DNA of 64,000 nt. Origin: Erythrobasidium yunnanense. Its lineage: Eukaryota > Basidiomycota > Cystobasidiomycetes > Erythrobasidiales > Erythrobasidiaceae. The stretch is from contig BCJC01000006.1 in assembly GCA_001600175.1 (NCBI GenBank), positions 1,255,968 to 1,319,967 of the forward strand, given 5' to 3'. Below are positions 1-64,000 of the stretch, in pieces (positions within the stretch are counted from its first letter, which is position 1; each line of letters starts with the position of its first letter). Position numbers and translations under genes: made by a program. The notes beneath the pieces are model-generated. The model did no database searches. It was given only the letters and a program-made list of their open reading frames with translations, and was not told the DNA's origin.

Positions 1-355
1 AACGAGATCAGAGTTGGATCATAGATACTACATCTATCAGCACATACCCTCATCGGGATCCCTCGATGTTGATTCCAGCAGATCCATTGTTTTCGGTCGT
101 TTGAAGACAGAGGGTAATGTAGCAGCAATTCGAGCAGAATGAAGTGATTTCTACGTGTTTTAGCGTGTTGTGAGCATGCAGATGTGTCGTTTGAAGCGTC
201 AGCTCGTTGTTTGAATTGGCGATAAACAGAGAATAGTCGCGGTAAGAGAGAAAGCCGTGAAAACGGCTAAGTCGAAATCAACAATGAAGAGCGAGGGTTG
301 TCTCTGCTCCAACTCGTTCGCCGGTTCTCTTGTGACATCTCAAACGACGACGACG
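1..355. other. Upstream region of RAD54
   Basis: I see no gene here. The stretch holds the presumed promoter and 5' UTR of the RAD54 gene. An in-frame ATG also lies at 284, so some of this sequence could be coding if that start is used. No clear TATA box or repeat was noticed. Confidence 0.5.
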
Positions 356-3300
356 ATGCTACGAAGCGCGCTGTTGGCTTCAAAAGCAGCCAAAACATCA
401 GCGGCGAAGGTGACTGACGAGAACGACGCTGGCGAAGGAGCTGCGAAGAATACGCCTGCCAAAACAGCCGCAGTTTCAAGCTCAAGTATCACACCTCTGT
501 CTGCTGGACCTCGTTCTGCGTCTGGAGCTGGCTTTGGGATCATTCAATTCAAACCATTCAAACTCCCCTCATCCAGCCTGATTAGAGATGTCCCCAAACG
601 AGCTGCTGCTGCTAAAAGGAAGAGAATAAGCTACAGAGAGAAAGGCGCGAAAGGCGATGATGAGGAAGACAGCGACGACGATAGCTCGCGAAAGAAGAAG
701 AAGAAAACAAACAAGGGCGACGACGCGGCGTATGATGACAACGATGATGGAGAAGGCGGTCTAGGCCTCAAGAAGTATCCTGTGTTTCAACCCAAACCAT
801 CTGCACAAGTCATGACTTCCTCCTTTGCAATCCCGCAACTCCGTGACAAGAAGACTGGCGATATCATCGAGACGCGCATCACTTTCGGCGCTCTGGGTGT
901 ATGTCGACGTCCAAATGTCATTCCTCGTCCTCTCCACGACCCTTTAGCAGATCATGCGATTGTGCTTTGGGATCCGACTGTCGATGATGTAGAGACGGAA
1001 GAGGAGAAGAAAGCAAGGGAAGAAGCCAAGAAAGCGGCAGATGAAAAGCAGAAGGATCAAGATAAGACTGGTATACACAAAAGTCTAGCACAGCTACTAG
1101 GCCTGGACAAGAATAAGGATGAAAAGGTGAAGAACACGAAAGTCCCGGTGGTCATCGATCCAAAACTATGCAAGGTGCTTCGGCCGCATCAAGTGGAAGG
1201 AGTCAAGTTCCTCTACAAAGCATCGACGGGCATGATTGCAGATGGTGCATTTGGCTGCATCATGGCCGATGAAATGGGTCTCGGAAAGACCGTAGGCCAC
1301 GACCCATTTCGTCTTTCAAGACCTCACTGACCATGCTACTTCTTATAGTTACAATGCATCAGTCTCTTGTGGACATTGATCAAGCAGTCGCCAAAGTCAA
1401 ACAAGCCAACCATCGAAAAGGCTATAGTCGCGTGTCCTGCTTCACTAGTCAGAAACTGGGCAAATGAGCTTGGTAGGTGGACCCGTTTTACTACTTTGAG
1501 CACCACTGACCATCTTCCTCCAGACAAATGGCTCGGTCCGAATGCGATAAACCCTCTAGCTATCGATGGCTCGAAAAACAAGACCGAGGTAATTCAGGAA
1601 ATTCGACAATGGGTCTCTGCACACGGTCGAGCGATAATTCGACCAGTCATCATCGTTTCCTACGAAACACTCCGCTCACTTACCGACGAACTCGGCAATG
1701 CACCCATCGGTCTTCTCCTCTGCGATGAAGCACATCGACTTAAGAACAGTCAAAACCAGACATACACCGCTCTCAACTCCATTAACGTGCAAAGAAGAGT
1801 ACTTCTCACAGGTACTCCCATTCAGAACGATCTTACGGAATACTTCGCTCTTCTCGACTTCGCTGTCCCGGGGTATCTGGGTACAAGAGCGGAGTTCAAG
1901 AAGAATTTCGAAAACACAATCATGCATGGCAGAAACGCAGATGCTTCGGAACTACAGATCGAGAAATGCCAAGCTAAGCTGAAGGAGCTCACTACCCTTG
2001 TCAACCGCTTCGTGATTAGGCGAACAAACGATCTTCTCACTAAGTACCGTAAGTTTACTATATCTCTCGATCATTAAGGCAATCCTGACACTTCTACTTC
2101 AGTCCCCGTCAAATACGAGCACGTCGTGTTCTGCTCTTTATCGCCTTTCCAGCTGGCTCTCTACCGTCTCTTCGTACTATCACCCGAAATCAAAGCACTC
2201 ATCAAAGGCAAGGGATCAAATCCACTCGTTGCTATCGGAATGCTGCAAAAGCTCTGCAACCACCCTGACCTCGTAAATCTGGCACGAGATCTACCGGGAA
2301 GTGAGGACTTATTCCCCGAAGGATATAAGCAGAGTGGAAGGAAGCGAGAAGTGTGGCCGGCATTGAGTGGCAAGATGCTCGTGCTAGAAAGGTAAGTATC
2401 CCCGAGCTTCCTTCCAGTGACCTCGCTGACCTGATCCTGCTAGATTCCTCGATAAGATGCGTGCAGATACCGATGACAAGATCGTTCTCATCAGCAATTA
2501 CACCGAAACATTAGATGTCATTGAGCGTTTGCTCAATGCTAAAAGGTATGCGAACGAGATAGACGGGCTCAACGCAACTGACTTTCCATGACATGTAGAT
2601 ACGGCTACTTCCGTCTTGAAGGCAGTACAAATATCAAGAAGCGCCAAAAGCTAGTCGATCAGTTCAACGATCCTGAAGGCAAAGAGTCGGTCTTCTTGTT
2701 ATCGAGTAAAGCTGGAGGATGTGGCATCAATCTGATTGGGGCGAACCGTCTGGTGCTGTTCGATCCTGGTGAGTTAATTCTGCTTCTGGCCAGATCAATA
2801 CTGACTCGAGTCAATGCCAGACTGGAACCCAGCAGCTGATCAGCAGGCACTCGCAAGAGTGTGGAGAGACGGTCAGAAGAAGAACTGTTTCGTCTATCGC
2901 TTCATCGCTACAGGCACACTCGAAGAGAAGATCTTCCAGCGTCAAGCACACAAGCAAGCACTCTCTTCAGCCGTGGTGGACGACAACGAAGCTGCAGAAA
3001 GACACTTCAGCAAGGACAACCTACGTCAGCTCTTTGATTACAAGGAAGGGACGACTAGTGAAACGCACGACACATTCAAGTGTAAAAGATGTAAAGACGG
3101 CAAACAAAAGATCAAAGCGCCAGCAATGCTTTACGGCGATACAAGCAGGTAAGCAATGGCGTCTAGATGTAAACAATATGTATCATGCTGATGGAGCTTG
3201 TCAAGCTGGAATCACTTCTCAAACGAATGCCTAGCAAGTATTCACGACGATCTTCTTCGGGCAGAGACCGGTCTAGGCGCGGTGACCGCTGTATTCCAAG

Positions 3301-3365
3301 TAAGCGTTCTCTTTCGAATTGTCCAGGGAGCTTGTCTGACGATTTTGCAGTTCATCTCCTCGTAA
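356..3365 (+). CDS. RAD54: RAD54 DNA-dependent ATPase of homologous recombination (Swi2/Snf2 family)
   Basis: Rad54 is a nuclear dsDNA translocase that works with Rad51 in strand invasion and chromatin remodelling. Nine exons join in frame: 356-1291, 1349-1472, 1524-2048, 2103-2391, 2444-2545, 2599-2768, 2821-3148, 3206-3299 and 3351-3365, giving about 860 aa. The N-terminus is basic and Ser/Lys-rich. The Snf2 core shows motif I (DEMGLGKT, split by intron 1), the DEAH-like box [19 protein letters not shown], and the helicase C part with [16 protein letters not shown] and a [10 protein letters not shown]-like segment. The C-terminus carries the Rad54-type MLYGDTS segment followed by WNHF and LLRAETG. 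I chose the ATG at 356 because it gives an MLRS start like the MRRS start of known Rad54 proteins; the in-frame ATG at 284 is the alternative. The intron before WNHF ends in AAG, which is less common. Confidence 0.93.
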
Positions 3366-3507
3366 GAATAAGCGCACGCATCTATATTCCCTTCGTTAGC
3401 AAAATTCCTAAAGTGTAGCTCAAGCTGTTCAGTTTGTTGTTGCTCCACTTTGACATGCCTACAACATTGCAATCTATCGTCTAGCATGCTTTTCGTTATC
3501 CTGCATT

Positions 3508-5160
3508 TTACAGCAGCAATTGTCCCCTTGGCTTCTCGAGGAAAGCGCTTTTGACTGATGCGTCGAATACTAGCTGCCCCCTGAGGTATGTGCTTTCCAC
3601 TTTTCCGATCAGGTCCATGCCAGTATAGGGCGACACCTTGTTCTTGAAAGCCAAGTCTTCCGTGCGGAGCTGTACCATGCATCAGCATTCGCCCTCTGTT
3701 TCGAGCGAATCTACTCACCGTGTACCTCTTCTTTGCGTCGAATATTACAAAGTCCGCATCTCCACCTTCTATCAGACTGCCCTTCTGCTTCTCCAGGCCC
3801 ACTTGCTTAGCAGGCTTGCTAGCCATCCATTGTAACAGCTCGCTCAGCTTGATACCCCGCTTACAAGCTTCCGTATACATCAGAGGTAGTCCCAATCCTA
3901 GACCTCCGATACCTCCCCACGCAGACATGAAGTCGCCTGTCGGCAACCTCTTCAGTTCTGCTACGCAGGGCGAATGATCTGACACCACAAAGTCGATCTT
4001 GCCTTCTTGCAGTGCTTTCCATAACTCTTCACGGTTCGAATTGTCTCGTATCGGAGGACAGCACTTGAAGTCTGTCCGGCCTTCCGGGACATCTTCCGCT
4101 GATAAGGTAAGGTAATGTATGCACGTCTCGACGGACAGAGGCAGATTTTGTTTCTCTCGAGCTTCTTCGAGTATAGGTAGAGCAGAGGAAGCGGAGAGGT
4201 GGACGATATGGGTGCGTAATTTGGGATAATTCGCTGACAGCCGGGCTACCAGCGAGATTGCGTCTTCTTCCATTGCATTCGGCGATGACTTCAGGAAGGT
4301 AGAGTAGCGCCTAGCATCGAGATCTGGATTATCAACGCGGTCTCCGAGCTCTGCATGGAAAAGCAGCAGGCTATCGGAGTCCTGACAAGATATCAGCTCA
4401 GATCGCGGTTGAATTGTCGACGCCTACCTTAAGCTTGTCTATCGCTTTTACTAGGTCGTCTTCTTGCACCATAGGAAACTCATCCACTCCACTATCGCAA
4501 AGAAAGCACTTGAAGCCTTTAACGCCAGCTTCTATCAATGGTAGCAGGTCGTCCTGATTGCCCGGCACAACACCGCCCCAGAAGCCTACGTCTATATGAC
4601 ATTTTCCAGTAGCTGCGTCTGTCTTGGCTTTGAGATTGGCTACTGTCGTCGTTGAGGGTATCGAGTTGAGCGGCATGTCTATCAAGGTCGTTATGCCTCC
4701 AGAAGCGGCGGCCTACTATCAACCTTAGTGTATATTTGCGAAAGGTTGCTATGACTAGCTACCTGAGTTCCTGTCTCGAAGCCCTCCCTGCATATAGTAA
4801 CCACACTTCAGCATAGCTCGCAGGAGGCCATGCGGAGAGCGCACCATGCGTCTCTTCCAGGAGAGTTGAGATGGACATGCTGAAACGCAGAAAAAGCATG
4901 GAAAGTCGGTAAACTTGTATGCTCAGGCCCGGCCTTATCGTCGACTTTCGACATACAGCGTCAACTAGCCCAGGCAGCAGTATCTGGTCATGTTCTAGTT
5001 GTATGAAGTCATTATCATTGACATCGCTATAGTCTTGACGCGTTTTGGCAGATTTATGGATGCGTAGGATCTTGCCGGCTTCTTTCGATATCTCGAGCGT
5101 CGCAGCAACAGGATCAGCATGACCAGGCAGAATGGCCTGCTTCGCTGAGATTATCAGCAT
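3508..5160 (-). CDS. DAL1: Allantoinase (purine degradation)
   Basis: Allantoinase hydrolyses allantoin to allantoate, letting the cell use purines as nitrogen source. Six exons join in frame: 4957-5160, 4845-4879, 4763-4787, 4428-4712, 3719-4381 and 3508-3669, giving about 457 aa, normal for the cyclic amidohydrolase family. Visible motifs are the metal-binding HVHLN, then [15 protein letters not shown] and LIDMPLNS, the Lys in GVKGFKCFL that is carboxylated in this family, [18 protein letters not shown] and the terminal [11 protein letters not shown] segment. Exons 2 and 3 are only 35 and 25 bases. Usual allantoinases read HLNEPGRTEWEGF, whereas this one reads [14 protein letters not shown] dihydropyrimidinase is less likely given DSGVDEFP and DMPLNS. 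The 3' end is tail to tail with RAD54, about 140 bases away. Confidence 0.9.
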
Positions 5161-5412
5161 GGCTAGTCAGCTGGAAGGAGGTGAGATCGAAATCAAGAAG
5201 TGATTCTGAAAAAGTGCCCCAGAAGGCAGATGTATGGTATTACAGCCGACGCAGCGGCGTATAGAAGAACAGACAGCATCGTAAAGAGCTCTAGTACCTA
5301 AGACTGAGGTAGTGAAACATGAATAGATCGCTCTATGGTTTGCTTGCGAGATGGTAACGACGAATCCGCCAAAGCGGGATAGAATAGTAAGTTCAGAGCT
5401 TCGAGAGCGGAC

Positions 5413-8199
5413 CTAATTCCAACCCTGATCTCTGCCTCCGCCTGAACCTCCGTAGCTGCCGTAACCACTGCAATGTCAATGTCAGAAGCGTCCTATCGCG
5501 ACAGAGAGCTAGACTTACCCTCTTCCTCCTCTGCCTCCCCCTCTGCCTCCGCCATAGCGAGAATTGCCTCCATATCCACCTCCGCCTCCGTAGCCTACCA
5601 CTGTAATGCCATGGTCAGCGTTGTGCCAAGCCAAAATTCGATTGGGCGACTTACTCTCTTGTAGCTCGGGAGGAACGACCTGCTTGGCCTCCTTGAGGAC
5701 TGAGAGAAGAAGAATGCATTAGTATACAGTTGCACGACCTAGTGACCGAAGCTGCTCACTCTTGACTAGGTCTCGCGCCATTTTGGAGTTATCGGTAGTG
5801 AAGTAAGAATATGCAGTTCCAGTTGCACCGGCTCTTCCAGTACGTCCGATACTGTAGAGTATGTCAGTAAAGTGATTTAGAAGTAGGATGACATGGTAGC
5901 TGACCGATGAATGTAATCCTCGATACCGTTGGGTAGATCGTAGTTGATGACGAAGCTGGGAAGTGAGCAATTAGCATCATACTATATAAGTAGTAGTCGA
6001 TGTATACTTACTTGATAGCCTTGACATCTGGTAGCCGAAAGAAGAGAGACATGATCGTCAGCAAGCACGAACGAAAGCGCGAAAGTCGGAGGAAGTGGTC
6101 TTGAACAGCATGGTCGAGCGAAGCACGAAGCAGTCTTGTACGTGTATCGCAAGAGCTTGGTCAGAAGAACATCACTTGCAGTCGACGATCGAAAACCAAA
6201 AACGAGGCCTCTTCATGTCTCATCTTGCGGACGAGAAGCTGGCAACAATATCGGAAGGCGCTTTCTTTTCTTTGCTTATGCAAATCCAGACTCTCATAGC
6301 ATATGCAATAAAGCATTCTTTCTCTTCTTCAGCGAACGAGACGAAGGCGGGGAAGTCTGAGAATTTGGAAAGACAGATATGTTTTTCTGATTGCATTGCA
6401 GCAGGCAGGAAAAGCATAAATATCTGAACAAAAAGTAGACAACCTTCGTTTCGACACTGCTTGCTTGCTGGCGTTCGCCCGGGCCCGCTCGAATCGAATT
6501 GGATGAGCGGAACAAGGCGAACAAGCGAAGAAAGAAGTAGAGCGAGAGCGGAAGCTGAAAGTTGGCGCCTTCGATGTATTGAGACGTGAGAAAACCTCGT
6601 TGCTTGATGAGTTTTCGGTTTCTGCTGCTGCTGGTTGAGATGCTTCTTGAGGCCTTGCTTCGACATGCTGTAACTTGATATAGGGAGAGAAAAGAAGAAA
6701 CACGTACCTAAACCTCGAGAAGCTACATCTGTAGCAATCATAATAGGGGAGTTGCCGCTCTTGAACTCGTTGAGCACCCAGTCACGTTCTTGCTGTTGCT
6801 TGTCTCCGTGGATGGCGAGCGCAGGCCATCCGTCTTGTCGGAGGTATCTTGTAAGCTCGTCTGCTACTCTCTTTGTGCCGACGAAGATGAGGACCTTGCC
6901 GGATGCCTGCGAGATCATCTCGAGGTGCTTGACGAGCTTGCCGCGCTTCTCGAAGTCGGAGCAGACCTCGACGATCTGGGTGATGCTGGTGTTGGCAGTG
7001 AGTTCTAGAGAACCAATAGTGACCTGGAAGAAGTCGTGCTGGTACTCGGCAGCCAGTCGCTGGACTTCCTTAGGCCAGGTAGCAGAGAACATGAGCGTTT
7101 GTCGATCAGGTCGGATCTGCTCGACGATCTTCTTGATTTGAGGCTCGAAACCCATATCCAACATTCTGTCGGCTTCGTCCATAACGAGGTAGGTGACTCT
7201 TCGGAGGTTGGTGACGCCGGATTCCAGCATATCGATGAGACGACCAGGAGTAGCGATGACGATTTCAGCACCTCTTCGTAGGTCTCGAACTTGTCCTCCC
7301 TTGGGAACACCTCCATAAACACATGTATTGCGGATCCTGGAAGATGAGCCGAACTTGGTGCATTCTTCTTGGATCTGGACAGCCAACTCTCTAGTAGGAG
7401 CGAGAACGAGGACGATGGGACCGTCGCCAGGAGCGAGAAGAGGTTGTGCGTTGATGTGGATCATAGCAGGGAGGGCGAAAGCGATGGTCTTTCCGGAACC
7501 GGTGGCTGAGATAGCGACCAAATCACGTCCGCTCAGAGCCATGGGCCATGCTTGACATTGAATAGGAGAGGGCTTAGCGAAACCAGCTTTCTTGATTTCG
7601 GTAAGGATGTAGTCTGTATTCAACGTGATGTCAGTATTGTTGCTCATCGGATAGACTCGGAAGAATGCTCGCTCACCAGGGAAACCGACTTCGAGGAAGC
7701 CAGTGACGGGTTTGGGGATATCACGACCGAATGTCTGGATAGCGTGTGTCTTCTTGTATTCACTGACTTCACGTTCGCTGCGTGCTGACACAGCTGGCGA
7801 TTCGATGTAGAAGGATTTCTCAAACTTGGTGAGCGTAGATGGGTCCCAGTTCTGAGCTTTGAGACCGGATCCTAGACCACCCATCCTGTCACCACCGTAT
7901 GAACCACCACCACCTCCTCCGTATGATGATCCATTGTCGTATCCTCCTCGACCACCGCCGCCTCTGGAAATTCAAGTCGAAAAATCAGTCAAGTCGTCCG
8001 ACGAGAAATCCTGAAACGACGAGAACGCACCCGTAGCCTCCTCCTGAAGATCCCCATCCTCCACCACCGCCGCCGCCGTAGCTTGAACCACCGCCGCCGT
8101 CTGCAACATCGATACTTGTCAGCCTTTCATGCGGGAAAAATCTGCCCAGATGGGACAAAAGGGGAGAAAATGTTGCTTACATCCACCGCCGTAAGACAT
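5413..8199 (-). CDS. DBP2: DEAD-box RNA helicase of the Dbp2/p68 type
   Basis: Dbp2 is a nuclear RNA helicase in ribosome biogenesis, mRNP assembly and mRNA decay. Ten exons join in frame: 8181-8199, 8031-8100, 7677-7963, 6708-7613, 6012-6027, 5905-5955, 5760-5851, 5655-5699, 5519-5600 and 5413-5467, giving about 540 aa. Gly/Tyr-rich N-terminus and an RGG-rich C-terminus ending in GWN flank the helicase core. Visible motifs are PIQCQAWP (Q), ATGSGKT (I), PTRELA (Ia), TPGR (Ib), DEAD (II), SAT (III), [10 protein letters not shown] (V) and HRIGRTGR (VI). The fourth intron, between the first base of the Asp codon of motif V and the rest, is 680 bases, while all others are about 45-65 bases. The following exon is only 16 bases. 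Confidence 0.95.
6028..6707 (-). promoter_or_regulatory. Long intron of DBP2, candidate autoregulatory intron
   Basis: This 680-base intron starts with GTACGT and ends in CCAG. The flanking exons join as VASRGLD-VKAIN, so the boundaries are firm. It is about ten times longer than the other introns seen in the window. In yeast, DBP2 is known to carry an unusually long intron in the 3' part of the helicase domain that mediates negative autoregulation by the protein. That this intron does the same is my inference from its size and place. Confidence 0.6.
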
Positions 8200-8400
8200 G
8201 ATTGATGTGTTGGTATTGATGTTAAAGGTAAAGAGAAAGTGTACTGTTTTGCTTGCTTTTCAAGCTGTTGGGATGGGAGAGAGAGAAGAGGGCAGAGGGC
8301 AGATTCTGCAAGGGCAAAGTTCGACGTAAAGTGGCAAAAGCACAGAAAATAGTGAGGAAAGAGCGTTGAATCGCGTAGATAGCATACACAAAGATGCGCA

Positions 8401-11400
8401 TCACCACGTCCCGAGTACCTCCTCGGTCGCCCCGGGAGTCGCGCTTCCTCGGTTGTATCGTACCCATCCTGATCCCAGTCCTGCTTTGGAGGTCTTGACA
8501 ATAGCTTTCAAAGGTTCATGGATACCACCTGTCTTTCCTATCTGCATACCCTCGCTCCAGCCCATCAAGGCAAGCATCTTATGCCCGATATTGTCAGACG
8601 CAATCTTGTCTGCTCCCTCACCCACGACAGCTCCTTCATGGTTACGAGATACATTGCCACCTGCTCCTCCTCGCTTAGCAGTGCTCGTCTTTGAATATTC
8701 GTACGAATAGCTCTTGCTGCCTCCGCTCTTCCAGGTGGACGTGATGGACAGGTATTTCTGTATCTTGAAGTTGTTCGCAAACCTCGTTGTCGTCTGCTGT
8801 GTACGGTACAAAACGTTATGCCTGTCCCGGCCAGTACCGCGAGATTTGCTTTTCAAGCTGCAGACAGCTATCAATAGGGGAACACCTCGAGCAATTAGAA
8901 GGCAAACTTACTTGTAAGCGTCCGCCAGCATGTGAATAGCATAGCGGAACTTCTTGTCCATGGGCGGAAGCGGGTATTCACCATAGCCTGAGTTGTCGAT
9001 GAAATCGCGCAAATCTGTGTTGATCTTGTGGAACTCTGGTACTTTGCCGCCCGACAGACGTAGATCGGCTCCTATACGTATCAAAGGAATGGTCAGCTTC
9101 CTCAGAATTGATATGAGGGTAAGCAAAACCTACCACCCAAGACATCAAAGTCATCGTCCAGGTCATAAGCTTTGGCTTTTGCCGATGCTCGTTTAGCTTT
9201 CTTAGCATTACTTTTATTCGGCTTCTGCTCTAATCTCTGGAGTGCCTTTTCTTGTTTTCGGATAGCTTTCTTCTGCTTGTCTTTCAGCCACTGTGCTTGT
9301 AGTAAGTCGTCGAAGAAGTCGCTTTCGAAAGTAGGCGCTTCCCGCTTTTTCTTTGCAGGTTTGGCAAAGCGCATCAGCATATCCTCTTCATCTTCATCTT
9401 CATCCTCGTCTTCCTCATCCTCTTCTTCAGCTTCCTCCTCTTCCTCCTCGGAATCGGCTTCTTGCGTAACCTTGCCTTCTACTGCCTCTTCTGCAGCGTC
9501 ACTATCGCTCTCAACCATCAGGACCTCTTCTTCCGCTTCTATAATCAGATCTTTAGCAGAAGCCGAAGATTCGGAATCGCTCGATTCCGGAGAGGCTGTC
9601 TTGCTGGTGTCTTGCATGATCTTGCGACCAGCTTCTTCCCAAGCAGTCTGCATAGACAGTGATATATAGGTCATTAAGAGTTGCCTCCTTTTCCAGTGCG
9701 AGAGTTACTTACCTTCGATGTGCCGTCTGCATCGCTCTCATCATCGCTCTTGAATAGTGTATTCCGCTCATCCTCCGGATCAGACTCCCATTCTGTAGGT
9801 TTCGGTATATAGACAGGGTATTTGTCTCCCTCGATCGCTGTTCTGAGGCGCTCCAGCTCCTCGGCATCTACAGAATCATCGCTCTCTTCATCTGTAGTAT
9901 CCTCTTCTGCATCTTCTTCTCGCATGTTTTGTATATCATCCAAATCGTCTAAGGTGAGATGTTCTCCAGCAGACATAGATTTCGCAAACGACCGAAGAGC
10001 CGATAATTCAGCTTCAGACATCGCGCCCATCTCATCTGAGTCATCTCCGTCATCATGTAGGCGCATAGAGGCGTTCGCCAGATCTTCTATGGCCAGATCG
10101 ACAGCTGATAGCTTGCCTTTCCGTCCACGTCCATTCTGCTGGCCTGCTTTCTTCTTCGACTGCCTCGTCTGGCTGATCTCTACGCTCATCATGCTCTGTT
10201 CCGCTTCTTCATAATCATCTCTGAGCGTGCTAGCAGGCGGGCCATCGCTTCCCCAATCCAGATCGCTATCCGCATCTCTAGCAATCTTCTTCTGCTTGTA
10301 ACTAGGTATGCGGTTCTTCCCGCTCTTGCGATCCTTCTTACGCTCTTTGGCTGCTTGCTTAGCTTGCTTCTTTGCGGCTTTCTTGCTAGGTGCAGCTTGG
10401 TTTGCCCGACCGTTCGTGGTAGCTGTAGCGTTTAATAGTATAGTTTGACCATCGGCAGAGAGACGAGGAACAGGACGGGTAGGTTGCATCGGTATATTGT
10501 CCGTGATAGTCCTCGCGTACGAGGTGATAGGCAGGTGCATTTCTTGCTTGCTTGGTGCCAGCCCGTTCGCAACAGCTGTTTTCGCAGATTGTCGACGCGG
10601 GAATAATTCTTCTGTTTCAGACTCTTCATCGTCTTCAGCATTCTCTAATTCCACCGCCTGCGGCTGTTTGCGAGCCGAGGGTACTACTATATCTTTTTGC
10701 GGTAATGACATCTGCGCAATGCCGGCAGAAGCAGCATTGACATCGCCTATGGTATCAATGAAGAAGCTTGGAGCGTGTTCCGTCTCCTTATTGTCTATTG
10801 CTTTTCCTTTTCCTTTGCCATTATCCTGCTTTAGCACTGAGACAGTAGGTGAGTATTGCGCTGTCGGCTTATGTTCGCCTAGGAAGCTAGGTAGCGAGAA
10901 GACAGCAGCATGTGGAGAGAGTACTTTCGAAGCTGAGGAACCTTTTGAGCCTGAAGAAGTGTGCGATACTTCTCGGGACATCGCTTCGCTCTTGGTGGCC
11001 GGAGGCAGCGGTACGAGCGCAGGTGCTGCTGGCTGTGAGGTAGGTGGAGACAGAGGTCCTGCTGCAGACTTGAACAGGTCTTCTAGGCGTTGCTTGGCCA
11101 CTATCGCATGAATCGCATCAGTCGCTAGTCTATAAGTAACGCGCCTAGTGCAGCGAACTCACATAGTCTATCATGTTCTTCTTTATCCATAGTAGGCTGC
11201 ATTACATTGACGGCCTTTACGAACGTGATAGGTCTTGTAAGACTAGGATCGTGTCCCAGGTGTTCAGGCTTTCTGTTGCCCGCTCCGATACCCGTATGAG
11301 CGCGTCCATGCTGATGTTGGAAGCCATTACTCTTGTTATATGGTGAAGCTTGCTGGCTATTGCTCGATTGAGGTCCATAGGGATTGAAGCCAGACGATGA

Positions 11401-11769
11401 CGATGCGTTGAACGGCTTGAATGCTCTCCTTTGCCCTTGATTATAATGCATAGATGGATTGCGACTTGGATTAGATGAAGAAGCAGCCTGCTGAGGGGTA
11501 TCTATCGTTGAAGCCTGTCTGCCAAATGTGTTGGAAGATACGTTGGTCGGCCTGGAAGATGCATTGATGTGTGTTATAGCATCTTGCGACTCTACTGCGC
11601 CCTTCTTGTCTGCGATATTGACTTTACTTTCGTAGTCGAGGCCTTGTGCAGTGAAGTCGTTCAATACGTTTCCTCGTCCGCGTCCTCTTCCACGACCAGC
11701 TGGTGCACCTCCTCTTCCATTGCGTGTAGGCGTATTGCTGCCTGATCCTCCTCGACCTCGATAAGACAT
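8401..11769 (-). CDS. SQS1: G-patch and R3H protein resembling Sqs1/Pfa1
   Basis: Sqs1 is a nuclear/nucleolar G-patch cofactor that stimulates the DEAH helicase Prp43 in splicing and ribosome assembly. Five exons join in frame: 11163-11769, 9713-11100, 9134-9647, 8912-9071 and 8401-8857, giving about 1041 aa. The N-terminus is RGG-rich (GRGRGRGRG). The middle is long, acidic and lysine-rich, with extended Glu/Asp runs near 9360-9450. Next comes an R3H-like segment (FRYAIHMLADAY, then LKSKSRGTGRDR, then HNVLY). The C-terminus is a G-patch containing NIGHKMLALMGWSEG and GLGSGW. The order RGG, acidic, R3H, G-patch matches the fungal Sqs1 family. The start MSYRGRGG was chosen; an upstream in-frame ATG would add nine residues. 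The orthology claim rests on domain order only. Confidence 0.82.
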
Positions 11770-12026
11770 AGTTGTCAGTATATGGGTATGATGCAAGAAG
11801 CAAGAGAGGAAGCGCGTTCATCATCGAGGATTTGTAGACTTTTCACGTGCTAGACTTGCATATCAACATCAACGGACTATGTATACTGCGCTATGATACA
11901 TTGCTACATCGAAAGCAACATCGTGAATACGGCTTGAGAAGGCACTGAGTGGCGTCGCGAAGGAACAGCTCCATCGCGCCAAAGAGGAACAGATATCGCT
12001 TTGAAGATGAATATACTTGAGCATAT

Positions 12027-13999
12027 TCAGTCCCTGAAGTACCAGACTGGGCCGCATCTACCAGGGGCATTAGTACGCTAGATCAGTAAAGCGAAACGAT
12101 CGAAGTAATGCCAACTCACGGCGACAGCTCCTCATGCAGCACATCGGACCACATTCCATATATGCCTCTCATTCCAATCTCTATACCCTGAGTGATCCAG
12201 CGTTCCGCTCCTCCATACGTGATTATGAAAGTCCATTTCCGATCACCGCTCGGGAGGAGCTTGACAGTACCCGTGAACTGGGAATTGTTAGGTGTCGCAC
12301 TATGTCCATTGAATTTCAGCTCGGGATAAGGGTCGTAGGCTTTGTCTTCGTCGACACTATCAGGATCTTCATCGTCGAGATGTAAGGTTAGAATGTTGAC
12401 GCCCCCGACGGCTTCGCTGACGCCCTCGAGGTTGTTCACGACGTTTCGGTGATGAGCGCCAAGCGTGTCTGATGCGAAGTTGCTGCGATCGAAAAGTCAG
12501 ACAATTCACTACGAATCGCCATGTTTGAACGGCTTACTATGCGAAGAAGTCGTTGTAATCGATGAACTATATGTATGAGCATGATTTGATCAGCGACGTT
12601 CATTAGGTCCGGATTAGGGCGACTTACACTATAGACGTAGCTCCATGAGCCTTCTACGCCAGCCCAGTCCCTTCCTGGCCCAGGCTGTTTCCACATGACG
12701 GCATTCTTGAAGCCATACGGTAGGATGGACATTTCTTCCGGTTCTGCCCACTGTTCTATCACCTCTCAGCATGTATCCTCCAAAAAAAAAATGGACACGA
12801 CGCACCTGATGCCATGCACTTTTAACATTCAACGCCATGACGATGACGATAGAGTACATGATCTTCCAATCGACTTCCAGATCCTGCTCTCCATGATCCC
12901 TTTTGATAAACGGCCCAAACGTATTCGACTGATCGAAGTTGGTGCATTTGTACACTATTTCCCGATGATATCTTCCTGAAGCGTACGATAGTGTGTCTAT
13001 CTCATACTTCGACAACCCATGTGCGTGGATGTAGTATGATAGATCCGCCAGTTCTGGATCATCTGGAATCGATAGCTTTTTCGGGCTTCTTTGCGTCTCG
13101 GGGCTGGATGTTGGAGATATTGAGACGCCAACTGCTGATGTACTCGTCCCTTCGTTATGTGAAGTCGAGCTGGTGTACGGCGTCGATGGTCCAGGAACAC
13201 TTTCGAGTGGAAGAGGGCACGGAGACTGCATGTGCGTGTCTATGTCGCGCTGAACGGCATCTGGGTCTTCTAGCGCACCATTGAAGTACTGTTCCTCCAC
13301 GTGCGCTTCTAGCTCACCTTCGTTTAGCACTTCTTCATTCTCCTCTTCCACATCCTGCGAAACAAGCACCTGTCCTCCCACTGCAACAAGGACATTTCTC
13401 CGCCTTCGTCTAGGCGATGATCCTTCTTCAGGTGCCTTCTGCTTCTTTCTGCTAGATTCCCGAGGAGGGATGAGCCAGTCTTCTATGCTGGCTTTCGAAG
13501 CTAGGAGATTCGATAGGAATTGTGCATTTTTCGAGAGGGTAGAAGGGGAGTTGGATGATGTTTTAAGGATGTCTTGGAGTGTCCGTAACGCTTCTGCGCG
13601 GTGGATAATCTGGTTTACTAGTCTTAGTGATACGGCAATTACGAATCAGGCGACTTTCTTTGCCGAGCGTACCTTCTTATCTCGATGAGGGCACTGCGCG
13701 ATTCCTCTTGCACGACATCTGTCCTTCAACAGTCTTGCATAGTCAAGCTTCCAGCAGTGTTCTTCAGTCACTCCAGTCGATGGTCCTGCCGCGCTGGGAA
13801 TCGGATAGCCGGGTCTGGCAGATGACTCTGGCGCATCGAAGAGTTGCAGGAAGGCCGTCTTCCAGAGTACAGGATTGAGGTCACTGTCTGTCAAGCTGTA
13901 GAAGCGCTTGCTTGTCCTTGAGAGAGCAGAGATGTCTATCGCATCGTTGTACCGCAGGATCTCGTGGATTATCTCTGGACTCAGAGTGCTCAGAGGCAT
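12027..13999 (-). CDS. F-box protein
   Basis: The N-terminus (LSTLSPEIIHEILRYNDAID region) is a typical F-box: a Leu/Pro-rich start followed by alternating hydrophobics, LSRTSKRFYSL. It would bind Skp1 in an SCF ubiquitin ligase. The middle is acidic and Ser/Pro-rich. The C-terminal half has aromatic-rich stretches (AVMWKQPGPG, GSWSYVYS, then WTFIITYGG and ERWITQG) and ends in CGPVWYFRD, resembling the C-terminal domain of fungal F-box proteins in the SRF/Fbx group. Five short introns are needed. The first likely uses a donor near 13693 and the acceptor next to 13637, giving the join AQ-LVNQ. Substrate unknown. Confidence 0.75.
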
Positions 14000-14374
14000 G
14001 GCAGTATAACCTCTCTTCTAGTCTTCAAGATTGATATGTCAGTTATCAGATTGAAGCAGAGTCAAGAAGCAAACAATGTAATGAAGTGATAAGACAGCGA
14101 AAGTCGGAGATCATCATCCTCAGCCCAGACCCGTCGCCGATATCGGCGCCCCACATCGCATCTCTCTGACAAGTCATCTATGCTCAACCTCTCTCTTATG
14201 CATGTGTTAGCATATAGAAGATACTATCGAAGGGAAGCGGGAGGAGCGGCAGATCGACTGCCTTTGCTCGCGAAACTATGCGACAACCTCAAAATTAGCA
14301 ACGAGTGTGGCCTATGTCCTTCTGGCTATCCTATTATTTCTTTCTTGTGAATGATCAAAGCTCGGAGACGATGA
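14000..14374. other. Intergenic gap
   Basis: No gene or recognisable element seen. It is the 5' flank of the F-box gene and the 3' flank of the membrane-protein gene. Confidence 0.4.
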
Positions 14375-15615
14375 TCACAGGGCTCGACCCGTCCCAGATC
14401 GACCAGATCTAGTACCCGCCGAGTTATTCCTACTCATTGCCGTCCCAGCTCTCGATGCACTTCTCTCACTACTCCATTCCCACCTCCCATCCACTTGCTG
14501 CCTCCAATCCCCCTTATCGCCTCTGCATCCAAAGTCGAGTCCAGCTAGGCCTTTCTCAGCAGACCAGCGTGCAAGACGATCTTCTCGACGTTTCTTGAGA
14601 CAGCACCGATAGGTGAATATGGCTGTGAAGATGAAGAATAATGGCAAACCGATGACGAGTGGTAGGAAGAGAGGGAGGGGAAGGGGAAGCTTGACGGAGA
14701 AGGATTTGGGTGCATTTTCGGGGTCGACGACGCCGGTCGACTGAGCTTCGGAGAGTAGAGCGGATACTGCTGTGCCGTCGAGCGTGGAGAAGGGTGCGAG
14801 AGAAGCGCCTGGAATAGAAGCTTGTGCAACGTTGGACGTGGGTCGTTCGAGCTGGCTGAAAGTGGAGGAAGCCTCGCTAGAAGAGGAAAGTGCCGCTGAA
14901 GACACTGATACAGGAAGTTGGGAAGAGACTGTGGACGGGTCAACGCTTGAACCTGACGCAGAAACGGTAGATGAAGATAGGGGAGCAGATGACGAGGACA
15001 GACTGGCTGACTCGCTTCTGGCAATGGTAGCGGATACGCTGGAAGGTACAGAAGAAGGTGCATCGCTTGAAGATGTAGCTGGGCCTGCAGCGGGTGAGGC
15101 GCTTTTTGGGAAGAGTCAGCTAGAGCCGCCTAAAACGTTTAGTGAAAGTCGACTCACCTTGCATCTTGCGTCTCCGAGACCACGTCAAAGCTCTGTATAT
15201 CTATAGCTTTGCCTTGTTCGTCTGTGTGCACCATCCTGAGCGTGTGCAGTTCGTTTACGTCTCCCAGATTTCCCGAATCATAGACGAGCAGTCCCAGTGT
15301 TTTGCTACCCTGTCTCGCGGAATCTCCTACTTCTGGTTGTTGTTCATCATCCATAAAGATATTCCACTGTGCGCCTTTTGTGTTCTTAGCACCATGTATC
15401 AGGATCTGAGTCCCGAAGAATGCGAAAGTGAGAGAACTGCCTGGGGTGATTGTGAAGCGTGAACGAGCGTCGCTTGCCAGTTTCCATGCGGTGTCTGGTG
15501 TGTAGATGATGGATGTGTTTGTGAAGTCTACGAGGGAGAGCGTGCGTGCGCCTGCGACCAGCGCGGGCAGCAGAACTACGGATGCGAGAGCCAGCTCGCG
15601 GATGGCCAGCATCAT
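14375..15615 (-). CDS. Single-pass membrane protein with secreted beta-rich domain
   Basis: Two exons (15158-15615 and 14375-15101) give about 394 aa. Residues 1-22 look like a signal peptide (LALASVVLLPALVAGA). A lumenal/extracellular domain of about 130 residues follows, with the pattern IIYTPDTAWKLA, LTFAFFGTQILIHG, WNIFMDD and LHTLRMVH. This resembles the jelly-roll-like ectodomain of many basidiomycete membrane proteins. Next is a Ser/Thr/Pro-rich stalk likely to be O-glycosylated, one transmembrane helix (PLFLPLVIGLPLFFIFTAIF), a CCLKKRRED stop-transfer and a basic Ser-rich cytosolic tail. Function unknown; a cell-wall sensor or lectin-like role is only a guess. It is divergent from ORC2, with about 260 bases between starts. 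Confidence 0.75.
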
Positions 15616-15879
15616 TAGGATCACAATAGGATGAGATGGAATCAGTCAGAAGACAAGATGTAATGTCATGCCTGCTCCTTGTGAGGTCAGTCAGCGTACT
15701 CGGTGTCCCCTTGGTGATCTGCCCATAGAGACGGCCAAGAAGTGACAGCAGACGGACAGCCAGGAGGATCATCGAGGGACAGCAGGAGAAGAAGTCGCAG
15801 TCATCCAGCATCAGAAGCAGGAGAATCAGCATCGAAGATCGAAGATTGAGCAGCAACCCGTCCGATAGGTTCAGCAGAC

Positions 15880-17601
15880 ATGGCCATTCCGCGCGCAGAC
15901 AAGGGCAAGCAGCGAGCCATCGACCAGGATCAAGATACTACGACGATGATGATGGACCTCGACGAAGAAGCAGAAGAATCCGACAATGGACGAGCAGAAG
16001 AAGCAGCTGTAACCGGCAAAACCACGCCAGCGCGTCGAAGCAATGACAACAACGACAATCTAGGCTCATCTGTATCACGCTCAGCCAGAATGCGCGCGAC
16101 TGCTACGCCGGACGAGCGCGAGAACGGCGAAGACAGCGACGCATCATCCAGCTCGCGCACTTCGGGCGACGATAATCAGGACAGCGATGAAGAGAAACGC
16201 GTACAGGACCCCTCTTCGAAGAAACGCAAAGCTACTTCTAGCGGCCCCTTCGTGACTGCTTCCAACGGAGAAGCCTATTTACGCGCAACTTCTCGGCCCG
16301 CAAAGACGAGCAACAAGAAGCTTTCTGACACATTCACTTCTTCCGCATTCACACATACCACCTATCTATCTGCGCTCGAAGAAGATGCGAAAACCGAGCG
16401 GAGTCTGGCTTTAGAAGCGAAATTACTGCAGCTGGAAACGGCATATGATCCATTACATAGCCAGTGGGATTTCGAAATACAAGAAGGCTTCTCCCTCTTC
16501 TTCTATGGACTGGGATCGAAGATCCGCGTATTGAACAACTTCGTAGAGCGACACTTACAGAAAAAGAGGCGGAAAGGCAGAGTAGTAGTCATCAATGGCT
16601 TCATGGCTGCGTTGGGTATCGATGATATCCTCTCTGCACTGGAGAGTATAGTACAGCCGTCGAATCAAGCCGACAACGACGATGAGGCTCCTCGCAATGC
16701 AGGCAAATCAGCAGCCAAGCTCGACGAGCGAGCTAAAGATATAGTAGAAGCTCTTAATTCCTCTTCCTCACACTATCACGCCAAGCGGCCTATCTATCTC
16801 CTCATACACAATATCGACGGACCTTCACTACGGTCTTTCCGCGCACAAGCTGTTCTATCTCTGCTAGTTTCGCAGCCTGCTATACGGCTCATAGCTTCTA
16901 TCGACCATATACGCGCACCTCTGCTCTTCCCTTCCTCACTAGCGAATGCCCGACCGTCTTCCTTACCCTCCTCTTCCGGCGTGTCAGACTCGACAGAGTC
17001 GAGGAGAGGCTATCAGATTCTCTACCACCACATCCCGACACACCGTTCCTACACTCTCGAAGCCTTACATGCAGGAACGATGGCCGCTCTTTTCCCCTCT
17101 TCGATCTTCATCTCCGAAGGCTTACTCGCGAATGGCAGTAATGGAACTGGTCCAGCTACTTCTGAAGCGCGTGCAAAAGCAGCTTTCTTCGTCTTAGCTT
17201 CGTTACCCCAGAAGGCAAAAGATCTCTTCGTTTTATTGGCAGAACGACAGATCTCCCTATCCGAATCCACTGCTTCCTCCTCTAGTGCTGCAGCTTCGCG
17301 CAAGAAAGCTTCATTGCTTCTAGATGCAGAAAAGACGCCCAATTGCGCAACGCTATATTCTACACTCTTCTCGCTAGCGAGAGATAGGTTCTTAGCGAAT
17401 AACGTGAATCAATTCGAGGCTCTCCTGAGAGAATTTAGGGATCATAGCGTCATTCTATCGAATAGAGCACCGCCAGAAGGAAGTGCGCAGGAGGGAGAGG
17501 AGGAAGATGCGGAAGAGGTCGGGAATAGGAAGGGAGAATGGGTCTGGATAGGTATAGAGAACGATGATCTCGAAGCGCTCGTCGAGAAGATAGGTAGCTA
17601 G
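15880..17601 (+). CDS. ORC2: Origin recognition complex subunit 2
   Basis: Orc2 is a core subunit of the six-protein ORC that marks replication origins in the nucleus. The gene is intronless and encodes 573 aa. The first ~130 residues are acidic and Ser-rich and probably disordered. The conserved Orc2 domain follows, with YLSALEEDAK, HSQWDFEIQEGFSLFFYGLG, SKIRVLNNFVE, VVVINGFM, PIYLLIHNIDGPSLR and IRLIASIDHIRAP, all signature segments of the family's AAA-like fold that lacks a functional Walker A. The end region (FLANNVNQFEALLREFRDH) matches the C-terminal winged-helix part. The ATG at 15880 fits. Confidence 0.93.
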   Translation: MAIPRADKGKQRAIDQDQDTTTMMMDLDEEAEESDNGRAEEAAVTGKTTPARRSNDNNDNLGSSVSRSARMRATATPDERENGEDSDASSSSRTSGDDNQDSDEEKRVQDPSSKKRKATSSGPFVTASNGEAYLRATSRPAKTSNKKLSDTFTSSAFTHTTYLSALEEDAKTERSLALEAKLLQLETAYDPLHSQWDFEIQEGFSLFFYGLGSKIRVLNNFVERHLQKKRRKGRVVVINGFMAALGIDDILSALESIVQPSNQADNDDEAPRNAGKSAAKLDERAKDIVEALNSSSSHYHAKRPIYLLIHNIDGPSLRSFRAQAVLSLLVSQPAIRLIASIDHIRAPLLFPSSLANARPSSLPSSSGVSDSTESRRGYQILYHHIPTHRSYTLEALHAGTMAALFPSSIFISEGLLANGSNGTGPATSEARAKAAFFVLASLPQKAKDLFVLLAERQISLSESTASSSSAAASRKKASLLLDAEKTPNCATLYSTLFSLARDRFLANNVNQFEALLREFRDHSVILSNRAPPEGSAQEGEEEDAEEVGNRKGEWVWIGIENDDLEALVEKIGS

Positions 17602-18072
17602 AACGAGGGCATAGCATGGTAAGCAAATGCGACATACTCGTATAGGCCAGCAGTTGAAACTCACTTTCCGCTTCAGCGATCGAAGCTTTCTACAATATTC
17701 GATGTTGAAATTCCCTAATTGCAAAGATGATACGTACAATTAGAAGCCTTCAAAGACTTTGACTAGTCAAAGCAACGGTAGCTGCGCTTGGAGTGCAGTA
17801 CAAAGGTACGGGCAGTGAATGCGGTGCACAGATACTCTAGTGCGAAGAAGGGACGAAAGACTGCATGTCCGCCGGTGGGGGCGAAATAGAATGAGGGGAA
17901 CTATGGTATAAGAGCTTATAAGGGAGAGGTCCTTCCTTTTAGCGCAGCCTGCTTCGCAGAGGTGTAGCTATGGGCGAGTCTGCCAGTTCGTCCAGATTGA
18001 GGTAGCTGCCTCGAATGTCGATCATCTGGGTAGCGCACGAAGCGATACATCAGCTCTATCTCCCATTCAGGC
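17602..18072. other. Convergent intergenic gap ORC2/kinesin
   Basis: Tail-to-tail region between ORC2 (+) and the kinesin (-). No gene recognised. It presumably contains both 3' UTRs. Confidence 0.4.
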
Positions 18073-21000
18073 CTACAAGCTCCTCACCGGCGACTCCGAT
18101 GATAGCAGAGCCAATCCATCCAGACTTCCAGACCTTCTTCTAGGTCTTGCATTCTCCTTCCCTTCACCTTGTGCAAACATGAATCCAGCCTGCATGCTCT
18201 GTCCTCCACTGGCGCCCGCTCTCTTCAGCAATGTCCTCTCAAGCTGTGCATTCTTCTTTCTCTCCTCATTCAGGTCATGGATCAATTGATCCCGGATCGA
18301 ATGCGTCTTGTCGAGATCTTTTTGCATATGCTGGAGTTTCTCGGACCACTCGCGTGCAGCGAGACGGCGTTCGGACTTCAATGCTGTTGTGCGGTCTTCG
18401 TTCTGCAAAATCGTGCGGAACTCATTGCAGGTCTGATGCAGTCGCAAACTCAGTCTATGGCGCTGTTGGGGAATCAGGTGGACCTCGGCGTACCTTCTCA
18501 AGCTCGGCATTACGCTGCCTTAAGGCCTCCATCGCTTCGTCTGCACCTTGATGTCCATTCTGAGAAGCTGCTGCAAGCTGTGCTTTCAGAGCCGCGATCT
18601 CGTCTCTCTGCCTTTCATTCGCTTCTTCGAGCTCGCCGACCTTATCTTGTGCATCCAGCAGCTGCTCCTGGATCTATCACACAACGGACCCCGGACCCAT
18701 CAGCCCGCTCATACTCTAAGCAGAGTTTATATTGCTCACCAAAGGCAACTCTGCACTCTTGACGGGTTTCACCGGACTGACAGGTCTCGGCGCGTCATTC
18801 CTCTTATCATCGATATTTCCCGCATTCACAATATATCCCAATAACTTCGCTCGATCTTCTTTCGCTTTCGCAACTTCTACGTTGTCTTTGCGGGCAGGTG
18901 GGAAGGTGCCGTCGTCGTCTCCGTCTGATTGGCGAGGTGTGGCTGGGACGCTGGGATGGCTCTGCTCAAGCTGAGCGATGTAGGCTGTCATCTCGGCGAT
19001 CTGAGATCCATACTCAATCAGTATATCTGCCAATTCAGTGAGAACGACAAGAAATACGCACTGTCTGCTCATATCGGATGAGAAGCGCTTTATCGCCCAC
19101 TACTTCATTTCTCTCAGCATGTAAGGTGACCTTCTTTACCCTCTGAGCAAACTTGAGCGTGCTTGTGCTTTCTTGAACAGCTATGCAGGAGGGATTTATC
19201 GTGCATATGACAGCTACGCGCGCTTCTCCAGACAGAGAAGGTTGGAGGATTTGCGTGAGCTTCGAGTCTCGGTATGGTACGTGTGCTCTGCAGAATTCCC
19301 ATTTGAATTCCCATTTCTGTCTTAGCTTTCCCTGACACGAAGAGATGGATTGGCAGACTGACCTCGCTTTGTCCTCTGTAAGGGCGGCAATGACCTTCTC
19401 CAACGTCAGCAGACTCTTGTTGATGAACGCTCCTTCGACTCTTCGATCAGCCTGACTAGTCGCTTTCTCCGATCCCGCTAAGTCAATCAGCGACAAGCGT
19501 GAAGTAACGACTGAGCGTCCGTCATCTTCTTGTCTGGTTCGAGAAAGACCGGGTGTTGTTGGACGTTTCGGAGGTTGACGAAGTGAGCTTAGTCCATTAT
19601 TCACATCGCGTGATTCGATGACCTAGATTAAATACGGTATATCAGCTTGCATGGACTTGAGAGAAAATGAGGGTAAGGCTTACGAGCTGAAAGACGGTAT
19701 GTGATCTACTAGATCGTGCATTATAGTCCGTTCCAGCCGTATGTCTATTCTTCTCTCCTCTCTCCAACAACGCCTTCACACCCGCCTCGTTCGTGACTAC
19801 TTCCTCCCTCAGTGGAGAAACAAAGAACTTCTTATTCTCATCTTGCCGGACTTTGATCTGCTGAGCTGCATTTGGATCGTTCGAAAGGGTGAGGAGATCG
19901 CGCAGCTGCTCGTTGTAGATCTCGATATAGGATGCCCGGAGGAGGAACTCTTTGTTGGGGTGAGAACGGATGTACGAGAAAATGTCTTGGACCGCTTGAG
20001 GAATGATTCCGGGATTAGAAGGCGTGCCGGACTGTATGGATGTCAGCTTGCACGGACATTGTGCTACTTCTGAAAACTTACAAGAGTAAATGTCTTTCCG
20101 GAAGCAGTTTGACCTGTCTTACCAATCAGCCGTTGCACTTAAGCTGACTTCGACTGAAGAGAGCGAGCTCACCATATGCGAAGATGACTGCATCATATCC
20201 ACTCATCGAAGACCTGCATAGCCATCAGCATCTACTCTGACAGGATTTGCACTCCGCCTACATAATCAGAGGCTTCGCTGCTTCTGCATAGACCTGCTCA
20301 TTGCCCGAGCCAGTCACGACGGCGTCTGGAAATACTTCGGTCAGCTGATTATATATCTCAAGTATATTATCCACCCACCAAACCGATAATCAGCCCCATT
20401 TCCACCCTGCAGCAATCTGATTGCCTTTCTCTCCGAATCTGCATCCCACGCTTCTTCCAGCGCCAACGGGCTCGGGCCAGCCGGTGGTCTTACTCTCACA
20501 CATACCAGCACATTCTCCTGCTTGCTATGCACCGTCGCCAACGATGAGTCTGAAGAGTCTCTCCTCATCGAATGATGCATCGACAGTCTTCGCATCGGTG
20601 TTTCCAAAACACTCGAAGCTCCTCCTGCTGATATTATGCACTCTGGCCCATAGTCGTCCATCCTTGATTGAGGTCTACTGACTGATGCTGAAGGGTGGGA
20701 AAACATGTCTCCTCCAGCACGTGAAGGAGGACGCGATGGGATACTAGGCACAGGTGGCCGGGAGTTGCTTCTCTGTCTGCGGTGTACAGAAGAGGATGGA
20801 AGTGAAGGTGTTTCTGGCCAAGAGTGTACTGCAGGATCAGCTCTCTCTGCACCAGGTACGCCGATCTTTCTCCGTGGAGCAGAGCCTGATGTTACTCTTG
20901 CTTTGACTTTCAAGTCATTCGCAGAGATGGTAGTGGTACTTGCATGTATACCGTCCTCGGGCGAAGCTGGCGTAGGTGCCATCTGCCTGGTGTACCGTTT

Positions 21001-21369
21001 GGTCGAGTTGAGCATGGTGTGTCCAGCAGTGCGGGCTGTTGCAGTAGCTAGAGGTCTCCCTATTCCCAATGATGATGATCCCATGGATGAGCTGCCTGCA
21101 TCCATTTCAACACTGTGACTTTGTTGATTGTTGTTGACTGCCTCCAACGACGACAGGTTGTTCGCAGTGAGCTTGGAGATGGCTGTTGGTGTCATACTCC
21201 CTTTATTGTTGATGATAGAATGACCACTATTAGGTCGTGGTGTCGCTGCTCCTGCGCTGTTGTTGCTGTCCTTTGCTCCCCTCCTCACTGGCATAAACGG
21301 CGAACGAGGCAGACCAGCGCTATTGAGAGAGGTACTCCCAGCAGAGCCATGATGGCCAGGAGAATCCAT
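18073..21369 (-). CDS. Kinesin-7 (Kip2/Tea2/CENP-E class) motor protein
   Basis: This is a plus-end-directed microtubule motor with an N-terminal Ser/Pro-rich basic extension of about 280 residues, then the motor head. Motor motifs are VLVCVRVRPP, the P-loop GQTASGKT (split by an intron in the preceding Gly), YNARSSRSHTVFQL (switch I) and LSLIDLAGSEK (switch II), then YRDSKLTQILQPSLSG and STLKFAQRVKKV. Coiled coil follows (EQLLDAQDKVGELEEANE and on), and a basic Ser-rich tail. The long basic N-terminal extension and the STLKFAQR neck point to the Kip2/Tea2/Kin7 group, which carries polarity factors along microtubules in fungi. I used the ATG at 21369; an in-frame ATG at 21444 would add 25 residues. 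The last exon boundary near 18075 is uncertain because a GTGAGG donor-like site lies just before the stop. Confidence 0.88.
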
Positions 21370-21559
21370 CACGATCCAGCTCAGAACCAATGTATCGATG
21401 TATCGAAGAGAAGTCAACACGGGATCACGTGTATTGTCCGACATCAATTCTCGTTCGCATCCAGCTACAACACCACTGCACAGCTCAGCGACACATGCAT
21501 TCACTTCCAACAACAATCACATATCAGTATGCTCAGTGCCTAGGCCCATTCTGCGAGAT

Positions 21560-22534
21560 TTAATAGTGGTTCTTGTCCCAAGCTGGATCCTGGAGGAAAG
21601 CAATCATCGTCTTGGAGCCCGTCTGCAGCGACATCACACTGTTCAGTTACTTTTGAGAATGTGAAGTCGCGAGTTGCGCGCACCTGCAACAGCGGATGTC
21701 CAGCGACGATCTGCAGGAAACGCTCAATGCCCTCCCTTCGAGACTCGATGACTTCGTCCGTAAAGCGGTTCGTAAACACCTTGCCGGGTAAAGGAGGGAT
21801 GTTGACTCGTGTACTCTCGCGTTCGAGAATATCGCGGAAGGCCTCAAAGTCGGAGCTGCCAAGGTCATATCAGCCAGACTTGTTGCAGGCCAGCAAGTAT
21901 GGTATTGCTCACTAGCGTCTTCGCACTGATGAGTACTTGACTTTGAAAGCGGGAATGTTGGTCTGGTATACGAGCATTGTCGTCAGCATCCTCCATCCGG
22001 CCTTATCGTCCTCTTGCCAGCGCAGTCCAGCCGCACCCTCGTCATGATCTCGTAGTCTGTATACATCTTGCGTCCAAAGTCATGCGTGCGCGGATCTCGG
22101 ACTGCATAGAACACGGCCAACTATCAGCTCCCTATGCGGACGTAGTTATCGAGCCTTGACGCTGTCGCACCTTCAATTTCAAGGTAGTTTTCCGGTACGC
22201 TCTATCATGTATAGAGTAAATCAGCATTGTCCCAACTCGAGTAGCCAGTAGATGCAGGCGGCTGCAGCCGGAGCACAGCTTGGCTCCATCCCCTCTGCAA
22301 ACTCACGTATAGATCCTCGACCTGATGATTCCTCACGTCCGTCTTGAGCTGCTGTCCAGCACCGCTCCCCCCTTCCTGCCCTTGACCTTGGCCTTGCGGA
22401 CCCTCGCCCGGCTCTCGTTCATTGTCGATGAAATCAGCATACCCAAACGGCGAGTTTGACGCGAAGGAATAGCCTGGAATCAAGCTTGTTGATGAAGATG
22501 GATTGGATGAAGGTATGCGTGCGAAGGCTTGCAT
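21560..22534 (-). CDS. SNX3: Sorting nexin SNX3/Grd19 (PX domain)
   Basis: SNX3 binds PtdIns3P on early endosomes and helps retromer recycle cargo. Six exons (22307-22534, 22171-22201, 22037-22101, 21913-21962, 21684-21855 and 21560-21622) join to 202 aa. The N-terminus (about 75 residues) is Gly/Gln-rich. It is followed by [67 protein letters not shown] and [22 protein letters not shown]. The RRYSDF and PPLPGK segments are the PtdIns3P pocket. The match to SNX3 extends over almost the whole protein. The short second exon (31 bases) encodes [10 protein letters not shown]. Confidence 0.93.
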
Positions 22535-22745
22535 CGTGTATGTCTGGGAAATAGAGATGGGATGGAGACAAAGCGCTGGCAATCCCAAGTATCTGGCGAA
22601 ATGCAACGAGCGAAGCACAGCAAGACGATCCTGTATATAAAGGATAATGGAATGGCATTAAAAGCTGCCCGCTGTGCGAAATGACCGAAAATGACATCTA
22701 TGCTACATGGTGATTTTATCTTTATTCTTCTCGTTCTGAATCTAT

Positions 22746-24337
22746 CTAAGTAGCGCATCTCTCCCATCTTCTCCTCTCGCTGATACTAGGCGGCAAGCGC
22801 GTAAGGTGTTGTTCCAGCATGCTTTCATTCAGACTTGCGCCTTTTGGCGGGCGAGGACCAAGTTGGGAATACGAGCTTGATGTTACGGAGAAGGAGTGGC
22901 GCATCCGTTCTTGCTGCTGCTGCTGCTGCTGTGATTGATGGGGCGTCATTGAGCGAGATAGAGTAGGAACGCGGAACAAGCTTGGAAGTTGGTTGAAGGA
23001 AGGTAGACGAGGTGGTGCTGAAGGAGTATTCGAAAGGCTTTGATACTGAGGGTTGTGGTGGAGCGCTGCAGACTCAGGACGTTGCAGTCTCGGTACAGTC
23101 GCCGGGAATGGGTAGATCATAGGCAGAGGAGCAGGACTCGGTGTCGTCCGTCTCGAGGGCGGAGCAGCCGCAGCGTACTGATATTGAGGTACGTTTGAAG
23201 TAGTGAAAGGTGTGAATGGAGTAGTGGCACGACTTGGAGCAGGCGTGGGGAGGCGAGCTGGATATGCTTGGTTCAAGATTGGATAAACAGGCTCGGCATC
23301 CGCATCGTACGAATGAGGTAGGAAGTCTTCTTTCGATAAGGTGGAGACGACACTTCCGCGATGAGAAGGAGGTGTCGGACGCTGGCTATTCGAAGAGAAG
23401 CCGCCCCGCTTTTCGGAAATGAAAGATGAGCTGCGACTCGCTGCGTTGTTGGTGTGGCTGTCGTTTGCTGCCCAGCCTTCGGCGGTGGGGATGAGGAGAG
23501 GCCGACCTTTCTTGCCGGTCGAGCGGGCGCAGCATTGTAAGATGGCGACGAAGCCAACTAGAATGGCTAAACCTGTAGTACAATGTCGTTAGCTATTGTT
23601 GATACAGCGAATACTGTGAACTCACTGATGATAACTGTGATGATGACCGCGACTGGAAACCACTTGCAGTTCTTGTTGAAAGCAGACCAGAGATTGGTGA
23701 ATGGGACAGACGAAGGTGTACTGGTTGCACTATTCGTTGGAGGAGATGAGGGCGTCACAGTGCTCGTCACTACATCATCGCTTGTCGAGCTCGAACTCGA
23801 TGATGCTCTGCTGGTCGGTAGAGTGCTTGTCGAGCTTGTCTTCGATGGCGTGGTAGAGGATATTGAGGAGTCTGAAGGACTACTTGATGTTGAAGTACTC
23901 GTCGAAGTAAATGATGCACTGTTTCGCGCCCTCGCTGTGGTTGTTGAGCTATCCGTACTCGACAGGCTCGGAAGCGGGACTCTTGCCGTAATCGCATTCG
24001 CCCCCCGCGTTAGGCTTTGTTGTATAGCTTTCACGTCGATAGTCTGTATGAGATTGGCAGTAGTGGCCTGCGGAACGGGCTGAACATCCACCGCGTTCCC
24101 ATAGCTATCGACAATGTAGCCTGGCGTATCTGAGTCCGGCGTGTCGTCGTCGTCTTCATTGTCTTGCTGATGTCTTTGACGCTTGACAATGTCGCCTTGC
24201 CGCCGTAGGACTCGCTCGAAGCCTTGCGAAGGTAGGGCGACTTGGGTTGATGCGCTCGGTGATGTGGAAGCTTGGATGGTCGCTAGCATGCTTGCGAGCA
24301 GCACGAATTGGTGCAGAAGGATGTTGAAGGTGCGCAT
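22746..24337 (-). CDS. Single-pass Ser/Thr-rich membrane protein
   Basis: Two exons (23626-24337 and 22746-23572) give about 512 aa. A signal peptide (MRTFNILLHQFVLLASMLAT) precedes an acidic segment and a long Ser/Thr-rich stalk (residues ~130-220). One transmembrane helix (PVAVIITVIISLAILVGFVAIL) is interrupted by the intron in the DNA, and is followed by CCARSTGKKGRP and a Pro/Ser-rich cytosolic tail with a short polyGln run encoded by CTG-type repeats near 22915. This layout resembles fungal cell-wall stress sensors of the Mid2/Wsc type, but no cysteine-rich head is seen. Function unknown. Confidence 0.65.
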
Positions 24338-24986
24338 CTTGGGCAGAGGTATAGTCGAAGAAGCTTGAAGTACGAAGTGCAGATCCAGCTGCTTCTGCCT
24401 TGAGAGTTGAAGTTGGCCAGCAACGGTTGACGAAATAGCGTAAGTAGATTTGAAGTAGTAGTAGGAAGAAAGAAGAAGCAGAAACTACGGCGAACAGCAA
24501 GGTGCCATGTAGCCAGCCTTGTCGAGATGTCATCAGCCAGCCGAATCATGGCCCAACCAGCCGGTCAGTCAGGCTGCAGTCGCGGAGCCAGTCCCATTAG
24601 TATTGCATTTGCTAGATGTGGTAAGTCGTTGCAGGACCATAGATGATGGCAGTCCTCGTTGACATTTCGATGGCTTCTTCAGGCAGGAGGGCAAGCTCAG
24701 GCACAAGCCATCTTTTGCGACGAGGTGGTCGGAGAGCAGCAAGAAGCGCAGGAACACGACTAGCAATACGTATACATGTATGTTATACAGTCATTAGTAG
24801 CGATGTATACCATCAGCAGTAGAGCCTGGAGAAATTTCGAGAAGTACGATTCCTTCCACATAACGCGATAATTTAAGTTGGTCGACGGTGCAATAGGATG
24901 AAGCCAAAAGCACAGTATACTTGAGGAGACTCCATACATCATATCCGATGCTGAAGAACTGCCCTTAGAAGGCTGCACGTCCTACC
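24338..24986. other. Intergenic gap before the basic-protein array
   Basis: About 650 bases without a convincing gene. Short open frames exist on the minus strand (for example 24569-24766) but lack homology and codon character. This is the boundary between ordinary genes and the accessory array. Confidence 0.4.
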
Positions 24987-25466
24987 TCAGGTGCGAATAC
25001 GCCATAGCTCATCATACTGTCTCTTCTCACGCTTGCTCATTTTAGAGTACGGTTTAGGGTACCCAGCTCGTTTTCCTACCTTGTATAGCAGTTCAGGGAT
25101 CCAGCGGACAATTGGGAAATGCTTTGCCGTGTCGTTGATAAACTTCTGACCCCATAACCCAGTGACCTCGTCTTTGAGATCTCTTGCGTTATCTCTGATC
25201 TTGAAACCTGTCAGAGATCTTGAATGGGGACGGGAGCTTAAGCTGTCGGTGTGTCGCTTATGATGTCCTTCCTGCAGTCTGCCATGCCTGTGTGTACCGG
25301 GATTCCGACTGCGATACCTGTTTTGATAGCGCTTCCGAGGTACATAGACTTCGCGTTTGCCTCGAGTTTGCCTGTGTGCGTTGCGTCGGTGCTCCTTGGC
25401 GTAAGTGGCATCATCATCGCTAGACGAGTCGGAGCTGGAGCTGCTGTAGGTATTTCGACAAGGCAT
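24987..25466 (-). CDS. Array member 1: small basic protein with PKPxS C-terminal signature
   Basis: I do not recognise this family. From the ATG at 25466 it encodes 159 aa: MPCRNTYSSSSSDSSSDDD, an Arg/His-rich middle, a segment FKIRDNARDLKDEVTGLWGQ, then the family C-terminus FPIVRWIPELLYKVGKRAG followed by YPKPYSKMSKREKRQYDELW. Four neighbours carry the same C-terminal pattern. The frame stays open 39 codons upstream of the ATG to the shared 16-base element, encoding a strongly hydrophobic stretch (LPAPFLLSLTLFILSWYS). A longer N-terminus made with an upstream exon is therefore possible. No catalytic motif seen. It is likely a nucleic-acid or nuclear protein given the charge, but that is only inference. 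Confidence 0.6.
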   Translation of the reverse strand: MPCRNTYSSSSSDSSSDDDATYAKEHRRNAHRQTRGKREVYVPRKRYQNRYRSRNPGTHRHGRLQEGHHKRHTDSLSSRPHSRSLTGFKIRDNARDLKDEVTGLWGQKFINDTAKHFPIVRWIPELLYKVGKRAGYPKPYSKMSKREKRQYDELWRIRT

Positions 25467-25571
25467 ATTAGATGGAGTGGTAGCGTTAGAGTACCAGCTT
25501 AGGATGAAGAGAGTCAAGGAGAGGAGGAAAGGAGCAGGGAGGGCGTAGGGCAAACTAAAAAAGGCCGTCCA

Positions 25572-25587
25572 GACAGGAGACACAGCC
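25572..25587 (-). promoter_or_regulatory. Shared 16-base element upstream of array member 1
   Basis: On the plus strand it reads GACAGGAGACACAGCC. The same block (GACnnnAnACACAGCC) lies 97-119 bases upstream of the proposed starts of members 2, 3 and 4. It may be a promoter element or the start of a conserved leader codon block (minus strand GCT GTG). Confidence 0.5.
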
Positions 25588-25761
25588 TACCTGACTCACT
25601 CTTAAGTTAGTCCGAAAATTGTTGAGTTTGTAATACGAGCAGATGAACATGTTCACCGCGATGTACGTGAATTGCTAGCGCAGGCAGAGCCCGGGGCCTT
25701 GGGTGTGGCCCGTTGCATGTTCATATCAAGGCTCGGCTGGGTGACACTACGCCGCTATATA

Positions 25762-26307
25762 TCAATCGCGTCTCCTGCGGCTCTTGCGACCTCCATGACG
25801 ATCTTCACCTTCATGTTTAGCCAAGAAGCGTTTGCGCTCCTTGCTATGCATTTCAGATACTGGTTTTGGAACGCCCCGATAGTCGTGAAAAGCGTAAATC
25901 CACTCTTGAAGTGCTCTGGCGAGGCGACTCTTCTCGGTGAGGCGGAAGATGAATCCCTGCGCAGCGTCACTTCTAAGAACTTTCGGCACCTTCGTGAAGT
26001 TCGTCGGGAGTCCGAGTCTGATGGTCCCAAGGAGAGGGCCAGAAGCCACAGTCGCGCTAGAAGCCACAGATGCGCTGGATACGCTGGAAGCTTCGTCTGG
26101 TGCATAGTAGCGATATGCTTTGCCTGCCTTTCGCTTTGACCCTTTACGCGGACCGTCCCTGCGTCGACCATGAGCTCTACCTTCATGGTGGTCGCGATCT
26201 TTTGCACGATGCTTTTCGCTCTCTCCGCGTCCCGATTCCGATGATGCAGTGAACACGCGTCTGGGTGATTTGGTTGACGACCGTTTGCTTGGCTTGCGGC
26301 GAGTCAT
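25762..26307 (-). CDS. Array member 2: small basic SR-rich protein with PKPVS signature
   Basis: From the ATG at 26307 it encodes 181 aa beginning MTRRKPSKRSSTKSP, a start like those of members 3-5. The first ~65 residues are Arg/Lys/His/Ser-rich. Then come a Ser/Ala-rich linker, IRLGLPTNFTKVPKVLRSD, and the family C-terminus LQEWIYAFHDYRG followed by VPKPVSEMHSKERKRFLAKH, ending in KSRRRRD. An in-frame ATG at 26436, directly at the shared upstream element, would add 43 residues starting MAVSCVTAAAE. Family and function unknown. The high Arg content suggests RNA or DNA binding, which is inference. Confidence 0.6.
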   Translation of the reverse strand: MTRRKPSKRSSTKSPRRVFTASSESGRGESEKHRAKDRDHHEGRAHGRRRDGPRKGSKRKAGKAYRYYAPDEASSVSSASVASSATVASGPLLGTIRLGLPTNFTKVPKVLRSDAAQGFIFRLTEKSRLARALQEWIYAFHDYRGVPKPVSEMHSKERKRFLAKHEGEDRHGGRKSRRRRD

Positions 26308-26418
26308 ATTTGCGATATCTTTCGTTTGGCAGAAGAAGATAGTGTTTTCAGCTATCGCAGCGCAAAACCGAGCAGAGGTGCTCACGGTAGACACATGGGA
26401 GATTTCTGCTGCTGCAGT

Positions 26419-26434
26419 GACACAAGACACAGCC
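26419..26434 (-). promoter_or_regulatory. Shared 16-base element upstream of array member 2
   Basis: Plus strand GACACAAGACACAGCC, 112 bases above the ATG at 26307. It abuts an in-frame ATG (26434-26436), so here it could lie within coding sequence. Confidence 0.5.
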
Positions 26435-26574
26435 ATCACCGTGACCAGGCATATTGTGGCATAGAACTTAGGGACTGATTGGTTATACAGTACAAATATC
26501 GTCTCTGAAGCGTCGGTATTGAAGAGGGTAGCTGGAACAAGGATACTACGATGTCCATAGCCTTTCTGCACTGA

Positions 26575-27187
26575 TCATCTTGGACGATCTCTGCGATTTC
26601 TGCGATCTCTGCGATCTCTGCGATCTCTGCCGTGTCTGCTATGTTTGCGATATTCACGATCTTCGTCACCATCGCGGTCTTCGTTGCGTCTGGGACGGTA
26701 CTTGCGTTCCAGTTGTCTCCTCTGCTTTTCAGGATACAGGGAGACAGGTTTCTTGATGTCAAGTTCTGGTCCGAAAGCGCGGTATGCCCATTCGTGCAAG
26801 AGCCCAAACACTGGATACCGAAGAGCCATACGGTGAGCGTATTTCTGGCCCTGACTACCTCTTAGAGGCTTCGTGTAACGTCGTGCCTTCTTGCGAAACT
26901 TGAGTACAGCGACAGTGTTGGTTGTTGTCTTCAGAGATGACGCATCCGAAGACTCGTCGGAAGGGTCATCGCGATGACGTTTGTCTGATTTGCGTCTGGA
27001 GTGGTTGCTGTGTCTGCGATCTTCCCGGTTTCTGTTTCGACGGTCTCTATCGTCGCGATCTCTTGTGCGACTCTTGTCTCGCCCCTGATTGCTGCGTCGG
27101 TAGTCTTCACTGTCGTCACCGTCGAAAGACAGAGCCTCATGGTGTTTCTGAGCGCTTCGCAGAACTCCTCGATCTTTCGCGAGTCAT
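26575..27187 (-). pseudogene. Array member 3: basic protein with broken 5' frame
   Basis: The family start MTRERSRSSAKRS is present at 27187, but this frame stops after 16 codons (stop 27137-27139). The rest of the protein continues in another frame, with no plausible intron between. That second frame is open for about 190 codons and encodes RD/RN-rich sequence, FRKKARRYTKPLRG, the family C-terminus YPVFGLLHEWAYRAFGPEL followed by IKKPVSLYPEKQRRQLERKY, and a C-terminal RDRRDRRDRR run from 9-base repeats. Either a one-base frameshift has damaged this copy or the sequence has an error. The long intact downstream frame argues for recent damage or an assembly error. Confidence 0.5.
26585..26630. 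repeat. 9-base tandem repeat (CGATCTCTG) in array member 3
   Basis: About five near-perfect copies of a 9-base unit. On the minus strand they encode the C-terminal Arg-Asp-Arg repeats of array member 3. Confidence 0.8.
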
Positions 27188-27502
27188 AGGCGGAGCCTTT
27201 GGACTGTCTGGTACCTGGAGCTTCGGGAGTGAGGGTCGCGACTACGTGCAGGATGAAGGTATGGAGAGGGGATAGCGTACAGCAAACTCAGAACGTATGT
27301 CGGCGGACAAGATACACAGCCTCCTTAGGTTGGTGTGCTGGCGACGCCACGATGTGAATCTCGACGTCAATAAAGAGAGGGATTATACAGAACTACATTG
27401 ATCGGCTGATATGGAGGTTTCGACGCCATTTTCAAGTAGGCCGCCCTTCACGTAGTTGTGACAGGATTGCCACAGGGGACGGCAGCATCTTATAAATCAT
27501 TC
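27188..27502. other. Intergenic gap between array members 3 and 4
   Basis: About 315 bases holding the 5' flank of member 3. The first ~130 bases upstream of its start align with the flank of member 1: the GGCTGTGT element, then a shared AGTTTGC-TACGC block, then pyrimidine-rich DNA. No separate gene seen. Confidence 0.5.
27306..27321 (-). promoter_or_regulatory. Shared 16-base element upstream of array member 3
   Basis: Plus strand GACAAGATACACAGCC, 119 bases above the ATG at 27187. Its spacing is out of register by one base relative to members 1, 2 and 4. Confidence 0.5.
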
Positions 27503-28348
27503 TCACAGCTTCTTGTTACGCTTAGCTCGCTTCTTCCAGTAGGTCTCTTCCCTCTTGGGCATCAAGGAGACTGGCTTTGGAACGCCCACTTGCTTAAAGG
27601 CCATATATAAGAGCCGATGAAAGGTCGCGAAAGCAGGGTATCTCTTGCCAAAGACGTATAAGTTTTCCGTAGCGTTCTTGTCCCCAAAGACTCCCATTAC
27701 CTTTCTGGAGTCGTTTCTGAAATGCGATTTGTCGTAAACGCTGGCAGAGCCGTCATCGGACTCCGTGTCCTCGTGCATCACATGTCGATGCGACCGTCGC
27801 TTGGATATGGGCTGCTTCTTTATTCTCGTTCTTGTGTTATGCTTGTGCCTACGCCTCTCCTTATCCCTCTGCTTCTGTTTGAGCTCTCTCTCTCGTTGCT
27901 TCTTCTCGTCGCGCTCCTTTCGCCGCTGTCCATCCTTGCCGTGATAGCGACAGACATCATTGTCATATAAAATGCCGCACAGCTCATTCTCAGCTTCGTA
28001 CATCTCAGGTATCGAATCCCTGATGTGCTGGGGTCTGTAGTTGGCTGTCATTCGCCTGAGTTGCTTGACTCTTTCTCTGCAGCACGACTTAGTGCCAGGA
28101 GGAATCGGGTCAGTCTTTGGATACATGGGGCCATAGTATGGCTTGCTTCGACGGCTGCGACCGTGTCGGCTTGGCTCCTCGGAAGACTCGGACGGTGTGA
28201 GCTGGGCTTCGCTGCTACTGTCATCATCTTCAAAGTAGACATCCTTGTTCTTGGACGAGTGCTTGTGCTTGTAAGAGTGCGCTGACCCTGGACGAGACTT
28301 GGCCTGCGAGCGGCTGCGACTTCGGCTCGGCTTGCGATGCTCAGTCAT
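27503..28348 (-). CDS. Array member 4: basic SR-rich protein with CCR...VCxxH module and PKPVS signature
   Basis: From the ATG at 28348 it encodes 281 aa. Parts in order are MTEHRKPSRSRSRS, an acidic/Ser patch, a module starting at CCRERVKQLRRM and ending at NDVCRYHGKDG (two Cys, then Cys-x2-His 42 residues later), a highly charged Lys/Arg/Glu coiled stretch, and the C-terminal family region MGVFGDKNATENLYVFGKRY, then FHRLLYMAFKQVG and VPKPVSLMPKRE. An in-frame ATG at 28471 next to the shared upstream element would add 41 residues starting MSGAAVFCVC. The Cys/His module could bind zinc; function otherwise unknown. Confidence 0.65.
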   Translation of the reverse strand: MTEHRKPSRSRSRSQAKSRPGSAHSYKHKHSSKNKDVYFEDDDSSSEAQLTPSESSEEPSRHGRSRRSKPYYGPMYPKTDPIPPGTKSCCRERVKQLRRMTANYRPQHIRDSIPEMYEAENELCGILYDNDVCRYHGKDGQRRKERDEKKQRERELKQKQRDKERRRHKHNTRTRIKKQPISKRRSHRHVMHEDTESDDGSASVYDKSHFRNDSRKVMGVFGDKNATENLYVFGKRYPAFATFHRLLYMAFKQVGVPKPVSLMPKREETYWKKRAKRNKKL

Positions 28349-28444
28349 CTTGGTGTTACAAGCGAGCTGAAGATATGGGAGTACGCGGTGATGGACAGTC
28401 GCTACGAACGATAGCACGCTTGAAGGTCGATCTGCTGTTGGGCA

Positions 28445-28460
28445 GACGCAAAACACAGCC
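28445..28460 (-). promoter_or_regulatory. Shared 16-base element upstream of array member 4
   Basis: Plus strand GACGCAAAACACAGCC, 97 bases above the ATG at 28348. The minus-strand GCT GTG codons are in frame with that ATG. Confidence 0.5.
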
Positions 28461-28629
28461 GCGCCCGACATAAACGATTGAGTCCGCGCAAAAGAGCTGC
28501 TCACGCATCACATCATCTTAGCATATGAATCGAATCCAAGACCTCTGTCCTGAGCTTGGTTGATCCGAACGAGACAGGCACAGTTTAAAATCGCGAATGT
28601 ACAACGAACCTCCTTGAGTAAGCTGACCT

Positions 28630-29526
28630 TTACTTACGCCTCTTACTTTTGCTTTGACTCTGCTTAGCTAAACGACGATAGTGAGCCTGATCTTTCTTGG
28701 GCATCAAGGAGACAGGTTTGGGCACACAATCCTTGAATGCCATGTATGCGATCTTGTGGACGCTTCCATGTAAAGGCCATCTCTTAACCAGCAGATACAG
28801 GGCCACTGTAGCATTTGGACGCTCGCCGTCCTCCTTACGTCGCTCGGCGTCCTCCTTACGTCGCTCGGCGTCCTCCTTACGTTGCTCGGCCTCGCGCTTG
28901 CGCTCCTGCCTCTTCTCCCTCTTGTGTTGTGCCTTCCCTCTTTTGCCATGAAAGTCACAGACTTGACGGCCCTTGAGAATGTCTTCCATCATGTTGCGAG
29001 GGTAGGCCCTGTAGGCGCCAGTCTTGGCTTTGATTTTCTGACGCTCGTACTCTTTTCGGCAACATCTCTCCAATTCCTCCGGACGATAAAGAGGGTCCCT
29101 TGGCTCTTTGACCAAGCCATCCGCGTAGAGCGAGCTGACAGGTCTTCGATGAGGGCCTACACCTTGGTGTTTAGGGCAGACTATGTAGCCAGCCAGTATC
29201 TGACGCATCTCGTTCCGATCTTCGTCGGTGTGAAGAGTCTCAATGATATACTGCGGTGGGATTGCTATGACTTCTTCAAGACGGCGGACCCATTTACGGC
29301 AGCACCGAGCCAGATTGGGGTGGAACTTCTCTTCGCGCTTGTATCTGCGCACATCGGCGGCAGAGTCAGTTGAGGAGGGCGGATCATCGCTGTCATGACA
29401 GTCATGGCTGCTATCGCTCGACTGGCTGGTGCATTGCCGGCTCTTGGACTGCTTGTACCTCCTGTGAGGCTTCGAGCCAGGACGGTTGTGCGTACTGCGA
29501 TCGCTGGATCTGCGTGGGTGCGTCAT
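28630..29526 (-). CDS. Array member 5: basic protein with two CCR...VCxxH modules and PKPVS signature
   Basis: It encodes 298 aa starting MTHPRRSSDRSTHNRP. It has two copies of the Cys/His module: CCRKWVRRLEEV...IVCPKHQG (40 residues between CC and C) and CCRKEYERQKIK...VCDFHGKRG (33 residues). Then follow an RKEDAER repeat and the family C-terminus LYLLVKRWPLHGSVHKIAYM, then FKDCVPKPVSLMPKKD, ending in a Lys/Arg/Ser tail. It is clearly a paralog of member 4. The 16-base element of members 1-4 is not recognisable upstream, so this may be the oldest or most divergent copy. Function unknown. Confidence 0.7.
   Translation of the reverse strand: MTHPRRSSDRSTHNRPGSKPHRRYKQSKSRQCTSQSSDSSHDCHDSDDPPSSTDSAADVRRYKREEKFHPNLARCCRKWVRRLEEVIAIPPQYIIETLHTDEDRNEMRQILAGYIVCPKHQGVGPHRRPVSSLYADGLVKEPRDPLYRPEELERCCRKEYERQKIKAKTGAYRAYPRNMMEDILKGRQVCDFHGKRGKAQHKREKRQERKREAEQRKEDAERRKEDAERRKEDGERPNATVALYLLVKRWPLHGSVHKIAYMAFKDCVPKPVSLMPKKDQAHYRRLAKQSQSKSKRRK
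28827..28889. repeat. 21-base tandem repeat, three copies, in array member 5
   Basis: Three near-identical 21-base units (CGTCCTCCTTACGTCGCTCGG) encode the repeated heptad RKEDAER on the minus strand, inside the charged coiled stretch. Confidence 0.85.
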
Positions 29527-30284
29527 ATGTATACGTTAGAGTTGCAGGGGTCGTTGCGGGGATTGTGTTTATGGTGTGAAAGCTAGTTCCATGCGAGCGG
29601 GAAATTTTTGCTTAAAGGTGCTGGTCGGACGGGGAACACCGCTTTTTGCGGACAAGGGTAGTCCAGCAAGTGGAAGTTTGGACGAAAGCCTTGTCTTATC
29701 GTGATCGAGGAGACGATTTCAGCTGACCTGCGTTGAGTATCTTGGATCGCGACATGTGATTATCTCGTGGACTAGTCAGGCAGATTCGCAGAAGTAATCG
29801 ACGCCGGTCAGCTGAGCTCGCAATTTGTATAGATGACTTCACTTGCCTTCTGGCGTCCGGATGGTCAAGACCATCTGAGAATGTTGATGATGGATAGGAG
29901 GGGCATCAGCTAGAAGTGCACCCGAAGGGCTAGGGTTAACAGCGCTTATTCGCATCAACACCGAAGGAGAGTCATCATCTACACTAAGAAGTACAACACC
30001 TTGTAAATACGTCAAGTCCCTTATTTACCAGTTTGCCAACAGAGGAACAGAAGACGAAGGGATGCCGAATAATGATGTACAGAGGGAAAGATGGTAGATG
30101 GTACATATCGATTATTGTACGAGTTATACGTCGTTAGAAGCAGGAAGATGATACCAGGAATGGGCCGCTGTCCGTTGTGAGCGAGGTCGATATACAAAAG
30201 CACGAGTGAAGATCGAAGGAGGTTGGAGAGTAAGGAGAGGCAGCGGAGAACAGAGTGAAGAGAGGAAGTGAGTCTTGAAGACTG
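29527..30284. other. Intergenic gap between the array and MPS1
   Basis: About 760 bases with no gene that I can support. It contains the promoter side of array member 5 and the 3' flank of MPS1. Confidence 0.4.
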
Positions 30285-33200
30285 CTATCGGTGTATCTGC
30301 CGCAGCATAGCTTCCATAAAGCGTTCCTGTTCGCTTTTCGAGACCTGTCTTCCATTCGACCACTGCAGAGTTTTCTGAATGATCTCCACGACCATTTGCG
30401 CATCCATGCCCACTGCCTCCTTACTCTCATCCCCACCTTCTTCATCCCCTTCTCTTCTCCGCAAGAACCGATCTTCTAGCAACTCAGGTATAGTAGCTCT
30501 CTTCTTGGGTTCGTACCGTAGGCACGCCTTCATACACTTCAAGAGATCTTCCTCGACGCGTGTAGAAAGGTTTGGGAGAGGTTCACCTTTTACTGTACAA
30601 GGAACGGAGTGGGAGGGGAAATCGATCTGATAGCCCGGTGTTTGGATAGCATTCATTTTTGCGGCGAGATTCTTGATGCGTCCGAAAGGAGTATGGCCGT
30701 ATACTATCTGATAGAGGATACAGCCGAGCGACCAGACATCAGACGGGCGGCCGAGCTAGAATCGGGAATATCAGCCTGATGTAACCAAAGGAGGAGGATG
30801 ATAGCTTACCTTCATGACACGCTCTCCTCTAGGTCCATTGGATATATGCGGAGATAGCGCTTCAGGCGACATATAATTGGCCGTCCCAATCTGCGCGCTA
30901 AAGGTCAGGGCCTACTCGGAATTATGGAGCTGAAGCTTGCTCACCTGCTGGTCTCTCGCTATGTTCGTCGTGTCATTCGGGATAGCTTTCGCTATTCCAA
31001 AGTCAATAAGTTTGAGTGCTCCCTTCACCAGGACAAAGTTCGCCGGCTTAAGGTCCGTATGTACTATTCCTTCTTCATGAATGACCAGGACAGCTTCGAG
31101 CATCTGTTCCCACGTATGTCTAATAAAGTTCATACTCTGTTTCTTGCCCACTTTTTCTTGTAAAAGTAGTTGGTTCAAGTCAATCTCGCCTATCTCCATG
31201 ACCATAATCAAGCTCTTCTTCAGTTCATTCACTTCGGACGCGACGAGCTGGATTATCCGATCGTGCCCTTTCAATCTCTCCAAGAGGGAGATCTCGTTCA
31301 GGAAGGATTGATAAGTCTCGGAATCGGCACCTTTGCCCAAGTCGACCTTCTTCAGAGCGAAGACGTTGTAGTCCTTGTCGGATACGCGAAACACTTTGGA
31401 AGACCCGCCCCGGCCTAGGAGCCCCATTCGGGTGTAGGTTTTGCCTTTCACAGTGACGGTCCCGACTGTGCGCTTCATGACGGGCTGAGGCTGTTCTGGT
31501 TGTGCCTGATGATGCATCTGAGGCACAGGAGGGAGGGACGAAGAAGGGGGTGCAAGACGTGGTGGATTACTACTATTGGAAGAGGGAAATTGGACTTGTT
31601 GAGGCTGTTGCTGGTGATAGCTGTCGGGATGATGGGACGGCAGAGGAGGATGTTGGGCGTAGTAAGGATAGTGATGGTGATCAGGCGGCGTATCCCCGCT
31701 CCTCTTGACAGGCACCGCATAATCATTGACCACTACCTGTCTATCAGACGGATGGTAGCCTGAGGACGAGCCTACAGACGTCGAAGAAGCTTTATTCGCC
31801 CTTCCTACAGCAGCACCTAGGCGAGGCTGATCAGTCGGTAATTGATAGGTTGAAAGTGAATGTGGTTGAAGTGGTTTGCGGATCTCTGATAGAGCAGGTC
31901 GTTCATCTCTGGGAGGAATTGATGAAGAGGGGTAGAGCTTCTCCCGTGAGCTATAGGCTTCTTTCGGTCGATAACCTAGCATCGGAGGAGAGGATGGCGC
32001 TGCACGAGGCATGTTCTCCTTATCATCCGCAGCGTGTCGATTCACATGTGAAGGAGGTGCTTCCAGTATCTCCTCCACATTGTGGCTGTCATCTCGCTCC
32101 CGCAGCGCTCGACGGGGGTGCGAAACGACAGCAGCTTTGCTCGATCCAGCAGCTGTAAGCGTATCTGAGTCTACTTGTTCCAGCGAACCTGCCGATGTCG
32201 AGCTAGGTATTTTCTGCCCACTGTTCTGCTGCGCATACGCTTGCTGAGGTGGAGAAGAGGGGATCAGCATGAGGTCTTCTAGAGATGTTTGCTGATTGCC
32301 TCGACGAGATGATTGTCTTTGATGCTGGTTTGCTCTAGGTAGACCGTGACTTGCGAGCATGCTAGATTCGCCAGACGCTTCGGGTGAGATGGATTGTTGA
32401 GCTGATGCATGCGAGACATCTGGAGATGAATGCGCATCTTCTTGAACAGGTGCTCTTCGTGCACGCATCGAGCCCGTCAGAGCACCGACGCTGTGCGTGT
32501 ACGTGTGTGATAGAGCAGAAGTGGAGGGTCCAGCTGGAGCACTCGCTAGCGGGATATGCCTATCAAGAACGAGTTGGGCCCTTTCTTGAGCTTGTTCTTG
32601 TGTGTTCCTAGCTTGCAATTCGCGTTCTTTGGCCATAGACGGCCTGTAGGCGGGCGCAACAGACGTATCTCCAGTTACGCCTGCATTCTGCGCCAGGTGC
32701 GAAGATGATGCAGCGGCAGCGGCGACTGGCATAGGCCGCTCTGTATCTGGTGAGGAACTCGTATTTTGTTCGCTTGCTTGCTTGGCCTCGCCCTGATTTC
32801 GATAGTGGGAGGCATCGCTCCTTATGCTCGTCGAAGCATCTTCAGGCGCTGTGCACAATGCGCACATCAGCATCATCTCGTTTTATACCTACGGTGAACT
32901 TACTGGCAGTCGCGCTCGAGCTACTCTGACTATCCTGATTACCCAACATCGACGCCGCTTGTTCTCCCTCTCCTTCCTGTTCTTCATTATTTTCTTCATC
33001 CTCTTTCTGTGCCCTCCTAGGTGCTCGCATAGCTCTTCTCACTCCACCCGTCCCGGGCGCTGGCGTCGTGCCGTCACCATTTCCGCCAACACTCGCACTC
33101 TTCAGCGTCCTGCTCTTGTTCAATCGAAACGCAGATCTGAATCGTTTACTTGATTCCGACAGACCAGAAGCTAAGCCTGTCGAGTTCCCATTGCCTGCGG

Positions 33201-34251
33201 TGGAGGGAGCTGGAAAAGCGCGGAGATGATTGCCTGGAGTAGATTTGGAGTATGTAGAAGTGAAAGATGATGAGTCGAGGGGGACACGGTCTGAAGAAAG
33301 TAAGCGGGTGCCGAGAGTCGGTCGGTCTGTGTTTGTTATGCTGTGAGCGTGAGAGGAAGAAGAGACGGATGATCTGGAGTTTGTAGTCGCTACAGATAGA
33401 CTCGAAGCGGGTCTTCCTTCTCCTGCATCTTCTCCTGCTTCTTGTCCAGCTCCAGCACTCTCTTCCGCAATACTGTTCGAAAAGGTACTCAATCCATCCA
33501 TCGACCTCTTCCTCCCTAATCTCAGACTCCCTGCCCTTTCTCCATTGCTCGTAATCGACAATAGGCTTTCTTTGCTTTTATTCCATTGTGCCGATAGACC
33601 TGCTGTGAGCGTATTCGAGCTTGCATTGGCGTCTTTCGTGCCTAGGAGATTTGTGGGCCGTAATCGTGGAGAATGGGATGGAGAATCTGCGCATGCCGTG
33701 AATGAGCGCACATCTTCTGAGTGTCGGTGCTGGTGTCCGCTGCCGCTAAGCTGGAAACCACGGCTCCGCGGACTTGGAGATGTGGTATTTGATGAGCCTA
33801 CGAGGAGCGATGTTGTCTTTCTGTGCGTAGGTGATATCTTGCTTTGTTGTTGTTGTTGTTGGGATGAAGAAGACGTAGGGGAGGGGGATCCACCTCCGCC
33901 AAACAGGGATCCTGAAGATGCGACTCTGACCAGTCGCTGTCTGATACTTCCACCAGAAGTAGATGTACCATTCACTGCGGCAGGCGATGAATGCGAAGCT
34001 CCTAGCGGTGGTCGCTGTTGTGTATGAGCTCCTCCTTCGAGTTCCCTCATGAATCTGCTCTCGAAGACGGGTGGTCGCAGAGGTGTCTCTTCATCGTTGT
34101 CGTACAATGCACCACCATCACCATTGCTGTTTCTTGCAGGTGTTGTCGCAGCCAGCTTGTTGATGAGCCTATTGAAGCGGGACGAGCTGGCAGAGGAGGA
34201 GGCAGCAGGGCCAGGCGTAGTAGTGGCAGAGCTCATCGTGTCCATCATCAT
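30285..34251 (-). CDS. MPS1: Mps1/TTK-type spindle checkpoint kinase
   Basis: Mps1 is a dual-specificity kinase of the kinetochore and spindle pole body that starts checkpoint signalling. A very long Ser/Pro/Gln-rich N-terminus (about 950 residues, with a polyGln run near 33845) joins over a short intron near 32855-32905. The kinase domain has GLLGRGGSSKVFRV (glycine loop), YNVFALKKVDL (catalytic Lys), IVHTDLKPANFVLV (HTDLKPAN rather than HRDLKPEN, typical of Mps1), KLIDFGIAKAI (DFG), QIGTANYMSPEA (activation loop/P+1) and DVWSLGCILYQIVYG. The MSPEA box and HTDLKPAN identify the Mps1 family. The end QERFMEAMLRQIHR is C-terminal to the kinase. Divergent from RNH203, with 206 bases between starts. 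Confidence 0.92.
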
Positions 34252-34457
34252 CGTCGTCGTCGTTGCCTATCCATTCATATCAATGCAGAATCAACCATCT
34301 TCCCTTCTCTGCGAAAACAACAAAGTCGCATCAGATATCACGTGACATTCGAATCCGGGAGAGTACCCTAAATTACCTGGGATTCTTTTTGCTCGAGAGG
34401 AGGATTCAGATCAATTTTTTTGCCTGCTTGACTTCTTGTCAATCATCCAACCCAGCG

Positions 34458-35498
34458 ATGGCCTCATCTTCGTCCCTTCCCATCTCCTTGCAGCATGGCT
34501 CTACTCCTACTCCTACTACTGACACTGCGACCGCGCTCCACCTGCTTCCCTTCCACATCGCATACTCGGGAAAGGCAGACATCGCAGCATACTTTGGATT
34601 GAGCGATGAAGGGAGTAAAGCATACTTCAGAGGGAGGATGATGGTAGGGAGCAGTATAGACATCCCTAGTGGTTACACGGGCCAGATATGGAAGAGCAAC
34701 GGACCATCCATGGTCGCGCCTATCCAACCTCATTCGCAATCATCAAGGAAGCGAGAACGCGATGGACCGATACCGTCGATAGAACATAATGCAGAATCAC
34801 CGAGACGCTCACCGAGAAAACATACAGAAGCGCCTGCAGCCAAGAAACAGAAAGTTATAGTAAAGAAGAAGAAGCCGATAAAGAGACAGGTGTTCGCAAT
34901 GAGCCCGGATGCATCGCCTGTCAAGGAGGCAGCTAAGATAGAGGAAGGACTGGATCAGGAGATGCTAGATCAGAAATTGGAGGAAGCGGCGGAGATCGTC
35001 AAGGAGGAGGACAATACGCAAGAGATGCAAGAGAGTAGTACAGTGCAGGAAGAAGATGCTACAATTATGCAAGAGGAAGCGAAAGACGCGCTTTCGAAGC
35101 AGGAAGAAGCGATCACGGAACAGCCTATACGCGTCGCCGAACGAGCCGTCACACCACCTCCCACATCCCTAGCACCAGTGGTTCCAAGCACACCCGTTCT
35201 CCCATCTTCCCTACCATCCTCCCTACCTCAAACTCCTCAACAGCCTCAAATCTCGCACGTCGAGCCGGACATTCTGGAAGATGGCGGCCCGCTAGTCGAG
35301 AAGAAGTTGATGCCTACCTCTACGTTTGGGAGCTTTACTATCTGGAATCCGGATAATGTATTGGATAAAGGGAGCGATGAATATGTTAGGAGTCTGAATG
35401 AATGGATCGGACTGGCGGCATTGGTGAGCTGAGGCGTTTACGCAAGGATACCGAGTCGGGTCATCAGCTGACTTACTTGCCTCCAGATACATGCATAG
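34458..35498 (+). CDS. RNH203: Ribonuclease H2 subunit C
   Basis: Non-catalytic subunit of the RNase H2 trimer that removes ribonucleotides from DNA and RNA:DNA hybrids. Exons 34458-35423 and 35487-35498 give 325 aa. The N-terminal part ALHLLPFHIAYSG, then YFRGRMMVGSSIDIP and GYTGQIW, and the C-terminal part FGSFTIWNPDNVLDKG, then YVRSLNEWIGLAALIHA are the two halves of the RNase H2C triple-barrel fold. Between them lies a 170-residue Lys/Glu/Pro-rich insertion with a basic cluster (KKQKVIVKKKKPIKRQ) that could act as a nuclear localisation signal. The family is usually about half this length, so the insert is large. Confidence 0.88.
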
Positions 35499-35830
35499 GA
35501 CAACCTGTATTAGAGCGATCCTGAACTCAGCCCTGCCTCTTCCCTGAATTTCGAAGCCGACCAGTTCCATTCGGAATCGCAATGATGATCTCCTGTTGTC
35601 TCGCTGTTCTTGTTGCTGCTACACGAACAGAACTTTTATTGGCCAAGCTTCACCTCTCTCACGCTCACAACCCCCACACTCACCCTGCCAATAGCACATC
35701 CCCTGATTGACTGGCTACGAGTGATTTGTGGAAAATCCCTTCGTTTCTTCAGCAAGACTCCGCCTCTTACATATCAAACCATTGCAGACTTCTGCGTATC
35801 CTTCACTCCTCCATCCTTATTGCGGCAAGT
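35499..35830. other. Intergenic gap
   Basis: About 330 bases between RNH203 and the next plus-strand gene. Pyrimidine-rich just upstream of the latter, as expected for a fungal 5' flank. No other element seen. Confidence 0.4.
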
Positions 35831-36680
35831 ATGGCTACTCTGCAGCCATATGTCTCGGCAGCTCGTTCCCTGCCCCGTGACGAAGACGATCTACCCTTGA
35901 CGATCGAACAATTAGAGACAGCATTCGGGAAGTGGGTGTATGACTGTCTAGACGGCAGGCTCCTGAGGATTATTGAAGACAGATGGGAGGAGTATGAGAG
36001 ATCTTATAATCGTTTTCAGCAGGTAGAATCAGAGGCGAAGGAGCTGAAGAAGTCAATTCAGCGGTATCGAGACCTGCTGAATAACAAGAGGACAAGGAAA
36101 AGGCACAAGCTCCTGGCAGGAAGCTCCTTGAAGGTCCATTGATATTCTTCCTCGTTATCGTCGTCCGTTATGCTGACTCGCAGCTCTTTCTGTAGATTCC
36201 GCTCCTTCTGCAGAGACAATCGCCCGGCAAGCTCTACGCGCGGATCACCAAACTCTCGGTGGCATTGGCAGAACTCGACATGAAGCAGGAAGCGTCACTA
36301 GATTTCCGATCCTCAACGGGCGTTGACGTTCAACAGTTTCTGGTCGATAGTTTCACTCTAGCAGAGGACATCAGAGCCAAGCTACAGCTTCCCTGTCCAG
36401 TGCACATGAAACCGGAAGGTCGACCTTTCATGTTCTGCCAACCATATCACCCGGCTCTCATAACATATATGCACGGCAACGTAGGAGAAGTAGTGTATTG
36501 GATAGAAAACGTCGACGAATGTGTCTTTCGGTGAGCCCTCTTTGAACGCTGCCGACATAATCTAGGGCAAACAAGACTAATCGCAGACATTTTGTGTCTT
36601 GCAGGGCCAGAAAGTCTACAGGAGAAGTGGGACTTGTGCCATTTTCAAGCAGAATCATCACGGAACTCTTTCCGATATAG
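35831..36680 (+). CDS. Coiled-coil protein with possible degenerate SH3 C-terminus
   Basis: Exons 35831-36133, 36196-36530 and 36587-36680 join to 243 aa. I do not recognise the protein. Residues 35-100 form a charged, coiled-coil-like region (IIEDRWEEYERSYNRF, EAKELKKSIQRYRDLL). The C-terminal ~55 residues read YHPALITYMHGNVGEVVYWI ... CRARKSTGEVGLVPFSSRII. That is the SH3 pattern (hydrophobic strand, charged turn, then R-x-STGEVGLVP), but the usual ALYDY start and the second Trp are missing. Function unknown. A role as an adaptor is a guess from the SH3 resemblance. Confidence 0.6.
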
Positions 36681-37037
36681 CCCCGTAGGCTGCCTGCCGC
36701 CTTGTTCTGCCCACGCATGCGTTGCTTTATAGGCACTTCCCAGTATCTGTATACTTGTGACTCTCAGGACTGCTTGAATATAGACCTTGTGATGCTTTCT
36801 GCTCTGTCATGCTTATCATATCTGGTCTATCTGTTCTGCAGCAGCAGCTCTGATCTGTCCACGCTGGATGAGTAGCATCATCCCTGACCTTGAAACCACC
36901 CCTCAGCAATTTTGGGGTTACTACGTAATGTCATGTTCAGCCTGCGATAGCACATGACTAGAATAGCATAGCAATCAGAGCAGTAGATCTGAAGCATTAC
37001 ACAGGATTGCTGCGCAACCTGGAATGTCTAGCCACTT
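36681..37037. other. Convergent intergenic gap
   Basis: Tail-to-tail gap between the coiled-coil gene (+) and the MADS gene (-). No gene seen. Confidence 0.4.
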
Positions 37038-39142
37038 TCATTGGTTTGTGCCGCCATTCCCTGCAACCGCCTTCGCAGCCGCCATCAATTCCTCCCTTAT
37101 CCTGGCACCTTCTCCTTCTTCCCATTTCTTCTCAGCCCTATCATGCATCGCCTTGAATTCCGGATTCTGGTGAACCGTTTCGATCATCTTCTTGAAGGCA
37201 TCCGAACTATAGTCCATCCTGTCAAACAAGCTGAAAAGTCCATCTTCTCTAGCTTGAGCGTGCTGCGAGGGGTTGAGATTGGCTAGGATATCTGCATTAT
37301 AAGCTGAGATGCCGTTTGGCAAGAGGGTATGCTGGGCCTGAGAGGTTTCGCCATGCGGATCGCCTGGCTGCTGCTGGCGCTGCGGGTTGTAATGCTGTGT
37401 AAACTGACTGCCGAGATTTGGAGATAGCGGACCAGGTACACTATGTGCAGCCGAGTCTGACACGGCACGCTGCTGTTGGTCCGGGACTTGTGGTTGCAGA
37501 CTGCTGCTGCTTTGTTGGCTCCGACTTCGTGTAGTCGATCGAGTGGCACGTTTCTTATGTGAGTCCACCATCTCCGGGTTAGGATTAAATATCTCTACCA
37601 TCTCCGGATCGCGATCGAAGGCGCTAGGTCCAGGAGTGATGCTGTGACTGACTGTATCGCTAGAGATAGTTGGTCCGTATAGGTCGGCTGTACCTTGGTT
37701 GTTGTGATTGGCATAATCTACAGGTGAGCTGTAGGTTTGACTGCTCTTCGAAATAATAGGATGAAATGCTGAAGCTCTCGCATTACTTGTGTCTCGGCTT
37801 GTGCTCGAGGCTGGATTGAAGCTAGAATTCCAGCTATGAGCAGAGCAGAAGAGTAAATCAGAGTGTTCTCAGTAGCCTGAGCAGGTTATACGCACTCTGA
37901 CCAGCCGTCCATCATGCTAGTAAAGCTTACGACAGGCGGACCAACGGCAGGAGCTGTCTCCGCATCTTGTGAGAAGCTGTTATCGTTACTTCTCATATTT
38001 AAAGATCTAGCTGGGACTTCATTTTGAGTATTCTCCTCGAATCTTCTTTCCAAGCTGAGACTTCGCCTTAAGCGGCTCAGATTCCTGGCCTGTTCCTCTT
38101 CTCCATCCGGCACATTCAGTAGGGATTGGTCATACACATCTCCACTCTGGAACGTGTCCAAAGAGCGCTTTGCAAGCTGCTCGGGTCTGTAAGACGGGAC
38201 ATAGGTAGAGGCGGTGAAGTCAGAAGGTACGGGCGGAAGAGGTGGTAGTGCAGATGTAGACGTGGACGGCGTAGGAAGAGGAGGAAACGTTGAAGAAGAA
38301 GCAGACACGAAGCCTGTATTAGTGGCATTATTGGAGAACGCGTCGCGCAACACGATGGTCCCTCCTCGCTTCGATTGGTCCTCAAGACGCTCGTCCGTCT
38401 CCGTGGACTTGACTGTACCGTTCTGCGATGGTTAGAACTTCAGCCAGATGCGACAGGCAGTGATATGAGTCCTTACAAGGCATGCTGCGATTAGGTTCTT
38501 CCCGGCCGATTGGGTTACCAGTGGTTGGACTGGAAGCACCTATATTAAGCCACTGCAGCTCCTGAAGCCATACTTCATATTGCGGCTCACACTTCTCTGT
38601 AGTAAATGTATAGACGATGCCGCTGCTGCTCACGACCAGGAGTAGCAGACTCGACCTCGTTAGCGTAGACAGTTCGCGGGCCTGTATGTAACAAGCCATA
38701 GCTACTTCAGCCTGGGTTTCCGCGACTCAGCAAGACACGTCGCAGTGCCCCACCTTCGTGAATATCCCGGCTTTGCGCTTCGAGAAGGTGATTGCGCGTT
38801 TGGCCTTGTCAGCTATGAACTCTGTAATGACAAGGTAGAGACATAAATGAAGGGACGGTAGATGTGCGACAGGATCTGTCAGTATGGGGACATATCATTT
38901 GCCAAAGACGGCAATTGTCTCTGATCCGGCGACAGGATTAGAGACATTGCTCTTTGACGTTTCGATAACTGACCGATGGGAATCTTTCGTCGTCCTTTGC
39001 CAGGCGCGGCCTTGCGCTTCTTGCTGGACCCGTTCCCAGAGCCGTCGTCGCTCCCTTCGCTGTCGCCAGCTGGTCCTTCTGGATCATGCGGTGTCGCCAG
39101 CTCGAAAGATGGTACCGCAAAGGACGGAGAAGCTGATGCCAT
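37038..39142 (-). CDS. SRF/Mcm1-type MADS-box transcription factor
   Basis: Five exons (38974-39142, 38754-38821, 38477-38681, 37896-38412 and 37038-37833) join to about 584 aa. The MADS box runs from GRRKIPIEFIADKAKRAITF through SKRKAGIFTKARELSTLTR to SLLLLVVSSSGIVYTFTTEK, with the SRF-type extension (CEPQYE...). It binds CArG-like DNA as a dimer and, in fungi, controls mating, cell cycle and metabolism with partner proteins. An acidic Ser/Gly-rich N-terminus precedes the box. The long C-terminus is Ser/Pro/Gln-rich, with a Gln-rich patch. Compared with canonical Mcm1 the box differs at several usually fixed places (KIPIEF, KARELS, TRSSL). It could therefore be the main Mcm1 ortholog of a divergent lineage or a second, Arg80-like paralog. 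Confidence 0.85.
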
Positions 39143-39262
39143 TGCAGCGACGGTGAAGCCTGAAGGCCAGGTCGATCAATTGGATGGAGCGCGAGAAGGT
39201 GCAAGCTCGGCCTTTCGAGAAAGCCTCGTTTCGAAAGCACAACAACATACGACTATGGACTG

Positions 39263-42200
39263 CTAGACTTCCAATAACGCAAGCACTGCTTGTTCACTAC
39301 TACTATTTACTGAGCTGGCATCACATATCGATACTTGGGCAGCATCTCCGCCTGACGGCCGCCAATTAATCTTCAATTGTTCTGCAAGCGCATCCGCTTG
39401 ATCGATGCCCGTATAGATCCTACCAGCTCTCCAGCTTGAAGCGATGGTTGGCCGGCTTGGCTGATCCACCTTCCTCTGCCAGCCTGCTCCTTCCATCACA
39501 CGGTCTATACAGTGCATCCTTGTCTGCATAGGCATGCAAGCTGTCGGTAAAGTTACAGTCCTAGGGAAGACTGTCCAGAAGTAGTCTTGTTGCACAGGAT
39601 GGGGAGCGACAAATTCGACGAACGACCCAGAGCGACTGCTGCTGATGAGAGTGGACCTAGGTTTATTCGGCGATGTTGCAGCCAGAGGAGGAGCTATAAG
39701 CAGACGTGAATCCATCATCTCGTAAGGTGCTTCGTTTGGGTCTACCAGTGTCTTATCCGGTTCTTGGGCGTCCGAAAGAGCCATCTTGGCGGTGAAGACC
39801 TCGCAGGCGGGGACTACCCTTTCCGTAGTTACCACCTTTTTGGCTGGCTTACGCAGGAGCACCTGAGGCGAGTTTGTATTCTTCCGCTTCCTGTTTGTCC
39901 TTCCAGCTTTCGGCTTATCAGCCTGAATAAGCTTATCGTACCACTCCTGCTCTTGCTTTTCTCTCCAGCCTGCTGTGAGCCTGTCTTTAGACGGTGCCTC
40001 GGCCTCACTACCGCTCTCCCCGCCTGAGAAGCGCCTCCAGAGATCATCTACTTCCTCTTCCGCTTCCGACTCGACAAACGAGCACGCTTCTCGAGCTAGG
40101 ACTTGTAGCTGTCTGAGGTCTACACATTCTTTCTCTGTGCGTGTGTGATGTATCGCTGAGACGCGCGGAAAGCGGAGAACGTAATGAGGTGTTCCTCGTG
40201 GTTTGACGAAAGAAGCTCCGAAGAGCTCGAAGACGAGGGGTTTCGAGAATACGAAGGTTGGTCGAGAGACAAGCGCAGGTGAGAACGATAGATTGAACAA
40301 CCAGGAGTTGCCAACTCTGCTAGACTGCGGTATTCCCCAACATCAGCCGAGTCCAACCAGAAGCTGACGCAGAAGACCTACCCATGTCTGAGTATCTACC
40401 CCGCCTCTTTCTGCCACCTTTCGATTGGCATTCAGCAAGTCCCCCCGACTTGGGAAATGTTCAACGCTGAAGAGGACATGGTACCGAGGTTTTGCCTCCA
40501 TACCGTTCTCGACCTCCCATCCGTTTTCGAGTAAGCCTATGAAGAAGGTCGTGAAAAGAGTATTGGGGACTACGGGACGTAAAATCAACTTCTGCTTAGA
40601 AAGGGGCTTTTCAGCGGTAACTTACCGTTCAGCTCTCGGCCCCGCTCTTTCGACCAAGATGCGCCGACAATCAGGAAAGAAGCCGTGTCTCCAAGGCCAG
40701 GTATATAGTCTGACCCTCAGACATCAGCAAAGGTCGCTTGCTGTTCATGGAGGCTACATACGTACCCCGCTTCAGCTTGATCCACTGCTGCCCTCGCCGT
40801 CTGTCATTGTAAGTTGAAGAGGCAGGCTTGAGCATGAGGCCCTCTAGATAGTTGGAAAGATTACCGTAAGTAAACTCTCCCATATCCCTCGAGGAGAACT
40901 TACCTTGTCTGTCGACGATAGCTCGAGCAAAAGCTCTAACAAGTGCCTGTAGTAGAGCATCTTCAGTCAACTATGTAATGAGCAGAGATGTCAAAGAAGG
41001 GACATACTTCGTAGCCAGCCGTTGAGCCCAAGATCTTAAAATCAATGCTTGTCCGCTCAGCCAGCATGCTCTGCAGAGTATTCAATCAGCTGGGTCCTTC
41101 TTCCGCAATTAGAGATATTACACGCACATATCCCTCTATAGGTCTTATCACAGACTCGAGAGCCTTTCTTCGGTGATCGTACGAATCTACGCAAATATTA
41201 GCGATATTAGCGATTTTGTAGAGAGAGTCTAGCCATATATCCAACACCTACCGAAGAGCAGATTGAGCCCATTGAGGGATAGGATATCGAAGAAGACGAT
41301 AGCGAGATGCCGTTGAGGAGTTATTGCGGATAGGATCGACGAAGCTGATGTCTGGCTCGACTCGAGCAAGTCTGGCTTGCCGCTACTGAGATGAGTATCA
41401 GTATATCTTCAGCATATCTTGAGCTGGTCCATAGACTCCAAAATAGCTTACTTTTCGTGAGCAGACGGTCCTGTACAATCTGGTAGCGTTCCAAATTCAT
41501 CAATCTTCTCTTCCGCTTCGTTGTAGGGAACCATCTCTGCTTCCAGTATTATGCTTCGGATAGGTTCGCGAGACTGAGATCTGGGAGCCTCGGCGGTTCG
41601 TCGCAGAAGATGCGGAGAAGGAGGCGATGTGGGTGATAAAGAGTGTGAAAGATTCAGTGCAGACAAGATAATTCTGAGTTACATCTCAGCCTCATATGTC
41701 GGACAGAAGGATGAACAGGAAGTGAAACGTACGGATGGGTGAGGATTCGATCTTGTGTGCTATCTCGCTTAGACTTGCTGAATATCTTGAGATAATTGCC
41801 ATCGGTCGCATCCAGGCCAATATGTATCTGCATGCTAATCAACATACTGTCAGTTAAAGTATCTTGATGCTCTGACAAGACGTTCGCTTACCGCTCGCCA
41901 TCATACTTCGTTTCTAGCCAAACCTTAGCAGCTTGTTCAGCTACTTCAGCGACAGAGCGAAGAGAGCGGCCTTTCGCTGCTTTAGGTATCTATAGAATAG
42001 ATTGAGCACCAGATTCCATTCGATGGAAGGCAATAGATGCGTACCTCTATCCGAGTCCCCACGGCTGGTAAGGCGATTCGTCGCAAAAGCTTCTCTGCTT
42101 CTGCGTCTGTATATGAAGGTCCTAAGAATTCTTATCAGCGCTTGAGCCACCGTGAGCGTCGACTTATTGGCTTACTATCGAGAACTTTGTTCGTCGCCAG

Positions 42201-42941
42201 CACACCGAAGGCTGCATCCAGATCTGACCGAAAGCGCCAGATAGATGGAAGTGCCCAGCTCCATGCCTTTAGTGCATCATATATTTCTAGCGGCTTGTAG
42301 TAATTCGAATTGTAGTCCAGTAATGCTCTTTCCTGATTGACAGTCGGGAGAGGGTAAAGCAGCGGCGACAGGTCTCTCAGGATTATCTGAGACAGGAAGC
42401 ACGCCTCTCTTGCGGAGAATGCAGAGAAAAGGTCGTAGAGTACATCATTTCTTGATCGATGCCTTTTATTCGGACCAAGGAAATGAGCGGCCCGAAGCTG
42501 CCTGCACGAGTAGTCACAGTGTGAGGCCAGCTCGTCAAGAAGAGCATCGAGGCGTTCTAGCGCCAGCGATGGGTATTCCAAAGTAGCGTCTCGCCGGACC
42601 ACCAAGATCGCTTCGAGAGTGTTCCCAAAGCATCCGGCGCGCCGTTTTTGAGCATCCATATCTTCTACTATGTCATTGCTACTATCGTTCCACAGCTCGA
42701 GAGACTTGCTAGCGAATCCAAGTGCTTTCTGCAGTTCTCGCGCCAGTAGCGTTTCCTTGAGGCCATATCGTCGCCGGACATCGTGTTCAGGGAAGATCAA
42801 GCGGAAGAGCAGTAAGCCTTGATGATGGCTCGCGCCAGTGAGCAGGCTGAGCCATTCTTCGAGGTGTTGCAGCGGAGTTTTGGAGCGTGTTTTGGCGATT
42901 CTGTCGAGCAGGAGGACGACGTCGCTGAAGAGGATGGTCAT
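39263..42941 (-). CDS. ATP-dependent DNA ligase, fungal Adl1/ligase IV-like
   Basis: This is a multi-exon gene for an ATP-dependent ligase that would seal DNA nicks through a Lys-AMP intermediate. The N-terminal ~270 residues (DVVLLLDRIAKTRS, HLEEWLSLLTG, LIFPEHDVRRRYGLKE) are the helical ligase N-domain. The nucleotidyltransferase core shows motif I KYDGER (near 41905), IFSKSKRDSTQDR, SIILEAEMVPYNE (motif III), IVFFDILSLNG, EGLMLKP (motif IV) and QQWIKLKRG (motif V). A C-terminal part of about 345 residues follows (WLFNLSFSPA..., RGTPHYVLRFPRV, then acidic and basic linkers). The layout matches the poorly studied fungal Adl1-like ligases better than Lig1 or canonical Lig4. No BRCT repeat is evident. 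Many introns of 50-60 bases; exact joins of the middle exons are approximate. Confidence 0.8.
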
Positions 42942-43368
42942 CTATAGACACATGGTACCGTACTGCGTGGGTATATTCAACAAGCGATTGGAGGGAAGCA
43001 GAGAATGCAAACACGCGCAAATTGAACAAAAGTCGCGTCTACTTTGTCGGCAAGCTGCAATATCATATGAAGTGAGCAGCATCGACTTGGACAGATCAAA
43101 TCGCAATAACGATGCTCAAGAGCTCTGCTTCCCTGCCCGAGCTGTGGCCTTACAGCTGGCTGACCTGGTTCGAGCCGATGGAAACTTCCTGCGAATGCCG
43201 CCTGCTTGGGAGCTGATCTTCCTCATCATTTCTGTGTCCATATGGCATCTGGCTGACGGCGTATCGCCAATAGCAGGGATTCAAAGGGATGTCTGGCTAC
43301 GTCTGCAACAGAGCGTGCCGCTGTATCAGGTTCTGGCGTTCATGGCGTACGACAGAGGTAGAGCATAG
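42934..43368 (+). CDS. Doubtful small open frame
   Basis: An open frame of about 144 codons from an ATG at 42934 (MVIYRHMVPYC) includes FLRMPPAWELIFLIISVSIW, a hydrophobic stretch. It overlaps the start of the ligase gene on the other strand by a few bases and has no family features that I recognise. It could be a chance frame in the shared 5' region. Confidence 0.15.
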   Translation: MVIYRHMVPYCVGIFNKRLEGSRECKHAQIEQKSRLLCRQAAISYEVSSIDLDRSNRNNDAQELCFPARAVALQLADLVRADGNFLRMPPAWELIFLIISVSIWHLADGVSPIAGIQRDVWLRLQQSVPLYQVLAFMAYDRGRA

Positions 43369-43507
43369 TCGCTGCGACTATGCGGCCATGTCACAGCTGC
43401 TGTATACCCTTGTTGTTCGACAAAAGATAAGGCGCCATGCGTGCCCCTAAAAGCTCGAAAAGTCTTGAAATGACAGCTTGCTCTCGCAAACACCAACTCC
43501 CAACAAG
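42942..43507. other. Divergent intergenic region ligase/APS kinase
   Basis: About 565 bases between the start of the ligase gene (-) and the APS kinase start (+). It would hold both promoters. Apart from the doubtful frame noted separately, nothing stands out. Confidence 0.4.
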
Positions 43508-44527
43508 ATGGCTACCAACATCACCTGGCAGTATGTAGAAGCCATTGCCGCAGCCTGGCGAACGTATCCAGCTTGAAGCTGACAAGTCTTGTCAATCTCG
43601 TGCTTCTTCCGCCGTCATTCCGTTTCTCTATCCTATCGCAAACACTACTATCATGCCTCGTCTGAATCGCCTACAGCGCATCTCATGTCACTGAGGAAGA
43701 GCGGATCCGCCTGACTGGCCAGAAGGGCGTCACTATCTGGTTGACCGGTCTTTCAGGTGAAGCGAATATCGACCCTACAGAGCTTAGCATGGCTGACTTG
43801 CTTCTGTGCAATCTCCTCTCCGTATCTGCAACAAATTCTGCGCCGTGCAGCTTCCGGAAAATCGACTCTTGGCGTAGCTCTCGAATCTGCTTTGCTACAG
43901 CTTGGAAAGCGTGCATTCAGACTGGACGGCGACAACATACGCTTTGGACTAAACAAAGACCTTGGCTTCTCGCAACAAGACAGAGTGGAAAACATCCGTC
44001 GTATTGGGGAGGTGCGTATCCCAGGTCTCCTTATTATTCAAGTACAGCTAGCTTATTTTGTTCTGGAATGGCAGGTCTCGAAACTCTTTGCGTCGTCGTC
44101 GACGGTCGCTATTACCGCCTTTATCTCTCCTTATATCGCCGACCGAGATGTAGCGAGGAAACTGCATGAGGAGGCAGGACTCGCTTTCGTCGAGGTGAGC
44201 AGCTGCCTTCATCACCCTACATTCTGATCTTACCGCTGAATTATTGCCAGGTCTTTGTCGACGCAAGCTTAGAAGCCGTAGAGAAGCGAGATCCCAAGGG
44301 TCTATACAAGAAGGCCAGAGCAGGCGAGATCAAGGGTATGTACATCGTTGGAGACCTGCTGTGAAAGTTACGCTGAAGTGGACCTTGCAATCGCAGACTT
44401 CACAGGCATTTCGGCGCCGTACGAAGCCCCTACAAAGCCAGAGATCCACATCAAAACCGATGAGACGAGCATAGACGATGGCGTCAAGCAGATGGTCAAA
44501 TACCTCGAAGACCACAAATTCATCTAA
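43508..44527 (+). CDS. MET14: Adenylylsulfate (APS) kinase
   Basis: Met14 phosphorylates APS to PAPS in sulfate assimilation, in the cytosol. Six exons (43508-43530, 43677-43756, 43851-44011, 44075-44194, 44251-44335 and 44397-44527) join to 199 aa, the usual length. Visible motifs are [26 protein letters not shown] (P-loop, split by intron 2), [77 protein letters not shown] and PYEAP. All are hallmarks of the family. The first intron is about 146 bases and follows a 23-base first exon. Confidence 0.95.
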
Positions 44528-45041
44528 GCTATCCAGATCGCTCTGCTCTGCATCGTACCGTATAGACACGCATAGAATAGAATGGGAAGAGACCGGCAGA
44601 CTTACCGCAGCGCACCTCCGGCCTACTCTTGACGCCTTCTACAGCACGCCATCGAGGTTTCGGCACTTCAGGCAGAGTGACTTTTTAGATGTTGCTCGCT
44701 CCCTTTTCTGATCGTTACCTGTCCATCTCCCTTTCAACCCACTGTGTCTGTCGATCAAGCATTATCGCACAATCGATCATGCTAAGCGTATAGCCAGTGC
44801 GTGTAATGAACCGCGCAAGCACGATACAGATGAGTACTGGCCTCTGTCGATCCATGCTGAAGCAGCTCAATCGCTCAAGCTTGCGCACGTCCGACACGCG
44901 GCTGTGCTATCTGGGGTATAAAGCAGCTCTCACTGGACGCAGTCCTCTCTCTTTCTCCTGCACTCCCGTCTCAAGAGACTTCCGCTACATCGATCATCAA
45001 AGCCATTATCGCATATCCTCGTTCCTCCACAGATCCCCAGC
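44528..45041. other. Intergenic region with TATA box before small Cys-rich gene
   Basis: About 510 bases. A TATAAA lies at 44918-44923, about 120 bases above the ATG at 45042, followed by pyrimidine-rich DNA typical of a transcription start region. No other gene seen. Confidence 0.45.
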
Positions 45042-45350
45042 ATGCCGCCCGCTCTCGAATGCCCACGCGATCACAAGCTCGTAGTGTCTCATGATCTCAA
45101 CCACATTGGGTGCATGACTTGCAACAGACACGATGCGGAACACACGTTCCCTCTATGCTATGGGGACCGAGACCATATCTGGACCAACGCTGCGGTCAAA
45201 GGAAAGCCGGTGAAGCGTCACAAACCAGAGATATCCAAATACGTGCAACCGGACTATATTACGTACAAATGTCAGATATGCGAAATGACATACGTCAGAA
45301 ACTTCATATATGATGCGGACAGGCAAGCCTCCGGGTCCCAGCGTCGCTGA
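45042..45350 (+). CDS. Small Cys/His-rich protein, copy A
   Basis: It encodes 102 aa in a single exon. I do not recognise the family. Pattern in order: CPRDH, IGCMTC, a conserved AEHTFPLC, DHIW, then KCQICEM and a basic end. These give C-x3-H, C-x2-C and C-x2-C pairs that could hold one or two zinc ions. A second copy lies 575 bases downstream with the same order of motifs (TFPLC, HxW, YCLYC). No signal peptide or membrane segment. The shared motifs make it very likely that both are real genes. Confidence 0.65.
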   Translation: MPPALECPRDHKLVVSHDLNHIGCMTCNRHDAEHTFPLCYGDRDHIWTNAAVKGKPVKRHKPEISKYVQPDYITYKCQICEMTYVRNFIYDADRQASGSQRR

Positions 45351-45924
45351 GACATACGCGCTGCGCTGGCGTCCCGCTAGCATGCTCGCCGCCTGTCCTC
45401 GCTAGCTACTGTCACTAAAAAGGTGCGAGAAGCACCCGCCTAATCTCTCTTTCCCTCGCTCCCGCTCTGCTCCATCCTCTCCTTTTGCGCTTCTTGCTTG
45501 CAGCTCGTGTAGTAGCTTAGGCTATCTCGCTGTCAAGAATCCTACTATGTGCCTTCCCGAACCACAACACAAGTCACTGCTGACATCTCTTAGCTTGTGC
45601 TTACCGCCCCCGTTGCTGAGAACGCGGCTTGGCATCTGAGGCTTTCTTTCATCGTCTGCTGCTGGCCACGCCCCAGAAGCCTACATGGAAGCAGGCTTCA
45701 TGTCTCTTTGGAAAGTGGCTCCAGGGCTCATACAAGACGGAGACTCCCCTTTCAAAGCAGGGCTGTACTAACCGGCTGACAAAAGCTGCACTTGATGACG
45801 AGATCTCGGCTTTCGCTCTCTGCAGAGATTAGCTGCTTACGCTGAGAGTTCAAGCTCTCCGCAATCATCCGTAGGCCGACTTCGTCCTAGTCAGCGCCCG
45901 TGTAGGCCTGCGAGACTTACCTAA
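45351..45924. other. Gap between the two small Cys-rich genes
   Basis: About 575 bases without a convincing gene. Pyrimidine-rich near 45440-45490. It would hold the promoter of copy B. Confidence 0.4.
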
Positions 45925-46197
45925 ATGGCGATCACCTCCACTCCCAGCTTTCGATGTCCATTGTGGCATGACTTTATGGTATACGAGCGCGATGGCCGCA
46001 TCGACCGGGTCCATTGCAAGCATTGTCGGAATTCACGAGCCCAGGACACCTTTCCTTTATGCAAACCCGGAAGCAACCACTATTGGATGTACGTAGCCTA
46101 CGAAGGATCGGCCAGCAATCCGACAAGGGTCTTCGAATACTGCCTTTACTGTGGGATGCGTCGTCAGAAAACGACTAGGCCTTACACGGGTCACTAG
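45925..46197 (+). CDS. Small Cys/His-rich protein, copy B
   Basis: It encodes 90 aa, a single exon starting MAITSTPSFRCPLWHDF. It has the same order as copy A: CPLWH, VHCKHC, AQDTFPLC, NHYW, EYCLYCGM. Between copies the Cys/His positions and TFPLC are kept while most other residues differ, so the pair is an old duplication under constraint for the metal-site residues. Function unknown. Zinc ribbon-like binding is inferred from spacing. Confidence 0.65.
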   Translation: MAITSTPSFRCPLWHDFMVYERDGRIDRVHCKHCRNSRAQDTFPLCKPGSNHYWMYVAYEGSASNPTRVFEYCLYCGMRRQKTTRPYTGH

Positions 46198-46999
46198 ACC
46201 AGAATTGGGCACCAAGAACAGTTCCGATTCCGCTTGATATAGTCCATAAAGGTGCTTCTTAACGACTCGGGTTGCTCGCACATCATCTTCATCTCCCCTT
46301 GTCCAGTTTCCTCTGGCCAACTCACACTTTGTCTTCCCCTGCTAAGGAGGCAGCATACAGTCCTCGGACAGTTGTTACCTACACCGATAATCGCACTGCC
46401 CAGCTACATGCATGTCTCTCTGCCTGGCCTCCGACATGCTAAGGCACTTACTTGTCCGTAGACATAGATCATACCTGCGGATTTCGGTGTTGCGATGCAG
46501 CAGTATCAAGAGCCACGCCATCTCAATAGTTCTTTGATAGCTGGAAGACGGGACCCGGGTCGTTGGCGAGCCAGATATATAACGGTCTCTGACGTATCGA
46601 TTTCGGATATGCTCTTCTCAGTCTCCCTGATCTGATGCTGACAACACTCAGAACAGCTACAACGTGCTGATCTGTGTGCAAACCCGTTGTGAACGCTGAC
46701 ATCGAGAGATGTGATAAGTACGATAGATTGCCCTGCTGAGGCTGGGTTGCAAAAGCTAAAGACGGATAGGGAGCGCGCAGGATGCAGACAGCTCTTGTAG
46801 CCATAAATGAAGCTTTCTGGTGCTGCTGTCGCCTCTGTTGTCAGTCTTTTGACCTCGGTAATTGCCTCTTTTTGCCTTCAGCTGACCTCGAGGTAGCGAA
46901 TCGCCCGACGGAGGGCGCATTTGAAGTGCAAGATACGAGTCCAACGACGACAACTATAACAAAGATACAAGCTGTCGCAACAGCTTTCGCTGCGCCATC
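46198..46999. other. Long intergenic region before REG1-like gene
   Basis: About 800 bases, the longest gene-free stretch in the window. Short frames on the minus strand (46523-46804, 46756-46953) show no family features. It is probably the promoter and 5' UTR of the large downstream gene. Confidence 0.4.
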
Positions 47000-49900
47000 A
47001 TGAGCGGGCCAGCTGTGGAAGCCGGAGTTGGTGCTGGGCCCTCAAAGAGCGACGAGCTTGCAGCAGTCAAGCAGAAGGATCTCAAACAAGCTGAAGCTTC
47101 CACGACGACTGCGCTGTCTGCTCCTCTGGCTGCTCCAGCTGCTGGTCTCGATGGAGCATCACCGCCGGGAGGTGCTGCAGCGATGGCCCAGACTCTGGCA
47201 AGCGGGCAAGCGAGCAGCAGCAACGGCCATGGGCACACCGTCGTCCCAGCATATCCATACAATGTCTCGATGGCCCCCTTCATCCCAGGTCACTCGTCAG
47301 CCCGAACAGACGGCTACTTCGAGCAGCACGTCCCAGACGATAGCAATGTCCAGACAAGGCTGCCCTCGATATGCGTAGACTACCTCTCTCACGACTGGGA
47401 AGAAGACGATGTGTGGACGAGCTGGAAAGCAATGACCAAACATAAAACTGAGATAGCAAACGGTGTTCGCCTGGAAAATGCTTCTTGGAGGACCTGGGCA
47501 AAGCAGCGGGGCAAGCTGAAGACAATCTCGCCAGAAACGCTCAATTGGTAAGTCACTGTCAAGCATTACGATCAATTACGCAATATTCCGCACATCGCCT
47601 TCCGACCGTCGCGAGCTCTCTCAGACCGGGTTCCTCCAGCACTCATTGAAGCTGCCTGAACTCCTTGTACAATTGCTGACACCTTTTTACGCTTGTTGCT
47701 ATAGGCTGAAGGATTCCGACGTTACTTGGCTTTACGGGCCTCTGCATACAGCAGTCGAGCCAGTTCCGCTCAAGAGGGCTGCGACAGCCGAAGACTACCT
47801 TGGACTCGATAAGACTTCGCCAACAAAGTCAAGTACCTTCCCACTACCGGCGGCAAACAGTGCACCTGGCTCAGCCAATGCTAAACCGAAACTGACCGTC
47901 AAGCCTATCCTGAAGCACCGTTCCCTCTCCGACATCCTCTCGGTTCCAAGCTCTGGCGCAGCTAGTCCCGTCGGAGATGCGTCTTTGTCGGATGCATATA
48001 GCGAAGATGGAAGCGATGAGGGCGATGTCACCGCAAATGAGGAGAATACAAAGTCTGTCCAGTCGCCGACGAGTCCTACCAAGTCATCGCATCAACACCG
48101 CCGTAGATCAAGCAGCAATGGATCATCGCCACCTCGAGCGTCTGGAAAACCTCGTTCGCGAACGAGTAGCATGGACTCGGCGTCCTCCAGAGGCGATAGA
48201 GCCATGGCAGCCAATGTCGCGGCTTCTGCGCCTCATCAACTGCAGTCACACTACGAAGACGGGTCATACGATATTCCAGTGCGGCCAGGTCTTGCCGCTC
48301 ACCGTTCGACTTCGCATGATCAGCATCGTCATCACAGCTCAACGTCCGTGGTACCGAAGAAGCGGCATATTACCTTCAACCACAAAGTGGAACAGTGCAT
48401 ATCGCTAGATGTCGAAGAAGAGCAGAACCGCAAATTCCAAGGCGGAGGCAGAGGCGGGCATCAACCATATTCCAACACTCTACAACGGTATGGCCCTTCC
48501 GGCCGTGCAGCAAATAGCTCCTCATCTTCTACATCCACAACCTCTTCCAGCTCCTCAGATGATGACGAAGAAGACGAGGTTCTTACCTTCAAATCATCTT
48601 CACCCCGCTCGCCGTCTTTCGTTAAACCCTTCTTGGCGAGTCCTACGGATCCTAACGGGCCTGCCGGTGGGCGTGCGCGCGGACAAGGGCACCTCGCACC
48701 TGCTGCGAAGCCTCAACCGCATACCATCGCGAAGATCGCGCCTACCACCCTCAAAGAGTCTGAACTCCTGCCTGGTCCTACACCTATCGTAGTGATGGAG
48801 GATGGACGGATAACAGCTCTTTACGGAACAGAGGAAGACTACGTGTATGATGCGGAAGAGCATGGCGGTATGGACATCTCAGACTGGGCCGAGAGGATAC
48901 GGGGCGAAGGCTCAGAAACAGAAGAGGATGACGACGCGCTCGTTGAGACTGCGAAGAGGGAGCCTACAGACTTGCCTTTGGACGAAGGTGTCTCGTATGA
49001 AGATAGCATTATGCCCATGGACGAAGATCAAGCATACTACAACGAGAAGCCGTCGACATCCGTCAATGTCACCGATGCTCAACCGATATCTACTTCCTCG
49101 CGCTTCGAGGGAGATCCTCATTCGAGCCTTCTGCAAGCCGCCAAGCCTGCCAACCATTCAGACTACTTCTCCGGGCCGGACAATGCAGTCGCAGACGATT
49201 ACGATACTCGGTACGCAACAGCAAGTCAAAGAAGCTATGCTGGCGGAGCAGCTACAAACGACGCCATCTCTCGGGGTGTCGCGCCCGGATTACTTCAAGC
49301 CAGCAATGCCATCGTCATCAATGCTTCGAATCAAAGCTCAGCCAGCTCATCCGACAATAATGTCGCGTCTCTCGCAGCTTCGCCAAGGAGCGGTGGCATC
49401 CCATCCAAGAGTATCCTCAAGAAGAGCAAAGAGAACACATCTGGCGAATACTACCCGCCTTTACCGCCTGCCTCAACGAGAGCTTCGCGCGCACACGCAG
49501 CAATGTTCTCGGAAGACGGCGAAGTCATTGAGAGAAGTCCCATGCGGAATACGGTGCCGTTGCCTGGAGCGGAGGGCGCAAATTCGGTAGTCCGTAAGCA
49601 AAATTCTCCTCTAGCGTAGCTCGCAAATGTTCTTGTCTCTGTGCAATATGTCGCAAATATTCCTGCATGAAGAACGAACAGCTTTGCACGCCTTGTCCTC
49701 TTCTATGATGCTGATCTTATTGTGCTTCTTCCCTCTTCTTACTCCGTCTCCTCCCGTACCCTCTTTATACGCATGTTCTGTGCATTCAACAGCTGCTATC
49801 GATTCTTCAACATCATCGAATACGCCAGGCGGCAACTCGGCGTCAAGTGCAACCTCACCTTCCCTCAGCAACAATACTACTCACGCTGAGCCGGAACCGA

Positions 49901-51342
49901 CCCGAGGAAGATCGATCTCGCGAGGATCATCCTCCTCCTCGCTCATCGATCGAGTGGGCTCATCGCAAAGTCTCATAGGCGAGAGCTACGGCTCGTCGAC
50001 CTCGCGGACGCGATCGACAAGCGGAGGGCATTCCGTTTCGCCTGTCCCTTCATACTCTCCGCCATATACTGCTTCACTCAACTCGCTAGGTGCAGGAACT
50101 GCTGTTATGCAAAGCGAACCTGTGGACATGCCTAAAAGAGGCAGGGCGGGAGGAGGGTACCTGCAAGCTACCAGACCTAGCTCTAGACGGGAAGCTATCG
50201 ACTCTTCCAGTGACGAAGACAACTCGTCAAGTACGGAGCATGAAGACGATGATGCTCGCAATATGGATATCCAGCTAGATGTCGAGTCTATCTCGCTTTC
50301 GCCAGGCCCTAAGGCAGGTCCTGCAGCTTCTGGCGTCAACTTTGCACGGCAGTCAAAGCAGCACCCATCATCCTCTGCCTCTCAAACGCAGTCTCAGCAA
50401 CGTCGCCAGCCGAGTTACTCGGGAGGAACCGCTGTGGAGAATAGCAAAGACCGAGAAGATGAGGAGGGTTTTGAGTCGCGACCTACGTTTTCAGCAGCGA
50501 ACGTAGGTCGCACTTTAGTTGGAGCACTGTTTGGTCGTTCGTCGCCTTCGAAGGCGGAAGCCTCTTCATCGAAAGCAGGCACCGCTTCACCGTCTTCTGC
50601 GAAGAAGACTGCGAAGAGACCAGCGAACAAGCAAACAGCTCCCGCCAAAGCTGCAAATACTACATCATCCACATCAAAACATACCCAGCATACGCATCAG
50701 CAACCTCAGCAACCTACTTTAATCGAGTTCGGGTCGCCATCTTCAACTCGTCAGAAAGCAGACATGGCCGGCGAAGGCGAAGGTCTTGATGAAGACGACG
50801 AAGATGACGACAATACTGAGATTCTCTTCGCATCACCTTACATGCCGAGTTCGCCAACCTATTTGAGCTCGTCTAATTTGCCCGCTCTGGCTGCAGGCGT
50901 CGAAAGTAACGCAGTCAGCAGTCTACGATCCTCATTGTCCTCGTCCTTCGGACAAACCAGGCGCCTCGAGTCTTATCAGGTACGCTGGGCGGATCCCAAG
51001 CCTGAACCGCCTTCCACTGCCAGGAATCTGCTTCTACGCACACTCGGGCCGCCTGCCGCTCAAGAGCGGAAAGACAAACCCGCGTACCGCTATACATCGC
51101 GCCAGAAGCATAACCGCAGTGCCACCGAAGAGGACGATGAACTTTCAGATCCAGCCAATAACGGCTACTCGTACAGCTATGGCTTCGACTCATCTGGCGA
51201 CGATGACGACGAGCCAACCAAAGGAGTTGTTGGCCGTGCGGTGGACCTGGCAGGAGCGCTATGGAATGTCGGCAGCGGGATGATATGGGGTCCTGCTGCG
51301 TCTGAACGCAGCGGAGGGGATCGTCGGGCGAGTGAGGAGTAA
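47000..51342 (+). CDS. REG1: Reg1-like regulatory subunit of protein phosphatase 1
   Basis: Reg1 directs PP1 (Glc7) to Snf1 and other targets in glucose repression. Exons 47000-47547, 47705-49593 and 49793-51342 join to about 1328 aa. Near residues 125-200 is the DUF1752/areA-like domain: SICVDYLSHDWEEDDVWTSW, then LENASWRTWAKQRGKLKTIS and PETLNWLKDSDVTWLYGP, with the intron inside the Trp codon. Residues KKRHITFNHKVEQCISLDV contain the RVxF-type PP1 docking motif (HITF). Most of the rest is Ser-rich and acidic. The C-terminus VVGRAVDLAGALWNVGSGM matches the conserved end motif of Reg1 proteins. The domain order supports the Reg1 family; the exact ortholog is inferred. Confidence 0.88.
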
Positions 51343-52025
51343 CTAGTAACAACTGTAGAATGTACATAGTGTCATTTCAAGAAGCTCCTCTGTCCTTTAT
51401 CAAATTTCGAAGCTACCGGATTGGGCATAGCATAGCATGTAACGATCATTATCAACTTCATGTACAGTAGAGAATCGTATAATTTGGTGCAGTACTCAGG
51501 CCGCAAACCCATGGTCTCGAAAGGGCCTCGCGCAGCGGGCTGAGAGCCGTTCGAGGATTTCTCCGGGACTGCTCGACAGCGAGCTGCCGCAGGATGTGCC
51601 TCAGCATGTAGGCTGTATTTATAATGCATTGCCTTGCTCGGATTGCCGGGAGTAGGTGAAAGTAGAAGCCCAATTGTAGCCTTTTAGTGGTTGGTCTCGC
51701 ATCGATACTCGAAACTCGGACTAGGTAGTCGACCAAAGTGAGCAGAAACGGGCTGTATATGCACATCAAGATACCGCATCATGATATATGCACAACCTAC
51801 ACTCTGCTCAACATGTCCTGGACGAATGCGAACCGGGTCCATCAGAGCTGGCTAAAGGCTTTGAAGAACTCGGCAAGATGGACACCTACGCCGCCAGACA
51901 TGCTACACATCATCAATACGACTATATACGATGTCTTATGTCCTTTCTCTGACCTTCTTGCCGTTCTTTTCCGTCTTGCTCCATTCCCAGGCTCCTCCAC
52001 CTACCCAAGACCTACCACAATAAGG
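51343..52025. other. Intergenic gap
   Basis: About 680 bases between the Reg1-like gene and the Cox7a-like gene. A plus-strand open frame from 51738 runs into the Cox7a-like first exon but shows no support upstream of 52026. No other element seen. Confidence 0.4.
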
Positions 52026-52518
52026 ATGGCACTCCCTCTCGTCACTGGGAAGCTGCGCAAATTGCTCATTAGAGAGTATGTGTTGTCTACAGTCAACTCT
52101 GCGTTCACTGAGCTGATGGGCGATTCCGCAGTTTGGGCGCATCTATGGGGCTCGGAATCGCAGCGTAAGTCATGCACGACATCCTTCTCACTCGCTGTGC
52201 TGTGATATGCAAGCCCGGGCGTTTAGGCAGGATCTGTAGCCTTGGATCGCGGCTGGCGGCTGGATCTGCTGGGAGATGGAAGCTGACATTGTGGTATTCG
52301 CATCTTCGGCAGTGGATACGCATGGTGGTACTCATGGCATATTCAAAAATAGGTCGAGTTAGTTCGCGAAGCCTGGTTTTATTGCTGACTCTTCCGCGTA
52401 CAGTGAAGGCTCGTGACGCCTGGTACCTCCAGTAAGCAGCCTGATGCATCATCAGATAATACGGAATCTGACTGTTGGTCTTCATAGATACGAGCAAGCT
52501 AAGGCCGACGAGGCTTAG
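52026..52518 (+). CDS. Cytochrome c oxidase subunit VIIa/Cox9-like, junction unresolved
   Basis: This is a small inner-membrane subunit of respiratory complex IV. Exons 52026-52075, 52132-52164, 52313-~52350, 52404-52431 and 52488-52518 encode MALPLVTGKLRKLLIRD, LGASMGLGIAAGYAWWYSWH, IQK, then VKARDAWYLQYEQAKADEA. This follows the family plan: matrix ITG-x-L-RK-x-LI-x-D, a Gly-rich helix ending GYxWWYxxH, then a charged RD-x-(F/W)Y tail, about 60 residues. Exon 3 runs into an in-frame TAG at 52350-52352, immediately before a GT donor, and the phase to exon 4 is wrong. One extra A in the AAAAA run at 52345-52349 would cure both. So either the sequence has a homopolymer error, an unusual splice is used, or the gene is damaged. 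Confidence 0.62.
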
Positions 52519-52721
52519 GTGGATCTAGTATGTTGGGCTTAGCCTTTGCAGGGGATTAGGCCGGCAAAGAAACTTGATGGGGGAGACTACATCTGAGAGA
52601 ACGTAGATATCGCCACATCTATTCGACAATAAACATACTCTGCACCTCTTCATGACACCTATCGTAACTTTCGCAATCGCCTGGAAGCGATACCCGACTA
52701 AAACACCAACATAATACGCAC

Positions 52722-53648
52722 CTAATCCTCCCAATTATCTAATGTCTCAAGGAACGGCATTCGACTCTCATCTAAAGGCTGGCCGATCCACTCTCCGATC
52801 TGTCTGATCACTTCTGTGGCCTTCGTCACGTTCAGCTTCCCGACTTCCAGACGCTTACAGCCTGCAGCAATATGCGTCAACTAAGCACCTGAGACTCGGT
52901 CATTGCTGCGGACGTACCTATGAAGTGCCCTTTCGCTTGACCTGGACAATCCAATGCCATGCAACCGGTATACTCTATCAAAACCGTTTCTCGCCATGAT
53001 AACACGTCCGTTCTACTCAAATTGCTACCGTAAAGTGATTCGACAATGTTCTCTGCCAGGTCCGGGCAGGTCAATCCAATTCTCTCGATAATCCTCGACG
53101 CCTGTTTCTGATAGATGGCCCAGAAGAACGCCCATCCGGCTTTTGCATCTTCTTCTGGTGTCTTTGTGCGCTTGCTACTCTCCTTCGGCAACGCTGCTAG
53201 TATCTCTTTGACTTGCGGATGTCGAACTATTTCTTCATGCATCGCCTGTAAAGCGTTGGAGACCATCACAACGCCGATGAGTGGGGTCGTCTGCACTATA
53301 TGTCAGTGCTCTATTAGATCGTATCTGAGGGTCCGCAGCGACGTAACACACCTTGAATAGAGCCGCCTGCAGGCGCAACGCCAGGACAGGAGGTGTGATA
53401 TGCTGGTGGTATATCGAATGATCCGCAAAGTATCGAAACAATCTTGCGAAGTCATCTGGTTCATTGCGTGGTAGCAAGCATACTGCCACTATAATCGGAA
53501 GCATAGCGTTGTCGAGCCCGTCCGGGATTGGATAGGCCTTCACTGCATTGCCATTAATGTGGGAAGATGGTCCATTCCTGTCGCTTGCATAGATCTCCTC
53601 CAGTCGGAGAAGAACGTCTTCCAACGGTTCTGGTTCGGGCAGTCGCAT
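52722..53648 (-). CDS. AhpD/carboxymuconolactone decarboxylase-like protein
   Basis: Exons 53352-53648, 52918-53290 and 52722-52861 join to 269 aa. The C-terminal half (GSNLSRTDVLSWRETVLIEY, GCMALDCPGQAKGHFIG, VTKATEVIRQIGEW) has the helical pattern of the CMD/AhpD fold, including the Q-x2-GH-x3-G turn. The redox CxxC of true AhpD is absent, so peroxidase-type activity is unlikely. Fungal proteins of this kind include the peroxisomal Pxp2 group, but no C-terminal SKL-type signal is present here (it ends NWED). The assignment is by pattern only; the protein could also belong to an unrelated conserved fungal family. Confidence 0.55.
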
Positions 53649-53867
53649 GTTTGAGCTTTTCGTTACGGGATGGTTGCGAGAGGGATGCTTCGATGAGACT
53701 AATGCAATGCAGATGTTAGAAGGTGGTAAAGGTGAAGTAAGATGGTGAGACCGAAAGATACGCAATTATAGCGCTGACAGGTAGCCGAGCAGCCGGACAC
53801 TAGTACTCCGGGTGCCTGATTGATTGTTGGCAAATTCTGTATGTATGTACGACAGCTGAAGCTCTGG

Positions 53868-55888
53868 TTACAACGCTACATCCTGCGCAGCAAACAGCTT
53901 GAACGTCCTCGACCACTCTCCCGTAGCTAGGAACTTCCCATCTGCGCGCAAACTCATCAGCCCAGTTCCTCTTCAATCGATCAGACCACTCACTCTGCGC
54001 CAGATCAACGCTCATTACCCTTCCACCCGCTTCTGAGTTCAGACTTTTGACGAGCTGCCAGTCGTCTGCCGACCACATCTTTACGAAACCATCGTATCCC
54101 GACGTTGCTAGGTATATCCCATTGACGGGTACTTGTCCGCTTCTTTGTGAAGTACGTGCAGCCCAGCCTGATGCGGTTGCACCATCTGTATTCTGCGCAG
54201 CATTGGTAGATGAAGAATTCGCTACTGCTGAAGCGGCAGCATCAACTGCATCTACGAGTGCAGCGACATCCGGTTTCTGCTCTTCTTCTTCCGCCACGAG
54301 ACCGTTAGGCACTCCATTCGGCTTGGGCTCCTGCTTCACAGTCGGCTTAATGGTGACAGGGAATGTCTTGAGCCCTTCTTCTGCCTTGAAGAACTTCACA
54401 TCTGACACTGTACTTCTATGTGCTGGTATCGTATATAAGCATTTGATCATTCTTAGATCCCAGATCTTGACCGTATCATCATTCGAGCCCGATGCTAATT
54501 GGTAGCCTGTACCAGGGGACCAATCCAATGAGAGGATATCGCGGATATGCCCATCGAGAACCATTACGCTTCTTCCTGACCGGATATCCCATACACGACC
54601 AATAGCGTCCAGCCCACCAGACGCGACTAGGGACCCTTCGTCAGGCTGGAAAGCTACGGAATATAGCTCTTTAGAGTGCCCTTCTTGTAAGAGAAGCTCT
54701 TGAGATGTGTTTATGTCCCATAAGCGCCAGGTCCCGTCGTAGGATGCAGAAGCGAGATACTTCCCAGAGGGATGGAAGGAGAGCTTGCACACTCTATGCG
54801 AGTGCCCTTTTAGTGTGGATAGAGGGTTCGAGGGTTTCTTGGTAGAAGGATCAGCGTCGATCCTACATCATAGCAAACAAACAAGATCAGGCTACAGAGA
54901 AGATCCATGAATGACTGCGACTCACCCCGCCAGATTCCATGTCTGGATATCAAAGTCCGCTCCGCTCGTTACGATATTGACTGCTTCTCTGCTCTGCGAC
55001 AGCGTGGCTTGAGGATGCCAAATAGCCGCTCCTAGGCGTTCTCCATCATGCCCTTTCAGCTCATCTAGCATCCTACATCCTGGCACATCCCACACTTTGG
55101 CCGTCCCGCTCCACGAAGCCGTAACGAGATATTTCGAGTCTGGAGAGAAGCGTACGCCGCATATCGGTCTTTCGTCTGCGAACTGCGAGCCTAGAGATGT
55201 ATATGTCTGCAAGAGTCTACAAATCAGCACGTGTCGTCGAACTCCTGTAGGTAAGGAAAGGCAGAGCTGAACGTACTTTCAGTTCCGAGAAGACAGCTTT
55301 CCTTGTATCTAGTATGCGCGACAGCGGGACGCTCGCTTCCATGCGCTGTCTCTGTATTCGTTTTTTCGCCCTGGGGACAGAGTAGGCTGCGAGGTATCTT
55401 CTTGCTTTTTCTAGGGCGTCATCACCCTCTGTATAGAACTCTTCTTCCTTCTCCTTCTCTTCGTCATCTTCTCCATCATCCGAAGAGCCATCGTCGCCAG
55501 ATCCATCCAAGTCGATATCTAGACCTCTCGCCTGTCTATCCTTGATGATGACGCTGCGTAGACGTTCTCTTCTATCTTCTCTCTTCTCTCCAAAGACAGT
55601 GATGGGCTGCTTGTATGAGCGCAGTCTTCGGCGTACTTCCAGGTCATTTGTAGGGAGTGCCAATTTCCTTGCTGCTGATTTGCGGTCGAGTTCAGCGAGC
55701 AGTCCAGCTGTGGATGGATCTTCTGCAATGTCGTATGCTGCGCCTGACGCTGCCAGCCCAGAGGTCCCTGATGGCCCTGCTGTAAGGTCGTCGAAGTCGA
55801 TCTAGCAGAATACCGTCAGCCTTACATCTAATGCATCATCCTCGTCGTTGTCTTCATCGTTGTCGTCGTTGTGTCCACTTACATCCAT
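53868..55888 (-). CDS. PRP4: U4/U6 snRNP protein Prp4 (WD40)
   Basis: Prp4 belongs to the U4/U6.U5 tri-snRNP and acts in spliceosome assembly. The first exon encodes only Met-Asp before an intron near 55882-55803. The N-terminal splicing-factor motif [20 protein letters not shown] followed by [13 protein letters not shown] is the Prp4/Prp18-type motif. Seven WD repeats follow, for example [78 protein letters not shown] and [14 protein letters not shown]. An Ala/Glu-rich insertion of about 80 residues sits between the fifth and sixth repeats. The end reads AAQDVAL. Confidence 0.93.
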
Positions 55889-55957
55889 CTCGAAGTCCTT
55901 GATTTATTGCAAGTTGCCCTCCTGCAGACCGACGAGCTTGACCAAGGGAGGCCAGCG

Positions 55958-57205
55958 ATGGCAGAGCAGCAGCAGCAGGGACAGGGAGGGCCTCAGCTGG
56001 GAGGAGGGCTAGAATGGGATAGCAATAACAACGACAATGCTACTGCCAGATCAGCCAGCAGAAACTCGAATTCAAGAGGAGCGAGTTCAGGCAATCCAGC
56101 AGCAACCACCGCGAAACATCTGCTGCTATCACCATTACCACCTCATGCTCAAGCTCCAACAACAGCAGCGGGATCAGCCAGTCCAGCTGGAATGTCGCTG
56201 TCGCCCGTAAATGGAGCTGCTGCCGGAACAGCTGGAGCAACAGCTGGGCCAGGAGCAGCTGGGTCTGCAGCCAGCGAGAATGATAAAGTATACTGGCTCA
56301 TCGTAGACCTCATGAGCCCAACAACGAGAGAGGCAGCCTTGCTCGAACTCAGCAAAAAACGCGAGCAATGGGACGATCTCGCGCTGGTTCTATGGCATTC
56401 ATTCGGTGCGCAGATCATCACTAGACACCGCTCGTGAAGTATAGGCTAAGTGCGAACTGCAGGCGTCATGTCGGCCCTTCTCCAGGAAATCGTATCGGTG
56501 TACCCTTTACTCTCTCCAGCAGCTCTCACAGCAGGCGCAAGCAATCGAGTATGCAATGCCCTAGCTCTCCTGCAATGCGTAGCATCCCACAACGACACTC
56601 GAGCTCTCTTTCTGCAAGCGCACATCCCGCTCTTCCTCTATCCCTTCTTGAACACAACGTCCAAGACGCGGCCATTCGAGTATCTACGCCTCACTTCTCT
56701 AGGAGTCATTGGTGCACTCGTCAAGCAGAACGACAATTCCGACGTCATCAACTTCCTGCTCAGTACAGAAATCATCCCTCTCTGTCTGAGGATCATGGAG
56801 ACGGGCTCAGAGCTCAGCAAGACAGTGGCTATCTTCATCGTGCAGAAGATACTCCTGGATGAGATGGGCTTGGCGTATATATGCCAGACCTACGAACGCT
56901 TCTATGCAGTGGGAACAGTCTTGAGCAATATGGTCAACCAGCTCGTGGAGACACAGGCTGTCAGACTACTCAAGCATGTAGTGAGATGCTATCTCCGGCT
57001 GTCGGATAACCTGAGGTGCGATTGCCTTTCGTTTCAGTTTGAGTCTTAGCTGATCCTGTCACACAGAGCCCGAGAAGCCCTTCGAGCATGTCTTCCCGAA
57101 CCGCTGAGAGACGCGACTTTCTCTCATCTCCTAAAAGGCGATCTTGTCACCAAGCGGTGTCTAGCAAGTCTGCTGCTCGCGCTCAGCGATCGGGTCGATG
57201 GGTAG
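55958..57205 (+). CDS. CAF40: CCR4-NOT subunit Caf40/Rcd1 (CNOT9)
   Basis: Caf40 is the armadillo-repeat subunit of the CCR4-NOT deadenylase complex. Exons 55958-56405, 56463-57015 and 57067-57205 join to 379 aa. About 110 residues of Gln/Gly/Ala/Ser-rich sequence precede the conserved domain. The domain shows [104 protein letters not shown]-like [40 protein letters not shown] and [15 protein letters not shown]. All are nearly invariant in Rcd1. Its 5' end is only about 70 bases from the divergent PRP4 start. Confidence 0.95.
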
Positions 57206-57887
57206 TCCTGGCAGTGCGAAATCGAGTTAGTAACATAAAGGCAAAGGATAGGAAGATAAAGAGATCATGATCTGAAACAAGAAGCCACGAAGCTTTATTA
57301 TATTTAGTTATCGGAACGTGCGCAATAGCACGAGCAGGAACGTTCAGAGCATGTTGTTGTAGATGCCGCTTGTTCGTCGAGAGCCCATCGTTCTGTTCCT
57401 CTGTAATAGGCAGTTCTTGCATTCATGAAAGACGCCGGGCCTACCATGCCTACAACACTTTCTATCGCGCAGGTCGAATGGACGCCCCAGGCCATCGAAG
57501 CCAGCTTCTTTCCACTTACATACCCAACGATTCGAAGCTATACACGATGCGATGCGATGCGCGTAGCTTGCTACTCACTGTCGTGGGTCGACCTGCAAGA
57601 TTGCCTGAGATATATGTCCGCCCATCTTCATACATCACCTCACCGCGCAAGTCGGGAGAAGGAGAGATTTGCGGCCCACTAATAACAGCTCGTCCAAATG
57701 CCCATCTGTCAAGTACTAATTAACAGATTACGATACTGATATTCTTCGAGATCATCGTTTTCACACCTTCGTCTGGTTCGCAACTGATTTTGACCGCGAC
57801 CTGAGCAAGCCCCCACTATCCCTTGACTGATCCTACCTCGTTACATATACATACCAACTCTCTCTATACTCCTTCACTCTCCCTTAA
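57206..57887. other. Intergenic gap
   Basis: About 680 bases between CAF40 and the MFS gene, with several short frames and no family features. The last ~100 bases are pyrimidine-rich, fitting a promoter and 5' UTR. Confidence 0.4.
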
Positions 57888-60294
57888 ATGCTTACTCTGA
57901 AGCACATCTACGCGCCTTACCGCCAGTACGATCACGCTTTCGCAAACTGCGATATTCCAGACGTCAAACCATCATCGCAATCGAATAATAGCAACAATGA
58001 AGAGAATGGTGATAATGAGCAGCCATCAGGTCAGGAGAAAGGAAAAGAAGTCTTCACCGTCTCGTTCGACGACACGCCCGATGCGAATCCGAGAAACTGG
58101 TCATTCAATCAGAAGGCCCTGATAGTGCTCAAGTCAGTGCATAATGTGCTTGTTTCTCAGTATGTGGTCGCAGGAGTACTGATCCACCGTCTTCCCGCAG
58201 TGTGACGCTCCTCAATTTCTACGTCAACTTCGCATCGGCTATATCCTCGACAGCCATCAAAGGACCGTATGTCTTGTCCTTCCACCTCGCTACTCCTAGC
58301 ACTATCTGACAAGCTTCTATTTTCAACAGGGAACGAGATTTCAACATCAGCGAGACCGTCTCGGATCTTTCGACCGCTCTCTTCCTATTCGGTTTCGCAC
58401 TGGGCGGCCTACCCTTCGCACCTCTTAGCGAGAGCATGGGACGCAATATCATCTATACTACGACTCTCTTTATCTCTACTACGTTCGAGATCGGCGCTGG
58501 TGCGGCTCATAACCCGCTGACATTGCTTATCTGCAGATTTCTGGCTGGGTTTTTCGGGGTAAGCTCAGCCTCCATCTATTACTTGCTTCAGCAGTTTCAC
58601 TGCTGACTTTTGCTGTGTACGAAACGTTTTAGGCAACACCGCTATCAATCTCTGGTGGATCTCTGCAAGATATCTATAAGCCAATTGATCGAGCCTGGGC
58701 ATTCCCATTATACGCAGTCGGACAGTTCATAGGTCCTGTAGCGTACGCGAAGCTCCTCGATTTAGAGAGCATCATCTGATCCGGCTTCCATATCTACAGG
58801 GGACCAATCGCGACCAGCTATCTGGCACAAGATATCTGTTGGCGATGGAACGTACGTATACTCAATTCGCATTAGTAGGTCCCAGCTAACGATGATCGAC
58901 CTCAGTATCACGCTACGTATATCGTCGGCTTCGCTCTGAGTGCGTTGCACGCTTCTCGCTGCTCGCTTCAGCCCGCATGTAAAGAAGAGACGAGACTTAT
59001 ATCATTTCTATTACCAGCCGCCTACCTAGCCATCACTACACGAGAAACCCTGCCAGACGAGATTCTCCGACAGAAAGCTAGGATTCTACGACAGCGGACA
59101 GGGAAGAACTGGCAAGCACCAAAACAGGCTCCTCCCATGATGGAGCTCTACAGAGACGCTACAACCAAAGTCTTCAAATTGCTGGCCAAGGAACCTTTGT
59201 TGCAATACAATACTGCGTATCTCTCCATGTGCGTCAAGCCTGAGTTATCTGTCGCACGCTGAGAAGCTGTTGCTGATGTCAAGAGTACTTCAGCGTGTAC
59301 TTCTGCCTCTTTGGTGACCTCGAAGCGTACCCTGTGATCTTTGGAGAATACAAGGTAAGCGCATGCAATCGTCAACTTTAGAGTTCAGTTATTGACAAGT
59401 CTACTCCTCTACAGGGTCTAAGCGATGGCGCAGTCGGCCTTTGTTTCATAGCGTACGCGATCTCGCTACATATGCATACGCTGCTCGCCGGAAACTTGCT
59501 AATATTTCTTCGTTCTGCTTCGCAGAGTCGCCATCGGTGTCTGTCTAGCTGTACCCGGCATGATTCCCTTCGTACTTCGATACAGACGCAAAGCGCACGC
59601 TCAGAATTCAGACATGGCCAAACCTGAAGAACATTATTTACCAATGATCTTCGGAGGTATCTTTCTTCCAGTGTCTCTGTTCTGGCTTGGATGGACAAGC
59701 TTTAGGGTAAGCGCCATGATGTCATCTCCTGCCAACTTTCTGCATCGCTAATAATCGGTACGCCTCTTCTGCAGTCGGTAAACGTATGGGCAACGATACT
59801 GAGTGGAGTGCCATTCGGCTTCTCGGTCGTGATGATTTACGTGAGCTGCCTGCCCATGTCATAATGCACCTGCTCCTTTGGCTGATTCAAGTTGTGCACA
59901 ATCAGATAAGCACGTATCAGAATACGATAGATGCGTATGGCGAAGACGCCTCGAGCGCACTCGGCGCCCTCGTCTTCGTCCGCTACCTCGTCGGCGGGGC
60001 CTGCGTGTTAGCTGTAAGCCTATTTTCTCGCCCTCACAATTTCGCTCGGATTGCTGACGTACTCACCTATCATCCACTTTCAGGTCCCGCCCATGTTCCG
60101 CAACATGAAGCCCTGTAAGCCATCCTTGTCTCACTGTATACTTTAGAGCTTTGGCTGAGAAATGTCTGTTTCGCACAGGGTGGGCTTCCACGGTCTTGGG
60201 CTGTGTCAGTGCAGCTTTGATACCTCTCTCTATTCTGTTCTACTTCAAAGGCCCCGCACTTCGCAAGCGTAGTCCCTACGCCATCAAAGATTGA
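57888..60294 (+). CDS. MFS transporter, DHA1 (drug:H+ antiporter) type
   Basis: This is a 12-helix plasma-membrane or vacuolar transporter with many short introns. The acidic N-terminus has the family entry motif FTVSFDDTPDANPRNWSFNQ. Then come LFGFALGGLPFAPLSESMGR (motif A region), CRFLAGFFGATPLSISGGS, the antiporter motif C region GPVAGPIATSYL, and W-R-W-N at the end of helix 6. A central loop TRETLPDEILRQKARILRQR follows. The second half has EAYPVIFGEYKG, LPMIFGGIFLPVSLFWLGWT, and ISTYQNTIDAYGEDASSALG with FVRYLVGG. The sequence resembles fungal polyamine/multidrug DHA1 carriers; substrate unknown. The region around 58930-59030 can be read with or without a short intron, so that loop is uncertain. 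Confidence 0.85.
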
Positions 60295-60629
60295 TAGGGC
60301 ACTTGGTGAAGTCTTAATTAGCATCATCCGTACGTAGCATGTCGTTAGCAGCATTGGAAGTTTCTCTGCAAATGTAGCATACTTAGCCTCCTATACATTC
60401 ACGATCATCAGCCTTATTTTGTAAACGAAAAGACACGACAGTACAGGACACTTATTATCAGGCAGTGTCAGGGGCAATGAGAATCAGCAATGCGAGGCAC
60501 AATTGTGTTCACCCGTTCTTGCTTTCGATAATTACTGTCCACCAGAGCAAGGCTTTTGGCATCTACAGAATATAGAATATATATCCTCGTCTTGAGCTCA
60601 TCTAGTCGCGAAAACTTGACGCGAATCGC
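60295..60629. other. Convergent intergenic gap
   Basis: Tail-to-tail gap of about 335 bases between the MFS gene and malate dehydrogenase. No gene seen. Confidence 0.4.
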
Positions 60630-62475
60630 TTATCCGGAGGTAGCTGGTGCAGCGGAACCAGCCTTAACTGGACCCTGGTTAGCGAACTCGTATCCCTGTT
60701 ATTCCCATCAATGAAAACACAAATCAGCATCCAATGCATCTGTATGCAAGGCCAGGAAAATACACCGCACCTTCTTGATGTTCTTAGCGAGCTCAGGCAA
60801 GCAAGCCTCGATGAGCTTCTGCTCGGAGGCATCGAGATCTCCGACAGGGTGGATCTTCTCTACACCTTCCTTGCCGAGCGTTACTTGAGAAGCGAAGAAG
60901 TCGACACCTTGGTCTTTGTAGAGAGGGGAGTCGACGAAGGCTGGTGTGGTCTGTAAAACCAGATAAGGGAGAATTAGTTCAGTGAGGTAGGGGAAAGGAA
61001 AGCTGAGGAGAACGTACGACTCCGGACTCGCCATTGAATGCTCGCATAAGAGCATCGGCGAAGACTGCACCTGCATAAGCCATGGAGAGTGTAGCAGATC
61101 CAGCGCCTGCAGTCACACGAATCAATGCTAAGCACACCTCGTGCATCTTCAGAACATCGAGCTGGACTTACCATCCTTGGCCTTGACGACCTCGTCACCG
61201 CCAAACTGGATTCTCTTGACCAAGTCTGCGAGTTTCTGGCCTCCTTCTTTCAGGATAGAAGCGCCCTCCGTCTGCTGAGAGAGCAGAGGAACAATCGTTA
61301 CGCCAGAGTGACCTCCAACGACTGTGACATTGACGTCCTTGGGGTCTTTGCCGGAGAGGCCGGAGACGAAGGTGGATGCTCGGACCTGCAAACCGACGTT
61401 GATTATTAGCTATATAGGAACGCCGAGAGAGGCGTGGGGGAAGACGCACGACATCAAGAGTGGTGACCTAAAATTTGGCGTCATCGAAAAGAAGGCACAG
61501 GCACAATCAGCTGACTTTCAACAAGACCAAGAGGGCTAGTGGTATTTAACTTACACCGAACAGCTTCTTTGGGTTGTATGTACCGGCCTTCTTGAATACC
61601 TCGGCTGCGATGGGGACGGTCGAGTTTACGGGGTTTGAGATGATTGCTACAGCTGCGTCTGGGCAGTGCTGAGCGCAAGCTTGTGCGAGGTCTCTAACGA
61701 TAGATGCGTTGGTCTGGGAACATCTCCCTCGACATTAGCTTTCCTGAAAGTATTCGGACCGGAGCGCGACCCACGTTGAAGAGATCATCTCTTGTCATTC
61801 CAGGCTTTCTGGGCACACCGGCGGGGATGACTACGATTTTTGCACCCTTGAGTGCTTTTGCGAGACCATCGTTGTCTGGGCCGTATCCCTCCACTTTGCT
61901 AGGGGTGTTGATGTGGCTCAAGTCGGCTGCTACACCGGGGGCGCCTGAGTAACCCCATTCAAAGCATATGAGCCTTGTAACATGAACAATACAATAGAAG
62001 GGCACGCACCTCTGATGTCGAATACGGATAGTTCAGTGACGAGCGGGTTTTGCTGGGTGGTAGGTGAGTTGCGGAAGGAGCAGGAAAGTCAGGACGGCGA
62101 TGAAACAGAGCATTGAGGGAGAGTGTTTCACCTTGAGGAGCATGGACACTGTTGGATATCATCCACAGTCAGCCGATGCGACTGTAATGCAAGCCCGCGG
62201 GAGAAGTCAGGTCCCCTTACAAGGCTGTCCGATACCGCCTGGCCATCGTCGATACATGGATCAGCAGGATATACGCTCTTCATTGAGCATGGCATATCGC
62301 ACCTCCAGCTCCAAGGACGACGCTCTGCGATCATGCGATGAAACTGTCAGCTGGGAGAACTCGCTAGGATCCACAGTGAACGGCGATGATGTCGCACCTT
62401 TGTCGCTGCGCTTCTGGATGTCGAGAAGCTGCGAGCGAGGTGCTGCTGAACGAGCTGAGTACGGGCGAGCATCAT
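60630..62475 (-). CDS. MDH1: Mitochondrial malate dehydrogenase
   Basis: NAD-dependent conversion of malate to oxaloacetate in the TCA cycle. The N-terminus [20 protein letters not shown] is Arg/Ser/Leu-rich without acids, a typical mitochondrial presequence. Motifs across about ten exons: [19 protein letters not shown] (Rossmann Gly-rich loop, split by introns), [75 protein letters not shown] and [16 protein letters not shown] (catalytic His), then [18 protein letters not shown]. The C-terminus is slightly extended by [14 protein letters not shown]. The targeting peptide favours the mitochondrial form over the cytosolic and peroxisomal ones, and no PTS1 is seen. Confidence 0.92.
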
Positions 62476-62671
62476 GACTGAATCTAAGTGCTTTGATGGG
62501 GAGGGAGAAAGTCAAAAGATGGCCTGGATTGTGACAACTTGGATATCGACATCAAGGAAGCCATGAAGCTATAGAGTACAGATAGATAGCAACACATAAC
62601 AAAGCCTGCGATTCATCCACCCACATCCAGCTTCATCCGAGGTCTGCTCTCGTCACACCGGAGTGCCGACC

Positions 62672-64000
62672 ATGTCCTGGTTCGGAGCAAGCGATGACAT
62701 CGAAGAGCCTGTCCATCATGAACAGCGAGACAGAATACAGCCCTCCTCGGCCATGCTCGACTTACAGTCGCTACTGGACACCGAGAAAGAAGCACATAGA
62801 GTCGCAAAACAAGCACTGGAAACAGCCAAACTAGACATCAAGGAATGGATAAGCAAGGTGCATAACATCTCTATTGATGTACTCTGCCTCCGCGCGCTGA
62901 CTCTGCTCTGCCCATGTTTCTCCAACACGCGCTTTGTTTATCGCAGGCGCAACAAGCAGCAGCCGAGACGCAGAGCTGTACAGACAAGCTAGAGACATGC
63001 GAAGCATCATTGAAGATCCAATACACACAACGAGAGAACCTCGAACAATCACTCTCGCAAAACAAGTCACGCCTCGAAGTGCTCGAGAAAACAATACTGC
63101 TGCACGATAGGAACAGCGCGAGCGAAGAGGCGCAGCAAGTTTCTGATCTACATACTGAAATAGCAGAAGAGAGGAAGAAGAGGAAAGTCGCGGATGTAGG
63201 GATGCAGTATTGGAAAACACGCGCGCAAGGCTTGGAGAATGAGAAGATTGCTCTGGAAAGACAAGTCGCCAGCTCTACACAATCTCAGGGTAGCTCTGCC
63301 ACTCTAGAAGCATGCGGGGCCTGTCAAGAGAAGGACACCCAGCTCGCCGATCAGCAAGACAAGTTTACGACACTGGAAAGCCAGCTCTCCCAGCTTCAGG
63401 CAGCCAAATCTACTCTAGAAGCAGCCAATCTCCAACTCACGAACCAGCATACGGCGCTCGAGCGCTCTTCGGCGCGCAAGATTGCAGAACTTCAAGAACA
63501 GATCGAGATCCTGACTGAAGAAGTTGATGATCTGAAGATGGAAGCTCTGGAAAGCGAGAGACAGCATGCTGAAGAGCTGGACGACGTGCAGGCAAAGTTG
63601 AAGGTCGAAGAGAGTGCGAGACAGACGTGTGAGAGCGAACTTAAGGGGCAGAAAGCGAGGTTTGAGACGCTTCAGGCCGAATTGGTGGACTTGGAGAAGA
63701 CGAATGAGTCTCTGAGGCTGGACATAGATGTAAGCTATACCCTCTTACATATCCCGATTTGCGCTGAGATGAAAAAAAAAACAGGCCGCTTCGAAAGCCA
63801 GCCTCTCAGAGATCGAAGACCTGAAAGCTCAGATCCAATCTATGGAGCTGCACTTCCATTCCTCAAACTCCGATCTCCTCTCTTCCCGAGCGGCATTACA
63901 GCATACTCAATCGAAGCTTTCTTCCCTCGAGAATCTCTTGAATCAGTTCAAGGCTCCTTCTTCGCCTTCTTCTGCATCATCATCAAACCAGCAATTGCCT
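62672..64000 (+). CDS. Long coiled-coil protein, 3' end beyond the window
   Basis: The start MSWFGASDDIEEPVHH lies at 62672. Introns fall near 62860-62946 and 63731-63783, and the gene is cut at the window edge. The protein is a nearly continuous coiled coil (LDLQSLLDTEKEAHRVAKQA, EIAEERKKRKVADV, ELQEQIEILTEEVDDLKME and on), rich in Glu, Lys, Gln and Leu. A CGACQEKD pair of cysteines sits near residue 190. The MSWFG start and Golgin-like coil resemble the TRIP11/golgin or Sgm1 style of protein, but no GRIP or GRAB domain is visible in the part present. Treat the function as unknown. Confidence 0.7.

Follow-up and report, generated by a model that had tools for sequence, protein, structure and literature searches.

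What kind of protein is encoded by the five consecutive basic reading frames on the minus strand of a 64,000-nucleotide stretch of the Erythrobasidium yunnanense genome (hereafter the window)? An earlier note, made from the sequence alone, had described them as tandem paralogs of an unnamed family. Indeed, five minus-strand ORFs were found at 24987-29526, and all five motif strings quoted in that note were present in the sequence. These are M5 (28630..29526; 298 aa, starting MTHPRRS), with two Cys-His modules and a C-terminal block; M4 (27503..28348; 281 aa, MTEHRKP), with one Cys-His module and the block; and, with the block, M3 (long frame 26575..27183; 202 codons from stop to stop), M2 (25762..26307; 181 aa, MTRRKPS) and M1 (24987..25466; 159 aa, MPCRNTY). 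The M3 ATG at 27187 (MTRERSRS) opens a minus-strand frame at 27137..27187 (MTRERSRSSAKRSETP, followed by a stop) that ends after 16 codons, and the long M3 stretch lies in another reading frame; M3 is therefore frame-broken near its start as assembled, and the short frame represents its 5' part. The first 13 residues of the short frame are identical to the start of P0004, a database relative of M3, which starts MTRERSR and is open throughout its 200 aa. With M3 broken, the array is thus not intact as assembled.

A block of some 55 C-terminal residues is common to the five proteins and lies on the minus strand at 28633..28818 (M5), 27506..27679 (M4), 26692..26859 (M3), 25801..25971 (M2) and 24990..25160 (M1). 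Profiles built with one member left out recovered the omitted member with E values of 1.9e-6 (M1), 5.3e-7 (M2), 4.8e-8 (M3), 2.6e-15 (M4) and 1.6e-11 (M5), the profiles for M1-M4 including P0001, a relative of M5, whereas the best non-member among 948 six-frame segments of the window reached 0.2-0.8. By this measure, the similarity of the block is far beyond chance. When the M4 block was searched against all six frames of the complete 20.9 Mb genome, with introns ignored, it found itself, M5 (9e-12), M3 (0.0013) and M1 (0.013); M2 was missed and no further match appeared up to E 10. The shared pattern of about 40 residues claimed earlier was borne out as a common tail containing G-[VY]-PKP-[VY]-S-x-M, in a varied form in M3, whereas no columns other than Y, P and S are the same in all members; of its h-Y-x-A-F element, M1 has no copy (LLYKVGK) and M2 a shortened one (IYAF). 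Among the 10 paralog pairs, pS in the block was 0.66-0.96 and pN 0.35-0.61, with dS infinite in 6 pairs and 1.6-4.9 in the remainder, values by which synonymous sites are at or near saturation although the block is kept. The family had no match in Pfam or the PDB, in agreement with the claim that it belongs to no named family; a Pfam scan of M1-M5 and P0001-P0003 gave nothing beyond weak hits, the best being Spem1 at E 0.012. Judged from their sequences, M1-M5 are one old tandem family of paralogs, as had been proposed.

Database searches returned four relatives, namely P0001 of M5 (53% identical over the aligned part), P0002 and P0003 of M4 (88% and 69%) and P0004 of M3 (80%), whereas M2 had none at E <= 1e-3. 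Relatives that keep the motif, as the earlier note had anticipated, were thus found, P0001 retaining it with one change (PTPVSLM). These four fit the description of the array as lineage-specific, in a search run without a housekeeping gene as positive control. Change outside the tail was faster, as claimed, in two comparisons and not in a third. Between M3 and P0004, a 91-residue core, with limits set after the alignment was seen, was 95% identical versus 71% for the other residues compared (Fisher 1.8e-5), and between M5 and P0001 the core was 67% and the rest 47% identical (Fisher 0.011), whereas M4 and P0002 showed no surplus conservation of the tail (Fisher 0.24). A viral or prokaryotic origin received no support: with M4 and P0003 as the only queries, no tblastn-confirmed locus was found for M4 in IMG/VR, or for P0003 in prokaryote genome contigs or plasmids, in scans that reach close relatives only.

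The region upstream of the genes contains an element that had been overlooked. A 16-nt box (RGCKGTGTNNNNYGTC) precedes all five ATGs at 96-118 nt, lying on the minus strand at 29628..29643 (AGCGGTGTTCCCCGTC, 101 nt before the M5 ATG), 28445..28460 (GGCTGTGTTTTGCGTC, 96 nt before M4), 27306..27321 (GGCTGTGTATCTTGTC, 118 nt before M3), 26419..26434 (GGCTGTGTCTTGTGTC, 111 nt before M2) and 25572..25587 (GGCTGTGTCTCCTGTC, 105 nt before M1). The best 16-mer shared upstream of the five genes scored 51 of 64, whereas the highest score was 46 among 300 shuffles and 48 among 300 random sets. Its phase relative to the ATG varies (0, 0, 1, 0 and 2 in M1-M5), which fits a DNA or RNA element. The pattern, derived from the same five genes it describes, had 24 matches elsewhere versus 12 in a reversed control, and the majority of these 24 are probably chance. 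M1-M5 are probably co-regulated via this common box, which lies some 100 nt ahead of the start codon.

Cys-Cys...Cys-x2-His modules, two in M5 and one in M4, had also escaped the earlier note. They were located by regular expression on the minus strand at 29167..29304 (M5 module 1, CCRK...VCPKH, similar to that of M4), 28948..29064 (M5 module 2, CCRK...VCDFH, similar to module 1) and 27941..28084 (M4, CCRE...VCRYH). The M4 module was mostly helical in the AF2 model (block-mean pLDDT 67-86). The Gag/CCHC zinc knuckle C-x2-C-x4-H-x4-C was absent from all 19 proteins examined (M1-M5, P0001-P0004 and ten ORFs of a second array, array A, described below), the M4/M5 module reading CC...C-x2-H; the modules are possibly metal-binding.

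In composition, M1-M5 contain 16.0% R, 4.8% H, 9.9% K and 5.0% G, compared with 6.7%, 2.5%, 5.0% and 6.2% in ten other ORFs of the window, and the surplus of R+K over D+E is 21 to 32, which supports their strongly basic character. RS runs are present, such as SRSRSRSQ in M4, and Ser/acidic clusters adjoin the RS tails. In the AF2 model of M4, 108 of 281 residues had pLDDT below 50 (mean 63), and helices were modelled both in the Cys module and, at block-mean pLDDT 70-82, in the tail; the AF2 models were poor (pTM 0.28 and 0.42), and Foldseek matched no fold to them. The best 18-mers of six tails had hydrophobic moments of 0.30-0.59. These models suggest that M1-M5 are probably mostly disordered and that the C-terminal block is probably helical. 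Tentatively, and at somewhat less than an even chance, we propose that M1-M5 are lineage-restricted, probably disordered, arginine-rich intracellular scaffold or condensate proteins with a C-terminal docking block. The fast-changing Ser/Arg and Ser/acidic tails would be disordered and phosphorylatable, allowing self-association or binding of RNA or partners; the block would serve as an address that docks every paralog on one conserved partner or membrane surface, and the Cys-His modules would be variable accessory cargo. Scaffold or condensate proteins such as the SPA/SPP proteins that plug septal pores follow the same logic, and these or nuclear SR-like proteins are the closest analogues. The family, the kept block, the box, the modules and a second array were observed, whereas co-regulation, disorder, assembly, docking and site of action are what we infer.

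The same RS runs, basic surplus and adjoining Ser/acidic clusters would also suit nuclear SR-like proteins, whose RS tails would be phosphorylated by SRPK-type kinases in splicing, mRNP packaging or chromatin, the C-terminal block making a protein-protein contact. M1-M5 resemble SR proteins and RS-domain splicing factors in their RS-rich basic tails. However, neither an RRM or other RNA-binding domain nor any other Pfam domain was recognised in M1-M5 or P0001-P0003, the tail block matches nothing known, and histidine is raised. Moreover, core splicing factors are not known for fast evolution or tandem arrays, both of which mark M1-M5. We regard this explanation as possible, if rather unlikely.

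The neighbours of M1-M5 are ordinary inside the window, as described, but just outside it stands a second array, which lay beyond the reach of the earlier note. Seven arginine-rich ORFs lie 2-14 kb to the left of the window (7 of 21 ORFs in 20 kb, compared with 0 of 58 across 24 control loci). The first has the box and none of the seven has the PKPVS tail. Array-A proteins are alike in composition without detectable sequence similarity to each other, which recalls the SPA septal-pore proteins, said to share little primary sequence homology. Both arrays are biased to arginine and histidine. Two arrays of disordered proteins, alike in composition and unlike in sequence, could aggregate at the septal pore of a basidiomycete as plugs with an origin separate from that of the SPA proteins of Pezizomycotina. 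Disordered regions of SPA/SPP proteins are reported to favour R and H and to contain little K and G (PMC10023807), and pore-gating proteins are described as differing from lineage to lineage (PMC5309816). Like the SPA/SPP proteins of Neurospora crassa and Aspergillus oryzae, M1-M5 are apparently lineage-restricted, probably disordered and biased to arginine and histidine, the R/H/K/G yardstick for these whole proteins being the ten window ORFs rather than the sets of PMC10023807. In contrast to the lysine avoidance described there, lysine is enriched in M1-M5 and, at 8.4-9.9%, is not avoided. M1-M5 also have a truly homologous tail, several SPA/SPP proteins are reported as Pezizomycotina-specific, and clustering of SPA genes was not found in the portions of the SPA/SPP literature available to us. 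Plugging of the septal pore is a distinctly unlikely role.

Alternatively, the locus might serve recognition or conflict, of the kind known from allorecognition in fungi or from host-parasite interactions, with two deep classes of the M4 centre exchanged between constant flanks through balancing selection or cassette conversion. The central part of M4 (residues 69-185; 27794..28144, minus strand) is 86% identical to P0002 and 38% to P0003. With gap columns set aside and the centre limits chosen after the alignment was seen, M4 and P0003 were identical at 57/67 (85%) and 89/96 (93%) flank positions and at 43/112 in the centre (Fisher 1.4e-19). The same contrast was present between P0002 and P0003 (2.0e-18) and absent between M4 and P0002 (p 0.45), while the flanks of all three were about equally distant from one another. 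These data are consistent with two deeply separated allelic classes whose centre has been swapped, as in het-type loci. However, the likeness comes from three sequences, P0003 may be a paralog with converted ends, and no HET, NLR or other allorecognition domain was found by Pfam in M1-M5 or P0001-P0003, which leaves this possibility very doubtful. A broader and equally speculative idea, which we hold to be improbable, is that the 43-kb region C6:1242190-1285493, with its two converging arrays of arginine-rich, probably disordered proteins (five PKPVS-tailed and seven alike in composition but not in sequence) about 27 kb of other genes apart, one regulatory box linking them, and an M4 Cys-His centre exchanged between two deep classes while tails stay fixed, forms a co-regulated assembly system of modular build, which might serve cell-cell recognition or the gating of pores. 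We know of no gene cluster that resembles such a two-array system.

The earlier note had also offered secreted effectors with hydrophobic leaders. Like M1-M5, clustered fungal effector families consist of tandem paralogs that evolve fast, seem confined to a lineage and share a short conserved motif. Assessed by hydropathy rather than by a trained signal-peptide predictor, residues 1-40, counted from the common MT/MP starts, had KD(9) maxima of -1.2 to 0.2 (long frame for M3), with no strongly hydrophobic segment in M1, M2, M4 or M5. In-frame extensions upstream of these starts run for 40 codons without an ATG in M1 (KD(9) up to 2.8), 89 codons in M2 (up to 2.9; ATG 43 codons upstream) and 53 codons in M4 (up to 2.1; ATG 41 codons upstream). 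The upstream ATGs of M2 and M4 stand just before the box. Because of these ATGs and hydrophobic stretches, and with the box in frame with the gene in M1, M2 and M4, a leader may exist on these. In contrast, the M5 frame is closed 3 codons upstream and the M3 ATG frame is open for 18 hydrophilic codons only, without an ATG, so a leader as a family feature is refuted by M5 and M3 and conceivable in M2 and M4. Moreover, the database calls P0002-P0004 from MT codons, the similarity upstream of the genes belongs to a DNA box whose phase varies, and, unlike those effector families, M1-M5 are strongly basic with a C-terminal motif. M1-M5 are therefore probably non-secreted, as we infer for M2 and M4, and the weakened effector option is highly improbable. 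Finally, chance likeness of low-complexity ORFs, for which weak alignments outside the tail and similarity-inflating R/S/D/E runs might speak, is practically negligible, being contradicted by the leave-one-out profiles of the non-repetitive tail, by relatives that keep the tail and by the common upstream box.

Thus, a family without a catalogue entry becomes open to testing: its members, beyond recognition elsewhere, keep a short conserved tail, the upstream box provides a handle on co-regulation and the relatives a means to measure selection. If M1-M5 do act in pore gating or condensates, they would represent a separately evolved counterpart of the SPA/SPP proteins, and such proteins would be recognisable by genomic clustering and composition once sequence similarity has been lost.

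All five minus-strand ORFs reported by the earlier note could be confirmed as open frames at 24987-29526 of the window, namely M1 (159 aa), M2 (181 aa), M4 (281 aa), M5 (298 aa) and M3, which is open for 202 codons from stop to stop. Their description as paralogs with a common C-terminal pattern, here called the tail, was supported by leave-one-out tail profiles, which recovered the omitted member with E values of 1.9e-6 to 2.6e-15, the next-best of the 948 six-frame segments searched lying at 0.2-0.8. P0001, a database relative of M5, was part of the profiles testing M1-M4 and was omitted from the profile testing M5. Pairwise BLASTP of M1-M5 within a 15-sequence set gave E values below 0.01 in seven of the ten pairs, the other three being M2-M4 (0.13), M2-M5 (0.23) and M1-M5 (5.2). 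The search of the rest of the genome proposed earlier covered 20.9 Mb in 10 contigs, the window itself corresponding to C6:1255968-1319967. In this intron-blind search, the M4 tail matched itself, M5, M3 and M1, with no other match, including M2, up to E 10. Both the M2 tail and the Cys-His region of M5 retrieved only themselves, and a DNA pattern for PKPVSxxM had three genomic matches, located in M2, M4 and M5 (reversed pattern, 0). Two candidates were rejected: the segment at 29572-29718, translated as a possible relic copy, was left as a chance match (E 0.2-2.6 in the leave-one-out searches), and a weak match of M4 on contig C8 (E 0.93) lies in a locus that looks unrelated. Pfam and PDB profile searches gave no known family, in agreement with the earlier note, and Foldseek with two AF2 models found no fold. 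These data indicate that M1-M5 are a genuine new family with a conserved tail and a common upstream element, new in the sense of being absent from the catalogues searched. In-frame tandem repeats were also seen, with a 9-nt unit repeated in M3's basic tail (26567-26665) and a 21-nt unit in M5 (28799-28902). Adjoining the array at 23567-24337 (-) is an ORF rich in Ser and Thr that has hydrophobic stretches close to either end and, from its sequence, looks like a cell-surface protein.

Database searching with M5 returned three proteins, P0001-P0003, and searching with M2 returned no relative. An eight-sequence alignment, for which scoring was limited to the 7995 candidates with the most shared words, retrieved P0002 and P0003 again together with a new protein, P0004. 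All four, which come from one source marked lgn, carry the tail. P0001 is 53% identical to M5 over the aligned part and is about 80 residues shorter at its N-terminus; P0002 and P0003 share 88% and 69% identity with M4, and P0004 is 80% identical to M3. No relatives were found in plasmid, viral and prokaryote collections. The proposal that the array is lineage-specific is favoured to the extent that the queries with M5, M2 and the alignment yielded only these four relatives, absence elsewhere being suggestive only; as far as searched, the family is lineage-restricted.

Among the ten paralog pairs, pS in the tail was 0.66-0.96 and pN 0.35-0.61, and dS was infinite in six pairs and 1.6-4.9 in four. 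Between M3 and P0004, 86/91 residues were identical in a 91-residue core, whose bounds were set post hoc after the alignment was viewed, versus 69/97 in the compared rest (Fisher 1.8e-5). For M5 and P0001, identity was 42/63 in the tail versus 71/151 upstream (Fisher 0.011), and for M4 and P0002 the tail and the rest showed no significant contrast (Fisher 0.24). The tail is thus the best-kept part in two of the three ortholog comparisons. The ATG of M3 at 27187 encodes MTRERSRSSAKRSETP followed by a stop, and the M3 tail is carried by a long frame different from the ATG frame. Since P0004 starts with MTRERSRSSAKRS and stays open through to its tail, the two M3 pieces belong together. Either a lesion or an error of the assembly accounts for the break, and an intron seems unlikely.

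A different pattern was found between M4 and P0003, in which the flanks are 57/67 and 89/96 identical and the centre (residues 69-185) is 43/112 identical with gap columns set aside, the edges of this centre being sharp. The flank-centre contrast recurred between P0002 and P0003 (2.0e-18) and was not found between M4 and P0002 (Fisher 0.45), where identity varied locally from 0.54 to 1.0 in 24-column windows. The swapped centre may represent two allelic classes, or P0003 may be a paralog with converted ends. Within it lies a Cys-His module, CC-[RK]-x(20-60)-[VI]C-x2-H, of which M4 has one copy and M5 two, and the CC...C-x2-H frame is retained across the swap. M4 and M5 are linked by BLAST at E 0.004 with composition correction in the 15-sequence set; in a six-sequence set without correction, E was 1e-5 between the M4 centre and M5 module 1 and 5e-4 between the two modules of M5. 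The modules may bind metal. Elsewhere in the genome, the STE3 pheromone receptor is present in two copies, C10:9109-9981 (-) and C10:47901-48773 (+), which over 3462 nt are exactly reverse-complementary; the contig may be palindromic, or the pair may stem from an inverted arrangement of the mating type or a fold-back in the assembly. A STE2 search of the genome gave no match, and the same search matched no control genome either. With low certainty, these results and the general look of the genes place the fungus among the basidiomycetes; comparing a WD40 protein of the window with the PDB was uninformative on this point.

The common upstream element, a 16-nt box, came to light in an alignment of the 200 nt preceding each of the five ATGs. 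RGCKGTGTNNNNYGTC matches the window at five places, one per gene of M1-M5, 96-118 nt ahead of its ATG; since these genes also served to define the pattern, the count by itself proves little. In a pattern-free test, the best 16-mer common to the five upstream stretches scored 51/64 matches; 300 dinucleotide shuffles reached at most 46, and 300 sets of stretches drawn at random from the window at most 48. The phase of the box to the ATG is 0, 0, 1, 0 and 2 for M1-M5. It thus shares the reading frame of M1, M2 and M4 but not that of M3 and M5, which suits an element acting as DNA or RNA better than a coding leader. The hydrophobic leaders considered in the earlier note did not hold as a family feature and are possible on M2 and M4, as judged from the open lengths and ATGs upstream. 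The frames of M2 and M4 are open for 89 and 53 codons, with ATGs 43 and 41 codons upstream and hydrophobic stretches whose hydropathy, KD(9), reaches 2.9 and 2.1, respectively. Upstream ATGs are absent from the other three, in which 40 codons (M1, with hydrophobic stretches of KD(9) up to 2.8), 18 codons (M3, in its ATG frame) and 3 codons (M5) are open. From the shared start codons, the N-termini are hydrophilic.

Genome-wide, the box has 29 matches, 24 of them outside the cluster (reversed control pattern, 12). At these 24, the longest ATG ORF with its start in the next 500 nt downstream proved arginine-rich in one case, locus L036. This match (C6:1241990, GGCTGTGTTTCCCGTC) lies 184 nt before A1, an arginine-rich ORF of 195 aa, in phase 1; the chance of a match somewhere in a 40-kb flank is about 0.045 at the genome-wide rate. 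A1 belongs to a second group of ORFs, array A. In the 20 kb left of the window, 7 of 21 ATG ORFs of at least 120 aa are arginine-rich (at least 50% R/S/K/H/D/E and at least 20% R+K; mechanical ORFs, introns ignored), all on the plus strand at C6:1242190-1253649, one of them (126 aa) being K/E/R-rich rather than Ser/Arg-rich. By the same rule, none of 58 ORFs qualified in 72.5 kb of control DNA elsewhere, made up of 24 loci (23 with a box match and one with a weak match of M4; L036 and the five cluster loci omitted). The window itself gave only 2/53, because upstream extensions dilute M4 and M2 and M3 is broken. M1-M5 adjoin a region unusually rich in arginine-rich ORFs. For ten array-A ORFs, Pfam gave no family above cut-off, the tail profile no match (best E 1.8), and BLAST against one another and M1-M5 nothing significant (best E 0.14). 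Only A1 has a strong box, at 23.3 bits; the best box-like matches of the remaining nine (+ strand, up to 400 nt upstream) scored 1.8-10.5 bits, so array A as a whole does not share the box. No paralogs elsewhere came up for A1, A5 or A7, A5 giving the best further match (E 0.44). Between the arrays, two ORFs at C6:1255556-1255936 (-) and window 257-1330 (+) stand head to head, which we take, from reading their sequences, to be RAD52-like (left) and RAD54-like.

The AF2 model of M4 (9 sequences) has a mean pLDDT of 63.3 and a pTM of 0.28, with pLDDT below 50 throughout residues 183-221 and over the greater part of 11-77, and a mostly helical Cys module and tail (block means 67-86). Modelled alone, the last 96 residues form four helices (pLDDT 63.5, pTM 0.42), the last three spanning the tail. 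The models suggest helices in the tail and support no fold claim. M1-M5 are basic proteins rich in R, H and K, and their regions other than the tail and modules are probably disordered. By behaviour, their closest analogues are SR-like nuclear proteins and the septal-pore proteins SPA/SPP. The lack of an RRM counts against the former. In SPA/SPP proteins, disordered regions are biased towards R and H and against K and G (PMC10023807); lysine is enriched in M1-M5, which counts against a full match. Pore-gating proteins vary across fungal lineages (PMC5309816). Most likely, M1-M5 would work inside the cell as scaffold, condensate or RNP-associated proteins, and the common tail would serve to address them.
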